NCBI RefSeq assembly: GCF_019797745.1
Contig: NZ_VOSI01000003.1
Span: 310,001-374,000 of the forward strand
DNA from: Edaphocola aurantiacus
Lineage (GTDB): Bacteria; Bacteroidota; Bacteroidia; Chitinophagales; Chitinophagaceae
Direction: 5' to 3'
Length of the DNA stretch: 64,000 nucleotides
The notes under the pieces are model-generated. The model searched no databases. It saw only the letters and a list, made by a program, of their open reading frames with translations, and was not told where the DNA came from. Position numbers and translations under genes: made by a program. Of the stretch, positions 1 through 64,000 are shown piece by piece. Positions within the stretch are counted from its first letter, which is position 1; each line of letters starts with the position of its first letter.

Positions 1-865
1 TGAATTTGATAAAGCTGTTCCGGAATTTATTAAGGCCATACAATATGCGGCCTCTCAAAAGAATATCCCTTTTATTCCCATAAAAGTTACCGGTTTTGCC
101 CGTTTCAGCCTGCTTGAAAAAGTGCATGCGCAGGTACCTCTGAATGCTGACGAAGAAAAAGAATATGCGAGAGTGCAGGATCGTATCGATGCGATCTGCA
201 GCGTTGCCAATGATCATAATCTCATGATCCTGGTAGATGCAGAAGAATCCTGGATACAAAGACCGGTAGACGAACTGACTGACGCCATGATGGAGCGCTA
301 TAACAAAGGGAAAGTTGTTGTATTCAATACCTTCCAGTTATATTGCCACGATCGCCTGGCTTTCCTGAAAGTTTCGCATGAGCGTGCAAAAGACAAAGGG
401 TATATACTGGGTGCCAAGCTGGTACGCGGTGCTTATATGGAAAAAGAAAGAAGCCGTGCTATTGAAATGGGCTACCAGAGCCCCATTCAGCCAGATAAAG
501 CATCTACTGATAAAGATTACAATGCAGCAGTATCGTATTGTCTGAATCATCATGAAGCAATCGCTACATTTATAGGAACACATAATGAAGACAGCTGCCT
601 GATTGCGGCTGATATCATGAAACAAAAAGGATTGCCAAACGATACGCCTAAAGTGTATTTTGCGCAATTGTTCGGTATGAGTGATAATATGACCTTCAAC
701 CTGGCCAATGAAGGATACCATGCCTCTAAATACCTTCCTTACGGTCCGGTAAAAGATGTAATCCCTTACCTGATGCGCCGTGCACAGGAAAATACTTCAG
801 TAAAAGGACAAACCGGCCGGGAGTTGTCACTGATCAAAAAAGAAATTCAAAGAAGAAAATTGTAA
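1..865 (+). CDS. Proline dehydrogenase, 5' end cut by window edge
   Basis: Oxidises L-proline to 1-pyrroline-5-carboxylate with FAD, the first step of proline catabolism. The reading frame is open from base 2 and runs into the window from the left, so the true start lies outside. Family signatures are clear: LVRGAYMEKER near nt 419-451 (substrate-binding arginine loop), THNEDS near nt 580-600, and a C-terminal helix around YGPVKDVIPYLMRRAQEN. It is the stand-alone Bacteroidota form: no P5C dehydrogenase domain follows before the stop at 863-865. An in-frame GTG at 122 is internal to the ProDH fold and is not a start. Family assignment is firm; length and regulation cannot be seen. Confidence 0.93.
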   Translation, partial: EFDKAVPEFIKAIQYAASQKNIPFIPIKVTGFARFSLLEKVHAQVPLNADEEKEYARVQDRIDAICSVANDHNLMILVDAEESWIQRPVDELTDAMMERYNKGKVVVFNTFQLYCHDRLAFLKVSHERAKDKGYILGAKLVRGAYMEKERSRAIEMGYQSPIQPDKASTDKDYNAAVSYCLNHHEAIATFIGTHNEDSCLIAADIMKQKGLPNDTPKVYFAQLFGMSDNMTFNLANEGYHASKYLPYGPVKDVIPYLMRRAQENTSVKGQTGRELSLIKKEIQRRKL

Positions 866-885
866 CCCTTTTAACCCTCCAGATA

Positions 886-2775
886 TTGCTGCGGTATACC
901 CTCATATTGCTGTTACTGTTGTTGCCTTTCCGCTACGGAATAGCACAGACAGGTGTATCGGCAGCTGATCGTTACCTTACCAGGGCAAACCTGTTTATGG
1001 GGGAAAAGAACCTGCGTAAAGCAGAACAGTTCTATAAAAAAGCACTCAATGCAGCACCGCATTCGCCGGAGGTGTACAGTATATTGGGTAAGTTTTATTT
1101 CGACCAGGGCCGGTACCAGGATGCCTCTTATGTATTCGAATCCGGCACCAAATCCTGTTCCGGTGGTACACAGATATTTGCTATTCCTCTTGCCAATGCA
1201 CTGATGCGGTCCGGTAATGCGGAGAAAGCAGGTATTGTGCTGCGTAGCTATCATGTATCTCCTCAGGCCAAACCACAACTGAAAGAAGAGGTAGCAGCCC
1301 TGCAACGCTCTATAGATTTTGGCCGCCTGATCGGGTATCATAAATACAATGTAAAAGTTACTTTGTTGGGTGATAGTGTGAATAGTGTCGATGACGATTA
1401 TTTTCCCTCATTTTCCGGGGTGCGTAAAGACCTTATTTTTACCCGCCGCAGCAATGGCCTGAATGAAGATTTTTTCATCAGCACGCTGGATAGTTGCGGA
1501 GACTGGACGCTGGCCCGGGATATGGGTTTCCCGCTCAATTCTCCTTTTCCTGAATGTGCACAGGTACGCTCCTTTAATGATAAGTACATGATCTATCAAA
1601 AGTGCGATAACCGTAGTCCCAATGGCTGGGAGATGGGTGGTTGTGATCTTTACCTGTCCTATGCTACAGCCTTTGGCTGGTCTGTACCACGTCCTTTTGG
1701 ATATACCATAAATACCACAGCATATGAAGGCATGCCGGCACTTGCTTCTGATGAGACGGCATTGTATTTTGTCAGCGACAGAGAAGGCGGGTATGGCGGC
1801 AAAGATATCTGGGTAAGCTATTTCAAAAAAGGATACTGGCAGGTGCCTGAGAATCTTGGCCCCGGTATCAATACAGATAAAGATGAGCTCACTCCGGTAA
1901 TCGCTGCCGATGGCAAGACACTATATTTCGCATCTAAAGGCCACAGTGGTTTCGGCGGTTTTGATATGTTTGTATCCCGCCAGCAACCCGATGGTAAATG
2001 GGCTAAGGCCATGAACCTGGGTACACCGGCAAACTCAAATTATGATGAGCTTTGCGGTACCGTGATCCTGAGAGGGGACACAATGTATTTTGCATCCAAT
2101 CGTCCCGGAGGCTATGGCGGACTTGATATTTATACCACAGACCTGCCTAAAGATTTTCGTCCGGTAGAAATGGCTATGCTTTGCGGATCTGTAAAAGATT
2201 TTGAAAGCGGTACACCGGTCACCCTTGCCGATATTACTGTTCAGACACAGGAAACGCAGGTGGTGTACAATCTAAAAAGTAATAAAGGTGATGGTAGTTT
2301 TTACCTTCCCTTACCTGCCGGTAAAACCTACCAGGTAAGTGCAGCACAGCGATATTATAATGACCTTTCCGATACCTTCAGGCTATATGGTATAGGCGCC
2401 ATGGATACGCTTCAGTTGCGCATGTTGCCCAAAGGTTATGTGCCCAATAAAAAGACAATTACTTTACTGCAGCTGAATATGGCAGACAGCGCGCTCTTAC
2501 AGCAGGATAGTTTCTGCCTGGTGCTGAACCGTGCACTGGCAGCTTATTCCGGCAAGATCACCGGTCTGGAACTGAATAGTTTTGTTTTGCGTACAGATAA
2601 TGGCTGGTTATATGATTACAGTGCCCAGCTGAAAGAATGTCTGTTTAAAATAGGCGTTACAGAGGAGTATATCACGAATAATATCTGGGAGGTGGCCAAA
2701 GATGCTCCTTCTGAAGCGGGAACAGACGTACAGCCGCCCGGCATGGTACTGATTACGTTGGAATACCTCGAGTAA
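886..2775 (+). CDS. Exported TPR and WD40-like (PD40) beta-propeller protein
   Basis: A 629-residue exported protein of unknown exact role. It has a very hydrophobic signal peptide ending near GIAQ, TPR repeats at about residues 28-95 (AERFY-type helices, YSILGKFYFDQGRYQDA), then several PD40 blades between about 255 and 430 marked by repeated S-D/N-R-x-GG-YGG-DIW/Y motifs. The C-terminal ~190 residues are not recognised. Bacteroidota proteins of this build often also carry an OmpA domain and accompany gliding or T9SS machinery; no OmpA domain is visible here. The start is TTG at 886, 20 bp after the proline dehydrogenase stop. The frame stays open upstream with a KKKIVTLLT-like stretch but no ATG, so the start is uncertain. 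Confidence 0.75.
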   Translation: MLRYTLILLLLLLPFRYGIAQTGVSAADRYLTRANLFMGEKNLRKAEQFYKKALNAAPHSPEVYSILGKFYFDQGRYQDASYVFESGTKSCSGGTQIFAIPLANALMRSGNAEKAGIVLRSYHVSPQAKPQLKEEVAALQRSIDFGRLIGYHKYNVKVTLLGDSVNSVDDDYFPSFSGVRKDLIFTRRSNGLNEDFFISTLDSCGDWTLARDMGFPLNSPFPECAQVRSFNDKYMIYQKCDNRSPNGWEMGGCDLYLSYATAFGWSVPRPFGYTINTTAYEGMPALASDETALYFVSDREGGYGGKDIWVSYFKKGYWQVPENLGPGINTDKDELTPVIAADGKTLYFASKGHSGFGGFDMFVSRQQPDGKWAKAMNLGTPANSNYDELCGTVILRGDTMYFASNRPGGYGGLDIYTTDLPKDFRPVEMAMLCGSVKDFESGTPVTLADITVQTQETQVVYNLKSNKGDGSFYLPLPAGKTYQVSAAQRYYNDLSDTFRLYGIGAMDTLQLRMLPKGYVPNKKTITLLQLNMADSALLQQDSFCLVLNRALAAYSGKITGLELNSFVLRTDNGWLYDYSAQLKECLFKIGVTEEYITNNIWEVAKDAPSEAGTDVQPPGMVLITLEYLE

Positions 2776-3120
2776 TTTTTTACCGGTATGGCTCCCGACC
2801 GGCATTTTTCTTCATATTTATAGCCCTTCATGTGCACCTTGATTACCTTTTGCCGGCAATCAGGGCTAAGTCATTTTGTGCTTTTATGGTAGATCAAGGT
2901 TTGTGTAGTCTTGTTATTTCATCATATAAGACACACAATATTATACTTGTATATACACTGTTTTTAAAATATAAAAAATCGGCTCTTTATTAAAATAATT
3001 AAAAATTATGAGATATATTAGAGAACTGATTATGGAGTAGAATGCTACTGCTTTTGTATAAAAGCGCTCCGGATGATTTTGAGTGATATTGGTATGCCCG
3101 TCAGATAATACATATTACCT
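2776..3120. other. AT-rich gene-free spacer with a nested inverted repeat
   Basis: 345 bp without a supportable gene. A nested inverted repeat lies at 2821-2868: outer arms TAGCCC/GGGCTA and an inner stem TGATT/AATCA, without a clear U-tract. It could be a weak terminator or a structured 3' end. The rest is AT-rich and no clear TAnnTTTG promoter element was found in front of the next gene. Confidence 0.4.
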
Positions 3121-3153
3121 GTGCTGTATAGCATCAATTGGCTCAAACACATT

Positions 3154-4677
3154 ATGAACATAACAGTGCTCCATACCTGTACCCTTAATCAACGCTTTTT
3201 ATTGTCTGTACTATCCGGCATCCTGATGGCGGTGCTGGTGATCCTGAATAATCCTTTGTGCTCCTTCATAGCCCTGGTTCCCCTTATTATCGCAATTCAT
3301 AAAGTACGCTTCAGACAAGCACTGGCATTAGGTTTTGTAAGTGGTAGTGTGCTGAGTCTCTTTACCAGTTACTGGATGTTGTATTCGGTTACAGAATTCA
3401 GTAATGGAAAATGGCTTGTAGCTGCCGGTGTCTATATTTTGAGCAGCGTACTCCTGGGTTTGGTGCTGTTGCTGGCAGCAGCAGTGCTCTATAAATTTGT
3501 CAATAACCGGCACAGTTTCCTGCTGCGTAGTCTGGGTATAGCCAGTGCCTGGGCTGTTTTTGAATTCCTGTTCAGCTACTTTCTGACCGGCTCTTTCTGG
3601 TTTCATCCTGCATTATATAAGGGACTTGTTTCCACTAATTTTTTGATTCAACCGGCCGTTTTTGGTGGGGGCATACTGATCTCTTTTTTTTGTGCCTGGG
3701 TCAATGCTGCATTGGCGCTGGCGCTCCTTGATCCGCATCGGAAATATTTCGGATACACGGTGCTGATCTTTGCGGCTTTTCTGGGCTTATCCTGTGCAGC
3801 ACTACTAATGTATCCGGAACCTGCTGATGCGGAAAAGACCAGGATAGCGGTCATTAATACCAATCAGCCTGTACACCAGAAATGGGATGAGCAAACAGGT
3901 AACCAGGCTGTGCAGGAAATGCTTCGGCTGAATGCAGAAGCCACGAAATTAAATGCTGGTCTGAAAATATGGACAGAAGCCGTTGTTCCCTGGACCTACC
4001 GTAAAGATGATGATTTCCTGAACGCTATTGTGGGTGCAGATAGCAGTCACCACAGCGGACATATCATTGGCCTGCTGACTGATGGTGCCGGTACAGAATT
4101 TTATAATTCGGCCTATTACCTGGAAGATATGCATGGTGTGGTGCAGCGCTACGATAAAAGGTTTCCGCTTGCCTATGCTGAGGTACCCTTAAGTATAGGT
4201 GCTATGCCCTTGCTTAAAGGGGCAGATGTGATCATCAGGCCAGGGCAGCACAGCGTTGTTTTTAATACCCTGGCCGGTCGTGCGGGTATTACTGTCTGTA
4301 ACGAATCTCTTGTCGATAAGGCTTATTACGGTTTAGCAGAGCAGCATGCCGATTTCCTGGTGGTGATCTCTAATGATGGCTGGATCGGAAACAGCGATTA
4401 CCTGCTGCGCCAGCACTTCTACAGCGCCCGCATGCACGCTGTGGCTAATCGGAAGGATATTGTAGTAAACAGTAACCTCGGTTATTCAGGAGCCTTTAGC
4501 AGCATGGGTACTGAGCTGCTTAAAAGAAAGGAGGAGGCCGGATTTGTGGAGCAGGTAACCCTTTCTAAAAATGATACCATGACATTCTATGCCCGGTATC
4601 CCTTGTTTTTCATTTGTTTTTATTTACTCTCTCTTCTATTATTGATTTACCCTCTAAACACCCCTAAAAAAGTATGA
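3154..4677 (+). CDS. Apolipoprotein N-acyltransferase-like protein (Lnt family)
   Basis: Membrane protein with an N-terminal block of about six to seven hydrophobic segments, a C-terminal nitrilase-type domain, and a final hydrophobic segment, which is the architecture of Lnt (N-acylation of the lipoprotein cysteine). The Glu-Lys-Cys triad is visible: E275 in WTEAVVPW, K335 in YDKRFPLAYAE and C382 in ITVCNES, followed by VISNDGWIGNS and an ARMHAVANRKDIV motif. The E and C motifs depart from the common PET and CYE forms, so this may be a paralog rather than the housekeeping enzyme. The start is ATG 3154; a GTG at 3121 is in frame. Its stop overlaps the start of the next gene (ATGA), so the two are probably translationally coupled. 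Confidence 0.8.
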   Translation: MNITVLHTCTLNQRFLLSVLSGILMAVLVILNNPLCSFIALVPLIIAIHKVRFRQALALGFVSGSVLSLFTSYWMLYSVTEFSNGKWLVAAGVYILSSVLLGLVLLLAAAVLYKFVNNRHSFLLRSLGIASAWAVFEFLFSYFLTGSFWFHPALYKGLVSTNFLIQPAVFGGGILISFFCAWVNAALALALLDPHRKYFGYTVLIFAAFLGLSCAALLMYPEPADAEKTRIAVINTNQPVHQKWDEQTGNQAVQEMLRLNAEATKLNAGLKIWTEAVVPWTYRKDDDFLNAIVGADSSHHSGHIIGLLTDGAGTEFYNSAYYLEDMHGVVQRYDKRFPLAYAEVPLSIGAMPLLKGADVIIRPGQHSVVFNTLAGRAGITVCNESLVDKAYYGLAEQHADFLVVISNDGWIGNSDYLLRQHFYSARMHAVANRKDIVVNSNLGYSGAFSSMGTELLKRKEEAGFVEQVTLSKNDTMTFYARYPLFFICFYLLSLLLLIYPLNTPKKV

Positions 4678-6461
4678 AAAGATACTACTTACTTTCATTA
4701 CTACTTATGGTTTGTACCGGTGCTTTTGCCCTTCCTACGGTCAATAGCCTGGAGCAGACGCAGTACCGCTGGCGCAATAACAATGGCAGCGAAGCAGCTG
4801 CCACCTGGAAAGCCGCAGCGAATACACCTGTTACGCAAACCAACTTTAATGAATCGCTGCGCCTGCGCACAGAGTATTACACCTTTGGTCTCAGCGGCTC
4901 CTTACCACTGGGCCAGAGCCTTGCTTATTCTAAAGACGGCGGCATTACCTGGACGCCTATAACAGAAACAACTACGAATGACTTTGTGTTGGTGCCCAGT
5001 GCCGCAGCACCACATGGTACCAACACAACCAATCAGCTGGGCACTGCTACCGGTGGCACATATGTAGCCGGAAAGATCGTATCTCAGAATACGCCCGCTT
5101 TGGGATTAAACCTGAACGTCGATGAACGTACCGAGATGGAATGGATCTTGCAACCTACTATTTTTTGTGAGAATGCAAAGACCTACCTTTTTGAATCGCA
5201 ATCGGTGACGGTAACCTCTGCAAGAGGACAGCTGACAACCAATTTCGGATGTGTAACACCTGTGGTAACCGTAGCACCCAGTATCTCCCGTTGCGGTACC
5301 GGCAGCCTGCAGTTAGTCGCCAGTATAGACGGTACAGGAGGTTCGCTTGTCTGGTGGTCTGCACCCACAGGCGGTACGATCATCGGAATAGGTAATAATG
5401 TTACGTCTCCCGTATATACTGCCAATACAACTGTGTACGTCGAAGGCAGAAGAAATGGTTGTGCGACAACCCGCATTCCGGTACAGATAATTGTAGACAA
5501 CGTTTCGCTGAGTATTGATGTGGCCGATGGTACCTATTGTGTGGATGATGTTTTATCCTTAACCACCAGCCCTTCTTATCCGGCAACTTATATCTATCAG
5601 TGGAATGATAACAGTACTGCAGCAGCATTGGATGTGGCTCCTACAAACGGTGTGCAGCACCAGTTCTGGGTTAAGGTGACCAGTCCCAATGGTTGTGTTA
5701 AGCGTGATACGGTACATGTAACGGTAAATCCTAAACTACAGGTGAATATCGGAAACGATACCATTGTCTGCTCCAATACGCCACTGACACTGGATGCGGG
5801 TAATCCGGGTGCTACATATCTCTGGAGTACCGGTGCGCAGACTCAGTCTATCACGACACTGACCGGTGGTACTTATACCGTAGCGGTAACCAATGATTAT
5901 GACTGTACTACTACAGATGAGATCGTTATCGGTGCGCGACTGGAAGCCTCTACTGACGGGTTCAACTTCATTCCGAAGTTTGAAATACAGCAGGGCAGGG
6001 TAGATTTTGCCCCGATCAATGCGCAGGCCGTAGATAGCTTTTACTGGGATTTCGGTGATGGCAATACCTCTCAACTTCAAGAACCGTCTCATGTATTTGC
6101 AGCAGAAGGCGATTATATTGTAAGCCTGAAAGTGAAGAATGATTGCGGGTTTATGGATACTGCACTGATGATCAATGTAGACATGGCACTGGGTGTGCGT
6201 GAAAGCAAGATTGGTAAAAATGATCTGAACGTATTCCCGGTACCGGCGGCAAATAAACTGACCGTCCTGTCAGAAACCGGCGATATTAAAATCATGAACA
6301 TTACTATATGCAATACACTGGGTCAGGTACAGAAAGAGCTACAGTATACTGGTGGTTCCCGACAAGAAATTGATGTGACGAACCAGCCTGCGGGCAACTA
6401 CTTTATGCGTATCGAAACGAATAAAGGTACGGCGTACAGACGCTTTAGTATTTCTAAATAA
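4674..6461 (+). CDS. Secreted T9SS cargo protein with Ig-like and PKD domains
   Basis: 595-residue exported protein. It has a signal peptide ending near GAFA, an unrecognised N-terminal region (residues ~20-180), an Ig-like stretch at ~195-270 (LVWWSAPTGGT followed by a YVEGRRNGC ending), a second beta-rich stretch with LWSTGAQTQSITTLTGGTY at ~380, and a PKD domain at ~455-500 with the FYWDFGDGN signature. The C terminus is a type A T9SS sorting domain (NVFPVPAANKLTV to the ending YRRFSISK). It overlaps the upstream Lnt-like gene by 4 bp. The T9SS would send it to the cell surface or medium; its ligand is unknown. A strong hairpin follows directly, so the Lnt-like gene and this one form the end of a transcription unit. 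Confidence 0.82.
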   Translation: MKRYYLLSLLLMVCTGAFALPTVNSLEQTQYRWRNNNGSEAAATWKAAANTPVTQTNFNESLRLRTEYYTFGLSGSLPLGQSLAYSKDGGITWTPITETTTNDFVLVPSAAAPHGTNTTNQLGTATGGTYVAGKIVSQNTPALGLNLNVDERTEMEWILQPTIFCENAKTYLFESQSVTVTSARGQLTTNFGCVTPVVTVAPSISRCGTGSLQLVASIDGTGGSLVWWSAPTGGTIIGIGNNVTSPVYTANTTVYVEGRRNGCATTRIPVQIIVDNVSLSIDVADGTYCVDDVLSLTTSPSYPATYIYQWNDNSTAAALDVAPTNGVQHQFWVKVTSPNGCVKRDTVHVTVNPKLQVNIGNDTIVCSNTPLTLDAGNPGATYLWSTGAQTQSITTLTGGTYTVAVTNDYDCTTTDEIVIGARLEASTDGFNFIPKFEIQQGRVDFAPINAQAVDSFYWDFGDGNTSQLQEPSHVFAAEGDYIVSLKVKNDCGFMDTALMINVDMALGVRESKIGKNDLNVFPVPAANKLTVLSETGDIKIMNITICNTLGQVQKELQYTGGSRQEIDVTNQPAGNYFMRIETNKGTAYRRFSISK

Positions 6462-6481
6462 TTGTATACAATTTTGTACAC

Positions 6482-6520
6482 AAAACAGTTGGTTTACCGA
6501 TCCGGTAAACCAACTGTTTT
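6482..6520 (+). terminator. Intrinsic terminator after the T9SS cargo gene
   Basis: Perfect 18-bp inverted repeat (6482-6499 with 6503-6520, loop ATC) with A-run and T-run flanks; works in principle in both directions. Confidence 0.88.
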
Positions 6521-6660
6521 CTTTTATGCAACTACACACCTTTAAGTGTATAGATAGTGTTTATATATATGTGTAGATAGGGTTACAGGCTATCCGATCT
6601 TTAATTTGGTGATATTGTTAAGAAATGGGAAGTGCTGTTTTTATTTATGTTTTAATTAGT

Positions 6661-6668
6661 TAACTTTG
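6661..6668 (+). promoter_or_regulatory. -7 element of the citrate synthase promoter
   Basis: TAACTTTG fits the Bacteroidota TAnnTTTG element, about 50 bp before the start codon. The expected TTTG box upstream is degenerate (TGTTTTTA near 6636). Confidence 0.6.
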
Positions 6669-6718
6669 TACCGCTCATAATAAAATGGGCCCTTTTTATA
6701 TTAAAATAAATTTTAAAT

Positions 6719-8041
6719 ATGGGATTCGTAAAAGACAGGTTTAAAGTCAAAGCTGATTCAGTAGCAGCAGAAATCAAACAAATTATTGCAGAGCACGGAA
6801 ATAAAGTTTTAGGAGAAACCACTATCGCACAAGCCTACCAGGGTATGAGAGGTATTATCGGTCTGATCACCGAGACATCTTTACTTGATGCAGAAGATGG
6901 TATCCGCTTTAGAGGCTATTCGATCCCGGAATTAAGAGAAAAATTACCTAAGGCCCCAGGTGGTACAGAACCATTACCGGAGGGCTTATTTTATTTAATG
7001 CTGATCGGTGAGTTACCTTCTGAAGAAGATGTAGAGCATTTATCTGCAACATTTGCCAGAAAATCTCATGTACCGAATTATGTGTTTGATGTAATTGAAA
7101 AATTACCGATTTCTACACACCCGATGACGCAGTTCTCTATTGCAATCACTGCATTACAGAAAGAGTCTATCTTCGCTAAAGAATACGCAAACGGCATCAA
7201 CAAAAAAGAATACTGGTCTTATATTTTTGAAGACTGTATGAACCTGATTGCACGCCTGCCGCGCATTGCAGCATATATCTATCGCAGAAAATATAAAAAC
7301 GGCGATCATATCCAACCTAACGGAATGCTGGACTGGGCGGGTAACTTCGCACACATGCTGGGTTACGATAACAAAGGTTTCTATGCATTAATGCGCCTGT
7401 ATTTAACGATCCATGCCGATCACGAAGGTGGTAATGTATCTGCACATGCAACGCACCTGGTAGGTTCTGCGCTGTCTGATCCTTACCTGTGTTTTGCATC
7501 CGGTATGAACGGTCTGGCAGGTCCGCTGCATGGCCTGGCTAACCAGGAAGTGGTAAAATGGATCGAAGATATGTGTCAGGAGCTGAATACAAATGCTCCG
7601 AACAAAGACCAGATCAGCGATTATATCAAGAAAACATTAACTGAAGGTAAAGTAGTTCCGGGTTACGGTCACGCAGTATTGCGTAAAACAGATCCACGTT
7701 TCACAGCACAGATGGAGTTTGCAAAAACACACTGTCCTGATGATCCTATGGTACAAACCGTATGGAATGTATATGCTGTGGCTCCGGAGATCCTGGGAGC
7801 TACCGGTAAAATCAAAAACCCATTCCCGAATGTTGATGCGCACAGTGGTGCATTACTGAAACACTTCGGACTGATTGAAGAAGAGTTCTACACAGTAATC
7901 TTCGGTGTAAGCCGTGCACTGGGTGTATTAGCAGGATTATGTTGGGACAGAGCTTTAGGATTCCCTATCGAGCGTCCTAAGTCTGTAGATACACACTGGA
8001 TCAAAGCTTTCATCAAAGGTGAAGCGGTAAAAGAAGACTAA
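6719..8041 (+). CDS. gltA: Citrate synthase, mitochondrial (eukaryotic) type
   Basis: Condenses acetyl-CoA and oxaloacetate to citrate at the entry of the TCA cycle, in the cytoplasm. The 440-residue protein follows the mitochondrial-type sequence closely: YQGMRGIIGLITETSLLDA, EDGIRFRGYSIPE and PLPEGLFYLMLIGELP near the N terminus. Catalytic residues are H271 in AGPLHGLANQE, H318 in VPGYGHAVLRKTDPR and D373 in NVDAHSG, matching H274, H320 and D375 of the pig heart enzyme. Monocistronic: own promoter at 6661, own terminator at 8058. Codon use is distinctly A/T-richer than the flanking genes (TTA leucines, AAA lysines), as seen for highly expressed genes here. Identification is firm. Confidence 0.96.
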   Translation: MGFVKDRFKVKADSVAAEIKQIIAEHGNKVLGETTIAQAYQGMRGIIGLITETSLLDAEDGIRFRGYSIPELREKLPKAPGGTEPLPEGLFYLMLIGELPSEEDVEHLSATFARKSHVPNYVFDVIEKLPISTHPMTQFSIAITALQKESIFAKEYANGINKKEYWSYIFEDCMNLIARLPRIAAYIYRRKYKNGDHIQPNGMLDWAGNFAHMLGYDNKGFYALMRLYLTIHADHEGGNVSAHATHLVGSALSDPYLCFASGMNGLAGPLHGLANQEVVKWIEDMCQELNTNAPNKDQISDYIKKTLTEGKVVPGYGHAVLRKTDPRFTAQMEFAKTHCPDDPMVQTVWNVYAVAPEILGATGKIKNPFPNVDAHSGALLKHFGLIEEEFYTVIFGVSRALGVLAGLCWDRALGFPIERPKSVDTHWIKAFIKGEAVKED

Positions 8042-8057
8042 GATTCTTTATTTTATA

Positions 8058-8088
8058 AAAAGCGCCCATGCATTGCATGGGCGCTTTT
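8058..8088 (+). terminator. Intrinsic terminator after citrate synthase
   Basis: 15-bp inverted repeat with core GCGCCCATGCA/TGCATGGGCGC followed by TTTTGTTTTT. Confidence 0.9.
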
Positions 8089-8127
8089 GTTTTTACAAAA
8101 CGATGATATTATATTCTATAATTTAAT

Positions 8128-8135
8128 TACTTTTG
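8128..8135 (+). promoter_or_regulatory. -7 element of the GntR regulator promoter
   Basis: TACTTTTG, a match to TAnnTTTG. It ends 3 bp before the inferred operator at 8139, so the operator would cover the transcription start. Confidence 0.62.
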
Positions 8136-8138
8136 CAA

Positions 8139-8157
8139 ACATCTGATGATATGATGT
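8139..8157. promoter_or_regulatory. GntR operator 1 (autoregulation)
   Basis: ACATCTGATGATATGATGT, a 19-bp site with inverted ends ACATC and GATGT. The same spaced motif occurs at 8827-8845 in front of the MFS gene. It lies between the -7 element and the start codon of the GntR gene, so binding would block transcription. Confidence 0.72.
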
Positions 8158-8811
8158 ATGATGCAATTACAAAAAAAATCTCTGGCGCAGGAACTGGCCG
8201 ATACGCTGCAGCATAGTATAGAACGGGGTGTATTTCCTGTCGACTCCCGCTTGCCTACAGAGCCCGAACTGATGAAAAAGTTTGGGGTAGGGCGCTCCAC
8301 TGTTCGCGAAGCGATCAAGTACCTGGCGCAGTCCGGCTTTGTATCTGTACAGCAGGGGCTGGGCACCTTTGTGATCAGCCATACCGGTAATGGTGCATTG
8401 GATGCAAAAATTGAGCATGCCAAGTTCGCAGAGATATTTGAAGTAAGACAATTGCTGGAGATAAAGGTAGTAGAGAAGGCCGCTACGCACCGGACTACAG
8501 CACAGCTCAGCCAGATGAGTAAAGCACTGAAAGAACGGAAGCGTTATGCCCTTAAGGGGGAGATGGCAGCCTGTATACAGGCCGATATTGACTTTCATAC
8601 AACTGTTGCGGAGAGTTGCGGCAATATGATCCTGTGTGAATTGTACAAAACCCTTTCGACACATGTAAGCAAGTTTTTCCTGACCGTATACAAGGATACC
8701 ACCTCCTTTATCGAGTCTCAGGAGCTGCATGAGGCATTGCTACTGCATATTAAAGAGCGCAATGCTGACAAAGCATTAACCGTTGCACAATCTATTATCG
8801 GCATCATTTAA
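8158..8811 (+). CDS. FadR-subfamily GntR transcriptional regulator
   Basis: 217-residue regulator. The N-terminal winged helix (residues ~1-70) has the GntR signature: LADTLQHSIERG, LPTEPELMKKFGVGRSTVREA and GFVSVQQGLGTFV. The C-terminal FCD ligand domain (~85-210) has EVRQLLEIKVVEKAA, DIDFHTTVAESCGN and HEALLLHIKERNADKA, with the D and H residues that usually hold a metal and a small carboxylate. It sits directly upstream of an MFS pump; both carry the same 19-bp palindromic site, so it likely represses itself and the pump until a ligand binds. The start is ATG 8158 (ATG 8161 also possible); the site to the left leaves almost no leader. Confidence 0.9.
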   Translation: MMQLQKKSLAQELADTLQHSIERGVFPVDSRLPTEPELMKKFGVGRSTVREAIKYLAQSGFVSVQQGLGTFVISHTGNGALDAKIEHAKFAEIFEVRQLLEIKVVEKAATHRTTAQLSQMSKALKERKRYALKGEMAACIQADIDFHTTVAESCGNMILCELYKTLSTHVSKFFLTVYKDTTSFIESQELHEALLLHIKERNADKALTVAQSIIGII

Positions 8812-8826
8812 TTTTTTTAATAACAA

Positions 8827-8845
8827 ACATCAGATGACCTGATGT
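8827..8845. promoter_or_regulatory. GntR operator 2 (upstream of the MFS pump)
   Basis: ACATCAGATGACCTGATGT. The inverted repeat extends to AAACATCAG/CTGATGTTT (8825-8847). Same motif and length as the site at 8139-8157; 17 bp before the MFS start codon. Confidence 0.75.
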
Positions 8846-8861
8846 TTAAGACTTGTTTTTT

Positions 8862-10079
8862 ATGAAAGAACCTATTGCCGCTTCCGGCACATTACAAGCC
8901 AACCAGACCGTATATCCGATCTTGTTTGCCATCAGTTTATCCCATTTACTCAATGACCTGTTGCAGTCATTGATTCCGGCAATTTATCCATTGCTGAAAG
9001 ATAATTATGCACTCACCTTTACCCAGGTAGGTATTATCACCTTAGTGTTTCAGCTTACGGCCTCTATTCTGCAGCCTTTCGTAGGATTGTACACTGATAA
9101 AAGACCCAATCCAAAATCCCTTGCTATAGGCATGTTCTTCTCCCTGATGGGACTGATCTGTATGGCTTTTGCGGGCAATCTTTCTGCCATACTGGCTTCT
9201 GTAAGTCTGATCGGTATTGGCTCTTCGGTGTTTCATCCGGAAGCATCGCGTGTGGCTCACCTGGCATCCGGTGGCAAGAAAGGGCTTGCACAGTCTATAT
9301 TCCAGGTAGGTGGTAATGCCGGTGGTGCGATCGGTCCATTGCTCGCAGCACTAGTCATCATTCCATTCGGGCAACGTTATATCGGCTGGTTTGGTGTACT
9401 GGCTATTGTGGCTATCATCATCCTGACCATTATTGGTAAATGGTATCAGCAGCATATGGCTTTGAAAGCAGCACAACCACAAAAAGTAGTTACAGAAAGG
9501 GTTGTATTACCCCGCTATAAAGTGATCATCTCTATCATAATTCTGCTGGTACTGATTTTCTCCAAGTATTTTTATATGGCCTCTATGACCAGTTACTTTA
9601 CCTTCTACCTGATAGAGAAGTTCGGGGTAAGTGTACAGCAATCTCAGGTCTATTTATTTGCCTTCCTGGCTGCCGTTGCTGCGGGTACTATTCTGGGAGG
9701 CCCGCTGGGCGACCGTTACGGACGTAAATGGATTATCTGGATCTCTATATTAGGTGCGGCTCCGTTCACGCTGCTGCTGCCTCATGTAAACCTGTTCGGA
9801 ACCATTGTACTGGCCGTTATTATAGGGCTCATCATTTCCTCTGCATTTTCTGCTATCCTGGTATATGCTACAGAACTTATTCCCGGAAAGGTAGGTATGG
9901 TTGCGGGCCTGTTCTTCGGTTTTGCGTTTGGTATGGGTGGTATCGGTTCTGCTGTATTAGGATGGCTGGCCGATCAGAAGGGTATTCAATATGTATTCTC
10001 CGTATGCGCCTTCCTGCCGCTGATAGGCATGGTTACGGGTTTCCTGCCGAATATTGAAGGAAAGAAAAGAAAGAAATAA
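8862..10079 (+). CDS. MFS transporter, fosmidomycin-resistance (Fsr) family
   Basis: Inner-membrane 12-helix efflux pump of 405 residues. Fsr-type features: SLSHLLNDLLQSLIPAIYP at the first helix, FTQVGIITLVFQLTASILQP, GIGSSVFHPEASRVAH, and GLAQSIFQVGGNAGGAIGP in helix 5, plus GGPLGDRYGRKW after helix 7. The family exports drugs such as fosmidomycin; the physiological substrate here is unknown. A TTG at 8853 is in frame, but ATG 8862 is the better start. It follows the GntR regulator by 50 bp and carries the regulator's operator just upstream, so the two form a regulated module. Terminator at 10099. Confidence 0.88.
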   Translation: MKEPIAASGTLQANQTVYPILFAISLSHLLNDLLQSLIPAIYPLLKDNYALTFTQVGIITLVFQLTASILQPFVGLYTDKRPNPKSLAIGMFFSLMGLICMAFAGNLSAILASVSLIGIGSSVFHPEASRVAHLASGGKKGLAQSIFQVGGNAGGAIGPLLAALVIIPFGQRYIGWFGVLAIVAIIILTIIGKWYQQHMALKAAQPQKVVTERVVLPRYKVIISIIILLVLIFSKYFYMASMTSYFTFYLIEKFGVSVQQSQVYLFAFLAAVAAGTILGGPLGDRYGRKWIIWISILGAAPFTLLLPHVNLFGTIVLAVIIGLIISSAFSAILVYATELIPGKVGMVAGLFFGFAFGMGGIGSAVLGWLADQKGIQYVFSVCAFLPLIGMVTGFLPNIEGKKRKK

Positions 10080-10098
10080 CGCTGACATGTTATAAAAC

Positions 10099-10126
10099 AA
10101 AAGCCCGGGTATGTACCCGGGCTTTT
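10099..10126. terminator. Bidirectional terminator between MFS and alcohol dehydrogenase genes
   Basis: 13-bp inverted repeat, AAAAGCCCGGGTA / TACCCGGGCTTTT with loop TG, followed by T's; lies between convergent genes. Confidence 0.9.
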
Positions 10127-10143
10127 TGTGATTACAGCTATAT

Positions 10144-11190
10144 TTATAAAGTAGCCATGTCTATTACAAAGCGATATTTTACATCGTTTTTCTCCATGCG
10201 TTCGTATGCCTTATCGATGTAAGCCATATCGATTACTTCTACTTCTGATACGATATTGTTTTCGCCGCAGAAGTCCAGCATTTCCTGTGTCTCTTCGATA
10301 CCACCGATCATAGAGCCTGCCAGGCTTTTACGGTTACCGATCAGCGCAAATGCAGGAATTACAGATGGCTCAGAAGGTACGCCCACACAGATGTGTACCC
10401 CATTAGTTTTCAGCAGACCCATGTATGCAGCAATATCATGTGGAGCACTTACGGTATCCAGGATAAAGTCAAATGAATCTTTAACCGCATTGAACTGTGC
10501 CTCGTCTTTGGTTACTACAAACTGGTGTGCACCCAGCTTCGTCGCATCTTCGCGCTTATTTTCAGAAGTACTTAATACCGTTACTTCAGCACCGAATGCC
10601 ACGCCGAATTTTACGGCCATATGACCTAAGCCACCCAGGCCTAGTACTGCCAGTTTATGGCCTTTGCCAACTTTCCAGTGTCTTAAAGGAGAGTAGGTAG
10701 TAATACCGGCACATAATAAAGGTGCTACACCTGACAGCGGCAGGTTTTCCGGTACATTCAGTACGAAATCTTCTTTTACCACAATGGTTTTAGAATAACC
10801 ACCATAAGTCGGCATACCATCAGTGTATTTATTCAGGCCGTTGTAGGTAGATACACTGCCATTTTCGCAATACTGTTCTTCACCATGATTACAGGAGCTG
10901 CAGTGTCCGCAGGAGTCTACCATACAACCGGTACCCACCAGGTCGCCCAGTTTGAATTTGCTTACATTTTCGCCTACAGCGATCACTCTTCCTACAATCT
11001 CATGTCCCGGTACCATCGGGAAGATACCCTGAAACCAGTCATTGCGGATCTGATGCAGATCAGAGTGGCAAACCCCGCAGTACTGTATGTCGAACTGTAC
11101 ATCGTTAGGGCCAACAGCTCTTCTCTCAAAATTCCATTCGGTTAATTGCTCGCCGGCATTCATAGCGGCATAGCCTTTTGTTGCGATCAT
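10144..11190 (-). CDS. Zinc-dependent NAD(P)-alcohol dehydrogenase (YahK/cinnamyl-type)
   Basis: Medium-chain dehydrogenase of 348 residues that reduces aldehydes or oxidises primary alcohols. Visible: catalytic zinc site around CGVCHSDLHQIRNDW, GHEIVGRV, the structural zinc loop CGHCSSCNHGEEQYC, and the Rossmann motif LGLGGLGHMAVKFG. The sequence type is that of E. coli YahK and plant cinnamyl alcohol dehydrogenases, usually NADPH-specific; the substrate is not known. The start is ATG at 11188-11190 (MIATKGYAAM); the longer frame to 11229 adds an unlikely lysine/glutamine-rich tail. The gene is divergent from the AraC-type regulator at 11439, a likely but unproven controller. Confidence 0.88.
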   Translation of the reverse strand: MIATKGYAAMNAGEQLTEWNFERRAVGPNDVQFDIQYCGVCHSDLHQIRNDWFQGIFPMVPGHEIVGRVIAVGENVSKFKLGDLVGTGCMVDSCGHCSSCNHGEEQYCENGSVSTYNGLNKYTDGMPTYGGYSKTIVVKEDFVLNVPENLPLSGVAPLLCAGITTYSPLRHWKVGKGHKLAVLGLGGLGHMAVKFGVAFGAEVTVLSTSENKREDATKLGAHQFVVTKDEAQFNAVKDSFDFILDTVSAPHDIAAYMGLLKTNGVHICVGVPSEPSVIPAFALIGNRKSLAGSMIGGIEETQEMLDFCGENNIVSEVEVIDMAYIDKAYERMEKNDVKYRFVIDMATL

Positions 11191-11410
11191 ATCTTTTTGT
11201 TGTTTTTTTAATTGTTTTTGATGATACAAAAGTATGCGGTCCCGGGGAAACCGCTTGTACTCAGCAGTTCAATATTTTGTTCTTTTTAGGTCCGGGTGTT
11301 TGTTGTGCTCCACAAAGCTAATACTCCAGTATTAAATCATTGTATCCGGATCTGAACTTTTTAGCATAATTATATGAACCGGAAAGAAAAGTGTATGGTC
11401 CTGTATTTCG

Positions 11411-11418
11411 TACTTTTG
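11411..11418 (+). promoter_or_regulatory. -7 element of the AraC regulator promoter
   Basis: TACTTTTG matches TAnnTTTG. It places the transcript start near 11425, which excludes the upstream GTG 11391 and supports ATG 11439. Confidence 0.6.
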
Positions 11419-11438
11419 TTGCTGATAGCAAATACTTT

Positions 11439-12326
11439 ATGGTTACAAAAATGGTTAAGGTGCCTACAGCACTCGTTAGTTGCGATGCCGCACAGGCTAC
11501 ACTGGAGCTGGAAGGTTGTTCTGTGGTGCAGCAGTGTGTACACAGTACAGGTGCGAGTGGTACAATGTACCTCGAAGAGCACCTGTTATTGTTCGTATTG
11601 GGTGGAACAAATAAGATGACTTACGGAAAGCAGACCTATGTGGTAGGTAAGAATGAAATGATCCTGCTCAAAAAGGCTACTGCTGTACAGTATGAGAAAG
11701 CCGGTGATCCGGAAAATGATAATATATACGAGAGCATGATGTTCTCTTTGAAAGATGATCTGTTGAAATCATTCCTGTCTACAGCCCAGATTGAGATTCC
11801 GAAATTAAAGGCAGAAGGGGAGATTAAGAGTGAAGTATATCCTATAAACGAATACCTGGTTGCCTTTGTGCATTCCCTGAAACCATACTTCAATAACCAG
11901 TCTGGTGTGAATCCCGGCCAGTTGCGGTTAAAGATGATGGAGTTGCTGTATGATGTAGCCGAGTATAATAAAAATGTATTTTTCCAGATCTTACAATTAC
12001 ACCAACCGGTACGTACCGATGTGAGCCAGGTGGTAGAACAGCATTATGCCTCACCGGTCAATCTTGAAGAGCTGGCTTATCTCTCCGGGCGCAGCCTCTC
12101 CAGCTTTAAGCGCGACTTTCAGCGCATATACAACATGTCACCAGCCAGCTGGATCCGCGAGAAACGCCTGGTCAAAGCCAAAGAAATGCTGGAGCATACG
12201 CAGATGAGTGTAACGGATATCTGTTTCTCCCTGGGCTTTGAAAATGTGTCACATTTCTCCAGGATTTTCAAAGCACATCATGGCCAGACCCCAAGCAGCT
12301 ACCGCGAGGTAATGCCGGTATCGTAA
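11439..12326 (+). CDS. AraC-family transcriptional regulator
   Basis: About 295 residues. The N-terminal half (~1-165) looks like a small cupin-type sensor: LLFVLGGTNKMTYGKQTYVVGKNEMIL reads as a beta-barrel. The C-terminal ~100 residues form the double helix-turn-helix of the AraC family: VNLEELAYLSGRSLSSFKRD, then MSVTDICFSLGFENVSHFSR and the closing HGQTPSSYRE. The start is set at ATG 11439 because a -7 box sits at 11411; ATG 11451 is also possible. It stands divergent from the alcohol dehydrogenase with a ~250-bp shared upstream region, a common arrangement for aldehyde-responsive regulation (inference). It converges on the HxlR gene with only 4 bp between stops. Confidence 0.87.
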   Translation: MVTKMVKVPTALVSCDAAQATLELEGCSVVQQCVHSTGASGTMYLEEHLLLFVLGGTNKMTYGKQTYVVGKNEMILLKKATAVQYEKAGDPENDNIYESMMFSLKDDLLKSFLSTAQIEIPKLKAEGEIKSEVYPINEYLVAFVHSLKPYFNNQSGVNPGQLRLKMMELLYDVAEYNKNVFFQILQLHQPVRTDVSQVVEQHYASPVNLEELAYLSGRSLSSFKRDFQRIYNMSPASWIREKRLVKAKEMLEHTQMSVTDICFSLGFENVSHFSRIFKAHHGQTPSSYREVMPVS

Positions 12327-12330
12327 ATGA

Positions 12331-12678
12331 TTACATATGTGCCGTGGCCCAGGTGGCCATGGCATGAATCACCGGGAGCAGCTGTCTGCCCGATTCGCTG
12401 AGCTGGTAGGTAACATAGGGTGGTACTACCGGCCTGGCTTCCCGTATCACCAATCCATCTGTCTCTAACTGCTTCAAATGCTGTATCAGCATCTTCTCCG
12501 TAACGGCAGGTATTGCCTTTTTTAACTCACTATAGCGTTTACTGCCTTCTGATAGATGGTAAATAATAATGGGCTTCCAATAGCTTCCTATTTTCTCCAT
12601 CGTAAAGGTTACCGGACACATTTCCAGTGCCGTTTTCTTGTTCTGCTGAATGGTCGAGGATGATTTAATAGCAGTCAT
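12331..12678 (-). CDS. HxlR-type winged-helix regulator
   Basis: 115-residue MarR-like repressor. The conserved start motif of the family is present, with the redox-relevant cysteine in EMCPVTFTMEKIGSYWKPII. It is followed by the recognition helix region KRYSELKKAIPAVTEKML, then LIQHLKQLETDGLVIRE and the wing VPPYVTYQLSESG. HxlR proteins often respond to electrophiles or quinones through this cysteine. The start is ATG 12676-12678; longer frames run through the divergent promoter. It is divergent from an NmrA-type reductase (12766) across an 87-bp region rich in GTAC palindromes, so it probably represses that gene and itself. Confidence 0.87.
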   Translation of the reverse strand: MTAIKSSSTIQQNKKTALEMCPVTFTMEKIGSYWKPIIIYHLSEGSKRYSELKKAIPAVTEKMLIQHLKQLETDGLVIREARPVVPPYVTYQLSESGRQLLPVIHAMATWATAHM

Positions 12679-12698
12679 AATGATACATACTTTAGGGT

Positions 12699-12734
12699 AA
12701 GTACTTGTATAAAAGTAAGTACAAAAGTACTTTT
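12699..12734. promoter_or_regulatory. Candidate HxlR operator cluster (three AAGTAC sites)
   Basis: Three GTAC cores lie at 12701, 12719 and 12727: AAGTACTT (12699-12706), TAAGTAC (12716-12722) and the 12-bp perfect palindrome AAAAGTACTTTT (12723-12734). The last overlaps the -7 element TACTTTTG (12728-12735) of the NmrA-type gene, so binding would block that promoter. Confidence 0.6.
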
Positions 12735-12735
12735 G
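12728..12735 (+). promoter_or_regulatory. -7 element of the NmrA-type reductase promoter
   Basis: TACTTTTG, consensus TAnnTTTG, 30 bp before ATG 12766; embedded in the GTAC palindromes. Confidence 0.62.
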
Positions 12736-12765
12736 CATTATCAATTAACCAAAATATTTTATCTG

Positions 12766-13641
12766 ATGAATATTACCCTTACCGGTTCCCTGGGGAACAT
12801 AGGACAACATTTAGTGAGAAACCTGGTAGCAGCAGGACATAAGGTAACCCTGATCAGTAGCAGTGCTGATAGAAAAGCCGCCATTGAGCAACTGGGTGCT
12901 ACAGCAGCTATTGGTTCCATTACCGATACAGCTTTCCTGGAACAGGCCTTTTCGGATGCCGACGCGGTATTTGTCATGACCCCTCCGAATATGGGTGGAC
13001 AGAACATTATTGAGCACACCGTTAATGCCGGCAGATCTTATGCGACTGCAATCAAAAATTCCGGAGTGAAACGTGTCGTGATGCTCAGCAGTGTGGGCGC
13101 TGATTTTGAAGACGGTACAGGCCCTATTACAGGACTGCATCATATCGAAAAGCTGTATAGTGAATTAGAAGATGTCGCGGTAACTTATTTACGTGCAGGC
13201 TATTTCTACACCAATTATTACAACGATATTCCAATGATTCAGCATGCCGGCATACTGGGTTCTAATTTTGCCGCCGATGTAAAACTGCCGCTGGTACACC
13301 CGGCTGATATTGCACAGGCTGCGGCAGATGCCTTACAGCAAAAAACTACCGGACATGACGTTCGTTATATCGTCAGTGATTATGTGACGGCAGCCGATGT
13401 GGCTTCTGTATTTGGCGAAGCCCTGGGCAAAACACTGCCCTGGGTTGCCTTTACCGATGAGCAGGCTATGGAAGGTATGACCGGAGCAGGATTACCGGAA
13501 GAGATGGCTGGTCTGTATACGGAAATGGGCGTAGCGATCCGCCAAGGTAAACTGCAATCTGATTTTGAAAGCAAGGGTGCTCCACAAGATGGTCAGATCA
13601 AAATCGGTGATTTTGCAAAGGAATATGCCAGCCGTTTTTAA
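12766..13641 (+). CDS. NmrA-type NAD(P)-binding oxidoreductase (QorB-like)
   Basis: 291-residue atypical short-chain dehydrogenase. The N-terminal Rossmann loop is visible in LTGSLGNIGQHLVRNLVAAG, followed by HKVTLISSS, DADAVFVMTPPN and VKRVVMLSSVGAD. The usual YxxxK pair is absent, as in NmrA/QorB proteins, which act either as NAD(P)H:quinone reductases or redox sensors. ATG 12766 follows the -7 element by 30 bp; the longer frame from 12733 overlaps the promoter. Divergent from an HxlR regulator, a frequent pairing for quinone or electrophile defence (inference). Terminator at 13668. Confidence 0.85.
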   Translation: MNITLTGSLGNIGQHLVRNLVAAGHKVTLISSSADRKAAIEQLGATAAIGSITDTAFLEQAFSDADAVFVMTPPNMGGQNIIEHTVNAGRSYATAIKNSGVKRVVMLSSVGADFEDGTGPITGLHHIEKLYSELEDVAVTYLRAGYFYTNYYNDIPMIQHAGILGSNFAADVKLPLVHPADIAQAAADALQQKTTGHDVRYIVSDYVTAADVASVFGEALGKTLPWVAFTDEQAMEGMTGAGLPEEMAGLYTEMGVAIRQGKLQSDFESKGAPQDGQIKIGDFAKEYASRF

Positions 13642-13667
13642 TGCCTGCACGTAACTATTTAGTTATC

Positions 13668-13702
13668 AGGAAGCAATACCAGAAGGTATTGCTTCCTTTT
13701 TT
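13668..13702 (+). terminator. Intrinsic terminator after the NmrA-type gene
   Basis: 13-bp perfect stem AGGAAGCAATACC / GGTATTGCTTCCT, loop AGAA, then T-run. Confidence 0.92.
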
Positions 13703-13738
13703 AGGAAAAAATTGCCAATCACATTTGCTATATTCTTT

Positions 13739-13746
13739 TATTTTTG
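13739..13746 (+). promoter_or_regulatory. -7 element of the bshC promoter
   Basis: TATTTTTG, fits TAnnTTTG, 18 bp before ATG 13765, giving a very short leader. Confidence 0.6.
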
Positions 13747-13764
13747 CGCAAACATCTCGTTCTA

Positions 13765-15378
13765 ATGGACAATATCGCCGACTGTACTGCTCAATACCTT
13801 CCTATACAAAATACCGGTTACTTTTCAAGCCTGATTAAGGACTATCTTGAAGCAGCGCCTGGCCTGAGACCTTTTTATGCGTTTACGCCGGATGATGCGG
13901 GTATGAAGGAGGCTATACACAGCAGAGCGGCGCATCCGGTAGACCGGAATACCCTGGTGTCGGTGTTGCGGGAGCAGTATGCACACCTTGAGGTGAGCGA
14001 TGCCGTACAGCAGAATATTGAACTGCTGGCAAAAGATAATACATATACCATCTGTACCGCCCATCAGCCTAACCTGATGAGCGGCTATTTATATTTCGTC
14101 TACAAGATCATTCATGCCGCTAAACTGGCACAACACCTGTCTGCACAGCATCCTGAGGCGCAGTTTGTACCAGTGTTTTATATCGGTTCAGAAGATAATG
14201 ACCTGGATGAGCTGAGTGTATTCCGCTATGAAGGTAAAAGCTACCGCTGGAATACAACACAGACCGGTGCTGTAGGCAGTATGCATACCGATGATCTGCA
14301 GGAACTGATTTCAGATTTGTTCCGTGTACTGGGGCCGGTAGGCGTGGAGGAGCAAGCGCTCAAACGTATTATCCGTACGGCTTATGGCGGCGGCCATACT
14401 ATTGCACAGGCTACCCGTATCCTGGTTAATGAGCTGCTGGGTTTTCTCGGTGTCGTAGTGCTGGATGCCAATGATGCCCGTTTGAAAAAGTCTTTTATTC
14501 CGGTGATGAAAGAAGAGCTGCTGCAACATACCGCACAGCAGGTGGTGACGCAGACATCAGAAGCGCTGAATGCACAATACACTGCTCAGGCATTTGTGCG
14601 TCCGATCAACCTTTTTTATATGAAAGAGGGACTTAGAGAGCGTATTGAGCGGAATGGAGACCAATGGTTCGTATTGAATACGGATATTGTTTTTAATGAA
14701 GCACAGCTGATGCAGGAAGTTGAGGAACATCCTGAGCGTTTCAGCCCGAATGTGATTCTCAGAGGAATGTACCAGGAGACCATACTGCCCGATGTGGCTT
14801 TTATAGGCGGGGGTAGTGAAGTAGCCTACTGGATGCAGTTAAAAGACCTCTTTACCCATTACAAAGCATTCTTCCCGGCTATCGTGCTGCGTCAGTCTGC
14901 AATGATTGTAGGTCCTAAATCTGTGGCGATGCAACAGAAGCTGAATCTTTCGCTGGAAGAATTATTTATAAAGACAGAACCGTTGATCAATAACTATGTA
15001 GCACAGTACGGTGATGACTCCTGGAATGTAACGGCTTTGCAGCAGCAACTGGAGACACTGGAGCAGGAAACCATAGATCAGCTGGCTGACCTGGACGGAC
15101 AATTGCACCTGAGCGCAGAAGCCGTATTTACCAAAATAAAAAAGCAGGCTGAGGTGCTGGAGAAAAAAGTGCGCAAAGCGGCCAAGCGCAAGATGGCCGA
15201 TAGGGTACAGCAGATACAGCAACTGAAGGAACATACTTTCCCTAAAGACAGTCTGCAGGAACGTTACGATACCTTTATGCCATTCTACCTGCAATACGGA
15301 CAGTCTTTCTTCGAAGCCCTGCACCAGTATACCGATCCTTATGGAAAAGAGTTCCTGGTACTGGCTTATAACCGCTAA
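13765..15378 (+). CDS. bshC: Bacillithiol biosynthesis cysteine-adding enzyme BshC
   Basis: 537-residue cytoplasmic enzyme thought to join L-cysteine to GlcN-malate in the last step of bacillithiol synthesis. Recognised by the overall order: a nucleotide-binding-like core starting at TAHQPNLMSGYLYFVYKII, then FVPVFYIGSEDNDLDEL, SVFRYEGKSYRW, VILRGMYQETILPDVAFIGG and PAIVLRQSAMIVG, and a long C-terminal coiled coil (EQETIDQLADLDGQL, KKVRKAAKRKMADRVQQIQQ). Length is typical. Start ATG 13765; the upstream frame covers the promoter. bshA and bshB are not in this window. It shows that the cell probably uses bacillithiol as its main low-molecular-weight thiol, which fits the cysteine-related locus at 54.7 kb. 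Confidence 0.92.
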   Translation: MDNIADCTAQYLPIQNTGYFSSLIKDYLEAAPGLRPFYAFTPDDAGMKEAIHSRAAHPVDRNTLVSVLREQYAHLEVSDAVQQNIELLAKDNTYTICTAHQPNLMSGYLYFVYKIIHAAKLAQHLSAQHPEAQFVPVFYIGSEDNDLDELSVFRYEGKSYRWNTTQTGAVGSMHTDDLQELISDLFRVLGPVGVEEQALKRIIRTAYGGGHTIAQATRILVNELLGFLGVVVLDANDARLKKSFIPVMKEELLQHTAQQVVTQTSEALNAQYTAQAFVRPINLFYMKEGLRERIERNGDQWFVLNTDIVFNEAQLMQEVEEHPERFSPNVILRGMYQETILPDVAFIGGGSEVAYWMQLKDLFTHYKAFFPAIVLRQSAMIVGPKSVAMQQKLNLSLEELFIKTEPLINNYVAQYGDDSWNVTALQQQLETLEQETIDQLADLDGQLHLSAEAVFTKIKKQAEVLEKKVRKAAKRKMADRVQQIQQLKEHTFPKDSLQERYDTFMPFYLQYGQSFFEALHQYTDPYGKEFLVLAYNR

Positions 15379-15398
15379 ATAGTATTAAAATATATTTG

Positions 15399-15427
15399 AA
15401 AGCTATCCGGAAGGGTAGCTTTTTTTA
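15399..15427 (+). terminator. Intrinsic terminator after bshC
   Basis: 10-bp stem AAAGCTATCC / GGGTAGCTTT (one wobble pair), loop GGAA, then T-run. Confidence 0.85.
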
Positions 15428-15536
15428 TGTAATACTTATCTCGCGCGAGTTTGTATTGGATCTATTCATTTAAACATAAGGATTCCCTTTAAGGAATACT
15501 TATCATACATCAATGCCGGAGGCCCGTTAAGCTTCG

Positions 15537-15544
15537 TATTTTTG
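15537..15544 (+). promoter_or_regulatory. -7 element of the LLM oxidoreductase promoter
   Basis: TATTTTTG, fits TAnnTTTG, 30 bp before the start codon; a purine-rich AAAAAGGAAAA precedes the ATG. Confidence 0.6.
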
Positions 15545-15574
15545 CAGTAACAAAATCACAAAAAGGAAAATCAT

Positions 15575-16609
15575 ATGGAATTAGGTGTAGGCATGTTCGG
15601 AGACCTGGCTTTTGATCCCAATACGGGCAAACCACAGGACCCACAGGTGAAACTGAAAGAGATACTGGAAGAAATTAAACTGGCCGATGAAGTAGGACTG
15701 GATGTGTTTGGTATGGGAGAGCATCATCGTCCTGATTATGCAGTATCCTCACCGGAAATTGTACTGGCTGCTGCGGCCAGCATTACTAAAAATATTAAAC
15801 TGATGAGTACCGTTACGGTACTGAGTTCTGCAGAGCCTGTAAAGGTATACCAGGACTTCTCTACCATAGATCTGATCTCTGGTGGCCGTGCCGAGATTGG
15901 AGTAGGGCGCGGTAGTTTTATTGAGTCCTTCCCGCTGTTTGGTTATGACCTTAAAGACTATGACCGTCTGTTTGAAGAGAAACTGGACTTGTTGTTGAAC
16001 ATTAATAACAATGAAGTGGTGAACTGGTCGGGCAAACTGAGGGCACCGCTGGAAAACCAATCTGTGTATCCACGTGCGACCCGAAATGGTCAGTTGCCGA
16101 TATGGATTGCGGTAGGTGGTACGCCGGAGTCGATCCTGCGCGCTGCAAGATTGGGTCTGCCTTTGATCCTGGCGATCATCGGCGGTATGCCGGAGCAGTT
16201 TGAACACCTGGTGATGTTCTACAAAGCAGAGTATCTGAAAAGTGGTCATGATCCTGCTAAAATGCAGGTGGGTATTCATTCTCACACCTTCGTGAGTGAA
16301 ACAGAAGCGGTAGCGGATCAGTACTTTAAAAACTATTCCGGACAGATGAACCGTATCGGAGCATCAAGAGGATGGCCTCCATACTCTAAAGCACAGTATG
16401 ATGCCGGACGTTCTCCTAAAGGAGCACTGTTTATCGGTGAGCCGGCACAGGTTACCGACAAGATACTGGCTATGCATGAGATGTTCGGCATCACCCGTTT
16501 TATCGGGCATATGGATGTGGGCGCACCGGATCATGCTTTAATGATGAAATCAATTGAATTATTCGGTACCAAAGTGGCTCCGGAAGTGCGCAAAGCACTG
16601 GGGAAATAA
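15575..16609 (+). CDS. LLM-class (luciferase-like) flavin-dependent oxidoreductase
   Basis: 344-residue TIM-barrel flavoprotein of the bacterial luciferase superfamily; members are FMN-dependent monooxygenases or F420/FMN oxidoreductases. Visible: the N-terminal strand MELGVGMFGDL, GLDVFGMGEHHRPDYAVSSP (family signature), IKLMSTVTVLSSAEPVKVYQ, SGGRAEIGVGRGS and the GGTPESILRAARLGLPL loop. The substrate cannot be told from sequence. Monocistronic, with a -7 box at 15537 and a shared terminator at 16645. The upstream 150 bp contain a repeated decamer and a CG-rich palindrome that may be regulatory. Confidence 0.88.
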   Translation: MELGVGMFGDLAFDPNTGKPQDPQVKLKEILEEIKLADEVGLDVFGMGEHHRPDYAVSSPEIVLAAAASITKNIKLMSTVTVLSSAEPVKVYQDFSTIDLISGGRAEIGVGRGSFIESFPLFGYDLKDYDRLFEEKLDLLLNINNNEVVNWSGKLRAPLENQSVYPRATRNGQLPIWIAVGGTPESILRAARLGLPLILAIIGGMPEQFEHLVMFYKAEYLKSGHDPAKMQVGIHSHTFVSETEAVADQYFKNYSGQMNRIGASRGWPPYSKAQYDAGRSPKGALFIGEPAQVTDKILAMHEMFGITRFIGHMDVGAPDHALMMKSIELFGTKVAPEVRKALGK

Positions 16610-16644
16610 TAAACCTGCACTGGTTGGTTTTGGTTTCTTGTTTT

Positions 16645-16680
16645 ATAACAAAAGGCAGCTGTATAGCTGCCTTTTGTTAT
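16645..16680. terminator. Bidirectional terminator between LLM and thioredoxin-like genes
   Basis: 16-bp perfect stem ATAACAAAAGGCAGCT / AGCTGCCTTTTGTTAT, loop GTAT, between convergent genes. Confidence 0.92.
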
Positions 16681-16695
16681 AAAGTATGTTATCTT

Positions 16696-17235
16696 TTATT
16701 TCTGATACATTTCCAGGAAGTCATTGGTACGGATTACTTCCTCCAGTTCTTCGGGGCTGGGCAATACATTGAATTCTTTAATGAAATTCCCTTTGCCATC
16801 GACCAGTACAATGAAGGGGACATATTTAAAATCGAACCAGTTATGCATGCCTTTACTGAAGTCGTGTAAGACACGCAGGTTCTTAATCTTGTCGAGTTTA
16901 AATTCGTTAGAGAAGGTCTGCAGCTCTGCTTTGTCCATATAAGAAGCCATCCATATCGGTATCTTATAGGCCGGTGCCAGCTGGTTCATGCGCTCTGCAT
17001 CCAGGCGGCAGTGGCCACAATCTGTCTTGAAATAAATGATCAGCACCGGGCTGTCTTTGGGCATATCCTTAATGGTCACCAGCGCATCGTTACGGATGTC
17101 GTTAAACTTTATTCCATAAAAAAGTTTACGCATCTGGGAGAGGATAACAGAATCGGAATTCTGCTGCGCCGAAGCAGTATTATTAGTAAAAAGCAGGCAA
17201 AATAGGGTTGCTGCAAGAACAAAAAAACGAGACAT
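16696..17235 (-). CDS. Exported thioredoxin-fold (TlpA/AhpC-like) protein
   Basis: 179 residues with a signal peptide ending near ASAQ, so periplasmic or envelope-located. The thioredoxin fold is shown by SPVLIIYFKTDCGHCRLDAE, giving a redox pair C73-G-H-C76 (the CGHC of disulfide isomerases), and by VPFIVLVDGKGN with the cis-proline. It is the last gene of a minus-strand run rhodanese / unknown / LutA-like / this gene, 21 bp after the LutA stop. Probable thiol-disulfide exchange in the envelope; partner unknown. Confidence 0.82.
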   Translation of the reverse strand: MSRFFVLAATLFCLLFTNNTASAQQNSDSVILSQMRKLFYGIKFNDIRNDALVTIKDMPKDSPVLIIYFKTDCGHCRLDAERMNQLAPAYKIPIWMASYMDKAELQTFSNEFKLDKIKNLRVLHDFSKGMHNWFDFKYVPFIVLVDGKGNFIKEFNVLPSPEELEEVIRTNDFLEMYQK

Positions 17236-17256
17236 GAATGTATATTAATTGTTGCA

Positions 17257-17991
17257 TCATATGCCAGCCGCAAGTACGTCGGCAATGTGCATTGTTTTTA
17301 AAGGAATATGTTGTTTCTGAATGTAGGCATCAAGGTGCATGAGGCAGGACATATCGCTGGAGATGATGTACTCTACTCCGGCAGCCAATGCGCTCTCCAC
17401 CTTATTCTGCGCCATACCGATTGATATAGGTTCAAACTTAACGGCAAAGGTTCCGCCGAAACCGCAACAGGTCTCGCATTCCTTCATCTCGGTCAGTTCC
17501 AGTCCCTGTACCTGTGCTAATAACTGTCTTGGCTGATCTTTGATATGGCATTCTCTGAGTGCACCGCAGCCGTCATGGTAAGTGGCTTTAGCCGGGAAGG
17601 ATACATTCAGGTCATTCACTTTCAAAACGGATACCAGGAAGTCTGCAAATTCAAATATCCTGGGTTTGATTTTCTTATACGTATTGTATTCGGCTGCATT
17701 CTTGAGCAGGTGATCATATTGGTTGACAACATAGCCTACGCAGGAGCCCGATGGAGCTACAATATAACGATCCGTGCCACCAAAGTCTTTACAAAACTTT
17801 TTGGCAATAGAACGGGCTTCATCCTGGAAGCCGCTGTTACAGGCCGGCTGTCCGCAACAGGTCTGGCCTTTGGGATAATTTACCGAACAACCTAACTGCT
17901 CCAATACCTTTACCATATTCAATCCCGTTTCGGGAAAAAGCTGGTCGATAAAACAAGGTATAAAAATATCTACTTGCACTTGCTGCTTCAT
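17257..17991 (-). CDS. LutA/YkgE-like (Fe-S)-binding protein with two CCG domains
   Basis: 244 residues. Two cysteine-rich CCG domains are plain: CFIDQLFPETG...TCCGQPACNSG at the N terminus and HDGCGALRE...CETCCGFGGTF at ~145-195. This is the YkgE/LutA subunit type, which in other bacteria works with LutB and LutC in L-lactate oxidation to pyruvate. No lutB or lutC gene lies in this window, so here it may be a stand-alone electron-transfer subunit. The ATG follows the upstream gene's TAA with no gap (TAAATG), so translation is probably coupled. It belongs to the four-gene minus-strand unit starting at 18874. Confidence 0.87.
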   Translation of the reverse strand: MKQQVQVDIFIPCFIDQLFPETGLNMVKVLEQLGCSVNYPKGQTCCGQPACNSGFQDEARSIAKKFCKDFGGTDRYIVAPSGSCVGYVVNQYDHLLKNAAEYNTYKKIKPRIFEFADFLVSVLKVNDLNVSFPAKATYHDGCGALRECHIKDQPRQLLAQVQGLELTEMKECETCCGFGGTFAVKFEPISIGMAQNKVESALAAGVEYIISSDMSCLMHLDAYIQKQHIPLKTMHIADVLAAGI

Positions 17992-18555
17992 TTATCCGAT
18001 CCTTTTTAAGAGTTGTTCTTCTACTTTCTGAAAAACCATCTGCGGCTGATGGGTACGCCATTCATCATATTCCTGGAAGAATATGTAACGGGGTATACCA
18101 GCCTGTTTCATTTCCTGATACAGGTGTCCCGGCAGGCCCAGCATAACGATCCAGCCGCCCTCATCGCTGATGTCTTCATTCCATTCTTCATAATAGCTGT
18201 CATCGCTGCTATGAAAGTTCAGCACATTTTCTGCAATCAGGATGTACTTATAGATTCCTTCATTGATCAACAGATCTATGATTTCCCGTTTCAGGGTCAT
18301 GATGTCATTGTTAATCGCATCATTCCACTCGCCCAGCAGCTCTATGATAGCATAACCTTCTTCATAGTCTGCAAACAGGATTTTCAGGTATAATGTATTG
18401 GACCCGAAATCGTCCCATTGCGGGTGAATATAATAATTGTATATCGTCTGGCTGAACTCAAATTCGCTGTACTCCCTTCCGTAAAAAGGGGACAGAGGAT
18501 CTTCTTCCGACATATACAGGTGTCGCCATTGATAATAGGGTTCTATATGCTGCAT
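17992..18555 (-). CDS. Conserved hypothetical protein (187 aa)
   Basis: Not recognised. An acidic, aromatic-rich soluble protein without signal peptide or membrane segment. Notable are the tyrosine-rich N terminus (SPFYGREYSEFEFSQTIYNYY), a central acidic patch (SSDDSYYEEWNEDISDEGG) and a C-terminal helix. It sits exactly between rhodanese and LutA-like genes: its start is 1 bp after the rhodanese stop and its own stop abuts the LutA-like ATG. Such tight packing means co-translation and a shared pathway, but no function can be assigned. Confidence 0.75.
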   Translation of the reverse strand: MQHIEPYYQWRHLYMSEEDPLSPFYGREYSEFEFSQTIYNYYIHPQWDDFGSNTLYLKILFADYEEGYAIIELLGEWNDAINNDIMTLKREIIDLLINEGIYKYILIAENVLNFHSSDDSYYEEWNEDISDEGGWIVMLGLPGHLYQEMKQAGIPRYIFFQEYDEWRTHQPQMVFQKVEEQLLKRIG

Positions 18556-18556
18556 A

Positions 18557-18874
18557 TTAAATATTTGCGTCCCCGAAAGCTGCGCGCCAGGCCAGGATAC
18601 CTCCTTCCATATTTACAACATGGGTGAATCCCATTTGCTCCAGCAACATGCATGCTTCCAGACTTCTTTTACCGGCCTGACAATGTACAATGATTTCCTG
18701 CTCCTGAATTTCTTCCAGGTTTTCAGAATCGAAATTGCGCAGTTTGCTTAATGGCAGCAAAATAGCACCGATATTGTCATTGTAATATTCTGCAGACTCT
18801 CTTACATCGATAATGTTTAATTGCTCTCCGTTGTCCAGTCTTTCTTTAACGGCTTGTACAGTAGTATTGGTCAT
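18557..18874 (-). CDS. Single-domain rhodanese-like sulfurtransferase
   Basis: 105-residue rhodanese. The active-site loop is VHCQAGKRS with the persulfide cysteine at C65; upstream are IIDVRESAEY (CH2A motif) and NIGAILLPLSKL, downstream MEGGILAWRAAFG. Such small proteins (GlpE/PspE type) carry sulfane sulfur to acceptors. Start ATG 18872-18874 is fixed by the minus-strand -7 element at 18902-18909, which rules out the upstream in-frame ATG at 18904. First gene of the rhodanese / unknown / LutA-like / thioredoxin-like operon. Confidence 0.9.
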   Translation of the reverse strand: MTNTTVQAVKERLDNGEQLNIIDVRESAEYYNDNIGAILLPLSKLRNFDSENLEEIQEQEIIVHCQAGKRSLEACMLLEQMGFTHVVNMEGGILAWRAAFGDANI

Positions 18875-18901
18875 GATATCAATTAGTTTTGAGTAATGCT
18901 G

Positions 18902-18909
18902 CAAACCTA
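18902..18909 (-). promoter_or_regulatory. -7 element of the rhodanese operon
   Basis: On the minus strand TAGGTTTG (TAnnTTTG), about 28 bp before the rhodanese ATG. Confidence 0.58.
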
Positions 18910-19026
18910 ATTAAAATACAGCTAAGTTTCGAGAAAATTAGGTTAAAAAAACGTGCGCTCTTTAGCAAAAAATTGGCATGGTCTCCAACACTTTAATCCC
19001 TATTTTTACGAATAAAATCGAATACT

Positions 19027-19305
19027 ATGGCGATGTCAAAATTTTCATGGGGCGTGATCAGCGGAGTAGTGCTTGGATTTTTATTTGCCCCTACTAATGG
19101 TTCTAAAACGCGTAAGACAGTAGCGAATGTGGCTTGCGGTATAAAATCTAAATTCGACAGCATCTTCCGCTCAAAAGAAGATGAACTGGAAGAGCTGCGC
19201 CGCCTGCTGGCCGATGATTCTGTAAGCCTCACCGATGCTGATCGGAAAAAGCTGGTACAACTGATTGAAAATAACCAGAAAGTACTGCGCGAAATGGACG
19301 TGTAA
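19027..19305 (+). CDS. YtxH-domain small membrane-associated protein
   Basis: 92 residues. The N terminus SWGVISGVVLGFLFAPTNGSKTRK is the YtxH/GvpP pattern: a glycine-rich hydrophobic helix ending in an AP-x-x-G-x-x-x-R loop. The rest is an acidic-basic helical tail (EDELEELRRLLADD). The family is linked to general stress in other bacteria but has no defined activity. It starts divergently from the rhodanese operon and runs tail-to-tail into the FUSC gene with only 6 bp between stops. Confidence 0.8.
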   Translation: MAMSKFSWGVISGVVLGFLFAPTNGSKTRKTVANVACGIKSKFDSIFRSKEDELEELRRLLADDSVSLTDADRKKLVQLIENNQKVLREMDV

Positions 19306-19311
19306 AATTCA

Positions 19312-21465
19312 CTAATGTATCAGGCTGGAATACAGCGCGCTCAATTCAATATGCAGCCGCTCCAGGTTGATCTTTTGCTGTGCAGAAACCATTATGGCTG
19401 CATAGCTCATCTCCGGGTATATGCCCGTTTCATCGATGGTGATATCGGGCATACCCTTAAGCAGGGTTATTGTTTTCTGAAATAAGTCATCTATCTGCCG
19501 TATCAGTTTATCGGCAGGCAGGTTTATGGTAGGGCTGGCTTCTCCGGCCTCTTTCTCGTCTACATAAGCATTCAGCTCACGCGTAATACGGATATTGTAA
19601 GTGATAGCCGTAAAGTAGGCTGCGCCAATATTTTTATTAGCACGATATTTAGGTTCCGTCAGGTAGCGGTTAAGGGAGTCAAAAGCATTGCTGTTGCTGG
19701 ATTCTGCGGCTATCTTATAGATAACCCAGGGCTTTTGCTGCTGTTCTGCTTCGCGGACACCCATCAGGAACTGGTAGTACTTATAATTTGCAATAACTGC
19801 CTTGCCCAGGTAATTGGGCAATAATTTTTTGTCCCATGAAGGGAATAACAGGAACCCAGAGATAACGGCCATAACTGCTCCCAGAGCCGTTACAATAACC
19901 CGCTCCAGCAATATATTTGTGCTTACCTGGTTCTCTGCAGAGAGCAGACCGATCAGGAATATGGTAATGAAAAATGCGGCCCAGGAATAGTTTTTACGCA
20001 GGTTATAGATCATGAGGGTGGCACCGAAGAGCACCATGAAATGCCGGGTAATGTGGGCATAGGGCAACAACATGATCAATGAACCCAGTATAACCCCAGC
20101 AATAGTACCAATACTTCGTTCTATTCCCTTTTTTAACGTTGCACCAAAGAACGGCTGACTTACAATGATGACAGTAAGGGGCAGCCAGTACCCGTGATGC
20201 GGAAACCAGATTTGTGCAATACCGAGTCCTAAAGTCGCGGTGATGGCCATGCGCAGGGCATAGCGTAAGGTAAGGTTATCGAAATTGAGAAATTGTCTGA
20301 TATTGTTTTGCAGGTGCTTCGGATGCAGGATATTCAGTGTCTGCATCAGCGAATACTGGCTGAACATTAATTTCTCTTTTTCCGTAGATACTGTTTTAAT
20401 GGATAATTCTACCAGGTTGGTAAACCGGTTGATGTGCCGTACGATACGTTCACATTCTGGCAGCTGGCTTTCTTCAAACGTATACAGATGCTCCCGGAAC
20501 TTGCTCAGCCGCTCCAGGCGGGATTGTATGAGTAATAATTCTTCCTCCTTGCGGGTATAGAAGTAAAATGCCATACGGTTAGATACCTGCTCTACCACTT
20601 TAAGTATGGTATGCATCTGCAATATAAATGCTTCGCTCAGTGGTTTTTTAAATAACAGTACGGCATTATTGGCAATGCTGATGATCTGCAGACTAGCCAT
20701 AGAAGCGCATCTGCGGGCATAGCTCAGTTTCTTCTCCTGATCTGGCTGCTGTCTTTTTTCATCATACAGCTGACCGTACAATGCCAGAGAAGCATCAATT
20801 GCCGTTCTGATCTCTTTTTCTTTAAGATACAGGGCACGTATAGAGCTCTTTTTACTATTGGGGTCCCAGTCATTGGCTACCAGCAGCATCAGGTTTTCGA
20901 CGGCCTTCCATATGTTACCAATGGTTCTCCGGTAAGGTTTGCCCTGTGGCAGGAAGGAAAAGCTGAAAACCCCTATGCACATGGCCCAGAGGCCACCCAG
21001 GGCTACGAAATACATTCTTTCCTTTACGACAGGGAAGGGTACTTCGTGGGCAGAAGCAATCAGGTAAAATAGATAGATATTAATCGCCAGACCCAGCCCC
21101 CAGTCTCCCAGGTTTTTCATGAGGCCGCAACCCAGTGCTATGGGGAACATAAGCAGTACCGCCAGCCAGATATTTGCAGCGGCAATACTACCAATAAATG
21201 TAAACAGTACAGAAAATATGATAGCCGCAACCAGCAGCCGGGAACGGAAACCAGCCGATCCCTTCAGCTCTACAATGGATACTGTTTCTGCAGCGATCAC
21301 CATCCAGAAGTAATTCGGATTGGCCGATACAATACTGGCTATAACAGGCACAATAACGGATATGGCTACACGAAAACCCCAGCCCCATGCGGGTTCTACG
21401 ATTTCATTAGCCAACCTGTCTTTAAGTGATTGTAATTGTTTATTTATAGTCAATGTGTTCGGCAA
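19312..21465 (-). CDS. FUSC/YccS-family inner-membrane protein
   Basis: 717 residues, two hydrophobic modules separated by a long soluble stretch, as in YccS/YhfK: helices at ~30-170 (ISVIVPVIASIVSANPNYFWM, GCGLMKNLGDWGLG), a cytoplasmic region ~180-390, then a second set at ~400-545 (MAITATLGLGIAQIWFPHHG, YWLPLTVIIVSQPFFGATLK, RSIGTIAGVILGSL). The FUSC motif Y-W-x-x-x-T followed by G-x-x-x-x-R-x-x-G-T is present in the second half. Members are assumed to be efflux components; substrate unknown. It follows the OsmC gene by only 7 bp, so both are probably co-transcribed from the promoter at 21918. Confidence 0.87.
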   Translation of the reverse strand: MPNTLTINKQLQSLKDRLANEIVEPAWGWGFRVAISVIVPVIASIVSANPNYFWMVIAAETVSIVELKGSAGFRSRLLVAAIIFSVLFTFIGSIAAANIWLAVLLMFPIALGCGLMKNLGDWGLGLAINIYLFYLIASAHEVPFPVVKERMYFVALGGLWAMCIGVFSFSFLPQGKPYRRTIGNIWKAVENLMLLVANDWDPNSKKSSIRALYLKEKEIRTAIDASLALYGQLYDEKRQQPDQEKKLSYARRCASMASLQIISIANNAVLLFKKPLSEAFILQMHTILKVVEQVSNRMAFYFYTRKEEELLLIQSRLERLSKFREHLYTFEESQLPECERIVRHINRFTNLVELSIKTVSTEKEKLMFSQYSLMQTLNILHPKHLQNNIRQFLNFDNLTLRYALRMAITATLGLGIAQIWFPHHGYWLPLTVIIVSQPFFGATLKKGIERSIGTIAGVILGSLIMLLPYAHITRHFMVLFGATLMIYNLRKNYSWAAFFITIFLIGLLSAENQVSTNILLERVIVTALGAVMAVISGFLLFPSWDKKLLPNYLGKAVIANYKYYQFLMGVREAEQQQKPWVIYKIAAESSNSNAFDSLNRYLTEPKYRANKNIGAAYFTAITYNIRITRELNAYVDEKEAGEASPTINLPADKLIRQIDDLFQKTITLLKGMPDITIDETGIYPEMSYAAIMVSAQQKINLERLHIELSALYSSLIH

Positions 21466-21472
21466 TTCTATA

Positions 21473-21895
21473 TTAGTTTTCTGCTACACCATTCCAGGAG
21501 AAGGTTACGATTTTTTCGATTTCCGGATGTATACTTTCCATTACCGGGCAGGTTAATGCGGCACGCTCCAGGATCATTTTTTCCTTACTGGAATAGTTGT
21601 CCTGTCCGGTTACATTCAGGGCTACGGTAATGCCTCCGATGCGTCTCGGACTTTCAGCCATGCGCTTTGTAATATCACAGGTCGTACCCACGATATTGAT
21701 CTGGTGGTTTTCTGCAGCGATACCCATGATGGTGAGCATGCAGGAACCCAGTGCGGTAGCTACGAGATCGGTAGGGGAAAAACGCTCTCCTTTACCTTTA
21801 TTGTCAACTGGCGCATCTGTTTCAATCGTGTGTCCAGATTGCAGATGGGACGCCTCTGTTCTTAAGTTTCCGGTGTAAATAATTTTCGAGGTCAT
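21473..21895 (-). CDS. OsmC-family peroxiredoxin-like protein
   Basis: 140 residues. OsmC fold with its two redox cysteines: one in DLVATALGSCMLTIMG and one in ERAALTCPVMESIHPEIE. The family reduces organic hydroperoxides with thiols; this short YhfA-like branch is less well defined. The start is ATG 21893-21895 (MTSKIIYTGNL), supported by a -7 element 23 bp upstream on the minus strand; an earlier ATG at 21937 would lie upstream of the promoter. Heads the osmC-FUSC operon. Confidence 0.88.
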   Translation of the reverse strand: MTSKIIYTGNLRTEASHLQSGHTIETDAPVDNKGKGERFSPTDLVATALGSCMLTIMGIAAENHQINIVGTTCDITKRMAESPRRIGGITVALNVTGQDNYSSKEKMILERAALTCPVMESIHPEIEKIVTFSWNGVAEN

Positions 21896-21917
21896 TGCAG
21901 AATTTTGTATAAATTTA

Positions 21918-21925
21918 CAAAGATA
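21918..21925 (-). promoter_or_regulatory. -7 element of the osmC promoter
   Basis: Minus-strand TATCTTTG, exact TAnnTTTG. It lies just left of the start of the divergent gene at 21937. Confidence 0.62.
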
Positions 21926-21936
21926 AATCTCTATCA

Positions 21937-22800
21937 ATGAACTTGTTTGTAAAATTCTCCATAATATTTACAGCTGTTGTCTCCGGAAATATTGCTGCTC
22001 AGGCGCAATTGAAGAAAATGCAGTACCGTAACCGGGTAGCAGATACTGTTGTACTGGTCAATACCCAGGAAGCGGAAGCCAAGGTAAAGGGACCTAAGCC
22101 CCTGCGCCGCGAACATGCTATCGGGTTCCGTGCCAATACGGATGGCTGGAATGCGTATTATAATTATGGTATTATCAAGAAAAATGATGGCCCCAAGTAC
22201 GAAATAGATCGTTATTTTGACGTGTTGTTTCTGCAACTGGAGATAGGCGAGAAGCGCCACCCTAAAGAGGTGCGTGACTTTCGCTACGATGGAGGATCTT
22301 CTTTTCAAAACCCGCTGTTATCTTTATTCAGCACCGAAATGTTCCGATATGGTAAGATCAATACTTTTTACCAGGCCAAGATCGGAGTGGGCTATAAGAA
22401 GCTGATTGCGGGTAAGCCGGAACCACATACTGTATCCATACACTGGTCTACAGTGGGTGGGGTAAGTTTAGGGCTGCTAAAGCCTTATTACTTCCAGACG
22501 GATGCCGGGGGCTCTATAAAATTGAATCCGGATAGTGTGGCGCAACAGTTGGGCTCAAGACAGTTTCTGGGTGGATATGGATTTCGCAGAGGTTGGGATG
22601 AGATTAAGGTAGTGCCGGGTTTGCATCTGCGCTCTGGCCTGAAGTTTGACTATGCTGACAGGAGACAAAGACTGGCAGGATTGGAAGTAGGGGTGAATGC
22701 AGAAGTGTATTTTCAAAAAATACACCAGATGGCTTTCCAGGATCCGAAATCATTCTTCTTTAACGCTTATGCTTCATTTGAGCTGGGCTGGAAGAAGTAA
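21937..22800 (+). CDS. Exported outer-membrane-type protein, unknown function
   Basis: 287 residues with a signal peptide ending near AAQAQ. No family is recognised with certainty. After ~30 residues the protein is rich in alternating aromatic/hydrophobic strands (HAIGFRANTDGWNAYYNYG, FYQAKIGVGYKKL, GGYGFRRGWDEIKVVPGLHL) and ends in an FELGWKK strand, which suggests a small beta-barrel. The N-terminal motif RREHAIGFRANTDGW is probably diagnostic of a Bacteroidota-specific family. It is followed 24 bp later by a small exported protein gene, so the pair may be co-transcribed. No clear promoter element was seen. Confidence 0.65.
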   Translation: MNLFVKFSIIFTAVVSGNIAAQAQLKKMQYRNRVADTVVLVNTQEAEAKVKGPKPLRREHAIGFRANTDGWNAYYNYGIIKKNDGPKYEIDRYFDVLFLQLEIGEKRHPKEVRDFRYDGGSSFQNPLLSLFSTEMFRYGKINTFYQAKIGVGYKKLIAGKPEPHTVSIHWSTVGGVSLGLLKPYYFQTDAGGSIKLNPDSVAQQLGSRQFLGGYGFRRGWDEIKVVPGLHLRSGLKFDYADRRQRLAGLEVGVNAEVYFQKIHQMAFQDPKSFFFNAYASFELGWKK

Positions 22801-22824
22801 ACAATAATTTATATAACCGATTAC

Positions 22825-23295
22825 ATGATTCAGAAAGCAGGTATTTATCTGTTGCTTTTTTGCCTTACGGCAATAGGTCTGTTTGCACAGACACCGGAAT
22901 ATAACACACTGAGGCTTTACAGAGGTAAAGTATATTATAATAACTGGCCGCAGAAGCATAAGGATCTGCTGAAGATCACTAAAAACAATCCTGTCGCCTA
23001 TAATGCTGTGGCAAGGGCAGGCACCAATAATGTAGCATCAGTAGTGTTTGGAGCCATTGGCGGCGGACTCATTGGCTTGCAGATTGGTAATGTAATAACG
23101 GGACAGCCTGTTAATAAGTACCTGCTGGGTGCGGGTCTGGCTGCTGTAGCCATCACCATTCCATTGGAGATTGCGCACAAAAAGCATTTGCGTAGAGCAG
23201 TCAGCAGTTATAATCAAGGGTCAACTACAGCGCGTAGTAAACAGCTGGAGTTAGGCCTGTGTGAAAACGGACTTGGTTTGCGACTAAAATTTTAG
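22825..23295 (+). CDS. Small exported/membrane protein, unknown function
   Basis: 156 residues. Signal peptide up to LFAQ, a soluble segment with YRGKVYYNNWPQKHKDLLKI, then two glycine-rich hydrophobic segments (ASVVFGAIGGGLIGLQIGNVI and LLGAGLAAVAITIPLEIA) and a short basic tail. Function unknown. It sits 24 bp after another exported protein and 39 bp before lipA on the same strand, so it could be in one transcript with either. Confidence 0.6.
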   Translation: MIQKAGIYLLLFCLTAIGLFAQTPEYNTLRLYRGKVYYNNWPQKHKDLLKITKNNPVAYNAVARAGTNNVASVVFGAIGGGLIGLQIGNVITGQPVNKYLLGAGLAAVAITIPLEIAHKKHLRRAVSSYNQGSTTARSKQLELGLCENGLGLRLKF

Positions 23296-23334
23296 GAACT
23301 TTGCCAGGCATTTTATTGAATTAACATATAGTAC

Positions 23335-24300
23335 ATGATAGAATTACCGGTGATTTCTACTGTTACGGCAGCAAGAAACAAAGAAGAGGAAGTGACCTAT
23401 GTAAACGGAAAGCCTAAAAAACCGAACTGGTTACGGGTGAAGTTGCCCACCGGGGAGGGATATAAACATGTGCGCGGACTGGTGGATAACCATAAGCTGC
23501 ACACGATCTGTGAGAGTGGTAACTGTCCTAATATGGGAGAGTGCTGGGGCGAAGGTACGGCTACCTTTATGATCCTTGGTAATATCTGTACCCGCAGCTG
23601 TGGCTTCTGTGCTGTAGCTACCGGCCGTCCGGAAGCGGTAGACTGGGATGAGCCGCAACGTGTAGCGGAAGCGATTCACCTGATGAAAGTGAAACATGCC
23701 GTAATTACTTCTGTAGACCGTGATGAGCTGAAAGATGGTGGTTCTATTATCTGGGCCAATACAATTAAAGCGGTAAAAGCATTAAATCCCGATACTACAC
23801 TGGAAACCCTGATTCCTGATTTCAGAGGGATATGGGATAATCTGCAAAATGTAATTGATGTTGCCCCTGAGGTAATCTCTCATAATGTAGAAACCGTAGA
23901 ACGCATGACCCGTAAAGTGCGTATACAGGCCAAATATCACCGCAGCCTTGAAGTGATTCGTCGCCTGCACGAAGGTGGCGTGCGTACGAAGAGCGGTATC
24001 ATGCTGGGTATCGGTGAAGAAAAGGATGAAGTATTGCAGACCATGCATGATCTGAAAGAGAATGGAGTGGATGTTATAACCATAGGCCAGTACCTGCAAC
24101 CAACTCCGAAACACTTACCGGTAGTGCGTTTTGTGCACCCAGATGAGTTTGCTTTCTATCGCGAAGAGGGATATAAAATGGGTATTGATTATGTAGAAAG
24201 CGGTCCGCTGGTACGTTCTTCTTACCATAGCGAAAAGCATGTGATACCAGGATATGGTAAAGCACAATGGGAGCAGGAGCAAAAAATGCACACTGCCTAA
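23335..24300 (+). CDS. lipA: Lipoyl synthase
   Basis: Radical SAM enzyme that inserts two sulfur atoms into protein-bound octanoate to make lipoate, needed by 2-oxoacid dehydrogenases such as the E1 partner encoded at 61.7 kb. Both clusters are visible: auxiliary-cluster cysteines C59, C64 and C70 ([20 protein letters not shown]) and the SAM-binding CxxxCxxC at C85-C89-C92 (ICTRSCGFC). Other family motifs: [31 protein letters not shown] and TIGQYLQPT. 321 residues, normal length. Terminator at 24330. Confidence 0.97.
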
Positions 24301-24329
24301 GCATTAAGCATAAACAGATTTTAAATCAT

Positions 24330-24374
24330 ATAAAAAGTAATGCCCCGGTCATTGACCGGGGCATTACTTTTTAT
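24330..24374. terminator. Bidirectional terminator between lipA and the M13 peptidase gene
   Basis: Nearly perfect 22-bp arms with GC core GCCCCGGTCA/TGACCGGGGC, flanked by A and T runs, between convergent genes. Confidence 0.93.
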
Positions 24375-24386
24375 ATGGAGCTTGTA

Positions 24387-26444
24387 TTACCAGATTTTTG
24401 CACGCTCATTCTCAGGACGGTACATTTTATCGCCGGGTTGAATGTTGAATGCTTTATAGAATGGTTCAAAATTGCTCAGAGGTCCGATCGCTCTCCATAC
24501 ACCAGGAGAGTGCGGATCAATTTTGATCAGTTGCAGCGTTCTCTTATCGGTAGCTTTACCTCTCCAGATCTGTGCCCAGCTGAGGAAGAAACGTTGATCC
24601 GGTGTGAAGCCGTCGATCATTTCATTGCTCTGGCCTTGTTCGGTTTTTTTGAATGCCTGGTAAGCAATCGCCAGACCGCCCAGATCCGCAATGTTTTCAC
24701 CTAAAGTCAGCTCACCGTTTACAGGTACGCTATCCAGCACTCTGTAGCTGTTGAATTGGTTTACAACGACCTGTGTTTTCGCTTTGAATTTCTCTTCATC
24801 TTCCGGTGTCCACCAGTTCTTCAGGTTACCATCCGCAGCATATTGTGCACCCTGGTCATCGAAGCCATGGGTCATTTCGTGACCGATTACTGCTCCGATA
24901 CCACCATAGTTGATCGCATCATCAGCATTGAAGTCAAAGAACGGGTACTGCAGGATAGCAGCAGGGAAAACGATCTCGTTGAACGCTGGGTTGTAGTACG
25001 CATTTACCGTATTCGGAGTCATAAACCACTCCATACGATCTACAGCTTTACCCAGTTTTTTCAACTCTTCGCTATAATTGAATGCAGCGGCGTTCAGTAC
25101 GTTTTGTGCATAGTTACCTTTAGTGATGGTCAGGCTGCTGTAGTCTTTCCATTTGTCCGGATAGCCGATTTTCTTCATGAAAGAGTTCAGCTTGGTCATG
25201 GCTTTTTCTTTAGTCACCGGGCTCATCCAGTCCAGTTGCTGAATGCGCTCGCCAAATGCAACCTGCAGGTTATTCACCAGCTCCAGCATTTTTTCTTTAG
25301 CTTCCGGTTTGAAGTTTTTGTCAACATACAGTTGGCCCAGCTGATCGCCGATATTGCCATTGATTACGCCCATAACGCGCTCCCAGCGTGGAGTTTGTTC
25401 TTTCTGGCCGCTCATTGTTTTACCATAAAACTCAAAGCTCAGGTTTTCAAACTGCTCGCTCAGGTAAGGAGACATATGACTGATCGTATGGAACAGCATA
25501 TATTGTTTCCAGGTAGCGATTGGTGTTGCCGTCAGCTCTTTAGATAATGCTTTGTAATAACCAGGATTACTTACCAGCATTTCTGTTTCGCCGTGGATGC
25601 CTAATTTAGTAAATACATCAGCCCAGTTAATGTTTGGTGTCTCTTTCGAAAATGCATTAATGTTGAATTTGTTATACATTTTCTGAGGGTCACGCATTTC
25701 AGTAGGGAAGAAAGATGCGTCTGCAAGCTTGTTTTCCAGTGCAAATACAGCCGCAGCATTTTTAGCCGCATCAACTTTATTTTGCCCTGAAGCGATCAGG
25801 ATATCAGTGATATACTTGATATAAGCAGTTCTGTTTTTAGCAGCATTTGCATCTTTATCAGTATAGTAGTCTTTAGAAGGTAAGCCCAGTCCGCCTTGTC
25901 CGAATTGAGTAATGATTTTGGTTACATCCTTATCATCAGGTCCGATATAGCCATTGATGATGGTAGGAATACCTTTACGGTTCAGGCTGGTCACCAGGTC
26001 CAGTAATTGTGCCGGTGTTTTAACCGCCTGGATAGCTTTTAATTCAGGATCGATTGCTTTAATCCCTAATTTATTGATGGCCTGAACATTCATACCGCTG
26101 TTATAAAAAGCAGATACGTTATATTCCTTAGAGCCTTTTGCTGCTGTGGTATTGTTTTTTACACTTTCCAGCAGGTTTTGCACTGCTTTATTGGTACGGT
26201 CTCTCAACTCATCAAAAGATCCCCAACGGGTTTTGTCTCCAGGGATCTCTGTTTTTTGAAGCCAGGTTCCGTTGGCATATTCAAAAAAGTTATCTCCGGG
26301 CTTTACAGACTTATCCATATTGGTCGGATCAATAAATTTAAAGTCCTTTGCAGCTGTATTCAGTTGGGCCTGAGCGTGCAAATTGTTCAGTGCTGCGCTG
26401 CCACACATGATGTAAGTTGCAATAACTAATTTTGAAAACTTCAT
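24387..26444 (-). CDS. M13-family (neprilysin/PepO-like) zinc metallopeptidase
   Basis: 685 residues with a signal peptide ending around LHAQAQ; likely periplasmic or surface-bound. Gluzincin motifs: H522-E-M-T-H526 in IGHEMTHGFDDQG, third ligand E583 in GENIADLGGLAIAYQAF, and the substrate-binding NAYYNPAFNEIVFPAAIL. The C terminus ends in tryptophan (ERAKIW) as is typical for M13. The family cleaves small peptides and acts in nutrition or peptide turnover in bacteria. Single-gene unit convergent with lipA. Firm family call. Confidence 0.95.
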   Translation of the reverse strand: MKFSKLVIATYIMCGSAALNNLHAQAQLNTAAKDFKFIDPTNMDKSVKPGDNFFEYANGTWLQKTEIPGDKTRWGSFDELRDRTNKAVQNLLESVKNNTTAAKGSKEYNVSAFYNSGMNVQAINKLGIKAIDPELKAIQAVKTPAQLLDLVTSLNRKGIPTIINGYIGPDDKDVTKIITQFGQGGLGLPSKDYYTDKDANAAKNRTAYIKYITDILIASGQNKVDAAKNAAAVFALENKLADASFFPTEMRDPQKMYNKFNINAFSKETPNINWADVFTKLGIHGETEMLVSNPGYYKALSKELTATPIATWKQYMLFHTISHMSPYLSEQFENLSFEFYGKTMSGQKEQTPRWERVMGVINGNIGDQLGQLYVDKNFKPEAKEKMLELVNNLQVAFGERIQQLDWMSPVTKEKAMTKLNSFMKKIGYPDKWKDYSSLTITKGNYAQNVLNAAAFNYSEELKKLGKAVDRMEWFMTPNTVNAYYNPAFNEIVFPAAILQYPFFDFNADDAINYGGIGAVIGHEMTHGFDDQGAQYAADGNLKNWWTPEDEEKFKAKTQVVVNQFNSYRVLDSVPVNGELTLGENIADLGGLAIAYQAFKKTEQGQSNEMIDGFTPDQRFFLSWAQIWRGKATDKRTLQLIKIDPHSPGVWRAIGPLSNFEPFYKAFNIQPGDKMYRPENERAKIW

Positions 26445-26559
26445 CTTTAACGTTTTTATTTTAAGTGTAAAAGTAGTTTATTTGTAAGATAAGTGCATAC
26501 CCTGACGGGGGTAAAAATCGGGGGATTTTCCACGGTTGTGCATTATTCTTGTTTTGTAT

Positions 26560-26982
26560 ATGAAAATAAAAATCATTAACGGTCCCAACCTTAATATGCT
26601 GGGTACCCGGCAACCGCATATCTATGGAAATGTGCGGTTTGAAGATTATCTATTGCAACTGGAGGCAGACTTTAAGCCAGTCGTATTGTCTTACTTTCAG
26701 AGTAATCATGAGGGCGCACTGATTGATGAGATCCAGTCGCTGACAGAGGGCGGGTATGACGCGCTCATCCTTAATCCTGCTGCTTATGGTCACACGAGCA
26801 TTGCCATTGCCGATGCCTTAGCCTGCCTTACTATCCCGATAGTGGAAGTGCATATTTCTGACATCTATAAACGGGAGTCCTTTCGCCACCATACCTACAC
26901 AGCTGCCCATGCACTACACATGGTCACAGGCATGGGCTTAGACGGTTATAAAGAAGCCATCAACCTGTTATTGAACAAATGA
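26560..26982 (+). CDS. aroQ: 3-dehydroquinate dehydratase, type II
   Basis: Third step of the shikimate pathway. 140 residues with the class II motifs: IINGPNLNMLGTRQPHIYG (catalytic Tyr loop), SNHEGALIDEIQ, LILNPAAYGHTSIAIADAL and PIVEVHISDIYKRESFRHH (catalytic histidine). The loop reads NPAAYGHTS where most homologs have NPGAYTHTS, a small departure. ATG 26560 is preferred; an upstream GTG at 26536 gives an unrelated extension. Divergent from the M13 peptidase gene. Confidence 0.93.
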   Translation: MKIKIINGPNLNMLGTRQPHIYGNVRFEDYLLQLEADFKPVVLSYFQSNHEGALIDEIQSLTEGGYDALILNPAAYGHTSIAIADALACLTIPIVEVHISDIYKRESFRHHTYTAAHALHMVTGMGLDGYKEAINLLLNK

Positions 26983-27056
26983 TATAATTTATGAATAGAT
27001 AAAGTGTTGATATCTTGTGTTGGGTTGAAAAAATAACATCCATTTTGCAAAATATC

Positions 27057-27064
27057 TACATTTG
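27057..27064 (+). promoter_or_regulatory. Possible -7 element for the TPR-HTH regulator, implying a ~200-nt leader
   Basis: TACATTTG fits TAnnTTTG. If used, the transcript would carry about 200 nt of leader before 27269, including a small CCTG/CAGG hairpin near 27237-27251. Confidence 0.4.
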
Positions 27065-27268
27065 TTTACCATAAAAGACTATTTCTTTGTTAGTATATAA
27101 TCACTATTACATATCTATAGAGTCTACATTCTGTTATTTCTATAACGCCAGTACTCGTATGGTATGTTTTTGCGACTCCGCTAAACTGCTAACTGCAGAC
27201 TTGTAATTAGTGAATAATCATAATTAAAAAGAGCGCCTGTATCATGCAGGTGACGAGTTGTACAAATT

Positions 27269-29089
27269 ATGTGTTTTACCAGATATGTCTATTGTCTGCT
27301 GCTTTGCTGTGTCTTTTGCTCTTCATCAGCGCAGCTTTCTCCCATCTTCACTTCGAAGAATGGTACTGTCAATGATTTGTGTGACAGTGCTTTAAATCTC
27401 AGTAAAGGAAAAAACTTCCTGCGGGCTATGGCACTTGCCGATAGCGCCACGAGTATAGCTGTGCGTGCCCATGATGATCTGGCTATTGCACATGCCAATG
27501 CCACAATGGGTTGGATATTGATCGATGATTATAATTTTTCCCTCGCTGTCGAATTTGCTGAAAAAGGCCTGAAACGAATAGAGCATGTGAAGGAGCCCCG
27601 TGCTAAGGCTATGCTGATGCACCAGATGGGCCTAGCGTATGATCGCATGAATCTGCCGGATAAGGCGATGAAACAATATTTTGAGGCGATAAAGATTTAT
27701 AGGTCGCTTAATGATGAACGTTTTGTCGGTCAGCTGGAAGGAAATATCGGACGCCTGTACTTTATTGCCAACGATTTCAAAACAGCAAAGCGTTATTATA
27801 ACCAGGGTTACGAAAAGATCAGGGATAAGAAGATTCCGCTGCTGATATCTGACTATTACAATCGCTATGCCGTATTGCTGCAGGTAGAGGGTCATGTAAA
27901 GGAAGCATACCGGTTCAACCAGCTGGGTATAGAGCTGGCTCGTAAGAACGGTTTGTTGCAGGAGTTATGCGATTTCTATTTCAATATGGCCAGTGTTCAG
28001 TATGCTATGGGCAATGACCGGCTGGCTATGCAGTATGTCGATTCTGCAATCGAGCTGGCTAAACAGAAAGGCTTTGATTATGCCCAGTACCTGGGTAGTA
28101 AAGCTAAATTGCTCAGCGACGGAAATAAGACATTCAATCCTGAAGTGGAGCAGTTGTTTATGACCGCATTGGCTGAAGTGACCCGCAGCCAGAATAAATA
28201 TATGGAATATAGCATCCGTAACCTGCTGGCCAACTATTACAAACAGGTAAGTATGTTTGGAAAGGCTGCAGAGCAGATCGTTATGGTCAATGATATTAAG
28301 GATTCTATCGCTAATACCCGCAATGCCATTGCACTAAAGGAAATTGAATATAAGTTTAAAGACCTGGAAAAAGAAACACTGCTGAAAGGATACCAGTCAA
28401 AATCGCGGTTGAAAAACGGCCTTATTGTGATGATGCTGTTATTGGCGGTACTCGGATTATACCTGTTTTGCAGTGCCCGTAAAACGCTGCGCCTGCGTCA
28501 GTTATATTTTAAAAGTAAAGAGCGCCTGCTGGAGCAGGAAAAAGCAAATGCTATTTACGAAAGGGAGCTGGAGAAGGATCATAAAGAGCGTGCGTTGCTG
28601 GAACAGCAATTGCATAAAGAAGAGCGGCTGGCCCTGGAGCGGGAGATGGCTTCTACACAAAGAGAGCTCACCACCATAACTTTATTCCTGCAGGAAAAGA
28701 ACAAAATGCTGGAAGAACTGAAGTCGCAGCTGGAGCAGGCCATTATACATTCAGATGGCACTCAGAAAGCCGGATTACAGAAACTACAGCAAAACATCAG
28801 GCACTCGATCAACTTTGATAATGACTGGGATAAAGTGAAGCTACATTTCGAAAAAGTGCATCCCGATTTTTTTGCCCGTCTGACCGAGATTTGTCCGCAG
28901 CTTACGCCTAATGAACTAAAACATTGTGCCTATATTAAAATGAATATGAGCATTAAAGAAACGGCCAACCTCCTTAACATTGATTATAATAGTGTGAAGA
29001 TGTCCCGCTATCGTATTAAGAAAAAGTTGAATCTTGAGCCAGAGACTGATCTGGTAGAATTTATTCATAACATATATCCTGCAGCTTAA
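27269..29089 (+). CDS. Membrane-tethered TPR / helix-turn-helix regulator
   Basis: 606 residues: signal sequence (up to SSAQ), a TPR array at about 45-370 on the outer side, one transmembrane helix at about 383-400 (GLIVMMLLLAVLGLYLF), a cytoplasmic coiled coil (~415-520, many KERLLEQEKAN/ERELEKDHKE type repeats) and a C-terminal LuxR-like HTH (LTPNELKHCAYIKMNMSIKE, then TANLLNIDYNSVKMSRYRIK). This layout is common in Bacteroidota and suits a one-component sensor that reads the periplasm and binds DNA from the membrane. Target genes unknown. It is followed by 548 bp without genes. Confidence 0.83.
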   Translation: MCFTRYVYCLLLCCVFCSSSAQLSPIFTSKNGTVNDLCDSALNLSKGKNFLRAMALADSATSIAVRAHDDLAIAHANATMGWILIDDYNFSLAVEFAEKGLKRIEHVKEPRAKAMLMHQMGLAYDRMNLPDKAMKQYFEAIKIYRSLNDERFVGQLEGNIGRLYFIANDFKTAKRYYNQGYEKIRDKKIPLLISDYYNRYAVLLQVEGHVKEAYRFNQLGIELARKNGLLQELCDFYFNMASVQYAMGNDRLAMQYVDSAIELAKQKGFDYAQYLGSKAKLLSDGNKTFNPEVEQLFMTALAEVTRSQNKYMEYSIRNLLANYYKQVSMFGKAAEQIVMVNDIKDSIANTRNAIALKEIEYKFKDLEKETLLKGYQSKSRLKNGLIVMMLLLAVLGLYLFCSARKTLRLRQLYFKSKERLLEQEKANAIYERELEKDHKERALLEQQLHKEERLALEREMASTQRELTTITLFLQEKNKMLEELKSQLEQAIIHSDGTQKAGLQKLQQNIRHSINFDNDWDKVKLHFEKVHPDFFARLTEICPQLTPNELKHCAYIKMNMSIKETANLLNIDYNSVKMSRYRIKKKLNLEPETDLVEFIHNIYPAA

Positions 29090-29354
29090 AAAGCTTGTGT
29101 ATTAATAAGTTGCGGTATATTTTCCGGGTTACATGCTTGTGAAAATCATAGTGATTACAGCATAAAAACGCAACTTGTATACTGTTTTTTGATTATATAC
29201 TTCACTCTTTTGTGTAAATAGGTTATTTATAATTATTTGATTATTATGTAGTTATATTGCTGTAGTCCATTTGTATACCATTATTTCCGGTACTGTAATC
29301 CATTTGTAACCCCCGATTTATTGGTATTCCGTAAATGTTTCGGCTACTTTGCAT

Positions 29355-29590
29355 CATAGACATTGGGAGTACGTTCCTTATCTCAAATTATTAAACTTCT
29401 TTAAGTATAAGTAATTGCCGGTTTTAATATTTATGCTAAAATAATGTATATATTCTAATTTAAGTATTAGGCACCGTTAGAGGATAGTGGACTATAACTG
29501 GTGTAAAAGAGTGTTTCATTTTTTGCTTCATTGCTAGTGGTGCATGAAGGATTGAGTGTGAGCGGGTTTTTACCCGCTCTTTCACTTTTT
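29355..29590 (+). ncRNA. Candidate noncoding RNA (about 235 nt)
   Basis: Inferred only from signals: a promoter-like pair just upstream and a terminator at its end, with stops in all short frames between (for example ATG CTA AAA TAA). The alternative is that it is the long 3' UTR of the regulator gene that ends at 29089. No RNA family recognised. Confidence 0.25.
29560..29590 (+). terminator. Terminator about 470 bp downstream of the nearest upstream gene
   Basis: 8-bp stem GAGCGGGT / ACCCGCTC with a short T loop, followed by TTTCACTTTTT. Confidence 0.7.
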
Positions 29591-29604
29591 AGGACATTTT
29601 GCAG

Positions 29605-29612
29605 TATATTTG
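29605..29612 (+). promoter_or_regulatory. -7 element of the GNAT-methyltransferase pair
   Basis: TATATTTG, exact TAnnTTTG, 25 bp before ATG 29638. Confidence 0.62.
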
Positions 29613-29637
29613 AATCAGTCGCTAATCACATTATTCC

Positions 29638-30147
29638 ATGACCGATTTCAAACTTAGGCCCTGGCATGCCGACGACCTGGACAGCCTGGTAGAACAGGCT
29701 AATAATCAGCACATCGCCCGGTACATGACCAATATGTTTCCTCACCCTTACTCCCGCGAAAACGGGCTTGCTTTTATCGAATTTGCCAATCTTGCTGAAC
29801 CATTCCGGATCTTTGCTATTGAAATAAAGGGCAAAGCAGTAGGAGGTGTAGGTATTCACCCGCAGACCGACATTATGTGCAAGAATGCTGAGCTGGGGTA
29901 CTGGCTGGGAGAACGGTACTGGGGTAAAGGCGTTATGGGCAGCGTTATTGCTGCAATATTGCCTTATGCGTTTAAAACTTTCGATATTGAACGCTTATAT
30001 GGACGTGTTTTCGGCAGTAATGCCGCTTCGCAACACGTGTTACTTAAAAATGGTTTCGTATTGGAGTCTAATATCCCTAAAGTGATCTATAAGGACGGGA
30101 TATTTGAAGATGAACTGATTTACGGAATAAGAAGAGATAACCTATGA
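29638..30147 (+). CDS. GNAT N-acetyltransferase, RimJ/RimL type
   Basis: 169 residues. GNAT fold of the RimJ/RimL branch: FKLRPWHADDLDSLVEQANN start, then NAELGYWLGERYWGKGVMG (acetyl-CoA-binding loop region) and the C-terminal RLYGRVFGSNAASQHVLLKN and GFVLES. Substrate unknown: an N-terminal amine or small molecule. The stop overlaps the start of the next gene by 4 bp (ATGA), so it is translationally coupled to a methyltransferase. Confidence 0.88.
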   Translation: MTDFKLRPWHADDLDSLVEQANNQHIARYMTNMFPHPYSRENGLAFIEFANLAEPFRIFAIEIKGKAVGGVGIHPQTDIMCKNAELGYWLGERYWGKGVMGSVIAAILPYAFKTFDIERLYGRVFGSNAASQHVLLKNGFVLESNIPKVIYKDGIFEDELIYGIRRDNL

Positions 30148-30953
30148 ATACAGATAAGAAATATATAGACATCAACAGAGCTTCCTGGAATGATAGGGTA
30201 GCAGCACACCTGGCATCTGACTTTTACGATCAGCAGGGCTTTCTGGATGGGAAGCAAACCTTAAAGGAAATAGAGCTGGACTTGCTGGGCGATATCCGCG
30301 GCAAGAAAGTGCTGCATTTACAGTGCCATTTTGGGCAGGATAGTATATCTCTTGCGCGCATGGGCGCCAGTGTGACCGGTGTAGACCTTTCTGACAAAGC
30401 AATTGCCCTTGCCCGCGAACTGGCTGAACAGACAGGGCAGGATGCAACTTTCGTGTGTTGTGATCTTTATGATCTGCCTCAGCACCTAGACGAACAGTTT
30501 GATATAGTATTTACCAGTTACGGTACCATAGGCTGGTTACCCGATACAGATCGTTGGGCGGCATTGATTCATCGCTACCTTAAACCTGGTGGTACTTTCA
30601 TATTTGCAGAATTTCATCCCGTTGTATGGATGTTTGATGATGATTTTACCAAAGTGGCTTATGATTATTTCAATTATGAGACCATTGTAGAGACTACAGA
30701 GGGTACTTACGCACAGCCAGATGCTGAACTGGAGCTCGCAAATGTAAACTGGAATCACGGCCTCGCAGAGGTCTTCACCAGCTTGCTGCACAGCGGATTG
30801 GTACTGGATGCCTTCAGAGAGTATGATTATTCCCCTTATCCCTGCTTCCGCAATGTAAAGGAAATTGCTCCCGGCAGGTATCGTATTGCACACCTCGAGA
30901 AGGCAATACCTATGGTATATGCCCTGCGTGCAACAAAAAACGGCGCGAAATAA
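30144..30953 (+). CDS. Class I SAM-dependent methyltransferase
   Basis: 269 residues. SAM-binding motif I is GKKVLHLQCHFGQDSISLAR followed by MGASVTGVDLSDKAIALAR; an FTSYGTIGWLPD segment carries motif IV and YLKPGGTFIFAEFHP the post-motif. Small-molecule type, substrate unknown. Overlaps the GNAT gene upstream, so the two probably act on a common substrate (inference). Terminator at 30970. Confidence 0.87.
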   Translation: MNTDKKYIDINRASWNDRVAAHLASDFYDQQGFLDGKQTLKEIELDLLGDIRGKKVLHLQCHFGQDSISLARMGASVTGVDLSDKAIALARELAEQTGQDATFVCCDLYDLPQHLDEQFDIVFTSYGTIGWLPDTDRWAALIHRYLKPGGTFIFAEFHPVVWMFDDDFTKVAYDYFNYETIVETTEGTYAQPDAELELANVNWNHGLAEVFTSLLHSGLVLDAFREYDYSPYPCFRNVKEIAPGRYRIAHLEKAIPMVYALRATKNGAK

Positions 30954-30969
30954 TACAAGATATTGCTAC

Positions 30970-31010
30970 AAATAAACAGGTCCGGAACATTGTTCCGGAC
31001 CTGTTTATTT
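30970..31010 (+). terminator. Intrinsic terminator after the methyltransferase gene
   Basis: 20-bp perfect arms with core CAGGTCCGGAACA / TGTTCCGGACCTG and flanking A/T runs. Confidence 0.93.
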
Positions 31011-31087
31011 GTGTAATGGAGATATTATGTCCACACAACGTAAAATAGAGATAAATTGATATATTTACGCTTTATTTTAACAAATCT

Positions 31088-33052
31088 ATGGGAATATTCT
31101 GTACACGAAATTTTTTAAGCATACTACTGGTTTCTGGTAGCTTGTTTACCACTTCTTCAAATGCCCAGGTGCAGGTAAACACCATCATCGGTGTCAGCAC
31201 TCCTTCCGGCGCCGATAAGTCATACGAACGCCTGGCGCATGCTCTCTGCGATCATCTGCCTACAGAAACCGCCAAGGCCAATGCTATTTACAACTGGATC
31301 ACCCATAATATCAAGTATGATGTAAAAGCCCTGCAGCAAGGCAAGCTTAAAGAAGATGATCCTAAAAAAGTATTTCAGCAACGTAAAGGACTATGCGGTG
31401 GATATTCTGTATTGTTTGCAGCAATGTGTAAAGAAGTAGGGATCTCTGCCGTAACTGTAGGCGGTTATTCGAAGGACTGGATGTTTGATGATGGTGATAA
31501 GCTATACATCCCGAGACATGCCTGGAATATTGTGTATGTAGATCAGAAATGGCAGCTCGTAGATGCTACCTGGGGTGCAGGCTATCTTGCACAGGAACCC
31601 GGATGGCTGAAACGACAGCTGAATAAAACATCGAAAAAAGCAGTAACAGCGACTTCCGGAAAACTGAAGTTCCGCTTTAAATATGATCCGGCATATTTTC
31701 TCAGCAATCCGCTGGACTTTCGCCTGAAACACCTGCCATCCGATCCCGTATGGCAACTTACTGATTCCTTTATGCCGGTAGCCGTATTCGAAGCCGGAGA
31801 TCAAGCGATTATTGATTTTAACAGAGAGAACCCGTCACTGGAACAGAATAGTGCCCTGCAGCGTAAATTAAGTGCACTGAGTGAAGATGAACAGATACAG
31901 GTTTCTGCAGAACGTATCTCGAAATATAATCCCCGTTTTCACGTAGTAATGGCTGCCAAGTATATTGCTGATGCAAAAGAAGCTATTGAAAACAGTACAC
32001 CGGCAACCGTTTCCGGTACACTTGTTACTGCTAATGAGAAAATTAAAAGTGCAGAGGCTGAAGTGAATAAACAGACTAAAGCCATCAATGCGGAATACAT
32101 AAGCCTCAAATCCAAAAATAAAACCAAAAATACCCAGGCCACACAATATATGCGTAGCCTGCACAGCAATAATAAGCGCATGGTGAACAAGTGCGAAGGC
32201 TATCTTAAAAAAGCAGATACCCGCATTACTACCATAAAAAAGAACAGGATTAAACTGAGGGAGATGGGGAAGGATGTAGATGCCGGCAAACTCAATACTA
32301 TTACTACAGCAGTAAAGACAGATCCTGCTATGATGCAGATGCTTCAAGATTCTGTAGACCGGCGTATGGAGCGTATGGAAGTGCTGCAGGAATCTTTAAC
32401 TGCGCACCAGGCAATGCTGTCTGCCGTGCAGGAAATGAATGACCTCAGGCTGGATACACTGGCGGGGATATTTACACTGGCTGATTCTGCCCTGGTCGAA
32501 GAGACGCGTAGCCGTATTCGTATGTATGATAACTATGATGAAGAGGTCCTCCAATGGACCCGCCTGGTAAAAACAGTTAGGTTGCAGGATGTCGATAGCA
32601 TACAGAAAAGATACCTTTCCACTAATGACTCTATTGGTACCTACTACGAACGCATGCGCAGAATGCAGTCAGAGCTGGCGACTAAATGTCATCAGAACCT
32701 GAAAGATATAGAGCGATATAAGCGTAAGGGAGATAATGCCGCTTTCCTGTCGCAATACGGCAGCCAGATGGCCCAATACGAATCTTATCGTAAAGCCTGT
32801 GCGCAGACGCTGGCAGATCATCTGGATTATGTAAGCCGGCATAAAGAACTCTACAGGCAATTGATTAAATTATACAACCGCCAGGATAAACTGGTGACTT
32901 ATATGGAACAGTCGGAAAAGAAAAGGAAGGAACTGGAGGATAAGAATCTGAAAGAAAAAGAAGCCTTTGATAAAAAGGAAAACACACATCAAAAAGGACA
33001 ATTGAAACAGATCGGCCAGAAAGTGGAAAAGATGAAGGTTGCGATGAAGTAG
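31088..33052 (+). CDS. Exported transglutaminase-like protein with long coiled coil
   Basis: 654 residues with a signal peptide ending at SSNAQ. Residues ~45-165 form a transglutaminase-like (papain-fold) core with a full triad: C103 in RKGLCGGYS, H144 in IPRHAWNIV and D159 in LVDATWG. The C-terminal ~380 residues (about 270-654) are highly charged and helical (repeats such as KEAIENS, EKIKSAEAEVNKQ, MERMEVLQES, KKRKELEDKNLKEKE), a probable long coiled coil. Such proteins in eukaryotes and bacteria act as peptidases or scaffolds; the role here is unknown. Monocistronic with a terminator at 33093. Confidence 0.82.
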   Translation: MGIFCTRNFLSILLVSGSLFTTSSNAQVQVNTIIGVSTPSGADKSYERLAHALCDHLPTETAKANAIYNWITHNIKYDVKALQQGKLKEDDPKKVFQQRKGLCGGYSVLFAAMCKEVGISAVTVGGYSKDWMFDDGDKLYIPRHAWNIVYVDQKWQLVDATWGAGYLAQEPGWLKRQLNKTSKKAVTATSGKLKFRFKYDPAYFLSNPLDFRLKHLPSDPVWQLTDSFMPVAVFEAGDQAIIDFNRENPSLEQNSALQRKLSALSEDEQIQVSAERISKYNPRFHVVMAAKYIADAKEAIENSTPATVSGTLVTANEKIKSAEAEVNKQTKAINAEYISLKSKNKTKNTQATQYMRSLHSNNKRMVNKCEGYLKKADTRITTIKKNRIKLREMGKDVDAGKLNTITTAVKTDPAMMQMLQDSVDRRMERMEVLQESLTAHQAMLSAVQEMNDLRLDTLAGIFTLADSALVEETRSRIRMYDNYDEEVLQWTRLVKTVRLQDVDSIQKRYLSTNDSIGTYYERMRRMQSELATKCHQNLKDIERYKRKGDNAAFLSQYGSQMAQYESYRKACAQTLADHLDYVSRHKELYRQLIKLYNRQDKLVTYMEQSEKKRKELEDKNLKEKEAFDKKENTHQKGQLKQIGQKVEKMKVAMK

Positions 33053-33092
33053 AGTACGGCCGATTCCCGATTGTGATCCTGTTTCGGAAGAC

Positions 33093-33129
33093 ATAAAAAA
33101 GCTGCTCTTATTAAGAGCAGCTTTTTTAT
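33093..33129. terminator. Bidirectional terminator between the transglutaminase-like and lipoprotein genes
   Basis: 18-bp arms, AAAAAAGCTGCTCTTA / TAAGAGCAGCTTTTTT, between convergent genes. Confidence 0.93.
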
Positions 33130-33146
33130 ATAATATAATTCTTGAA

Positions 33147-33587
33147 TTAATAATTCAGGTTGAAATAAATTTCATCATATGCATCAACAGGTCTGTCTTT
33201 CAGGCGCAGATGCACTGTTTTGGTCGTTTTACTAACGATCTCCCAGTTTTTATTCAGGTCACGGAATGGTTTATCATTACCGAAGTCCATTTTGAATGAA
33301 GCCATATCGGTTTTGGTTGTACTATCAGTGAGCACTGTATCTTTCCAGGTGCCATATTTATATACGTCATTCCTTACTGCTTCCACTTTTCCGTCTTGGT
33401 AAAATTTGAAAGCATAACCTGTATAGTTAGACAGTTTATCATCACCATTATCGAAATAAATGGTCATGCGCCATGTTTTCTGTTGCAGAACTTTGCCTAC
33501 ATTATCAGAAGTGGCTTTACCTTCATTTTTATTACAAGCCGTAAGTGTGCTTACGCCAAGCATCAGGAGAAACAGGGTTTTTCTCAT
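33147..33587 (-). CDS. Small lipoprotein, unknown function
   Basis: 146 residues. Lipoprotein signal MRKTLFLLMLGVSTLTACNK with lipobox L-T-A-C, so anchored by Cys18. The mature part looks like a small lipocalin-like beta barrel (KTWRMTIYFDNGDDKLSNY, FKFYQDGKVEAVRND, YKYGTWKD, KNWEIVSKTTKTVHLRLKD), as is typical for Bacteroidota lipoproteins of this size. No further function can be given. Confidence 0.78.
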   Translation of the reverse strand: MRKTLFLLMLGVSTLTACNKNEGKATSDNVGKVLQQKTWRMTIYFDNGDDKLSNYTGYAFKFYQDGKVEAVRNDVYKYGTWKDTVLTDSTTKTDMASFKMDFGNDKPFRDLNKNWEIVSKTTKTVHLRLKDRPVDAYDEIYFNLNY

Positions 33588-33640
33588 ATCCGAAATTTGT
33601 TATAATTTCTATAAAGATATACAAAAGATTTCGAAAATTA

Positions 33641-34894
33641 CTATTTCAGACCGAAAGCTTTCTTCACTTTAGCAACGTAATCCAGCTTCTCCCAGGTAAA
33701 TAATTCTACCTTGATCGTTTTAGGTTTTTTGTTATGATCGTAGAACACAACTTCTTTCACCTCGTTAACACGTCCCATGTGCCCGTAAGCAGCAGTAGCA
33801 CTGTAGATCGGATTTCTTAATTTCAGACGGGTCTCGATTGCATATGGTCTCATGTCAAATACAGAAGAGATGATTTTGGCGATCTCACCATCATTCATAT
33901 CCACTTTTGCAGTACCTTTTGTATCCACAAAGATACCCATTGGCTGAGCTACACCGATAGCGTAAGAAACCTGTACCAGTACCTCATCACATAAACCGGC
34001 AGCAACCATGTTTTTAGCGATGTGACGGGTTGCGTAAGCCGCACTGCGGTCTACTTTACTAGGATCTTTACCACTGAAGGCACCACCACCATGTGCACCT
34101 TTACCGCCGTAAGTATCTACGATGATTTTTCTTCCGGTAAGACCGGTATCACCATGCGGACCACCGATTACAAACTTACCGGTCGGGTTAATGTGGTATT
34201 TGATTTTATTATTGAAGAAGTGCTTGTATTCAGGATATTTCTTGATTACACGCGGGATCAGGATTTCTTTCATATCCTTTTCGATCTTCTTCAGCATGCT
34301 TTTTTCTGAATCGAAATCATCATGCTGTGTAGAGATTACGATAGCATCAATGCGTTGCGGTTTATGGTCGTCGCTGTATTCCAGTGTTACCTGACTTTTA
34401 GCATCCGGTCTCAGGTATTTGATATCTTTATTTTCTCTGCGCAGTGCAGCCAGCTCAATCAGTAAAGTATTGGCCAGGTCTAATGCCAGCGGCATATAGT
34501 TCTGCGTTTCGTTGGTTGCATAACCAAACATCATACCCTGGTCACCAGCACCCTGTTCTTCTTTATTTTTTCTGTCTACACCCTGGTTAATATCAGGAGA
34601 CTGTTCGTGAATAGCAGATAAGATACCACAACTATTAGCTTCGAACATATATTCGCTCTTCGTGTATCCGATTTTACGAATAACATTTCTAGCGATTTCC
34701 TGTACATCAAGATAAGCATTAGACTTTACTTCACCAGCCAGTACTACCTGTCCTGTTGTAACCAGGGTTTCACAAGCTACTTTACTGTTTTTATCAAATG
34801 CAAGGAAGTTGTCGATTAATGCATCAGAAATCTGATCGGCAATTTTGTCCGGGTGTCCTTCAGAAACGGACTCAGAAGTGAATAAATAAGGCAT
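33641..34894 (-). CDS. metK: S-adenosylmethionine synthase
   Basis: Makes SAM from methionine and ATP. 417 residues with the signature sequences: [19 protein letters not shown] (ATP and metal binding), [12 protein letters not shown] (MAT signature 1), [19 protein letters not shown] (signature 2), [20 protein letters not shown]. Codon use is A/T-rich as in the other highly expressed genes here. Minus-strand -7 element at 34938. No SAM riboswitch is visible in the 76 bp upstream. Confidence 0.97.
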
Positions 34895-34937
34895 TACTTT
34901 ATTATATGTGTTTTACGAAGTAAATAAATAGGAGGAT

Positions 34938-34945
34938 CAAAAGTA
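34938..34945 (-). promoter_or_regulatory. -7 element of the metK promoter
   Basis: Minus-strand TACTTTTG (TAnnTTTG), 44 bp before the metK start. Confidence 0.58.
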
Positions 34946-34970
34946 CTAAACAATATTTAAATCAATAATT

Positions 34971-35468
34971 TTATTTAGACTTAACAGAATCGAGCTGCAG
35001 CAGCTGATCTTCCAGCGAATCTATACCGGGCGCCATTACCTCCTGTATCGTGGTATCTGCCTGTGCAAATGCAAGGGCAGAATAGTTCACTTTCCATTTG
35101 ATATTTCCTTCCAGGTTCTTTTCTGCTTTGAGTTCCAGCTCATGGAAGGGGAATAGTTCCGGTGTGGTATTGAAGCTAACCATATAGGTACTGTCATTCA
35201 GTTTTTTCTCGTTCAGAATAGTCACCTTAAATCCTTCAAGATAACTTTCTTTCTGCTCCGGCGACAGATCTTTTGTTGATCGTTCCAGTACCTTAAGAAA
35301 ATCCCATGTGGTTTTTGTGGAGTAGTTTCTGGCCATATTCATGTCCAGGCGTGCAACACTTACCAGAAAGGTTTCGGTTACGGCTTTGGGAGAGTTTGTG
35401 CTTTTGCAGGAAAACAGCAATACACAAAATAGGAGCAGACTGAGGGAGGTGTTGATTTTTGAACGCAT
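34971..35468 (-). CDS. Lipoprotein with DUF4878-like fold
   Basis: 165 residues. Signal ending in LLFSC with the lipid-carrying cysteine. The mature region starts PKAVTETFLVSVARLDMNMARNY and has alternating helix and strand segments (SYLEGFKVTILNEKKL, STYMVSFNTTPEL, IKWKVNYSALAF), resembling the NTF2-like DUF4878 lipoproteins. It lies 6 bp after a YiiX-like gene, so the two are very likely one operon. Function unknown. Confidence 0.7.
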   Translation of the reverse strand: MRSKINTSLSLLLFCVLLFSCKSTNSPKAVTETFLVSVARLDMNMARNYSTKTTWDFLKVLERSTKDLSPEQKESYLEGFKVTILNEKKLNDSTYMVSFNTTPELFPFHELELKAEKNLEGNIKWKVNYSALAFAQADTTIQEVMAPGIDSLEDQLLQLDSVKSK

Positions 35469-35474
35469 GATAGA

Positions 35475-36182
35475 TTATTGAAAAACGGCTGTATAGATTT
35501 CTTGATTTTTGGGCCTCAGGAACAGGTTGTCTACCGAAATAAATGTGTAGGGTCCTGCTTTGGTATAGGCAATAAATTTATCGTTTTTGGTGGCACGGGT
35601 CAGTACCTTATATACAAATTCGGCCGGGTACATCTCCTTATCGGTATCCAGTCTGTACTGACTGTCATACAATACCCCCTGTTGGTAAAAGTCTTTGATG
35701 ATCTGCTGCATAGAGGCGACCTGTGACTGGGTTAAAGGTAATTTGTATATACCGAATCCGGTTACATTCCGAGATCCGATGTACGTTTCAAATGAATCCC
35801 TGACCAGCCCGCCGGGATGATTGCCTGAAGGCAGTGCAATATGGTAAATGAACGGATAATTGTTTTCGATAAATACCAGCCCTGCATATGCATAGGTTTT
35901 GTCCTTCTGATTCACACTACTGAACAGTTCGCTTTTAGTATCCTTACCGGATATGGTCACCAGGTAACCATTTTTCAGCGTATCCATAGCCGCATTGATG
36001 TATTGCACATTTACCGGTCGATTCAGCTTTTCATTACTGACCTTCTGTGTTACATAATCCGGGTAGATTTCTTTCGCGATCAGGTTACGGTTATACACAA
36101 TAACAAACAGCAGCAACATTGTAAAGAGCAATGTTGTCTGCAGAGTGCGTTTTTGAGGATGTGTATGAGAATGTCCTGCCAT
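35475..36182 (-). CDS. YiiX-like (permuted papain fold) protein, probable pseudoenzyme
   Basis: 235 residues with one N-terminal transmembrane helix (LLFTMLLLFVIVYN) after a histidine-rich tip (GHSHTHPQ). The remainder resembles YiiX/YebB-type NlpC/P60-like hydrolases in order: a strand where YSHxGI is expected, and a late helix where YCSELV is expected. Here these read TYAYAGLVF and MYPAEFVYK, so the catalytic His is Tyr99 and the catalytic Cys is Pro186. If the family assignment holds, it cannot be a cysteine hydrolase. Operon with the lipoprotein gene downstream. Family call is by pattern only. Confidence 0.55.
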   Translation of the reverse strand: MAGHSHTHPQKRTLQTTLLFTMLLLFVIVYNRNLIAKEIYPDYVTQKVSNEKLNRPVNVQYINAAMDTLKNGYLVTISGKDTKSELFSSVNQKDKTYAYAGLVFIENNYPFIYHIALPSGNHPGGLVRDSFETYIGSRNVTGFGIYKLPLTQSQVASMQQIIKDFYQQGVLYDSQYRLDTDKEMYPAEFVYKVLTRATKNDKFIAYTKAGPYTFISVDNLFLRPKNQEIYTAVFQ

Positions 36183-36223
36183 GAATTGTTGTGTAACAGG
36201 GGCAAATTTAGGAAATTAACAGC

Positions 36224-36460
36224 TTATCTTGCTGCGCCCAGTTTTTGTTTGCGGATCGGCTCCAGCAGATAGCTCAGGCCATTAAGCTTGATTTCGTACA
36301 TAGTTTGCAGCAGTAAACCCAGTTTACCCTTAGGGAAACCCTGCTGGCTGAACCATAAAATGTAATGTTCCGGAAGGTCGCCGATATAGGTACCCTTGTA
36401 TTTACCAAAAGGCATTTTTAGTTCAAAGAGTTCTGTAAGTAGCTCTGCCTGTGGTCCCAT
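36224..36460 (-). CDS. DUF3820 family small protein
   Basis: 78 residues. Recognised by KMPFGKYKGTYIGDLPEHY followed by ILWFSQQGFPKGKLG and a closing KLNGLSYLLEPIRKQ. The family is widespread, resembles a domain found next to some exonucleases, and has no proven activity. Head-to-head with the DsbA-like gene at 36520; the 59 bp between them carry both promoters. Confidence 0.8.
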   Translation of the reverse strand: MGPQAELLTELFELKMPFGKYKGTYIGDLPEHYILWFSQQGFPKGKLGLLLQTMYEIKLNGLSYLLEPIRKQKLGAAR

Positions 36461-36519
36461 TTAAGTTTTTTTTACAAAGATCTATATTTAAATATTGCAA
36501 AAACAGTTTATTTTGCAAT

Positions 36520-37173
36520 ATGACTATTATATATTGTTACGATGCGTATTGTGGATGGTGTTATGGTTTTAGCCCGGTAATCAAGAAGATTGCAGAAGAG
36601 TTTCAGAAAGAGTTTCGGTTTGAGGTGCTGAGCGGAGGAATGATCCTGCCGGAGCAACCGCAGCCGATTACGGTGATTGCCGATTTCATGAAGGATAATT
36701 GTAAAAGAGTAGGAGAGCTTACAGGAGCACAGTTTGGTCCCGATTTTATGTTTCATCTCAATAGGGCAGAGGACAGCGATTGGTTTCCCAATTCAGAAAA
36801 ACCCGCTATCGCCTTATGTGTCCTGAAAGAATACATGCCGGATAAGGCCGTACAGATCGCTGCCGATCTGCAATATGCTCTTTATTACGAAGGCCGCGAC
36901 CTGACTGATGATGAGGCATACAGACACTTATTACACGAATATAATATCGATGCGGACGAGTTTTATACCAGATTGCGCAGCGAAACATACAAGGAAAAAG
37001 CCTATTATGAGTTCCAGCTGGTAAAGCAACTTAAGGTAGAAAGCTATCCGCAGGTACTGTTGCAGGTATCAGATTCCAAGTTTTACCTGTTGGCTAAGGG
37101 CTATACCGATTATGAGACCTTTCATCAGACCATTTCGTCAGTGCTGATACAGATACAGTCTGCACAGAACTAA
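36520..37173 (+). CDS. DsbA-family (FrnE-like) thioredoxin-fold protein
   Basis: 217 residues, no signal peptide, so cytoplasmic. The active site is YCYDAYCGWCYGFSP with C11 and C14. Other features: EVLSGGMILPEQP (GG segment of the FrnE/2-hydroxychromene isomerase-like group), FHLNRAEDSDWFPNSEKPAIA, and ESYPQVLLQVSDSKFYLLAKG with the cis-proline. Probably a disulfide oxidoreductase or a stress protein. ATG 36520 is chosen; the longer frame from 36451 crosses the divergent gene. An A/T-rich TATTTTG just before the ATG may be the -7 box, leaving a very short leader. Confidence 0.84.
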   Translation: MTIIYCYDAYCGWCYGFSPVIKKIAEEFQKEFRFEVLSGGMILPEQPQPITVIADFMKDNCKRVGELTGAQFGPDFMFHLNRAEDSDWFPNSEKPAIALCVLKEYMPDKAVQIAADLQYALYYEGRDLTDDEAYRHLLHEYNIDADEFYTRLRSETYKEKAYYEFQLVKQLKVESYPQVLLQVSDSKFYLLAKGYTDYETFHQTISSVLIQIQSAQN

Positions 37174-37221
37174 AAATGATGATGCGGTATATATTGCTGA
37201 TAACAACGAACTGATTTATAC

Positions 37222-37518
37222 ATGGACAAAAAGTATTTTGTACTGCACCTGCTTCCGTCAAGACCGGATTTTGCACAAACAATGAGTGCCGAGGAACGAG
37301 CTGTAATGATGGAGCATGTTGCTTACTGGACCGCATTAATGAACCAGGGAAAAGTGCTGGCATTCGGGCCGGTGCTGGATCCTGCTGCAGTATATGGCCT
37401 GGGTATTATTGCCGCAGAAGATGAGGAGGAAGTTAAGGCATTTATTGCCGGTGACCCCGCTGCTACAATTAACCGCTATGAATATTTTCCGATGATGGCT
37501 GTAGTGCCTGCGCAATAA
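37222..37518 (+). CDS. YciI-like (YCII) domain protein
   Basis: 98 residues, a ferredoxin-like dimeric alpha-beta fold. Pattern: KKYFVLHLLPSRPDFAQTMS, then MMEHVAYWTALMNQGKVLAF with the conserved His, then GPVLDPAAVYGLGIIAAEDE and the closing EYFPM. Members are small enzymes or accessory proteins of unknown chemistry. 48 bp after the DsbA-like gene with no terminator between, so likely co-transcribed with it. Confidence 0.83.
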   Translation: MDKKYFVLHLLPSRPDFAQTMSAEERAVMMEHVAYWTALMNQGKVLAFGPVLDPAAVYGLGIIAAEDEEEVKAFIAGDPAATINRYEYFPMMAVVPAQ

Positions 37519-37558
37519 TTGGATCCAGATTGCCTGATACTATTGCAACCTTACATAT

Positions 37559-37590
37559 AAAAAGCACCCGGTTTCGGGTGCTTTTTTATT
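37559..37590 (+). terminator. Intrinsic terminator after the YCII gene
   Basis: 12-bp stem AAAAAGCACCCG / CGGGTGCTTTTT, loop GTTT, followed by T's. Confidence 0.92.
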
Positions 37591-37635
37591 AATCCGGATA
37601 GATAATCTGCCTTATTCGGGAGGAGTTGCCCGTAT

Positions 37636-37674
37636 AAATGAGACCTTGGCATACTTAGAAATGTGGTCTCGTTT
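37636..37674. repeat. Inverted repeat upstream of the csbD-like stop
   Basis: AAATGAGACC (37636-37645) and GGTCTCGTTT (37665-37674): 10-bp arms with one wobble and a 19-nt loop. It may act as a terminator for the minus-strand gene at 37691, but no clear U-tract is present. Confidence 0.45.
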
Positions 37675-37690
37675 GATCACCTTTCGCGGA

Positions 37691-37891
37691 TTATTCAAAT
37701 TTCATGCGATCGATGAATTCATTGATCTTCTCTTTTGTTTCACCGGTTTTCTGCTGCAGGCGGCCAACCAGTTCATCTTCTTTTCCTTCTTCATAAAGCA
37801 AATCATCATCTGTCAGATTTGCCCATTGTTGTTTCAGGTTTCCTTTTACGATGTTCCAGTTGCCTTTCAGCTTGTCTTGTAATGTGCTCAT
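37691..37891 (-). CDS. CsbD-like small stress protein
   Basis: 66 residues, hydrophilic and helical. CsbD-type pattern: DKLKGNWNIVKGNLKQQWAN with the repeated G-x-W/K-N motif, then LTDDDLLYEEGKEDELVGRL, QQKTGETKEKINEF. Family members are general stress proteins with no known biochemical activity. Next to it on the same strand is another small stress-associated gene (37947). Confidence 0.88.
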   Translation of the reverse strand: MSTLQDKLKGNWNIVKGNLKQQWANLTDDDLLYEEGKEDELVGRLQQKTGETKEKINEFIDRMKFE

Positions 37892-37946
37892 GTGGAGTAA
37901 ATTTTAAGGTTATAAAAAAGGGTGGATACAATAAAAAAACGGCAGA

Positions 37947-38159
<213 letters not shown>

Positions 38160-38262
38160 CTATGTATAAAAAGTTAAAGAACAGTATTTACATTGAAATG
38201 AGTGCTTTTTAACGCCGCTATACAATCCCGTTAGCAAATCATTTACATTTGAAGGGCCTGGC

Positions 38263-38296
38263 ATAAAAAAAGCTGCCCTCGGGCAGCTTTTTTTAT
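38263..38296 (-). terminator. Intrinsic terminator after the M20 dipeptidase gene
   Basis: 16-bp arms with core GCTGCCC/GGGCAGC, loop TC, and a T-run on the minus strand. Confidence 0.92.
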
Positions 38297-38311
38297 CTTA
38301 TAACTATATTA

Positions 38312-39673
38312 TTACTCCGCAAAATACTTGTGGAAGTAAGGGATGGTTTCAATTCCTTTATAGTAGTTGGCTACATCATACTTCTCATTAGGAGAGTGGA
38401 TGTTGTCATTATCCAGGCCAAAGCCCAGTAATACTGTTTTAAGGCCCAGAATGCGTTCAAACAAGGCAATGATCGGAATACTTCCACCACCACGGGTAGG
38501 GATCGGATCTTTACCAAATGTTGTCTGGATCGCTTTTGCAGCAGCCTGGTATGCTTTACCATCGGTTGGTGTAACCACCGGCTCACCACCATGATGTGGA
38601 GTTACCTTTACAGTAGTGCCGGGAGTAGCCAGGTTTTCAAAATGCTTCTGGAACATGGCCGTGATCTCATCAGAAACCTGGTTAGGTACCAGGCGCATAG
38701 AGATTTTAGCGTATGCTTTAGAAGGCAATACTGTTTTGGCACCCTCACCAATATAACCGCCCCAGATACCATTCACATCCAGAGTAGGACGAATACCGGT
38801 ACGTTCGATCGTACTGTAACCTTTTTCACCAGCTACATCATTTACCTTAAGGTCTTGCTTATATTCATCCAGGTCAAACGGAGCATCGTTCAGGGCTTTA
38901 CGCTCTGCATCAGTCAGCTCCTGTACTTTATCGTAAAAGCCCGGAATCGTAATATGTTTGTTTTCGTCGTGCAGAGAGGCGATCATCTTACACAGCTCGT
39001 TGATAGGATTAGCCACACCACCACCATACACACCGCTGTGCAGGTCACGGTTAGGTCCGGTTACTTCCACTTCCAGGTAAGCCAGTCCGCGCAGACCAGT
39101 CTCGATAGACGGGTGCTCCATACTGATCATAGAAGTATCAGAAACCAATACGATATCTGCTTTCAGTTTATCAACATGTGTTTCCAGGAATTTACCCAGG
39201 TTTGAAGAACCTACTTCTTCCTCACCTTCGATCATCATCTTCACATTACATTGCAGGGTATTGGTTTTGGCCATTACCTCGAATGCTTTAATGTGCATAT
39301 AGAACTGTCCTTTATCATCACATGCACCGCGTGCATAGATCTTACCATCTTTGATCACCGGCTCGAAAGGTCCGCTGGTCCAAAGATCCAGAGGATCGGC
39401 AGGTTGCACGTCATAGTGTCCGTATACCAGTACAGTAGGTAATGCAGGGTCTACCATTTTCTCGCCGTATACGATCGGATGTCCGTCGGTAGGGCATACC
39501 TCGGCAGTATCACAGCCGGCATCCAGCATAGCTTTTTTTACAGCTTCCGCACAGCGGGCCACATCTTCTTTGTAAGTACTGTCTGCACTTACAGACGGGA
39601 TACGCAGCAGGTCCAGTAATTCTTCCAGGAAACGATCTTTATGTTCTTCCAAATATGCTTTCCAGGCTTCCAT
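38312..39673 (-). CDS. M20-family dipeptidase (ArgE/DapE/CNDP-like)
   Basis: 453-residue cytoplasmic metallopeptidase. Metal-binding motifs in order: VYGHYDVQP (H86, with D88), YARGACDDKGQ (bridging Asp near 119), MIEGEEEVGS (Glu pair near 152) and LVSDTSM. The lid domain includes DLHSGVYGGGVANP and the closing GFGLDNDNIHSPNEK holds the last His. The sequence type is the carnosinase-like group, which releases amino acids from dipeptides. Own terminator at 38263. Firm family call; substrate open. Confidence 0.93.
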   Translation of the reverse strand: MEAWKAYLEEHKDRFLEELLDLLRIPSVSADSTYKEDVARCAEAVKKAMLDAGCDTAEVCPTDGHPIVYGEKMVDPALPTVLVYGHYDVQPADPLDLWTSGPFEPVIKDGKIYARGACDDKGQFYMHIKAFEVMAKTNTLQCNVKMMIEGEEEVGSSNLGKFLETHVDKLKADIVLVSDTSMISMEHPSIETGLRGLAYLEVEVTGPNRDLHSGVYGGGVANPINELCKMIASLHDENKHITIPGFYDKVQELTDAERKALNDAPFDLDEYKQDLKVNDVAGEKGYSTIERTGIRPTLDVNGIWGGYIGEGAKTVLPSKAYAKISMRLVPNQVSDEITAMFQKHFENLATPGTTVKVTPHHGGEPVVTPTDGKAYQAAAKAIQTTFGKDPIPTRGGGSIPIIALFERILGLKTVLLGFGLDNDNIHSPNEKYDVANYYKGIETIPYFHKYFAE

Positions 39674-39720
39674 AATTTGTATTTTTTATAGAGTATTATG
39701 TAATTAAATGAAATGTTTTT

Positions 39721-40299
39721 TTATACCCAGATGATTTTATCATCCAGCGGAATTTTGCGCATACCTTCTTTCTGCTCATCGCTGTAGCCCAGGTAAAGCA
39801 GGCCCATCAGCAGGTCCTCGTCTTTCAGTTCCAGGTACAGTTTCATGGCAGGGTGGTGGGTCATACCACCGGTACTCCAGAAGGAAGCAATGCCTTTAGC
39901 TGTTGCACCCAGGAGGATATTTTGCGTAGCCGCTGCTACAGCAGCATACTCTTCTTCAGTAATGATTTTAGCTTCCGGTGTGCGGCGCATCAGGGAGATG
40001 ACCAGGTGAGAAGCTTTGCTACCCATATTCAGTAAGGCATCTCTTTTCGTCTCTGTGCGGGTTTCCGGAGAGGTGTTGGCCCAGTACAGATCGGCATGAT
40101 GTTCGCAGAATTTCTGCAGATTATCGCCGGTCAGTACAAAAAAGCGCCAGGGCTCAGTGCGGGCATGCGTAGGTGCCCAGTCTGCCAGTGCCAGTATTTC
40201 TTTTACATCTTCATCAGATATTTTCTGACCATTCATCTGTGCCGGTTTGGTTGTTCTGCGGCCTTCAATAACTTGTTTTAACGTGTCAAATGCGTTCAT
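39721..40299 (-). CDS. Nitroreductase-family protein (YdjA-like)
   Basis: 192-residue FMN-dependent NAD(P)H oxidoreductase, probably a homodimer. Pattern: GRRTTKP near the N terminus (FMN phosphate contact), ALADWAPTHARTEPWRFFVL, AATQNILLGATAKGIASFWS (with the conserved glycine segment) and LLMGLLYLGYSDEQK. YdjA-type proteins are minimal nitroreductases. Start ATG 40297-40299; the longer frame adds a sequence without family match. Physiological substrate unknown. Confidence 0.88.
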   Translation of the reverse strand: MNAFDTLKQVIEGRRTTKPAQMNGQKISDEDVKEILALADWAPTHARTEPWRFFVLTGDNLQKFCEHHADLYWANTSPETRTETKRDALLNMGSKASHLVISLMRRTPEAKIITEEEYAAVAAATQNILLGATAKGIASFWSTGGMTHHPAMKLYLELKDEDLLMGLLYLGYSDEQKEGMRKIPLDDKIIWV

Positions 40300-40458
40300 T
40301 ACTATTGCTGTAAATATGTATATATGGTTAGGTAAAATACCGGTGCAGGATATGCCTGCCAAAATTATACAGAAATATTGATTCTTAACCGGATTTATTA
40401 TTTCTTTATTAAAACAGGGTATACGTAGGCTCCTCCCGGGTAGTTTTGAAGGAAAGCG

Positions 40459-41205
40459 CTACTTTATTTTCACATAAATATGCTTCACCGTTTTGGTACT
40501 CGTTTCCCGTTCTTCGATCAGGAAGGTATCGGTACTTTTGATCAATAATAACAGCTTGGAGAAACCATAGTTTCTCGGGTCAAAGTCTGGTTTCTTTTTC
40601 AGGATAAAGTTGCCCAGATCGCCCAGGTAAGTCCAGCCACTTTCATCAGCCAGGTCACTCACACTGTCTGACAATAACCTGATCAGTTTTTTGTCGATTT
40701 TAGATAAACTCACCTTCTTCTTATCCGGGGTTGTTTCCGGGATTTCCGGTACAGAGGACTTCAGGATTTCGATGTAGATAAATTTATCGCAGGCTGTAAT
40801 AAAAGGGTAGGGAGTCTTTTGCTCTCCGATACCAATTACTTTCATGCCCGCCTCTCTTAGCCTTGTGGCCAGGCGGGTAAAGTCACTGTCAGAAGATACA
40901 ATGCAAAATCCGTCTACTTTGTTTGAATACAGGATATCCATAGCATCAATAATGAGCGCACTGTCGCTGGAATTCTTGCCCGTGGTATAACTATACTGCT
41001 GGATCGGTGTAATGGCATGTTCCAGCAACACATTTTTCCATCCGGAGAGGGAAGGTTTCGTCCAGTCTGCATATATCCTCTTTATAGTCGGAGTCCCGTT
41101 TTTAGAGACCTCTTCAAGCATTTCTTTAATATTGGCATAGGGCACATTATCTGCATCAATAAGCACCGCAAGTCGTAGATCTTTCATTTTAAGAAATTGT
41201 TCCAT
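40459..41205 (-). CDS. NYN-domain (LabA-like) protein with C-terminal LOTUS/OST-HTH
   Basis: 248 residues. N-terminal PIN-like NYN nuclease fold: LAVLIDADNVPYANI, SSDSALIIDAMDILYSNKVD and GFCIVSSDSDFTRLATRLRE, which give the four acidic residues (D18/D20, D88, D112/D114 region) expected for metal binding. The C-terminal ~85 residues (SKIDKKLIRLLSDSVSDLAD, GWTYLGDLGNFILKKKPDFD, GFSKLLLLIKS) form a LOTUS/OST-HTH domain, an RNA-binding winged helix. Likely an RNA nuclease or RNA-binding regulator. ATG 41187 is an alternative start. Confidence 0.87.
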   Translation of the reverse strand: MEQFLKMKDLRLAVLIDADNVPYANIKEMLEEVSKNGTPTIKRIYADWTKPSLSGWKNVLLEHAITPIQQYSYTTGKNSSDSALIIDAMDILYSNKVDGFCIVSSDSDFTRLATRLREAGMKVIGIGEQKTPYPFITACDKFIYIEILKSSVPEIPETTPDKKKVSLSKIDKKLIRLLSDSVSDLADESGWTYLGDLGNFILKKKPDFDPRNYGFSKLLLLIKSTDTFLIEERETSTKTVKHIYVKIK

Positions 41206-41268
41206 GAAGATAAACTATAAAAGCAGAGTATTCAGGCATTTCGATGGTTTTAATACAGACTTTACAAA

Positions 41269-42312
41269 ATGAGGCAACCCTCTAGCCGATTAATAGTCGT
41301 ACCTTACAAGGAAGGGATACAATTATTAAATATTCCTAATACATTTCAGATGATGAAATCACTTCAGTTACTTACCGAATCAAATCTTTCAGCGCTTAAA
41401 ACACCAAAGACACCAACCGTTAAAATTGCCTACCTTATTATGGTACACCGCTTATCTAAACAATTCAGGCGTTTGTTTAGTGCGATATACCATCCCGATA
41501 ATATTTACCTTATCAATATTGACAAAAAAGCCGATCGCCTGACCAAGCAGCAAATATGGTCTTTTATAAATAAGTTTCCTGGCATTCACATACTCGAAAA
41601 TCAAACGGTGGTATGGGGTGGCTACAGTATGGTGCAGGCCGAACTGAGCGGAATGCAGTACTTGCTTAAGCTGGAGCAAAAATGGGATTACTTCATTAAC
41701 CTGAGCGGACAGGATTATCCCCTTAAATCTCAGCGGATCATCAGTGATTTCCTGGCTGCAAACAAAGGCAAGAGCTTCCTGAAATTTGCCAACCAGGCAC
41801 AGACCCGTCCGGAGACCTTAAACCGGATCGAAAACTACTTTAGTGAAGAAGACGGCGCTATATCTGACGAGACCCACAAAAGAGATTATATGGAAGGGAT
41901 AACACCCTATATCGGAGGGCAATGGATGATATTGACACGGGAGTGTTGTACCTTCTTGTGTCATAATAAGGAAGTGGATAAATTCAGGGATTATTATAAG
42001 AATACGCTGATTCCCGATGAATCCTTTTTTCAAACCGTATTAATGAACAGTTCCTTCAGCGGGCAGCTGATTAATGATGATAAACGGGCTATCATCTGGA
42101 TACCGGATGGCACCATCAAGTTAAGACCTAAAACATATACCACTGCAGATATCAGTTTCCTGAAGCAGGGGCAAAACCTGTTTGCCCGTAAGTTTGACGA
42201 TAACATCGATGACCATGTTATCAAGGGCCTGAAAGAATACTATCACTTGCCCTTTTATGAAAGAAGCTATTACACTAAACCACATTATTTAAGCAGCAGC
42301 CAGTGTAATTAA
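41269..42312 (+). CDS. GT14-family beta-1,6-N-acetylglucosaminyltransferase-like protein
   Basis: 347 residues. Core-2/I-branching enzyme pattern: KIAYLIMVHRLSKQFRRLFS, then IYLINIDKKAD, VVWGGYSMVQAELSGMQYLL, WDYFINLSGQDYPLKS and QWMILTRECC. No transmembrane segment, so a cytoplasmic or peripheral glycosyltransferase that probably adds GlcNAc or a related sugar during cell-surface glycan assembly. No other glycan genes are adjacent. Start uncertain: ATG 41269 is given, but the family match begins near residue 45 and a start at one of the ATGs near 41350 is possible. Confidence 0.85.
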   Translation: MRQPSSRLIVVPYKEGIQLLNIPNTFQMMKSLQLLTESNLSALKTPKTPTVKIAYLIMVHRLSKQFRRLFSAIYHPDNIYLINIDKKADRLTKQQIWSFINKFPGIHILENQTVVWGGYSMVQAELSGMQYLLKLEQKWDYFINLSGQDYPLKSQRIISDFLAANKGKSFLKFANQAQTRPETLNRIENYFSEEDGAISDETHKRDYMEGITPYIGGQWMILTRECCTFLCHNKEVDKFRDYYKNTLIPDESFFQTVLMNSSFSGQLINDDKRAIIWIPDGTIKLRPKTYTTADISFLKQGQNLFARKFDDNIDDHVIKGLKEYYHLPFYERSYYTKPHYLSSSQCN

Positions 42313-42351
42313 CACGGAAGGAAAGAAGAACAAGGAGTTTTTTTGTATCCT

Positions 42352-43696
<1,345 letters not shown>

Positions 43697-43724
43697 TCCA
43701 ATTGTATTTTACAAATATCAAATG

Positions 43725-43755
43725 AGCGTTATACTTCGGTATAACGCTTTTTTTG
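43725..43755 (+). terminator. Intrinsic terminator after enolase (TTCG tetraloop)
   Basis: 10-bp stem AGCGTTATAC / GTATAACGCT, loop TTCG, then TTTTTTT. Confidence 0.95.
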
Positions 43756-43783
43756 TACCTTGTTTGAAAAAATAGAATTGCCC

Positions 43784-44281
43784 ATGCTTGCTTCTTATGA
43801 AGAACCCATGACCGAAAGAGAAAAACAATATATCAGTGCTTTACTGGATGCTGAATCGATCGGTTACTTCAAGACTTTAAGACTGATCGGTATCATCGGT
43901 GCTGTGCTGGTTGTGGTGGTGGGTCTGCTGGCAAGCCTGGCAAAGCCTGAAAATGAGCTGGAGAAAAAGTTTTCGCTGCCGCAATACATTTTTGCATCAG
44001 CATGTTTTTTTATACTGATCTACAGTCTGGCCATCTATGGCAAAAAGCGATTCTCCCGCAAGTATAAAGACGATCTTAAAGACGGGCGCAAGCTGATCAT
44101 CGGCATCCCGATACAGCAGAAACAATTTGTCTCGCAAAACAATACTTTTCACTTTCACCTCAACTTCCCGGGACTGCTCAGTATAGAGGTCAGCCAGGAT
44201 GACTTTATGGCCTTTCAGGCCGGAGAAATTGTGAGTGTAGAATTTGCCAAACACTCTATGACCTATCTCGGTTATTTCTAA
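43784..44281 (+). CDS. Two-helix membrane protein, unknown function
   Basis: 165 residues from ATG 43784. Two hydrophobic segments (LIGIIGAVLVVVVGLLASL and YIFASACFFILIYSLAIYG) are separated by a short charged loop; a basic KKRFSRKYKDDLKDGRK segment and a beta-rich C-terminal domain follow (IGIPIQQKQFVSQNNTFHF, GLLSIEVSQDDF). No family recognised. An in-frame TTG at 43760 exists but lies directly at the end of the enolase terminator. The next gene starts about 60 bp downstream with its own -7 element. Confidence 0.62.
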   Translation: MLASYEEPMTEREKQYISALLDAESIGYFKTLRLIGIIGAVLVVVVGLLASLAKPENELEKKFSLPQYIFASACFFILIYSLAIYGKKRFSRKYKDDLKDGRKLIIGIPIQQKQFVSQNNTFHFHLNFPGLLSIEVSQDDFMAFQAGEIVSVEFAKHSMTYLGYF

Positions 44282-44315
44282 GGTTTCTATTATCATTCAA
44301 TTGTCCGAATAGCAG

Positions 44316-44323
44316 TATATTTG
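44316..44323 (+). promoter_or_regulatory. -7 element of the TamB-like gene
   Basis: TATATTTG, exact TAnnTTTG. Predicted transcript start near 44330, only about 11 nt before the candidate CTG start at 44341. Confidence 0.6.
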
Positions 44324-44340
44324 CATTCTAATTTCACAGG

Positions 44341-47300
44341 CTGAAAAGATTTCTCAAAATATCAAAATATGTGCTGGGTATATTTTTGTCGCTGCTATTG
44401 ATCATAGTAGTGCTCATTAATATTCCCGGAGTACAGAGATATGTGGCAAGAACTGCTGCATCTTACCTCTCCGATCGCCTGCATACCAAAGTATCTATTG
44501 ACGGATTTAGCCTGCGCTTACTGGATAAAGTGACGCTGGACGGGGTGTTCATGGCAGATCAAAAGGGAGATACCCTGTTGTATACACGCCATCTAGAACT
44601 GAATATTACCGATTGGTTTATCTTCAAACAGAAGCCGGTACTGCATTACGTAGGACTGGACGGCGCATTTATCAACCTGCAAAGACCGGTAAATGATTCT
44701 GTATGGAACTACCGCTTCCTCGAAGATGCTTTTGCATCAGAGCAGCCGGCTGCAAAGAAAAAAGATCCCCAACCCATACAGTTCGACCTGAAAAAAGTCC
44801 GGTTAAAAGACATCCGTTTCTCTTCCATCGATAAATGGATCGGGAATGATATGGTCATGGATTTGCAGGAGCTGAACATTAACATGGACGGTGTTGATTT
44901 CGACCGCAAACATATCGGAGTGCAGAGCATTACCGGTACCCGTACCACTTTCGGGTTAAGGGATTATAAGGGTGGCCGCCCCGATAGCCTGCGCCGTCGT
45001 AAAACGGACTACATAGACACTACTGCATTTAATCCTGATAAATGGACCGTAAGCGTTAAGAAGATTGAGCTGAAAGATGCCCGTTATTTCATGGATAATC
45101 CGGATGTGAAAACAGCACCAGCCGGATTGTTTGACGAATGGAAAATGGATGTGCGCAATGTGCAGGTAAACATCACAGATCTTCGGATTAAAGGAGATAC
45201 CCTGCGTGCTAACCTGGAGAATCTTTCTGCTGATGAGCGTTGCGGCCTGAAAATTAAAAAGATGAAAGCCCGCGTAAGGGTTTCCCCGCGCATCTCTGAA
45301 TGTGCCGATCTTTACCTGGAGACGAATAACAGTATCATTCGCGATTACTATGCCATGCATTACAATCGCTTCCCCGACTTTCTCGACTATATTGCTAAAG
45401 TGCGCATGCAGGGCCATTTAAAGGAGGCACATGTCGCTGTTGATGACATCATTTTCTTTGCTCCCGAAATGAAATTGTTTGAGCATATGGAAGTAAAGGT
45501 GAATGGGCAATGCGGTGGCACGGTAGACAACCTTTATGCAAACAATGCTGTACTGAACGATGGCAAGAGCCAGTTGAATGTAGGTAAGTTTACCATGAAT
45601 AACCTGCCGGATGTAGATATTTCTACTATTGTCCTGGAGCAATCTCTGCTGCAGACTTCCGGGGCTAATCTGTATCACTATTTCCCGTTTCTGACAGATA
45701 CCAAAGAGCTGAACTTTATGGCACTGGGCCAGATCAGGGTACCATTCGACTTTAAAGGAACGATTCATGATTTTCGATTCAATGCCGATGCACTTACCGG
45801 CCTGGGTAAAATCCAGACCAATATGGGCATTCAGCAAATCATGAGCCCTGAACCGGTATATGCAGGAACCTTAAACCTTACCCGTTTTAACCTGGGTACT
45901 TTCCTGACACAATCCAGTATTCATGAAGCTGATGGTGCCTTTACATTCAAGGGTAAGCATTTCGATCTGGATAAAATGAGTATCTATACAGAAGGGCAGT
46001 TCAGCCGTTTTGGGTTTGAAGAGTATGTATACACCGGCATGAAAGTAATGGGTGAGGTAACACCTACTTATTTCCAGGGAGTAGCACAGCTCAACGATCC
46101 GAATGCAAAACTGGACTTTGATGGTAAGGTGCAGTTTACGAAGAATATTACGCAGACCGACTTTAAGGCCAATATCGGATATATAGACCTGCAGAAGCTG
46201 CATATCCTTACCGAATCGGTACGGGCACAAGGCTTACTGGAGGGACATTTTACGGGTACGGGTATTGAAAACTTTACCGGTGCAGCAGTATTGCAGCAGA
46301 TGAAGATCTTCCGCGATTCTACCGTTCTCGATATTGATTCCATCTACCTGCGTTCTGCTATAGAGGATGGTCAAAAGTATCTTTATGCCGGAACCAATAA
46401 TGTGAACGCCCGCATCTGGGGTAATTATAAATTATTTGATCTTCCCGGCGCAGTGCAACATGTACTGTCCAACTACCTGCCTACTTATTTTGATGCACCC
46501 GCTGTATATAACCGGAATCAGCTGATCCATTTTGATATGCAGACCGAAGATATTTCCGATCTGCTGTCGATTTTTAACCGTGATCTGTCTTTGCCTCAGG
46601 GCGGAACGGTACAGGGTACACTAAATACACAGAATGACCAGCTGGTGCTTCAGGCCTCATTGCCCAAAGTCGTTTTTGACGGAATTGTGCTGGATACCAT
46701 TCTGGTTAATGGTCAGGGAGATTATAAAGACCTGTCTGTAAATGCCGATGTAACACAGATCGGAGCAGGGAGCAATGTGTTTTTACGTAACCTGAGCCTG
46801 GACTCCAAATGGTACCGCGACTCCCTGGAGTTCAATATGACGACCTCTACGTTTGAAGAATTGGGTACCGCCAAATTGAGAGGAAAGGGATTTTTACAAG
46901 ATGATCGCTTTACACTGAATATCCTGCCTTCGCAGTTTTTCCTGAACAATAATAAATGGAATATTGCTTCCGGTAACCGTATCGTGTATGAAAACGGAGC
47001 ACTGGATATAGAGAACCTATCCATCAGCTCCGGTAACCAGCAGATTTATATCAGCAAAAATGATGTAGAGCATAATACCGCATATATTGACCTTAAAAAC
47101 CTCTCTCATGCGCCACTGGCGCGCCTTCTGGATGTTGAGGACATGATCAGAGGAGGTACAATTAATGGCGGTATCCAGATCCGTTCTTTATGGAGCAATC
47201 AGAAAATTGATTTCAATCTCTATTCCAACGACACCCGTTTCAATGATGATACACTTCAGAAAATATCCCTGCAGGGTAACTATGATGTGGCCGATGGGGT

Positions 47301-49149
47301 AGTAGAGCTCTTATCGAATACAGGTGTATCTGCCGCAGGTGGGAGTGCAACACTCAGCGGGCGCTTCTCGCTTGATACCAATTCCGTACAATCTATTGAC
47401 GGAGTATTGAATTTTAATAATGCACAGCTTTCCTGGCTTAGTCCTTTTCTGAGGGGTTTTGTCAATAACCTCAATGGTAAAGTAAATGGCGCGGTTACAA
47501 TCAGTGGCAATGCAGCACACCCGCTCACCCTGGGACAATTATCACTGAAAGAGGTTGTGGTGCGCCCGGAAATAAACGGGGAAACATATACGGTAGATGA
47601 TGCTGTTATTGCTGTCAATGAAAATACCATTGAGATTGGTACCATGTTTATCAAAGACCAGGATAAGAACATGGGGCGCATTACCGGTAATATCACGCAT
47701 AATAAGCTGAAGTCTTTCCTGCTGAATATAGAGATGAACAGTGATAAGCTGCGGGTACTGAACCTGAATCGTATGGAAGGGGAGCGCTTTTATGGTACTG
47801 TATTTGCAAAGACGCGAGCCCGTATATTCGGACCGGCTCAGAACCTGAATGTCGTGATCTCTGCTATACCGCTTGAGCAGTCCAACCTCATTATTCCGAT
47901 CGATTTTTCCAGCGATCTGGGTGAGTATAACTTTATCCGCTTCAAAAAACCGGAAACAGATGTAGCGCAGCAAAAGAAAAAGCTGAAACTGTCCAATAAA
48001 TATAATGTGCGCATTGATGCGACCATAAACAATAACCTTGTCAGCACCATTATTCTCGATCCTAAAACAGGAGATCAGCTGATCTCTAAAGGCACCGGTA
48101 ACATCGTGCTGGAAATACCGTCTGATGGTGATATACGCCTGAATGGTATTTACAAAATAGATGAGGGGACATATAATTTCGCGTTCCGTAAGATGCAGAT
48201 TCTGAATTACAACAGGCTTTTCTCTATCGCACAGGGTAGTACCATCGTCTGGAACGGAGATCTTTATGATGCCCACCTCGATGTAACCGGGGTGACCACT
48301 GTTAAAGCCAGGCTGTATGACCTGATCAGTAATGAGATCAACCGCATCAATCTTTCCAACCAGGAAATCAGGGATGCACAACTTGCCCAGATGGTGAATG
48401 TGCGCCTGAATGCATCAGGTACCCTGCAGAACCCGGAGGTGAATTTTAAAATAGAACTTTCAGAAAACCGCTCTATCGGTACCTATGCCTACCAGAAGCT
48501 GGAGCGGATTAATAATGATGAAAAGCAGTTACTGAACCAGGTAGCTTCATTGCTGTTGCTCGACCAGTTTGCACCGCCGGAAGGATTTATGAACAATACC
48601 GCTGCGGTTTCTTCGGGTACGATCAATAACATGACCGATATCTTCTCTTCAGTAGCCTCTTCGCAGTTGACCAATATGGCCAATAAACTGTTTAAGGTAC
48701 AGGATCTGCATGTGGGTGTAGGGTATAAAAACTATAACCTGAGCAACAGCAGCGACCCCACTTCATTATCTTATCTGAATCGTAATGAGGCCAAACTGAA
48801 TGTGCGTAAGAACTTCCTCAATAACCGCCTTTTTGTAGATGTAGGTGGTGTCTATGACTGGGGCAGACCGGCTACAGCTGGTGCCAAAGCTTACTCCTCC
48901 AATCTGGCCGGAGACTTCAGGGTGCAATACCTGATTACGCCCGATGGACATATTCGCTTCAATATTTTCCGTACCAGCAATTACGATGCCTTATTCCAGC
49001 AGAATATAGCGCGGCAGGGCGTAGGAATCTCGTACCGTAAATCATTCAGCAATCTTAAAGACCTGTTCACCCGGGCGCAAATGACCATAGCAGATTCTAT
49101 AGCAGAACCGGTTAAGGAGGTGCTTGTAGATACCCCGGTCAAACAATAA
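44341..49149 (+). CDS. tamB: TamB-like translocation/assembly protein (DUF490), probable CTG start
   Basis: Very long envelope protein (1602 residues from 44341). It has an N-terminal anchor helix, long stretches of repeated amphipathic beta strands (bridge-like, rich in N/D and alternating hydrophobics), and a C-terminal DUF490 domain at ~1180-1570 with FAKTRARIFGPAQNLNVVIS and ASGTLQNPEVNFKIELSE. TamB proteins span the periplasm and move lipids or help insert outer-membrane proteins; Bacteroidota forms often lack an adjacent TamA, and none is seen here. No ATG is available: an in-frame TAA lies at 44329. CTG 44341 gives the basic KRFLKISKY tip expected before the anchor; GTG 44371 would remove it. 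Confidence 0.85.
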   Translation: MKRFLKISKYVLGIFLSLLLIIVVLINIPGVQRYVARTAASYLSDRLHTKVSIDGFSLRLLDKVTLDGVFMADQKGDTLLYTRHLELNITDWFIFKQKPVLHYVGLDGAFINLQRPVNDSVWNYRFLEDAFASEQPAAKKKDPQPIQFDLKKVRLKDIRFSSIDKWIGNDMVMDLQELNINMDGVDFDRKHIGVQSITGTRTTFGLRDYKGGRPDSLRRRKTDYIDTTAFNPDKWTVSVKKIELKDARYFMDNPDVKTAPAGLFDEWKMDVRNVQVNITDLRIKGDTLRANLENLSADERCGLKIKKMKARVRVSPRISECADLYLETNNSIIRDYYAMHYNRFPDFLDYIAKVRMQGHLKEAHVAVDDIIFFAPEMKLFEHMEVKVNGQCGGTVDNLYANNAVLNDGKSQLNVGKFTMNNLPDVDISTIVLEQSLLQTSGANLYHYFPFLTDTKELNFMALGQIRVPFDFKGTIHDFRFNADALTGLGKIQTNMGIQQIMSPEPVYAGTLNLTRFNLGTFLTQSSIHEADGAFTFKGKHFDLDKMSIYTEGQFSRFGFEEYVYTGMKVMGEVTPTYFQGVAQLNDPNAKLDFDGKVQFTKNITQTDFKANIGYIDLQKLHILTESVRAQGLLEGHFTGTGIENFTGAAVLQQMKIFRDSTVLDIDSIYLRSAIEDGQKYLYAGTNNVNARIWGNYKLFDLPGAVQHVLSNYLPTYFDAPAVYNRNQLIHFDMQTEDISDLLSIFNRDLSLPQGGTVQGTLNTQNDQLVLQASLPKVVFDGIVLDTILVNGQGDYKDLSVNADVTQIGAGSNVFLRNLSLDSKWYRDSLEFNMTTSTFEELGTAKLRGKGFLQDDRFTLNILPSQFFLNNNKWNIASGNRIVYENGALDIENLSISSGNQQIYISKNDVEHNTAYIDLKNLSHAPLARLLDVEDMIRGGTINGGIQIRSLWSNQKIDFNLYSNDTRFNDDTLQKISLQGNYDVADGVVELLSNTGVSAAGGSATLSGRFSLDTNSVQSIDGVLNFNNAQLSWLSPFLRGFVNNLNGKVNGAVTISGNAAHPLTLGQLSLKEVVVRPEINGETYTVDDAVIAVNENTIEIGTMFIKDQDKNMGRITGNITHNKLKSFLLNIEMNSDKLRVLNLNRMEGERFYGTVFAKTRARIFGPAQNLNVVISAIPLEQSNLIIPIDFSSDLGEYNFIRFKKPETDVAQQKKKLKLSNKYNVRIDATINNNLVSTIILDPKTGDQLISKGTGNIVLEIPSDGDIRLNGIYKIDEGTYNFAFRKMQILNYNRLFSIAQGSTIVWNGDLYDAHLDVTGVTTVKARLYDLISNEINRINLSNQEIRDAQLAQMVNVRLNASGTLQNPEVNFKIELSENRSIGTYAYQKLERINNDEKQLLNQVASLLLLDQFAPPEGFMNNTAAVSSGTINNMTDIFSSVASSQLTNMANKLFKVQDLHVGVGYKNYNLSNSSDPTSLSYLNRNEAKLNVRKNFLNNRLFVDVGGVYDWGRPATAGAKAYSSNLAGDFRVQYLITPDGHIRFNIFRTSNYDALFQQNIARQGVGISYRKSFSNLKDLFTRAQMTIADSIAEPVKEVLVDTPVKQ

Positions 49150-49176
49150 TTTGTTCATATAAACAATCAATCATAA

Positions 49177-49186
49177 TATTGCGATA
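49177..49186. promoter_or_regulatory. Candidate ArsR operator motif (TATTGCGATA)
   Basis: TATTGCGATA, 14 bp before the ArsR ATG, part of an imperfect palindrome ATC-N2-AATATT-N2-GAT (49170-49185). The reverse complement TATCGCAATA occurs at 49550-49559 after the gene. Confidence 0.5.
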
Positions 49187-49199
49187 GAAACTGAGGGTT

Positions 49200-49529
49200 A
49201 TGGGTATTACTAAAACAGAGATATTTACACCGGAACAGAACAGGCTGGCTACATTGTTGAAAGCATTAGCGCACCCTGCACGTATTGCAATCCTGCAGCA
49301 TATTATACGCCAGGAAGCGTGTATCTGCAACGATCTTGTTGAGGAGTTGGGTTTAGCTCAGGCAACCATTTCACAACACCTTAAAGAATTAAAAGCCATC
49401 GGTATTATTAAAGGAACACTTGAAGGAACAAGTATTTGCTACTGTGTAAACAGCCTTGTCTGGAATGATATACGAAAAGAGCTTGCAGGCTTCTTCATAG
49501 AATGGAGTGGTACAGAACAATGCTGCTAG
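49200..49529 (+). CDS. ArsR/SmtB-family regulator with CxC motif
   Basis: 109-residue winged-helix repressor. Pattern: [20 protein letters not shown], then [20 protein letters not shown] with C41 and C43 in the ELCVCDL-like position used by arsenite sensors, the recognition helix [19 protein letters not shown] and the wing. It also has C-Y-C in the wing and ends in Cys-Cys. The last two codons and the stop form the 5' part of a terminator hairpin. Likely metal(loid)-responsive and self-repressing; the methyltransferase at 49693 may be its target (inference). Confidence 0.88.
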
Positions 49530-49538
49530 CATTTTTTT
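49519..49538 (+). terminator. Terminator overlapping the ArsR stop codon
   Basis: 6-bp stem AATGCT / AGCATT with a 3-nt loop, then a T-run. The stem covers the terminal Cys-Cys-stop codons. Confidence 0.75.
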
Positions 49539-49549
49539 GTTTTATTATT

Positions 49550-49576
49550 TATCGCAATAATGCAATGTTGCAATTG
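49550..49576. promoter_or_regulatory. Candidate second ArsR site (GCAAT repeats)
   Basis: TATCGCAATA followed by two further GCAAT copies (three GCAAT cores within 25 bp). The first decamer is the reverse complement of the motif at 49177-49186. Confidence 0.45.
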
Positions 49577-49661
49577 ATCATTTCTGATCCAAAAATTTAA
49601 ATTTACTACACAATTCCGTTTATTTCTGACTGATAAATGAACTAATTAGCAATTAGTGTTA

Positions 49662-49669
49662 TACATTTG
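49662..49669 (+). promoter_or_regulatory. -7 element of the methyltransferase gene
   Basis: TACATTTG, fits TAnnTTTG, 23 bp before ATG 49693. Confidence 0.55.
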
Positions 49670-49692
49670 TAACAAGTTTTTAACATTATTTT

Positions 49693-50313
49693 ATGGAATC
49701 ATTCGATCGGAAAGCCCATTGGGAAAAAATATACCACACCAAGCCCTTAGAACAGGTGAGCTGGTATCAGCCGATACCGGTAACCTCCCTGGAGTTCATT
49801 AATGAGCTGGAAGTGCCGCTGGATGCCCGTATTATTGATATAGGAGGCGGTGATAGTTTCCTGGCAGAGCATTTACTGGATTTAGGTTATGAAGATATTA
49901 CCGTATTGGATATTTCCGAACAGGCGATTCAACGGGCAAAGGAGCGGCTGGAACATAGAGCAGACCAGGTGAAATGGATTGTCAGTGACATACTGGATTT
50001 TGTACCCGGCAGGCAATATGACCTTTGGCATGATCGTGCCGCTTTTCACTTCCTGATCGATGATGAAGATGTAAAACGATATGTACAGATTGTCAATGAT
50101 GGACTGGCTGTAACCGGTAATGTGCTGATCGGAACATTTGCCCTGGATGGCCCGGCCAAGTGCAGTGGTATAGACATAAGACAATACTCAGAAGAGACAT
50201 TGAACAATTGCCTGAAAGCTGATTTCGAACAGGTCAAAAGCCGTTCGGTACATCATCCTACGCCATTCGATACATTGCAGCATTTTGTATTCAGCTGCTT
50301 CAGAAAAAGATAA
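49693..50313 (+). CDS. Class I SAM-dependent methyltransferase
   Basis: 206 residues. SAM motif I is ARIIDIGGGDSFLAEHLLDL; then ITVLDISEQAIQRAKERL, the WHDRAAFHFLIDDEDVKRYV stretch and the family ending HPTPFDTLQHFVFSCFRKR. This ending marks a group related to thiopurine/tellurite-type methyltransferases, often annotated only as methyltransferase. It lies 163 bp after an ArsR-type gene with its own -7 box. Substrate unknown; metalloid methylation is possible but unsupported. Confidence 0.85.
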   Translation: MESFDRKAHWEKIYHTKPLEQVSWYQPIPVTSLEFINELEVPLDARIIDIGGGDSFLAEHLLDLGYEDITVLDISEQAIQRAKERLEHRADQVKWIVSDILDFVPGRQYDLWHDRAAFHFLIDDEDVKRYVQIVNDGLAVTGNVLIGTFALDGPAKCSGIDIRQYSEETLNNCLKADFEQVKSRSVHHPTPFDTLQHFVFSCFRKR

Positions 50314-50332
50314 TTTAATGAATGGTTTTATA

Positions 50333-50370
50333 AAAGAATAGGGATCGGCTTAAGCCGATCCCTATTCTTT
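50333..50370. terminator. Bidirectional terminator between the methyltransferase gene and leuS
   Basis: Perfect 38-nt palindrome (core GGGATCGGCTTAAGCCGATCC) without extra loop bases, flanked by T's on both strands; convergent genes. Confidence 0.93.
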
Positions 50371-50392
50371 TTATCTTGATTTGCTACACAGA

Positions 50393-53194
50393 CTATACAA
50401 TCACATTGATCATACGGCCCTTTACAAAAATGATCTTTTTATGAGGCTTACCCTCCATCCATTTTTGTACAACCTCGTTAGCCAGTACTTCTTTTTCGAT
50501 ATCGTCCTGTGCCGCTTCCATGGCAAACTCCATATTTGTACGGTGTTTTCCGTTGATGGCAACAGGGTATAACTTACTGCTTTCTATCAGGTATTGTTCA
50601 TCATATACCGGGAAGGCAGCATGTGCAATGCTGTATTCATTACCCAGTTTATGCCACAGCTCTTCTGCCAGATGCGGTGCAAATGGGGCCAGCAGGCATA
50701 CCAGCGGCTCCAGCACGGCTTTCTTATGGCATTTCAGATCATGCAGTTCGTTTGTCACGATCATAAACTGGCTTACCGTAGTATTGAAAGAGAATTTTTC
50801 AATATCATCAGATACCTTTTTGATCGTTTTATGCAGTGCTTTAAGCTCCTCTTTTGTAGCGTCCTCATCGGTTACCAGCCATTGCTCCGTCTGTTCGTCG
50901 AAGAATAATCTCCACAGTTTTTTCAGGAAGCGATGTACACCTTCAATACCTTTAGTATCCCAGGGTTTACTCATTTCAATAGGTCCCAGGAACATTTCGT
51001 AAAGACGGAAGGTATCTGCACCATATTGTGACACGATCTCATCCGGATTCACGACATTGTATTTCGATTTGGACATTTTTTCCACCTCGCTGCCGCAGAT
51101 ATATTTACCATCTTCCAGGATAAAGGTCGCATCAGCATACTCAGCTCTCCAGTTTTTGAAGGCTTCCATATCCAGTTCTGTACCATCTACCATACTTACA
51201 TCCACATGCAGTGCATTGGTAGTATATTCATTTTTCAATCCACTGGATACAAACTGATTTGTACCGGCAACGCGGTATACAAACCTGGAGCTACCCTGGA
51301 TCATACCCTGGTTGAGCAATTTTCTGAATGGCTCATCGAAAGTGATGAAGCCCAGATCGTGTAATGCTTTAGTCCAGAAACGGCTGTACAGCAGATGTCC
51401 TACAGCATGTTCTGTACCACCCACGTACAGGTCAACCTGGTTCCAGTACTGTGCCAGTTCCGGTTGTACGAACAGGTGTTCGTTATTCGGATCCATATAG
51501 CGCAGGAAGTACCATGAAGAACCGGCATAACCAGGCATGGTATTGGTTTCGCGGCGCAATACTTCTCCTTTATTATTCGTAACATTTACGAAACTGTCGA
51601 TATTAGCCAGAGGACCCTCACCGTTAGGACCCGGTTTGTACGTATCCACATGCGGCAATAATACCGGCAGGCTGCGGTCGGCTTCTTTCAGATCCAGTGC
51701 AGGCTCATCGATGGTATACGGAATATTGTTTTTGTATACGATAGGGAAGGGCTCACCCCAGTAGCGCTGGCGGCTGAAACCGGCATCACGCAAACGGAAA
51801 TTGGTTGTGCGACGGCCGATATTGCTTTCTTCTACTGATTTCAATACTGCTTGTGTAGCATCAGCAATGCTCATACCACTTACAAATTCACTGTTCTCAA
51901 TCGTTACATTCTTATCTGTATAGGCTTTCTCACCGGTAAAGTGTGTGCCGAAGATATTGGTAATCTCAATATTGAAATGCTGTGCAAAGGCAAAGTCACG
52001 CTCATCACCAGATGGTACTGCCATGATTGCACCGGTACCGTAACCGGCCAGCACATATTCAGAAATCCATACAGGGATCAGCTTTTTGCTCAGCGGATGG
52101 ATAGCATAAGCACCGGTAAAGCAACCACTGATTTTTTTCTCTGCTATACGCTCACGTTCAGAACGGCTCTTAACGTATGCAATATAGGTCTCCACAGCCG
52201 CTTTTTGCTCTTCAGTAGTAATGGACAATACCAGCTCATGTTCTGGCGCCAGTACCATGAAGTCCACACCAAAAATAGTATCCGGTCTGGTTGTAAATAC
52301 CTCGATCTGTGCATCACTATTATCTATGCCAAACGTAATCTGTGCACCCTCATTCTTACCGATCCAGTTGCGTTGCATTTCCTTCATCGCTTCGCTCCAT
52401 TCCAGTTTATCCAGGCTGTGCAGCAGGTTGTCTGCATAAGAAGTGATGCGCAGGAACCACTGACGCATTTTACGTTTTTCAACCGGATGGCCACCGCGCT
52501 CTGATACACCATTGACTACTTCGTCATTGGCCAGCACCGTTGCCAGGGCTTCACACCACCATACTTCAGCATGGTCGAGATAAGCCAGGCGGTACTGCAT
52601 CAGCACATTGCGCTGGGTCGTTTCATCATAAGATGCCCACTCTGCAGCCGTGAACTGTACGGTACCTTTAGGTGCAGGATACTGTGCATTACCCTCTGCT
52701 TCGAAGATCGCGATCAGTGCTGCAATAGGTGCCGCTTTTCCCGTTGCGGTATTATACCAGCTATGGAATAATTGGGTAAAGATCCATTGTGTCCATTTGT
52801 AATATTTAGGATCGCAGGTCTGTACCTCACGACTCCAGTCATAGCTGAATCCGATATTGTCCAGTTGCTCCTTGTAACGGGCAATGTTTTTTTCTGTAGT
52901 TACCGCAGGGTGCTGACCCGTATCCAGTGCATATTGCTCTGCCGGTAAACCAAAGGCATCAAAGCCCATAGGGTGCAGTACATTATAGCCCTGCATTCTT
53001 TTAAAACGGGAATATATATCAGAAGCAATATACCCTAATGGGTGACCCACATGCAGGCCCGCACCGCTTGGGTAGGGAAACATGTCGAGTACATAATGCT
53101 TCGGCTTATCAATATCATTGGATACAGCATAGGTGTTCTGATCTTTCCAGTACTGTTTCCATTTTTGTTCTATTTCTGAAAAATTATATTTCAT
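50393..53194 (-). CDS. leuS: Leucyl-tRNA synthetase
   Basis: Class I synthetase, 933 residues. HIGH signature as HVGHPLGYIASDIYSR and KMSKS as KMSKSKYNVVNPDEIVSQYG; NVLHPMGFDAFGLPAEQYA and GAIMAVPSGDERDFAFA (editing domain threonine/aspartate loop) are also present. The start is ATG 53192-53194 (MKYNFSEIEQKWKQYW); a longer in-frame form to 53239 overlaps the promoter. The minus-strand -7 element at 53237 gives a leader of about 37 nt. No leucine leader peptide or T-box was seen. Confidence 0.97.
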   Translation of the reverse strand: MKYNFSEIEQKWKQYWKDQNTYAVSNDIDKPKHYVLDMFPYPSGAGLHVGHPLGYIASDIYSRFKRMQGYNVLHPMGFDAFGLPAEQYALDTGQHPAVTTEKNIARYKEQLDNIGFSYDWSREVQTCDPKYYKWTQWIFTQLFHSWYNTATGKAAPIAALIAIFEAEGNAQYPAPKGTVQFTAAEWASYDETTQRNVLMQYRLAYLDHAEVWWCEALATVLANDEVVNGVSERGGHPVEKRKMRQWFLRITSYADNLLHSLDKLEWSEAMKEMQRNWIGKNEGAQITFGIDNSDAQIEVFTTRPDTIFGVDFMVLAPEHELVLSITTEEQKAAVETYIAYVKSRSERERIAEKKISGCFTGAYAIHPLSKKLIPVWISEYVLAGYGTGAIMAVPSGDERDFAFAQHFNIEITNIFGTHFTGEKAYTDKNVTIENSEFVSGMSIADATQAVLKSVEESNIGRRTTNFRLRDAGFSRQRYWGEPFPIVYKNNIPYTIDEPALDLKEADRSLPVLLPHVDTYKPGPNGEGPLANIDSFVNVTNNKGEVLRRETNTMPGYAGSSWYFLRYMDPNNEHLFVQPELAQYWNQVDLYVGGTEHAVGHLLYSRFWTKALHDLGFITFDEPFRKLLNQGMIQGSSRFVYRVAGTNQFVSSGLKNEYTTNALHVDVSMVDGTELDMEAFKNWRAEYADATFILEDGKYICGSEVEKMSKSKYNVVNPDEIVSQYGADTFRLYEMFLGPIEMSKPWDTKGIEGVHRFLKKLWRLFFDEQTEQWLVTDEDATKEELKALHKTIKKVSDDIEKFSFNTTVSQFMIVTNELHDLKCHKKAVLEPLVCLLAPFAPHLAEELWHKLGNEYSIAHAAFPVYDEQYLIESSKLYPVAINGKHRTNMEFAMEAAQDDIEKEVLANEVVQKWMEGKPHKKIIFVKGRMINVIV

Positions 53195-53236
53195 CTTTAA
53201 AGTATATATCGTATTCTGTTTGCTGAAAAATAATCG

Positions 53237-53244
53237 CAAAAGTA
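53237..53244 (-). promoter_or_regulatory. -7 element of the leuS promoter
   Basis: Minus-strand TACTTTTG (TAnnTTTG). Confidence 0.6.
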
Positions 53245-53289
53245 AGCATTCGCGGGCATTTATCCATCCGGTAATCCTGCGTAAAATAA

Positions 53290-53327
53290 ATCAGCGTGTA
53301 CCTTATGAATGAAGGATACACGCTGAT
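53290..53327 (-). terminator. Terminator after the porin-like gene
   Basis: 11-bp perfect arms ATCAGCGTGTA / TACACGCTGAT extended by CCTT/AAGG; the minus strand continues with TTATTTTA. Confidence 0.8.
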
Positions 53328-53353
53328 AATATGGTTATGAGTTGATTACCTGA

Positions 53354-54052
53354 TTAATAGAATCTGCCCGGCATTTTGCGACCCAGTACAAATCCTGCAC
53401 TGATACCGAACATCGCCCCGTTTCTATAGCCCATTCCGTCGATTACAGAAGTATTGGCAAAGCCAGTGCCGTAGAACATTTTAAGTTGCAGTCCCATCTG
53501 GAACTGGTATCCGAATGCTGCATACATACCATAGTCCAGAGGTTTCATTTCCTGTGAGGTGCCACTTTTAAAATTGATCGGTTCATCAATTGTTGTGGTC
53601 ATCGCAATTGGCTTCTTAATGGTAATGTCGCCGCTTTTTCTTCCGGAGAAAGAATAAGATACATATGGGCTTACATGCACAAATAATTTGCCTTTGTATT
53701 GTCCCACTTCCCAGCTGTATTTCAGATTGATCGGCAGCTCTGCATTATTTACAGAGAAGCGCATATCTACTGCGGAGTTATCATTGTTCTCAACCTGGTG
53801 TCTGTTCTTAGAATTATAAAACAGGCCTGGTTCAAAAGAAAACCCTTTGCTACCGATAGGAATGTCGAATGAAAATCCTCCGCGTACGCCCATACTCCAA
53901 TCATAATTGGTTGTATTTCTCATACCGTTTTCAGTAGTATAGCCTGTAGGCTTGGTCAGTAAAAAACCGAATTCCGGAGTTACGGTTACCTGTGCCTGTG
54001 TCTGTAATGTAATACCTGCTGCTGCAGTCAGTAATAATAAACGTTTCTTCAT
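53354..54052 (-). CDS. Outer-membrane beta-barrel (porin-like, PorT-type) protein
   Basis: 232 residues. Signal peptide MKKRLLLLTAAAGITLQTQA followed by a series of beta strands typical of eight-stranded barrels (VTPEFGFLLTKPTGY, SMGVRGGFSFDIPIGSKGFS, FEPGLFYNSKNRHQ, LPINLKYSWEVG) and a closing FGISAGFVLGRK strand. Same family as the gene at 56738 (shared FEPGLFYN/LEPGVFYS segment). Start ATG 54050-54052; a longer frame to 54139 crosses the -7 box at 54105. Surface role unknown. Confidence 0.8.
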   Translation of the reverse strand: MKKRLLLLTAAAGITLQTQAQVTVTPEFGFLLTKPTGYTTENGMRNTTNYDWSMGVRGGFSFDIPIGSKGFSFEPGLFYNSKNRHQVENNDNSAVDMRFSVNNAELPINLKYSWEVGQYKGKLFVHVSPYVSYSFSGRKSGDITIKKPIAMTTTIDEPINFKSGTSQEMKPLDYGMYAAFGYQFQMGLQLKMFYGTGFANTSVIDGMGYRNGAMFGISAGFVLGRKMPGRFY

Positions 54053-54104
54053 GTACGTATGTTGTAATAAATACGATATGCCTTCCCGGTTTTCGGGATC
54101 ATTA

Positions 54105-54112
54105 CAAAGGTA
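54105..54112 (-). promoter_or_regulatory. -7 element of the porin-like gene
   Basis: Minus-strand TACCTTTG, exact TAnnTTTG, 52 bp before the ATG. Confidence 0.6.
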
Positions 54113-54167
54113 TAAACTTATGTGAAAAAAAGAAATCAATTTTCAATTGTCTGCAAAAGAACCTTTG

Positions 54168-54611
54168 TTAAGGCTGGGGCAGGGTGAATTTATGGTGTGT
54201 CAGCTGAAATCCCAGTGCTTCATATACCTGCACATTTTCTGTTCTGCGCTTATTCGTGGTCACCTCTATATAACGGATATTATTTGCTGCTGCGTATACC
54301 TTTACCTCATCCATCAGCAGGTGACCGATACCCTTGTTCCGGTATTCCTGCGCTATGAAAAATTCCTGGATCTCACCCACAAAATCGCAATGATGTAACA
54401 ATTGCTGTGCGTGAAAACTAATAAATCCTGCGGGTTTCTGATCAAATTCTGCGACGAGATACAGGATGTCATTATGCAGTAAATTGGACTCAAATATCTG
54501 TGCAAAGCGCTCTTTATCCAGTGCCTCGTTTTCAAGCGTACATATAAACCCGTAAATGGCTTCAAGGTCCGTTGGTATTGCTTTTCGGATGTTTATAGAT
54601 TCTTTGTTCAT
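54168..54611 (-). CDS. GNAT-family N-acetyltransferase
   Basis: 147 residues. GNAT pattern: NIRKAIPTDLEAIYGFICTL, DILYLVAEFDQKPAGFISFH, GEIQEFFIAQEYRNKGIGHL (acetyl-CoA loop Q/R-x-x-G-x-G) and NVQVYEALGFQLTHHKF. Substrate unknown. The stop lies 28 bp inside the spacer beyond the porin promoter region, so the two minus-strand genes are separate. It is the left-hand neighbour of the cysteine attenuator region and is divergent from it. Confidence 0.85.
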   Translation of the reverse strand: MNKESINIRKAIPTDLEAIYGFICTLENEALDKERFAQIFESNLLHNDILYLVAEFDQKPAGFISFHAQQLLHHCDFVGEIQEFFIAQEYRNKGIGHLLMDEVKVYAAANNIRYIEVTTNKRRTENVQVYEALGFQLTHHKFTLPQP

Positions 54612-54723
54612 AGATATAATCATTGATGGTCAGTGATATAAAGATAAACAATTTTGTACCATGCTTTTCCGGCCAGTGTAGTCGAATTTATTCATTTTTA
54701 ACAAAAAAATATTTTTATAAATA

Positions 54724-54754
54724 TTTGGTCAATTGAAATTTCCTCCTACATTTG
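54724..54754 (+). promoter_or_regulatory. Promoter of the Cys-leader / tRNA-Cys unit
   Basis: TTTG at 54724-54727 and TACATTTG at 54747-54754 with exactly 19 bp between, a consensus Bacteroidota promoter. Expected transcript start about 54761. It is the only convincing promoter between 54624 and the DUF4395 gene. Confidence 0.82.
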
Positions 54755-54795
54755 CAGTCATGCGGTTCAAAAACGAAACGCAGATTCAACAGAAC

Positions 54796-54897
54796 ATGAA
54801 TACAAATATCCATACATACTTTAACGCCAATCAGTCATCGAAGATGATCTGGTGTTGTGTGCCTGTGGCATATCATTGTATCGGTTCCATTGGATAA
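54796..54897 (+). CDS. Cysteine-rich leader peptide 1 (33 aa)
   Basis: ATG 54796, TAA 54895-54897. The peptide starts MNTNIHTYFNANQSSKMIW and continues CCVPVAYHCIGSIG: adjacent Cys codons at positions 20-21 (TGT TGT, 54853-54858) and one at 28 (TGT, 54877-54879). It starts ~35 nt after the predicted transcript start and is followed 33 bp later by a strong terminator. The peptide itself looks unlike any enzyme or signal peptide. A segment GTATCGG (54878-54884) covering codon 28 can pair with the terminator's 5' arm. I read it as a regulatory leader whose translation senses charged tRNA-Cys. An in-frame ATG at 54760 would add 12 residues but lies at the predicted transcript start. Confidence 0.72.
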   Translation: MNTNIHTYFNANQSSKMIWCCVPVAYHCIGSIG

Positions 54898-54929
54898 TAT
54901 GTAGATAATAAAATAATCTTTATACAACC

Positions 54930-54964
54930 AACTCCCCCGATACTGTTTCGGGGGAGTTTTTTTT
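54930..54964 (+). terminator. Intrinsic terminator 1 (attenuator) after Cys leader 1
   Basis: 10-bp perfect stem AACTCCCCCG / CGGGGGAGTT, 9-nt loop, then eight T's. There is no protein gene between promoter and terminator other than the 33-codon leader. Its 5' arm and loop contain CCGATAC (54937-54943), complementary to leader 1. Confidence 0.92.
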
Positions 54965-54994
54965 AGCAGCATATCATCAGTAAATCAAATAAGA

Positions 54995-55114
54995 ATGAAT
55001 ACAACATATACACATATTATGTCCACTAAGCCGGCACATTATTTTAATAATGTGGCGAAGGTGATGTGTTGTTGTCATGTGTGGATGTGCGGTAACTATT
55101 TGTGTCTGAATTAA
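54995..55114 (+). CDS. Cysteine-rich leader peptide 2 (39 aa)
   Basis: ATG 54995, TAA 55112-55114. Starts MNTTYTHIMSTKPAHYFNN, continues VAKVMCCCHVWMC and ends GNYLCLN: three adjacent Cys codons (TGT TGT TGT, 55067-55075), then single ones at positions 32 (TGC) and 37 (TGT). It shares with leader 1 the start MNT, a YFN motif, and a lysine three to six residues before the Cys run, which suggests duplication. There is no -7 element between terminator 1 and this ORF, so it would be reached only by read-through. The second terminator follows 19 bp after the stop. Probable second attenuator leader. Confidence 0.7.
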   Translation: MNTTYTHIMSTKPAHYFNNVAKVMCCCHVWMCGNYLCLN

Positions 55115-55132
55115 AGAATTTTTCTATAACAG

Positions 55133-55170
55133 GAAGGGCTTTACGACACATCGTGAAGCCCTTCTTTTTT
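55133..55170 (+). terminator. Intrinsic terminator 2 (attenuator) after Cys leader 2
   Basis: 14-bp stem GAAGGGCTTTACGA / TCGTGAAGCCCTTC (one G-T pair), loop CACA, then TTTTTT. It lies 20 bp before tRNA-Cys. Confidence 0.93.
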
Positions 55171-55190
55171 ATCATCAATTTTAAAATCAT

Positions 55191-55262
55191 GGTGCCGTGA
55201 CCGAGAGGCTTAGGTGCAGCTCTGCAAAAGCTGCTACATCGGTTCGAGTCCGATCGGCACCT
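55191..55262 (+). tRNA. tRNA-Cys (anticodon GCA)
   Basis: 72-nt cloverleaf. Acceptor arms GGTGCCG / CGGCACC, discriminator T73 as required for tRNA-Cys, D-stem ACC/GGT, anticodon arm CAGCT-CTGCAAA-AGCTG with anticodon GCA, T-arm ATCGG-TTCGAGT-CCGAT. CCA is not encoded. No promoter element is visible between terminator 2 and the gene, and no terminator between it and the DUF4395 gene 30 bp downstream, so the tRNA is probably cut out of a longer transcript that starts near 54761. Confidence 0.97.
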
Positions 55263-55292
55263 CTTAAAAACAAACAAATTAAATAAACGTTT

Positions 55293-55766
55293 ATGAACAC
55301 GCCCCTGCAAACACAGTTATACGCCGATGCCCGCGTAATAAGGGTTACAGCAGCACAGACTGCCACATTAGTTATTGCATTCCTGCTTAGTCACTGGAGC
55401 ATATTGTTATGGATATTGCTTGCCGACTTTGCCTTAAGAGCCTTCACCTACTGGCCATCGCCACTGGTACTGGTCTCCAGGATTATTGTGAACTGGGTAG
55501 GCTTACCCGCACTGCCCATATTTGCACCGCCTAAAAAATTTGCCGCTACACTGGGATTCGGGTTTACCGCATTAATACTGGTGCTCTGGTATACCGTACC
55601 GGTTGAAGCAGCTACCATTGCGGGCGTAGCCCTCATTACACTGGCCATTCTGGAGTCCTGTTTTAACGTATGCGCCGGCTGCTATATTCATAGCTGGATC
55701 GTTGCCCCGGTACGCAATAAAATTTACCAGAGAAGATGGGCCGCGGGTAGCCGCATCTCAGAATAA
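55293..55766 (+). CDS. DUF4395 membrane protein
   Basis: 157 residues with three to four hydrophobic segments (TATLVIAFLLSHWSILLWIL, FAATLGFGFTALILVLWYTV, ATIAGVALITLAIL). The closing motif ESCFNVCAGCYIHSWI carries three cysteines and is typical of DUF4395; such proteins often occur beside rhodanese or thioredoxin genes, pointing to sulfur or thiol handling (family association, not proven function). It begins 30 bp after tRNA-Cys with no terminator between, and the next gene follows 35 bp later, so it is the first protein gene of the tRNA-Cys transcript. Confidence 0.85.
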   Translation: MNTPLQTQLYADARVIRVTAAQTATLVIAFLLSHWSILLWILLADFALRAFTYWPSPLVLVSRIIVNWVGLPALPIFAPPKKFAATLGFGFTALILVLWYTVPVEAATIAGVALITLAILESCFNVCAGCYIHSWIVAPVRNKIYQRRWAAGSRISE

Positions 55767-55801
55767 AACAAGGTTTTACATTATTAAATAAAAATATTTT
55801 T

Positions 55802-56092
55802 ATGAGCACAATACAAGCGCTGCAGCCACAGGCTGAGCAGGATGAACCGGGGCTATTTCCACTGATCGAAGTAGAACTGAAAGGACAGGTACTTTTTGAA
55901 CAATTGATCAATGCCCTTGACCGCAAATATCATATTCCGTATAAATTACTGAAAGCAGATATCGAATACATGGGTAAAGCCAATTACGGAACATTGTTGC
56001 TGCACCTGAAAGGTTCTAAAAAGGACAACGGGATTGCACTGCGCTACTTTGATCAGAATAAATTAAAGAACACACTTAAAGGATATGCGTAA
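55802..56092 (+). CDS. Free-standing NIL-domain protein
   Basis: 96 residues consisting almost only of an ACT-like NIL domain: VELKGQVLFEQLINALDRKY, KLLKADIEYMGKANYGTLLL, HLKGSKKDNGIALRYF. NIL domains form the C-terminal regulatory part of the methionine importer ATPase MetN, where they bind methionine, and also occur in sulfur-transfer proteins. A small stand-alone NIL protein is plausibly a sensor of a sulfur amino acid. No metN-type gene is nearby. It is 35 bp after the DUF4395 gene and 12 bp before the GNAT gene, clearly in one operon. Confidence 0.8.
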   Translation: MSTIQALQPQAEQDEPGLFPLIEVELKGQVLFEQLINALDRKYHIPYKLLKADIEYMGKANYGTLLLHLKGSKKDNGIALRYFDQNKLKNTLKGYA

Positions 56093-56104
56093 ATTGCAGT
56101 ATAT

Positions 56105-56668
56105 ATGATGATCAGGAACGCTAAACAATCGGATGCTCCGCATATTGCGGCATACCTGCTGCTGGCCATGGAAGATATTGTGTATGACTTTATCGGAACG
56201 GCAGACCGGAATAAGGCCCTGAACTTTCTGCATTATTTTACGGCAAGAAAGGGCAACCAGTATTCGTACCAGCATTGCAGGGTTGCAGAAATAGAGGGTA
56301 AGGTACAGGCTGCAGTCAGTGTATATGACGGCGCTATGCTCGATATATTAAGAGAGCCGGTCGCGGAGTATATCCGTGAAGTATTGGAGAAAGATTTCGA
56401 TCCCGGAGCCGAAACTGCGGCAGGGGAGTATTATATCGATTCACTGGGTGTGGATCCTGTATTGCAGGGCAAGGGCGTAGGTGCGGCGATGTTGCAGCAT
56501 CTGATAGAGGAGTATGCACACCAGCAGGGGCATACCCTGGGCCTACTGGTCGATAAAGATAATCCTGCTGCGAAACGCCTGTATCTCAGGCTGGGCTTCG
56601 AACCTGTCGGTGAAAAACAGTTTGCCGGTAAGACGCTGGAGCATCTGCAGTATACACCACGTAAGTAA
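56105..56668 (+). CDS. GNAT-family N-acetyltransferase in the tRNA-Cys operon
   Basis: 187 residues. GNAT motifs: MIRNAKQSDAPHIAAYLLLA, SYQHCRVAEIEGKVQAAVSV, YYIDSLGVDPVLQGKGVGAA and LLVDKDNPAAKRLYLRLGFE. It ends the operon that starts with tRNA-Cys; a 58-nt palindromic terminator follows within 2 bp. Substrate unknown. A thiol, an amino acid or a cysteine conjugate are possibilities suggested by context only. Confidence 0.87.
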   Translation: MMIRNAKQSDAPHIAAYLLLAMEDIVYDFIGTADRNKALNFLHYFTARKGNQYSYQHCRVAEIEGKVQAAVSVYDGAMLDILREPVAEYIREVLEKDFDPGAETAAGEYYIDSLGVDPVLQGKGVGAAMLQHLIEEYAHQQGHTLGLLVDKDNPAAKRLYLRLGFEPVGEKQFAGKTLEHLQYTPRK

Positions 56669-56669
56669 T

Positions 56670-56727
56670 AATATATCATCATAACAAAGCCTGCAGCATG
56701 CTGCAGGCTTTGTTATGATGATATATT
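56670..56727. terminator. 58-nt perfect palindrome, bidirectional terminator
   Basis: Two perfect 29-nt arms meeting at the centre GCATGC (56698/56699), with GC core AGCCTGCAGCA / TGCTGCAGGCT and A/T-rich outer arms; lies between convergent genes and ends the tRNA-Cys unit. Confidence 0.93.
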
Positions 56728-56737
56728 CTCTTCTGAA

Positions 56738-57358
56738 TTAGAACTGCCAACCTACACTTACAGAGAAGTTGCTGTTATTGGTAGAAGTAACGTTATTGGC
56801 ATTGCTCAGGTTAGTAAAGCCCATACCGTATTGTGCTCTGGCGTATAAGCCGATCACCGGCAACTGATAACCAAGACCTACCTGTGCACCAATATCCAGC
56901 GGATTCATTTGTGCAGAACCGGAGCCGAAGTTTACGTCAGAACTAACGGTGCCTAAACTGTTGGAAAGTGTGTTCTTACCACCAACGCCGTATGCGAAGT
57001 AAGGACCTGCGTAGACGAATGGTCTGCCGCCGATACCTAGGGGCAGGCTGAATTTCAGGTTTACCGGAACTTCAACATAATCAAGGGTAGTAGTGGTCGT
57101 GCCAAGGATATTAGAATACTCGCCGCCTTTTCTGCTGTAGAATACACCTGGTTCCAGTGATACCACTTTATTGAAAGGTAATTCTACAAAAGCACCTGCT
57201 TTTAAGCCGGTCAGAGATTTACTCTCACTTGAAGTAGAGTTTGTGCTGTATTTCATTGTAGAAATGTTCAGACCTACTTCCGGTGCAAATTTGATTTGAG
57301 CCTGCGCAGCAGCCGTAAAGCCGGCAATCGCTGCAATACTTAAGATTGCTTTTTTCAT
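56738..57358 (-). CDS. Outer-membrane beta-barrel (porin-like) protein
   Basis: 206 residues. Signal peptide MKKAILSIAAIAGFTAAAQA, then barrel strands (IKFAPEVGLNISTMKYS, LTGLKAGAFVELPFNKVVS, LEPGVFYSRKGGEYS, DYVEVPVNLKFSLPLG, FVYAGPYFAYGVGGK) and a terminal FSVSVGWQF strand ending in Phe, the outer-membrane insertion signal. Paralog of 53354-54052. Minus-strand -7 element at 57391. Confidence 0.84.
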   Translation of the reverse strand: MKKAILSIAAIAGFTAAAQAQIKFAPEVGLNISTMKYSTNSTSSESKSLTGLKAGAFVELPFNKVVSLEPGVFYSRKGGEYSNILGTTTTTLDYVEVPVNLKFSLPLGIGGRPFVYAGPYFAYGVGGKNTLSNSLGTVSSDVNFGSGSAQMNPLDIGAQVGLGYQLPVIGLYARAQYGMGFTNLSNANNVTSTNNSNFSVSVGWQF

Positions 57359-57390
57359 AAAACTTAGTATTTCTGTTTGTTTTTACAGGG

Positions 57391-57398
57391 CAAAAATA
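57391..57398 (-). promoter_or_regulatory. -7 element of the second porin-like gene
   Basis: Minus-strand TATTTTTG, 32 bp before the ATG. Confidence 0.58.
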
Positions 57399-57483
57399 GA
57401 ACGAATATTTTAACAGGAAATCTTAATTAGTAAATCGTTAACCGATTGATGCTTAGGGAGTAATGTGGTATTTTTTGAATATG

Positions 57484-57530
57484 CCTTATAAAAAGATTCC
57501 CGCCGGTAAGGCGGGAATCTTTTTATAAGG
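57484..57530 (-). terminator. Intrinsic terminator after anmK
   Basis: 21-bp perfect arms with core GATTCCCGCC/GGCGGGAATC, loop GGTAA, T-run on the minus strand. Confidence 0.93.
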
Positions 57531-57556
57531 GTATTATTTGTATTAAAATGCTCAGC

Positions 57557-58630
57557 CTAGTTATTACCTAACCATACCGCACCACCAATGCTGTTGCGGC
57601 TGGCACCGGTAACACTGGACAGCACATTGTGCTCTTCTCTCCAGCGCAGTACTCCGATCAGGCCCATAGCCAGTGCCTCTTTATGCTTGATCAGCGCCTG
57701 TTCCGGTACGACTAATTCAAGCTCTGGTAATGCGAGCTGCAATTGCTCTACCAGGTAACTATTAAATGCACCACCACCGGTGATCAGCATTTTCTGACCG
57801 GCATCTTTCGGATAAGCAGCAATCGCTTTCGCGGCTTGCGCTGCAATATGCGCGGTATAGGTCGCCAGTATATCTACAGAAGACAGTCCGCTTGCATCGG
57901 CCAGTTGATGAAGCGTGCCGGCAAAATCATTGCTCAGCGATTTAGGAGCCGGCAGGGTATAATAAGGTTGGTCATTCAACTGCTGTAATAGTTCCTGGTT
58001 TACGGTACCGCCACGGGCCAGGTCTCCGCCTTCGTCATAGCTGCGGCCCATCTTCTGAGCATAATGATCCAGCAGCTGGTTGGCCGGGCTGATGTCAAAT
58101 GCAACAGGATGTTCCGTATTGACGGTAATATTAGCAATGCCCCCGATGTTGAGGCAAAAATGATACTCTTTAAACAGCATGCGATCGGCCAGGGGCACAA
58201 TAGGTGCACCTTGTCCGCCGAGCGCCACATCCATATTACGCAGGTCGGTAATCGTTGTTAAACCGGTTGTGGCGGCAATACCCGCTCCGTCTCCGATCTG
58301 AGTACTGGTGCCGTTTTGCGGTTCATGAAATACAGTATGTCCGTGAGATGCAATAAAATGTACTTTGTGGTGTAACTGGTTGTTTTCGATAAACAGATTT
58401 ACCTGTTCACCCATCCATTTGCCCAGGCGGGTATGCAGGCGCAGAAATTCAGGTACTGGCAGTGCCGCAGCTTGTTTTAACTGTGCTCTCAGTCCGTCTT
58501 CAAAGGGAATGCAGGTCGCTTCCTTGATCTGATAACTCCAGTCATTGCGCACGTCAGTAATTTCAACAAAAGCAATATCCAGCCCGTCCAGAGAACTGCC
58601 GGACATCAATCCGATTACATTATATATCAT
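57557..58630 (-). CDS. anmK: Anhydro-N-acetylmuramic acid kinase
   Basis: 357 residues. Phosphorylates and opens 1,6-anhydro-MurNAc released from murein, producing MurNAc-6-phosphate for recycling. Motifs: NVIGLMSGSSLDGLDIAF (N-terminal phosphate loop), ASHGHTVFHEPQNGTSTQIG, TITDLRNMDVALGGQGAPIV, CLNIGGIANI and MLITGGGAFNSYL. Normal length. Minus-strand -7 element at 58678; the 5' leader holds a GCCGG/CCGGC hairpin. No other recycling gene is nearby. Confidence 0.96.
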   Translation of the reverse strand: MIYNVIGLMSGSSLDGLDIAFVEITDVRNDWSYQIKEATCIPFEDGLRAQLKQAAALPVPEFLRLHTRLGKWMGEQVNLFIENNQLHHKVHFIASHGHTVFHEPQNGTSTQIGDGAGIAATTGLTTITDLRNMDVALGGQGAPIVPLADRMLFKEYHFCLNIGGIANITVNTEHPVAFDISPANQLLDHYAQKMGRSYDEGGDLARGGTVNQELLQQLNDQPYYTLPAPKSLSNDFAGTLHQLADASGLSSVDILATYTAHIAAQAAKAIAAYPKDAGQKMLITGGGAFNSYLVEQLQLALPELELVVPEQALIKHKEALAMGLIGVLRWREEHNVLSSVTGASRNSIGGAVWLGNN

Positions 58631-58677
58631 TTCTTACTATTATTATAATACTTATATGCCGGAAACACCCGGCAGTG

Positions 58678-58685
58678 CAAAGTTA
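58678..58685 (-). promoter_or_regulatory. -7 element of the anmK promoter
   Basis: Minus-strand TAACTTTG, exact TAnnTTTG. Confidence 0.6.
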
Positions 58686-58775
58686 CTCAATATATTTGGC
58701 TGTATAATCATGTTCCGGAAAGGAAGTATTGCAGCATCCTTATATAAAAAATATTCATTTTAAAAATACTTTTTA

Positions 58776-58783
58776 TACCTTCG
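58776..58783 (+). promoter_or_regulatory. -7 element before the cobalamin riboswitch
   Basis: TACCTTCG, one mismatch from TAnnTTTG, just upstream of the riboswitch fold. Confidence 0.45.
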
Positions 58784-58789
58784 CCGTGC

Positions 58790-58985
58790 ATTTGGTTTCG
58801 ATCGGATCGTCATGATCCGGATGAATTAAAAGGGAATTTGGTGCAAATCCAAAACAATACCCGTTGCTGTAAGTTCTGTTTATTACTTATCTGTATTACT
58901 GCTTACCACTGCTTTTTAATAGCGGGAAGGTGACAGATAAGAGAACGAGTCAGAAGACCTGCCTGGTGTATCATACCCAATTCCT
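58790..58985 (+). ncRNA. Cobalamin riboswitch
   Basis: All strongly conserved boxes are present in order: AAAAGGGAA, then GGTGCAAATCC, then CCCGTTGCTGTAAG, a variable domain, and the B12 box AGTCAGAAGACCTGCC at 58948-58963. A GGTGTATCATACC element follows directly and the segment TTCCTCGGGAAAAAGGAA near 58981 could sequester the ribosome-binding region, which points to translational control of the gene at 59034. The distance from the last box to the ATG is ~70 nt. Confidence 0.95.
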
Positions 58986-59033
58986 CGGGAAAAAGGAAAA
59001 CGGAATAAGTATTTGATATAATAATATATATTT

Positions 59034-60269
59034 ATGGTAAAACGTTTACTATTAGCCTCAGCTATTATGCTGTCGGCGCAGGCACAGGCACAGACTGTAG
59101 CTACATTTGAGAATTTATCATTGCCCAACAGTGATACCCTTTATGTTGATTTTGCAACAAACGGGTACACGGTGTCTTCCGGTCTGGTTGGCCTGAAGGG
59201 AAGCATGATGGACTACCAGGGTTATACACTTACAGATGGCTTCAGCTATTCTAATATCTTCGATACCACACAATGTAATAATTGTTACGACCTGCATTAT
59301 ATGTATGCCGGCCGTGAGGGTAGAGGATATAACGGATCTGATAAATATGCTGTAGCCTACGCATACAGTCCTGCTATCGCTACTTTAAGCGGTGCCGCAG
59401 CGGGTCATCCTGTAGCAGGTTTCATGCTGTCCAATACCAGCTGGGGTTACGCTTATGCCAATGCTACTTATGCAGCAGCAAACGGATGGGCTAAGCTGAC
59501 GGTAAAAGGATTTAATAATAATGTGCAAAGTACAGACTCTGTAGAGTTCTACCTGGCCGATTACCGCAGTGTTACTCCTGCCGCGCAGAGAGGAACATTG
59601 GATAGCTGGAAATGGTTAAATCTCCAGTCTTTGGGTAATGTCGATAGCCTCACTTTCCGCGTGACTTCTTCTGACGATTTCTTCCCTTCTTATTTTGTAA
59701 TGGACAATTTCGTTACAATGGAAACAGGTGCAGTATGTGCCGATACCTTCCCGGTAACTGTTTCTAACATCAGTGCAAATGCGGCAACTGTAAACTGGAT
59801 CTATTCCGGCGATACAACCTATGCCGGTAACGATTCTTTTGAAGTAGTAATCAATCAGTCTGCTACAGTAGGTACTTCAGATGTTGTACATACTGTTGCT
59901 AACCAGTTGACCTATGCTGCAGCAAGTTTAACTGCGAATACTGCTTACTATGCACACGTAAGAGCTTACTGCCCTTATGAAGAGAGCTTTAGTGCATGGA
60001 AGTCTGTTCCATTCACTACACAACCTAACAGTATCAAAAATATCAATACATTGTCGGTACAGCTGTATCCTAACCCTACTTCCGGTATGTTGTATTTCGA
60101 GTACAGCAGCCCGCTGAATGTTTGGGTAATGGATGTAAACGGACAGATCGTTCTGCGTCAGACTGCAGTTAATGCAATCGATACCAGAAATCTGGCTGCT
60201 GGTCAGTACTTCATCAGACTGAATGCCGAAAATGGTAAAAATGCTATAATACCTTTTGCGAAAAAATAA
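59034..60269 (+). CDS. T9SS-secreted DUF4465 and FnIII protein, candidate surface cobalamin-binding protein
   Basis: 411 residues. Signal peptide ending near QAQAQ; DUF4465 at ~23-235 (TFENLSLPNSDTLYVDF, LTDGFSYSNIFDTT, SDKYAVAYAYSPA, VEFYLADYRSVTP, DSWKWLNLQSLGNVDSLTF, PSYFVMDNF); a fibronectin type III domain at ~238-330; and a T9SS type A sorting domain (LSVQLYPNPTSGMLYFEY to the C terminus). Directly behind a cobalamin riboswitch, so produced when B12 is scarce. DUF4465 proteins occur in B12 loci of gut Bacteroides and, as I recall, include the surface B12-binding BtuH type. No BtuB or BtuFCD gene is adjacent. Binding of B12 is an inference. Confidence 0.85.
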   Translation: MVKRLLLASAIMLSAQAQAQTVATFENLSLPNSDTLYVDFATNGYTVSSGLVGLKGSMMDYQGYTLTDGFSYSNIFDTTQCNNCYDLHYMYAGREGRGYNGSDKYAVAYAYSPAIATLSGAAAGHPVAGFMLSNTSWGYAYANATYAAANGWAKLTVKGFNNNVQSTDSVEFYLADYRSVTPAAQRGTLDSWKWLNLQSLGNVDSLTFRVTSSDDFFPSYFVMDNFVTMETGAVCADTFPVTVSNISANAATVNWIYSGDTTYAGNDSFEVVINQSATVGTSDVVHTVANQLTYAAASLTANTAYYAHVRAYCPYEESFSAWKSVPFTTQPNSIKNINTLSVQLYPNPTSGMLYFEYSSPLNVWVMDVNGQIVLRQTAVNAIDTRNLAAGQYFIRLNAENGKNAIIPFAKK

Positions 60270-60290
60270 GGTGATTTATGGTTACACATT

Positions 60291-60320
60291 AACGGTTTCT
60301 TTTTTAAGGAACCGTTTTTT
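60291..60320 (+). terminator. Intrinsic terminator after the DUF4465 gene
   Basis: 9-bp stem AACGGTTTC / GGAACCGTT (one wobble), T-rich loop, followed by TTTTT. Confidence 0.82.
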
Positions 60321-60333
60321 GTTGTCCGACACT

Positions 60334-60341
60334 TATCTTTG
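60334..60341 (+). promoter_or_regulatory. -7 element of the cinA promoter
   Basis: TATCTTTG, exact TAnnTTTG, 20 bp before ATG 60362. Confidence 0.6.
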
Positions 60342-60361
60342 GTATCCCTAAACACTGCTAT

Positions 60362-61618
60362 ATGCCACGTCAAGCTATTATCATTACTATCGGCGACGAA
60401 CTGCTGATCGGTCAGACCCTCGATACGAACTCAGTATACATTGCCCAAACCCTTGGTGGAATTAATATTGAAGTCATCCGTAAGGTTGCGATCAGAGATA
60501 AAAAAGAAGACATTATTGAAGCCCTGGATGATGCACTCAACAGAGCCGACCTGGTAATATTTACCGGGGGGCTTGGACCGACGGCAGATGATATTACCAA
60601 ACCGGTACTTTGCGATTATTTTGGTGGTACTATGGTACGCAACCAGCAGGTATTGTCTCATGTAGAGGCGATTTTCAGTAAACGGAATATGCCTATGCTG
60701 GACCGTAATGCCCGCCAGGCCGATGTGCCGGATGTCTGTACTGTATTGTTTAACCAGTTGGGTACAGCACCGGGTATGTTGTTTGAGCAGGAGGGCAAGC
60801 TGGTGGCTTCGCTTCCGGGAGTACCTTTTGAGATGCAGCATATCCTGGACCGGGAACTGGTACCTGTGGTACAGGCCCGCCTGCAATCTTCCGTACAGTT
60901 ACTGCACCGCCACCTAGTAACCTCCGGTATCGCGGAAAGTGTACTGGCAGAGCGTATCGAAGATATAGAGACAGCATTACCTGAATATATGCACCTCGCA
61001 TACCTGCCTTCGCTGAGAATGGTAAAACTGCGCCTGACTGCAGAGGCTACTGATCCTACGGCCTTATCTGCCGAAATGGATGCGGTAATGCAACAGATTG
61101 CAGCGCGCATTCCTGCATATGTAATCGGTACTGAGGATGTAGGGCTGGATATTTATGCAACCCGTTTATTACTGGAGAAAAATCTATTGCTGGCTACGGC
61201 AGAAAGCTGTACCGGTGGCTATTTCGGACACCAGGTAACTAATGTAGCCGGTAGTTCTAAATATTATAAAGGAGGCGTGATCTCTTATGCCAATGACATT
61301 AAGGAAAGCCTGATTGGCGTGCAACAGAGTACCCTGGTGGCCTACGGAGCGGTGAGTGAAGAAACCGTAAGAGAAATGGCCCTTGGTGCGGTGCAGGAAC
61401 TGAAGGCCGATATTGCTATATCTTTCTCCGGTATTTTAGGACCCGAAGGCGGGACCCCGGAAAAGCCTGTGGGACTGGTGTGGCTGGCCGTAGCCAACAG
61501 TGCCGGAATTGTGGAGACCCGCAAAATGCAGCTGCGCTATACACGCCTGGTCAATAAAGAGGCGGTAGTGAATGAAGGCTGGGCATTTTTACGCTCATTT
61601 ATACTGGATCATTATTAG
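60362..61618 (+). CDS. cinA: CinA-family protein with NMN deamidase domain
   Basis: 418 residues, two domains. N-terminal MoaB/Mog-like half: IITIGDELLIGQTLDTNSVY, DLVIFTGGLGPTADDITKPV. C-terminal NMN amidohydrolase (PncC) half: LATAESCTGGYFGHQVTNVA, GGVISYANDIKESLIGV, ISFSGILGPEGGTPEKPVGL. Acts in pyridine-nucleotide salvage (ADP-ribose pyrophosphatase and NMN deamidase activities known for the family). Full length, own promoter. Followed 81 bp later by the E1 gene. Confidence 0.95.
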   Translation: MPRQAIIITIGDELLIGQTLDTNSVYIAQTLGGINIEVIRKVAIRDKKEDIIEALDDALNRADLVIFTGGLGPTADDITKPVLCDYFGGTMVRNQQVLSHVEAIFSKRNMPMLDRNARQADVPDVCTVLFNQLGTAPGMLFEQEGKLVASLPGVPFEMQHILDRELVPVVQARLQSSVQLLHRHLVTSGIAESVLAERIEDIETALPEYMHLAYLPSLRMVKLRLTAEATDPTALSAEMDAVMQQIAARIPAYVIGTEDVGLDIYATRLLLEKNLLLATAESCTGGYFGHQVTNVAGSSKYYKGGVISYANDIKESLIGVQQSTLVAYGAVSEETVREMALGAVQELKADIAISFSGILGPEGGTPEKPVGLVWLAVANSAGIVETRKMQLRYTRLVNKEAVVNEGWAFLRSFILDHY

Positions 61619-61666
61619 TAAGATGTTGTCTCATAAGCTTTAGGCTTCCTAATCAATTTAAAACCT

Positions 61667-61674
61667 TAAATTTG
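61667..61674 (+). promoter_or_regulatory. -7 element of the fused E1 gene
   Basis: TAAATTTG, exact TAnnTTTG, 25 bp before ATG 61700. Confidence 0.6.
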
Positions 61675-61699
61675 CTCCCTCATAGCACAAAATTGTTAC

Positions 61700-63751
61700 A
61701 TGACAGATAAAGATTTGCTTTTAAAAGCATACCGACTCATGATGTCGGCTAAAGCTATGGCCGATATTTATGAAGCCAACAGACCCATTTGTAAATATGT
61801 ACACAGTACTTCCCGTGGACATGAAGCAATACAACTGGCTACGGCATTTCACCTGAAGCCGGACGATTATGTAAGCCCTTACTATCGTGATGAGAGCATG
61901 ATGCTGGGCATGGGTTACCGTCCTTATGAACTGATGCTGCAATTACTGGCCAAGGGTGACGATCCGTTTACCGGTGGTCGTGCTTATTACAGCCATCCAA
62001 ATATAAAAAGAGATAATTTTCCAAAGATCATTCACCAGAGCAGCGCTACCGGCATGCAGGCTATTCCTACAACCGGCGTCGCTCAGGGTATTGCCTATAT
62101 TGAATCTCAGCAACTGAGAACCTTCGATACACCTCCTGTTGTGGTGTGTTCTTTCGGCGACGGCAGCGTTACCGAAGGTGAGGTAAGTGAGGCCTTCCAG
62201 TTTGCGGCATTACATCAGCTGCCGGTTATATTCCTGGTACAGGACAATGACTGGGGTATATCTGTGTCCAGCGATGAGGCCAGAACAATGACGGCTTATG
62301 AATTTATTGAAGGATTTAAAGGTATTGAACGCCTGACCGTAGACGGCAGCCAGTTCGAACCTTCATATAATACCATGAAGGAGGCCTTCGATTATGTACG
62401 GGAGCAGCGTAAACCAATACTGGTGCATGCTACCGTGCCATTGATTGGTCACCATACTTCCGGTGTGCGCAGAGAATGGTATCGTACCGAAGATGACCTG
62501 GAGAAACACCGCCTGGATGATCCGGGACCAAAACTGAAGCAACGCCTGATAGAACTGGGTGTAACGGTAGCGGAACTGGATAAGATCGAAGCAGAAGAAA
62601 CTGAATTTATTGCAGCAGAATTTGACCGTGCTGTGAATGCACCTGATCCGGAACTGTCAACTGTTTCTGATCACGTATTTGCTCCGCTGGAGATCACTGA
62701 AGAGCGCGGTACACGTGTACCTGAAGGTGGTGAAAAAGTAGTGATGGTAGATGCCGCACTGCATGCCATTGAAGAGGTAATGCGTAAGCACCCCGAAGCC
62801 CTGTTTTACGGACAGGATGTGGGTGGCCGTATCGGCGGTGTATTCAGAGAGGCCGCAACACTGGCACAGAAATTCGGAGATGAGCGTGTATTTAATACCG
62901 CTATCCAGGAGGCTTATATCATCGGTTCTACCGTAGGTATGAGTGCTGTGGGCCTGAAACCGATTGTAGAAGTACAGTTCGCCGATTATATTTATCCGGG
63001 TCTGAACCAGCTGGTAACAGAGATTTCTAAATCCTGCTACCTGAGCTGCGGTAAATTCCCGGTAAGCAACATCATCCGTGTGCCGATTGGTGCTTACGGT
63101 GGTGGTGGTCCTTATCACAGTGGTAGTGTGGAAAGTACACTGGCTACGATTAAAGGAATCAAGATTGCCTACCCATCCAATGCTGCTGACCTTAAAGGAT
63201 TGATGAAAGCTGCATTCTACGACAATAACCCTGTCGTAATGCTGGAACATAAAGGCCTGTACTGGAGCAAGGTTCCGGGTACAGAAGCTGCCAAAACGAT
63301 CGAACCTGCCGAGGATTACATCCTGCCGTTTGGTATTGGTAATGTAGTGTTGAAAGCAGATGAGGAGCAGGTTGATAACGGAGAGAGTGTATGTATCATT
63401 ACTTATGGTATGGGTGTACACTGGGCTACTGCAGCAGCTAAACAACATGTTGGTAAAGTAGAGGTGGTGGATCTGAGAACAATCTTCCCGCTGGATGAGG
63501 CACTGGTATATGAAACTGTGAAAAAACATGGTAAATGTATCGTCCTGACTGAAGAGCAGCTGAATAACTCATTTGCGGAAGCCCTGGCCGGACGCATTGC
63601 CCAGGAGTGTTTCCGTAACCTGGATGCCCCTGTACAAACCATCGGCGCCCTTAACCTGCCGGCTGTACCATTGAATGTGGGTCTGGAAGCTGAAATGCTG
63701 CCTAACGCGCAGAAAGTAGCGGATAAGATTGCGTATTTGCTGTCTTATTAG
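61700..63751 (+). CDS. 2-oxoacid dehydrogenase E1, fused alpha and beta subunits
   Basis: 683 residues holding a whole E1 enzyme. The alpha part (1-~320) has the TPP motif CSFGDGSVTEGEVSEAFQFA ending in VQDNDWGIS, and GHHTSGVRREWYR. The beta part (~340-683) has FYGQDVGGRIGGVFREAATL, AIQEAYIIGSTVGMSAVGLK, GAYGGGGPYHSGSVES and VVDLRTIFPLDEALVYETVK. This fused form is typical of Bacteroidota and is annotated as branched-chain (2-oxoisovalerate) E1; pyruvate specificity cannot be excluded. It needs lipoylated E2, supplied via lipA (23335). No E2 or E3 gene adjacent. Confidence 0.93.
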   Translation: MTDKDLLLKAYRLMMSAKAMADIYEANRPICKYVHSTSRGHEAIQLATAFHLKPDDYVSPYYRDESMMLGMGYRPYELMLQLLAKGDDPFTGGRAYYSHPNIKRDNFPKIIHQSSATGMQAIPTTGVAQGIAYIESQQLRTFDTPPVVVCSFGDGSVTEGEVSEAFQFAALHQLPVIFLVQDNDWGISVSSDEARTMTAYEFIEGFKGIERLTVDGSQFEPSYNTMKEAFDYVREQRKPILVHATVPLIGHHTSGVRREWYRTEDDLEKHRLDDPGPKLKQRLIELGVTVAELDKIEAEETEFIAAEFDRAVNAPDPELSTVSDHVFAPLEITEERGTRVPEGGEKVVMVDAALHAIEEVMRKHPEALFYGQDVGGRIGGVFREAATLAQKFGDERVFNTAIQEAYIIGSTVGMSAVGLKPIVEVQFADYIYPGLNQLVTEISKSCYLSCGKFPVSNIIRVPIGAYGGGGPYHSGSVESTLATIKGIKIAYPSNAADLKGLMKAAFYDNNPVVMLEHKGLYWSKVPGTEAAKTIEPAEDYILPFGIGNVVLKADEEQVDNGESVCIITYGMGVHWATAAAKQHVGKVEVVDLRTIFPLDEALVYETVKKHGKCIVLTEEQLNNSFAEALAGRIAQECFRNLDAPVQTIGALNLPAVPLNVGLEAEMLPNAQKVADKIAYLLSY

Positions 63752-63758
63752 AAAAATA

Positions 63759-63790
63759 TTTGTGTAAATAGGAATATTTATATAATTTTG
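63759..63790 (+). promoter_or_regulatory. rpmE2 promoter (TTTG, 20 bp, TAATTTTG)
   Basis: TTTG at 63759-63762 and TAATTTTG at 63783-63790 with 20 bp between; transcript start expected near 63797. Confidence 0.75.
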
Positions 63791-63809
63791 CAATCTTAAT
63801 TGTACAATT

Positions 63810-63828
63810 GTATGGCTAGAAACCATAC
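63810..63828 (+). promoter_or_regulatory. Hairpin in the L31 mRNA leader
   Basis: GTATGG / CCATAC with a 7-nt loop, in the ~50-nt leader before the rpmE2 start. Possible target for L31 autoregulation; evidence is only positional. Confidence 0.4.
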
Positions 63829-63845
63829 GCTAAATAAAAAATAAA

Positions 63846-64000
63846 ATGAAAAAAGGTACACATCCGGAAAATTATCGTTTCGTAGTCTTCAAAGATATGT
63901 CTAACGAGTCTACTTTCTTAACTAAATCAACTACTCATACTACTGAGACAATTACTTGGGAAGATGGTAAAGAATATCCGTTGATCAAAGTTGAGATCTC
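63846..64000 (+). CDS. rpmE2: Ribosomal protein L31 type B, 3' end cut by window edge
   Basis: First 51 residues of L31 type [21 protein letters not shown], then [20 protein letters not shown] and [12 protein letters not shown] at the edge. This branch lacks the zinc-binding cysteines of L31 type A in its N-terminal part, and none are seen here. Start ATG 63846. Own full promoter. The rest of the gene lies beyond the window. Confidence 0.93.

Follow-up and report, generated by a model that had tools for sequence, protein, structure and literature searches.

In the 64-kb stretch of the Edaphocola aurantiacus genome analysed here (the window), an operon headed by a second tRNA-Cys gene is preceded by two short ORFs that carry runs of cysteine codons, each followed by a strong intrinsic terminator. 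We think it very probable, judging from the sequence and its conservation, that the two leaders are cysteine-sensing, ribosome-mediated transcription attenuators placed in series before the operon, and that the tRNA-Cys which leads it is an inducible copy. The elements and their order are as follows.

54724..54754, + strand: promoter-like site, Bacteroidota-type TTTG-N19-TACATTTG (pattern match)
54796..54897, + strand: leader ORF1, 33 codons, MNTNIHTYFNANQSSKMIWCCVPVAYHCIGSIG (ORF scan; a second in-frame ATG lies at 54760)
54853..54858, + strand: putative control codons of leader 1, Cys-Cys
54878..54884, + strand: candidate antiterminator 5' side of leader 1, GTATCGG, close to the stop codon (partner CCGATAC at 54937-54943; p = 0.106 alone)
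54930..54964, + strand: terminator 1, stem 54930-54958 plus T tract (terminator prediction, folding)
54995..55114, + strand: leader ORF2, 39 codons, MNTTYTHIMSTKPAHYFNNVAKVMCCCHVWMCGNYLCLN (ORF scan)
55067..55075, + strand: putative control codons of leader 2, Cys-Cys-Cys
55100..55126, + strand: best candidate for the antiterminator 5' side of leader 2 (partner inside 55131-55150; p = 0.060 alone)
55131..55172, + strand: terminator 2, stem 55131-55166 plus T tract (terminator prediction, folding)
55191..55263, + strand: tRNA-Cys(GCA), the genome's second copy (by eye, with U33 and U73)
55293..55766, + strand: DUF4395 protein (PF14340), 157 aa (Pfam)
55802..56092, + strand: NIL-domain protein (PF09383) (Pfam; 61% identical across 80 aa to the C terminus of a relative's MetN)
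56105..56668, + strand: GNAT acetyltransferase (Pfam)
56675..56722, both strands: palindromic terminator-like site at the operon end (predicted on both strands)

The same order (promoter, two Cys ORFs, two terminators, tRNA-Cys, three genes, terminator) had been proposed in the initial annotation, and every element was found where it had been placed. The earlier description of ORF1 as a 33-codon frame with Cys-Cys is correct but incomplete, as its Cys residues are 20, 21 and 28, and the codon of the third overlaps the candidate antiterminator segment of leader 1; those of ORF2 are 25-27, 32 and 37. When both terminators were held fixed and the remainder was shuffled, at least one Cys leader arose in 20 of 400 shuffles and two in none of the 400; two Cys leaders at this locus are more than chance. 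The tRNA-Cys(GCA) is the only tRNA in the window, and Rfam leader-family matches close to the final palindrome stay below the gathering score.

The promoter pattern was taken from the initial annotation, and we take it to be the Bacteroidota consensus. Exact matches number 3 in the 64 kb vs 1.28 expected, and at least three occur in 17 of 100 shuffles, so that the motif by itself is weak evidence. The general weakness of promoter prediction is also all that speaks for a promoter of the tRNA-Cys operon's own, 3' of the leaders, which would then belong to an independent small RNA. We regard such an arrangement as very improbable, as neither an exact Bacteroidota-type match nor a + strand sigma-70-like match occurs between 54755 and 55190, only 24 bases separate the terminator 2 stem from the tRNA, and similar leaders stand directly upstream of the protein genes in relatives that have no tRNA at this position.

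That the leaders are translated is suggested by the Cys codon runs together with synonymous changes. In E. flava, ORF1 encodes the same peptide with one synonymous change, while ORF2 differs in six codons, four of them synonymously (two of these four in Cys codons), and keeps all five Cys. A structured and terminator-bearing leader might also be a riboswitch or T-box, which would need no translation; this we consider highly improbable, given the signs of translation and a covariance-model search of 54100-57400 that returned no match even at E up to 1.

The initial annotation had set conservation of the Cys runs among relatives as a test of its reading, and the outcome was in its favour: a Cys-run leader with a terminator is present in 18 of 50 DUF4395-related loci, a count that includes L087 and L094, where the leaders sit at a distance from DUF4395 or past it and their link with it is tentative. 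Of 20 loci that carry a ThiS-ThiF-rhodanese gene, 9 have such leaders as well, and elsewhere in Bacteroidota they stand upstream of cysteine-synthesis and MetNIQ operons. They precede cysE-cysM-like genes in relatives (putative names, outside the Pfam scan), and another Cys leader with a terminator lies upstream of such genes in this same Edaphocola genome and in E. flava. The runs reach up to 7 Cys, and the leaders are often tandem. No clear Cys-run leader was seen in 32 of the 50 DUF4395 loci (the relaxed rerun on these covered the 5 kb upstream of DUF4395) or in 11 of the 20 ThiS-ThiF-rhodanese loci, and in Terrimonas (L093) the tRNA-Cys and the terminator are present while the Cys run is absent. 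A tRNA-Lys gene follows DUF4395 at L152, a locus without a Cys leader.

Pairing between leader and terminator, which the initial annotation did not describe, adds to the attenuator reading and proved specific over a set of 45 leaders. This set comes from 47 that were hand-picked from detector hits for a Cys run or cluster and a terminator; one (47-18_L1, without Cys-Cys) was added by eye. Apparent intragenic frames, weak terminators, further overlapping hits in one locus and duplicate sequences (L136-L138, L140, L141 and second copies of L066, L067 and L069) were dropped. The cysE-cysM leaders of L265-L267, found later, lie outside the pairing test, and the statistics exclude the E. flava pair (n=45). 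In all 47 leaders, picked for having one, the terminator lies 16-58 nt past the stop codon. The pairings in several leaders had already been noticed by eye ahead of testing.

A predicted antiterminator duplex was better than in shuffles at p<0.05 in 26 of 45 leaders, with a combined p of 1.3e-24 that does not come from independent cases, as the leaders are related; neither leader of the window reaches significance by itself (p = 0.106 for leader 1, 0.060 for leader 2). When leaders are permuted against each other, native pairing beats every one of 20000 permutations, and does so too once near-duplicates are removed; it is only modestly better when permutation is confined to one type (547 of 20000 as good for leader-1, 225 of 20000 for leader-2). 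Permutations took the place of pair counting, since alignments A2 and A3 misplace parts of the 3' arms and of the antiterminators. In a 60-nt test, the leaders gave a mean z of -2.23 (60% at p<0.05) and 208 control terminators from the studied loci a mean z of -0.13 (6.7%); some loci are counted twice among the controls, which also retain a few leader terminators from second copies, and this works against the antiterminator reading. Leader 1 of relatives has an element like GTATCGG. Taken as a group, the 45 leaders thus contain a predicted antiterminator that would exclude the terminator.

The antiterminator strand falls mostly within -20..+12 of the end of the stop codon (41 of 45 leaders, more than in shuffles, p = 2.9e-6). 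The trp and his attenuators consist of control codons, a terminator and an antiterminator; unlike in these, no clear 1:2 protector hairpin was found across the 45 leaders (mean z -0.54, p<0.05 in 6 of 45), and this classical element is not supported by the set. Leader 1 of the window does fold with a 1:2 pairing, not beyond chance (p = 0.114). Folding of four stretches of the window formed the terminator every time, which counts against the attenuator reading unless antitermination acts kinetically.

We infer from this arrangement how the switch may work, including translation, stalling and read-through. With enough Cys-tRNA, the ribosome would pass the Cys codons, reach the stop codon and cover the antiterminator strand, so that the terminator folds and transcription ends; masking would apparently be due to the ribosome at the stop codon. 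When Cys-tRNA is scarce, the ribosome would stall at the Cys run, and the antiterminator strand, left free, would capture the 5' arm of the terminator and allow RNA polymerase to continue. The tRNA-Cys and the DUF4395, NIL and GNAT proteins would be made only after both leaders have been passed. As the leader would measure Cys-tRNA and the transcript supply tRNA-Cys, the arrangement would form a homeostatic loop. The locus has the features expected of an attenuator, namely a short ORF with control codons before an operon, an intrinsic terminator separating the leader from the first gene, and downstream genes that serve the sensed amino acid (tRNA-Cys here, cysE-cysM-like and PLP/JAB/ThiS-ThiF-rhodanese genes in relatives). 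The NIL protein is MetN-derived, and the downstream genes of the window look like a shrunken form of a larger cysteine/methionine operon; that of L103 encodes a PALP-family PLP enzyme, JAB and ThiS-ThiF-rhodanese proteins (Pfam).

The closest described system is the uORFC-8-2 motif, a short ORF with tandem Cys codons and an intrinsic terminator before cysS in Rhodobacterales (PMC8632094). According to the account available to us, it is presumed to act by ribosome-mediated transcription attenuation through Cys-tRNA, as proposed here, and the gene it controls likewise raises Cys-tRNA. It differs in its gene (cysteinyl-tRNA synthetase, against tRNA-Cys and sulfur genes here), its phylum (alphaproteobacteria, against Bacteroidota) and its two Cys codons (against runs of up to 7); with genes and phylum different, the leaders are not members of that motif. 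Mycobacterial cys operons also have Cys-run short ORFs upstream, reportedly without conserved terminator hairpins (PMC1262725), unlike the intrinsic terminators with matching antiterminators seen here; PMC13236596, citing Canestrari 2020 for cysteine-responsive attenuators within leaderless short ORFs, calls the mode translation attenuation. Archaeal and some bacterial SepRS-SepCysS operons, which serve RNA-dependent cysteine synthesis, likewise combine a tRNA-Cys gene with cysteine and sulfur genes, and the part of the source available to us describes no Cys leader for them (PMC5424206). No SepRS or SepCysS was detected by Pfam in the three proteins of the window or in nine from L103, L067 and L066 (one without a Pfam match).

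A tRNA-Cys inside such an operon was found at 11 loci, 10 of them with a Cys-run leader. It looks like an inducible extra, because 8 of the 11 genomes have a further tRNA-Cys (G000, G001, G002 and the genomes of loci L091, L093, L103, L117 and L120); the genomes of L088 and L099 were searched with the exact pattern and an untyped tRNA-family search, and G536 with its own tRNA as the only query. A sole-copy role had been considered since the exact pattern gave one match in several genomes, and was dropped because full inventories (G002 and the L091 genome) show two tRNA-Cys each, the pattern undercounting them. A class-wide tRNA similarity search hit 7 of 395 genomes, which is no estimate of frequency because the query misses G000: these were the query's own and six weaker matches (78-80%), presumably ordinary tRNA-Cys. 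Most operonic copies have a GGUGCYG-like acceptor stem (by eye). Mean identity, however, gives no clear sign of a single lineage of operonic tRNA-Cys, as it hardly separates the copies (0.79 among operonic ones, 0.75 between operonic and housekeeping).

The attenuators could instead serve the protein genes, with the tRNA-Cys as a passenger whose extra transcripts are minor beside the housekeeping copy. This reading is compatible with attenuation, and we consider it a serious possibility, though less probable than not. The genome does have another tRNA-Cys elsewhere, with a promoter-like sequence of its own, and the mean identity of the window copy to other operonic copies (0.77) does not exceed that to housekeeping ones (0.80); a tRNA is absent from most Cys-leader loci, and the operonic copy of L103, with A33/G73 in place of U33/U73, looks decayed. 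Against it, tRNA-Cys recurs in 11 such loci that span at least three families and lies on the coding strand each time, and no tRNA type except Cys was seen between a Cys leader and its downstream genes. In a relative with 39 tRNA genes, moreover, Cys is the sole multi-copy anticodon besides CAT, and Edaphocola retains the tRNA even though the PLP, JAB and ThiS-ThiF genes found in relatives are missing from its operon. We favour a tRNA-Cys that is part of what the attenuators control and whose extra supply may be of benefit.

It is also conceivable, although we find it doubtful, that the leaders sense cysteine and methionine, that is, a general shortage of sulfur amino acids. Next to the Cys runs, 65 of 285 residues are Met in Chitinophagaceae/Proteiniphilum leaders and 18 of 360 in others, compared with a background of 1.5% in the long frames (non-coding ones included) of these loci, and MetN, MetI and MetQ occur in several of these operons. 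Yet Met is modest in the window (one in leader 1, three internal in leader 2), Met-rich leaders also occur where MetNIQ was not found (L088, L091, L099), and ATG triplets may be favoured by RNA or start-site needs. The fuller picture, which we hold to be slightly more probable than not, is a closed translation-supply loop in which leaders rich in one codon and two serial terminators gate the gene of the tRNA for that codon, a starvation-inducible second tRNA-Cys isodecoder, with Chitinophagaceae leaders perhaps reading Cys and Met jointly.

Attenuators are known for controlling biosynthetic and synthetase genes. Cysteine attenuation is a known type of switch, and its placement before a tRNA gene of the sensed amino acid appears to be the new element. 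The literature searched did not show a tRNA gene preceded by leaders of its own codon, but Cys attenuators with a terminator (cysS, PMC8632094) and tRNA-Cys in sulfur operons (PMC5424206) are already described in the accounts available to us. The leader set leads us to propose as a rule that the antiterminator strand sits under the ribosome at the stop codon. The results further suggest that cysteine attenuation is a mode of sulfur control that is widespread in Bacteroidota and has been little described. If our interpretation is true, expression of a tRNA gene would here be both a regulated output and a feedback element, with an attenuator controlling the supply of the very tRNA that it reads.

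Every element of the order proposed in the initial annotation, from the promoter-like site to the final terminator, is present in the window:

54724-56722, + strand: in 5' to 3' order, promoter-like site, leader ORF1, terminator 1, leader ORF2, terminator 2, tRNA-Cys(GCA), DUF4395, NIL-domain protein, GNAT protein and palindromic terminator.

The closest named relative of this Chitinophagaceae genome is Edaphocola flava (DUF4395 96% identical). The free-standing NIL domain (55802-56092) looks like a remnant of a lost MetN, as it shares 61% identity over 80 residues with the C-terminal end of MetN from a relative.

For 45 hand-picked Cys-run leaders (short ORFs with consecutive Cys codons before a terminator), the stretch from the Cys run to the terminator was tested for pairing with the terminator 5' arm plus loop. 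Pairing reached p<0.05 against dinucleotide shuffles in 26 of the 45 (median z -2.07), and none of 20000 permutations of partners among the leaders was as good as the native pairs, a result that holds without seven near-duplicates. When partners were permuted only among leaders of the leader-1 or of the leader-2 type, native pairs won by a small margin, with 547 and 225 of 20000 permutations, respectively, as good; among the other 22 leaders the count was 0 of 20000. As a control, 208 other terminators of the same loci gave no pairing signal (mean z -0.13, 6.7% with p<0.05), whereas 60% of the leaders had p<0.05 in the same kind of test. Sequence just 5' of the Cys run pairs far worse (mean -6.2 vs -13.6 kcal/mol, 44 leaders). 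Taken singly, the two window leaders fall short of significance (p = 0.106 for leader 1, 0.060 for leader 2).

The antiterminator strand, which pairs with the terminator 5' arm, starts a median of 19 nt past the Cys run (the search began at 7 nt). In 41 of 45 leaders, 50% or more of the strand's paired bases fall between -20 and +12 relative to the end of the stop codon, a ribosome footprint range of our choosing; this exceeds shuffles. A protector hairpin, in which the Cys codons would pair with the antiterminator and mask it, is unsupported across the leader set; with the antiterminator strand located at the stop codon, this points to the ribosome itself as the likely mask.

Loss of the Cys runs in relatives had been named beforehand as an argument against attenuation, and E. 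flava has both leaders with every Cys retained. Its ORF1 differs from that of the window by a single synonymous change and its ORF2 in six codons, four of them synonymously, including two Cys codons. In Taibaiella sp. KBW10, as in Bacteroidetes bacterium 47-18, Cys leaders in tandem, with terminators, precede EamA, DUF4395, MetN, MetI and MetQ, and no tRNA is present; of the 47-18 leaders, the first has only single Cys codons. A lone leader occurs in Bacteroidetes bacterium 43-16, whose operon contains tRNA-Cys. Judged from sequence comparisons, cysteine attenuation is well supported. Met codons are enriched near the Cys runs, where Met accounts for 65 of 285 residues across the two window leaders and those of L066, L067, L069, L087, L088, L091, L094, L099 and L103 (loci from related Bacteroidota), a hint that the leaders may sense Cys and Met jointly.

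A non-exhaustive survey with an alignment-derived pattern, one genome per species, yielded 50 DUF4395 loci. The Cys-rich short ORFs and terminators sought near DUF4395 in relatives occur at 18 of these; a relaxed rerun on the remaining 32 found no further clear Cys-run leader. At nine of the 50, either DUF4395 or a peroxiredoxin gene has tRNA-Cys immediately 5' of it. The fullest operon is that of L103:

L103: leader, leader, EamA, PLP enzyme, JAB protein, ThiS-ThiF-rhodanese protein, tRNA-Cys, peroxiredoxin, DUF4395, MetN, MetI, MetQ.

Assignments of EamA, PLP, JAB, ThiS-ThiF-rhodanese and peroxiredoxin are based on Pfam, those of MetN, MetI and MetQ being made on the L067 copies. By analogy, the gene set resembles sulfur-carrier cysteine synthesis, which occurs in mycobacteria. 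The ThiS-ThiF-rhodanese protein as query across the class matched in 77 of 345 genomes, and among the best 20 matches nine have Cys-run leaders upstream, L245 alone of these also having tRNA-Cys. At L250, L261 and L263, about 3 kb separate the leader from the next recognised gene. Cys leaders in other genomes also lie 5' of cysE-cysM-like genes (named from sequence); those of Edaphocola (L265, i.e. G000:C3, and L267) have their own Cys leader, MFHQTCCQYCCCTMWDHPASGMVM, and terminator.

At L104, L105, L107, L110, L118, L121 and L134, mostly Chryseobacterium/Epilithonimonas, a similar terminator lies about 50 bases 5' of DUF4395. The two that were read, L105 and L110, have before it a short ORF with one or two Cys only, perhaps a degenerate leader. 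In Proteiniphilum (L087:10519-10656), a leader with Cys-Cys, Cys-Cys-Cys and many Met, plus terminator, lies directly 3' of DUF4395.

A Cys-codon attenuator before cysS is already described (PMC8632094), as are actinobacterial Cys leader peptides without conserved terminators (PMC1262725) and SepRS-SepCysS operons containing tRNA-Cys (PMC5424206). Leader-peptide attenuation is suspected for flavobacterial amino-acid operons (PMC9723704) and Bacteroides short ORFs (PMC7366714), and a 2010 paper states that before its Firmicutes case such systems had been known in Proteobacteria and Actinobacteria only (PMC2965389). Full-text searches of a library with few subscription journals turned up no paper that describes a tRNA gene preceded by leaders rich in the codon it reads.

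tRNA-Cys lies within such an operon at 11 loci including the window, with a Cys-run leader at 10; the exception, Terrimonas L093, has a terminator without a Cys run. The operonic tRNA-Cys of L103 (9207-9278; MAG Flavobacteriia 40-80) has A33 for U33 and G73 for U73 and is still folded by ARAGORN; it may be decayed or specialised. The window genome has another tRNA-Cys, 5' of a putative smpB and with its own promoter-like sequence (both identified by eye). In the L091 genome, 39 tRNA genes were inventoried, and apart from CAT no anticodon but that of tRNA-Cys recurs; the 43-16 genome has tRNA-Cys twice among 48 ARAGORN calls. Because a second tRNA-Cys was seen in at least eight of the 11 genomes with an operonic copy (the remaining three were searched in part), the latter appears to be an additional one controlled by starvation. 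From the gene layout it follows that a tRNA-Cys gene would be gated by cysteine attenuation, and we infer a physiological value for this operonic copy.
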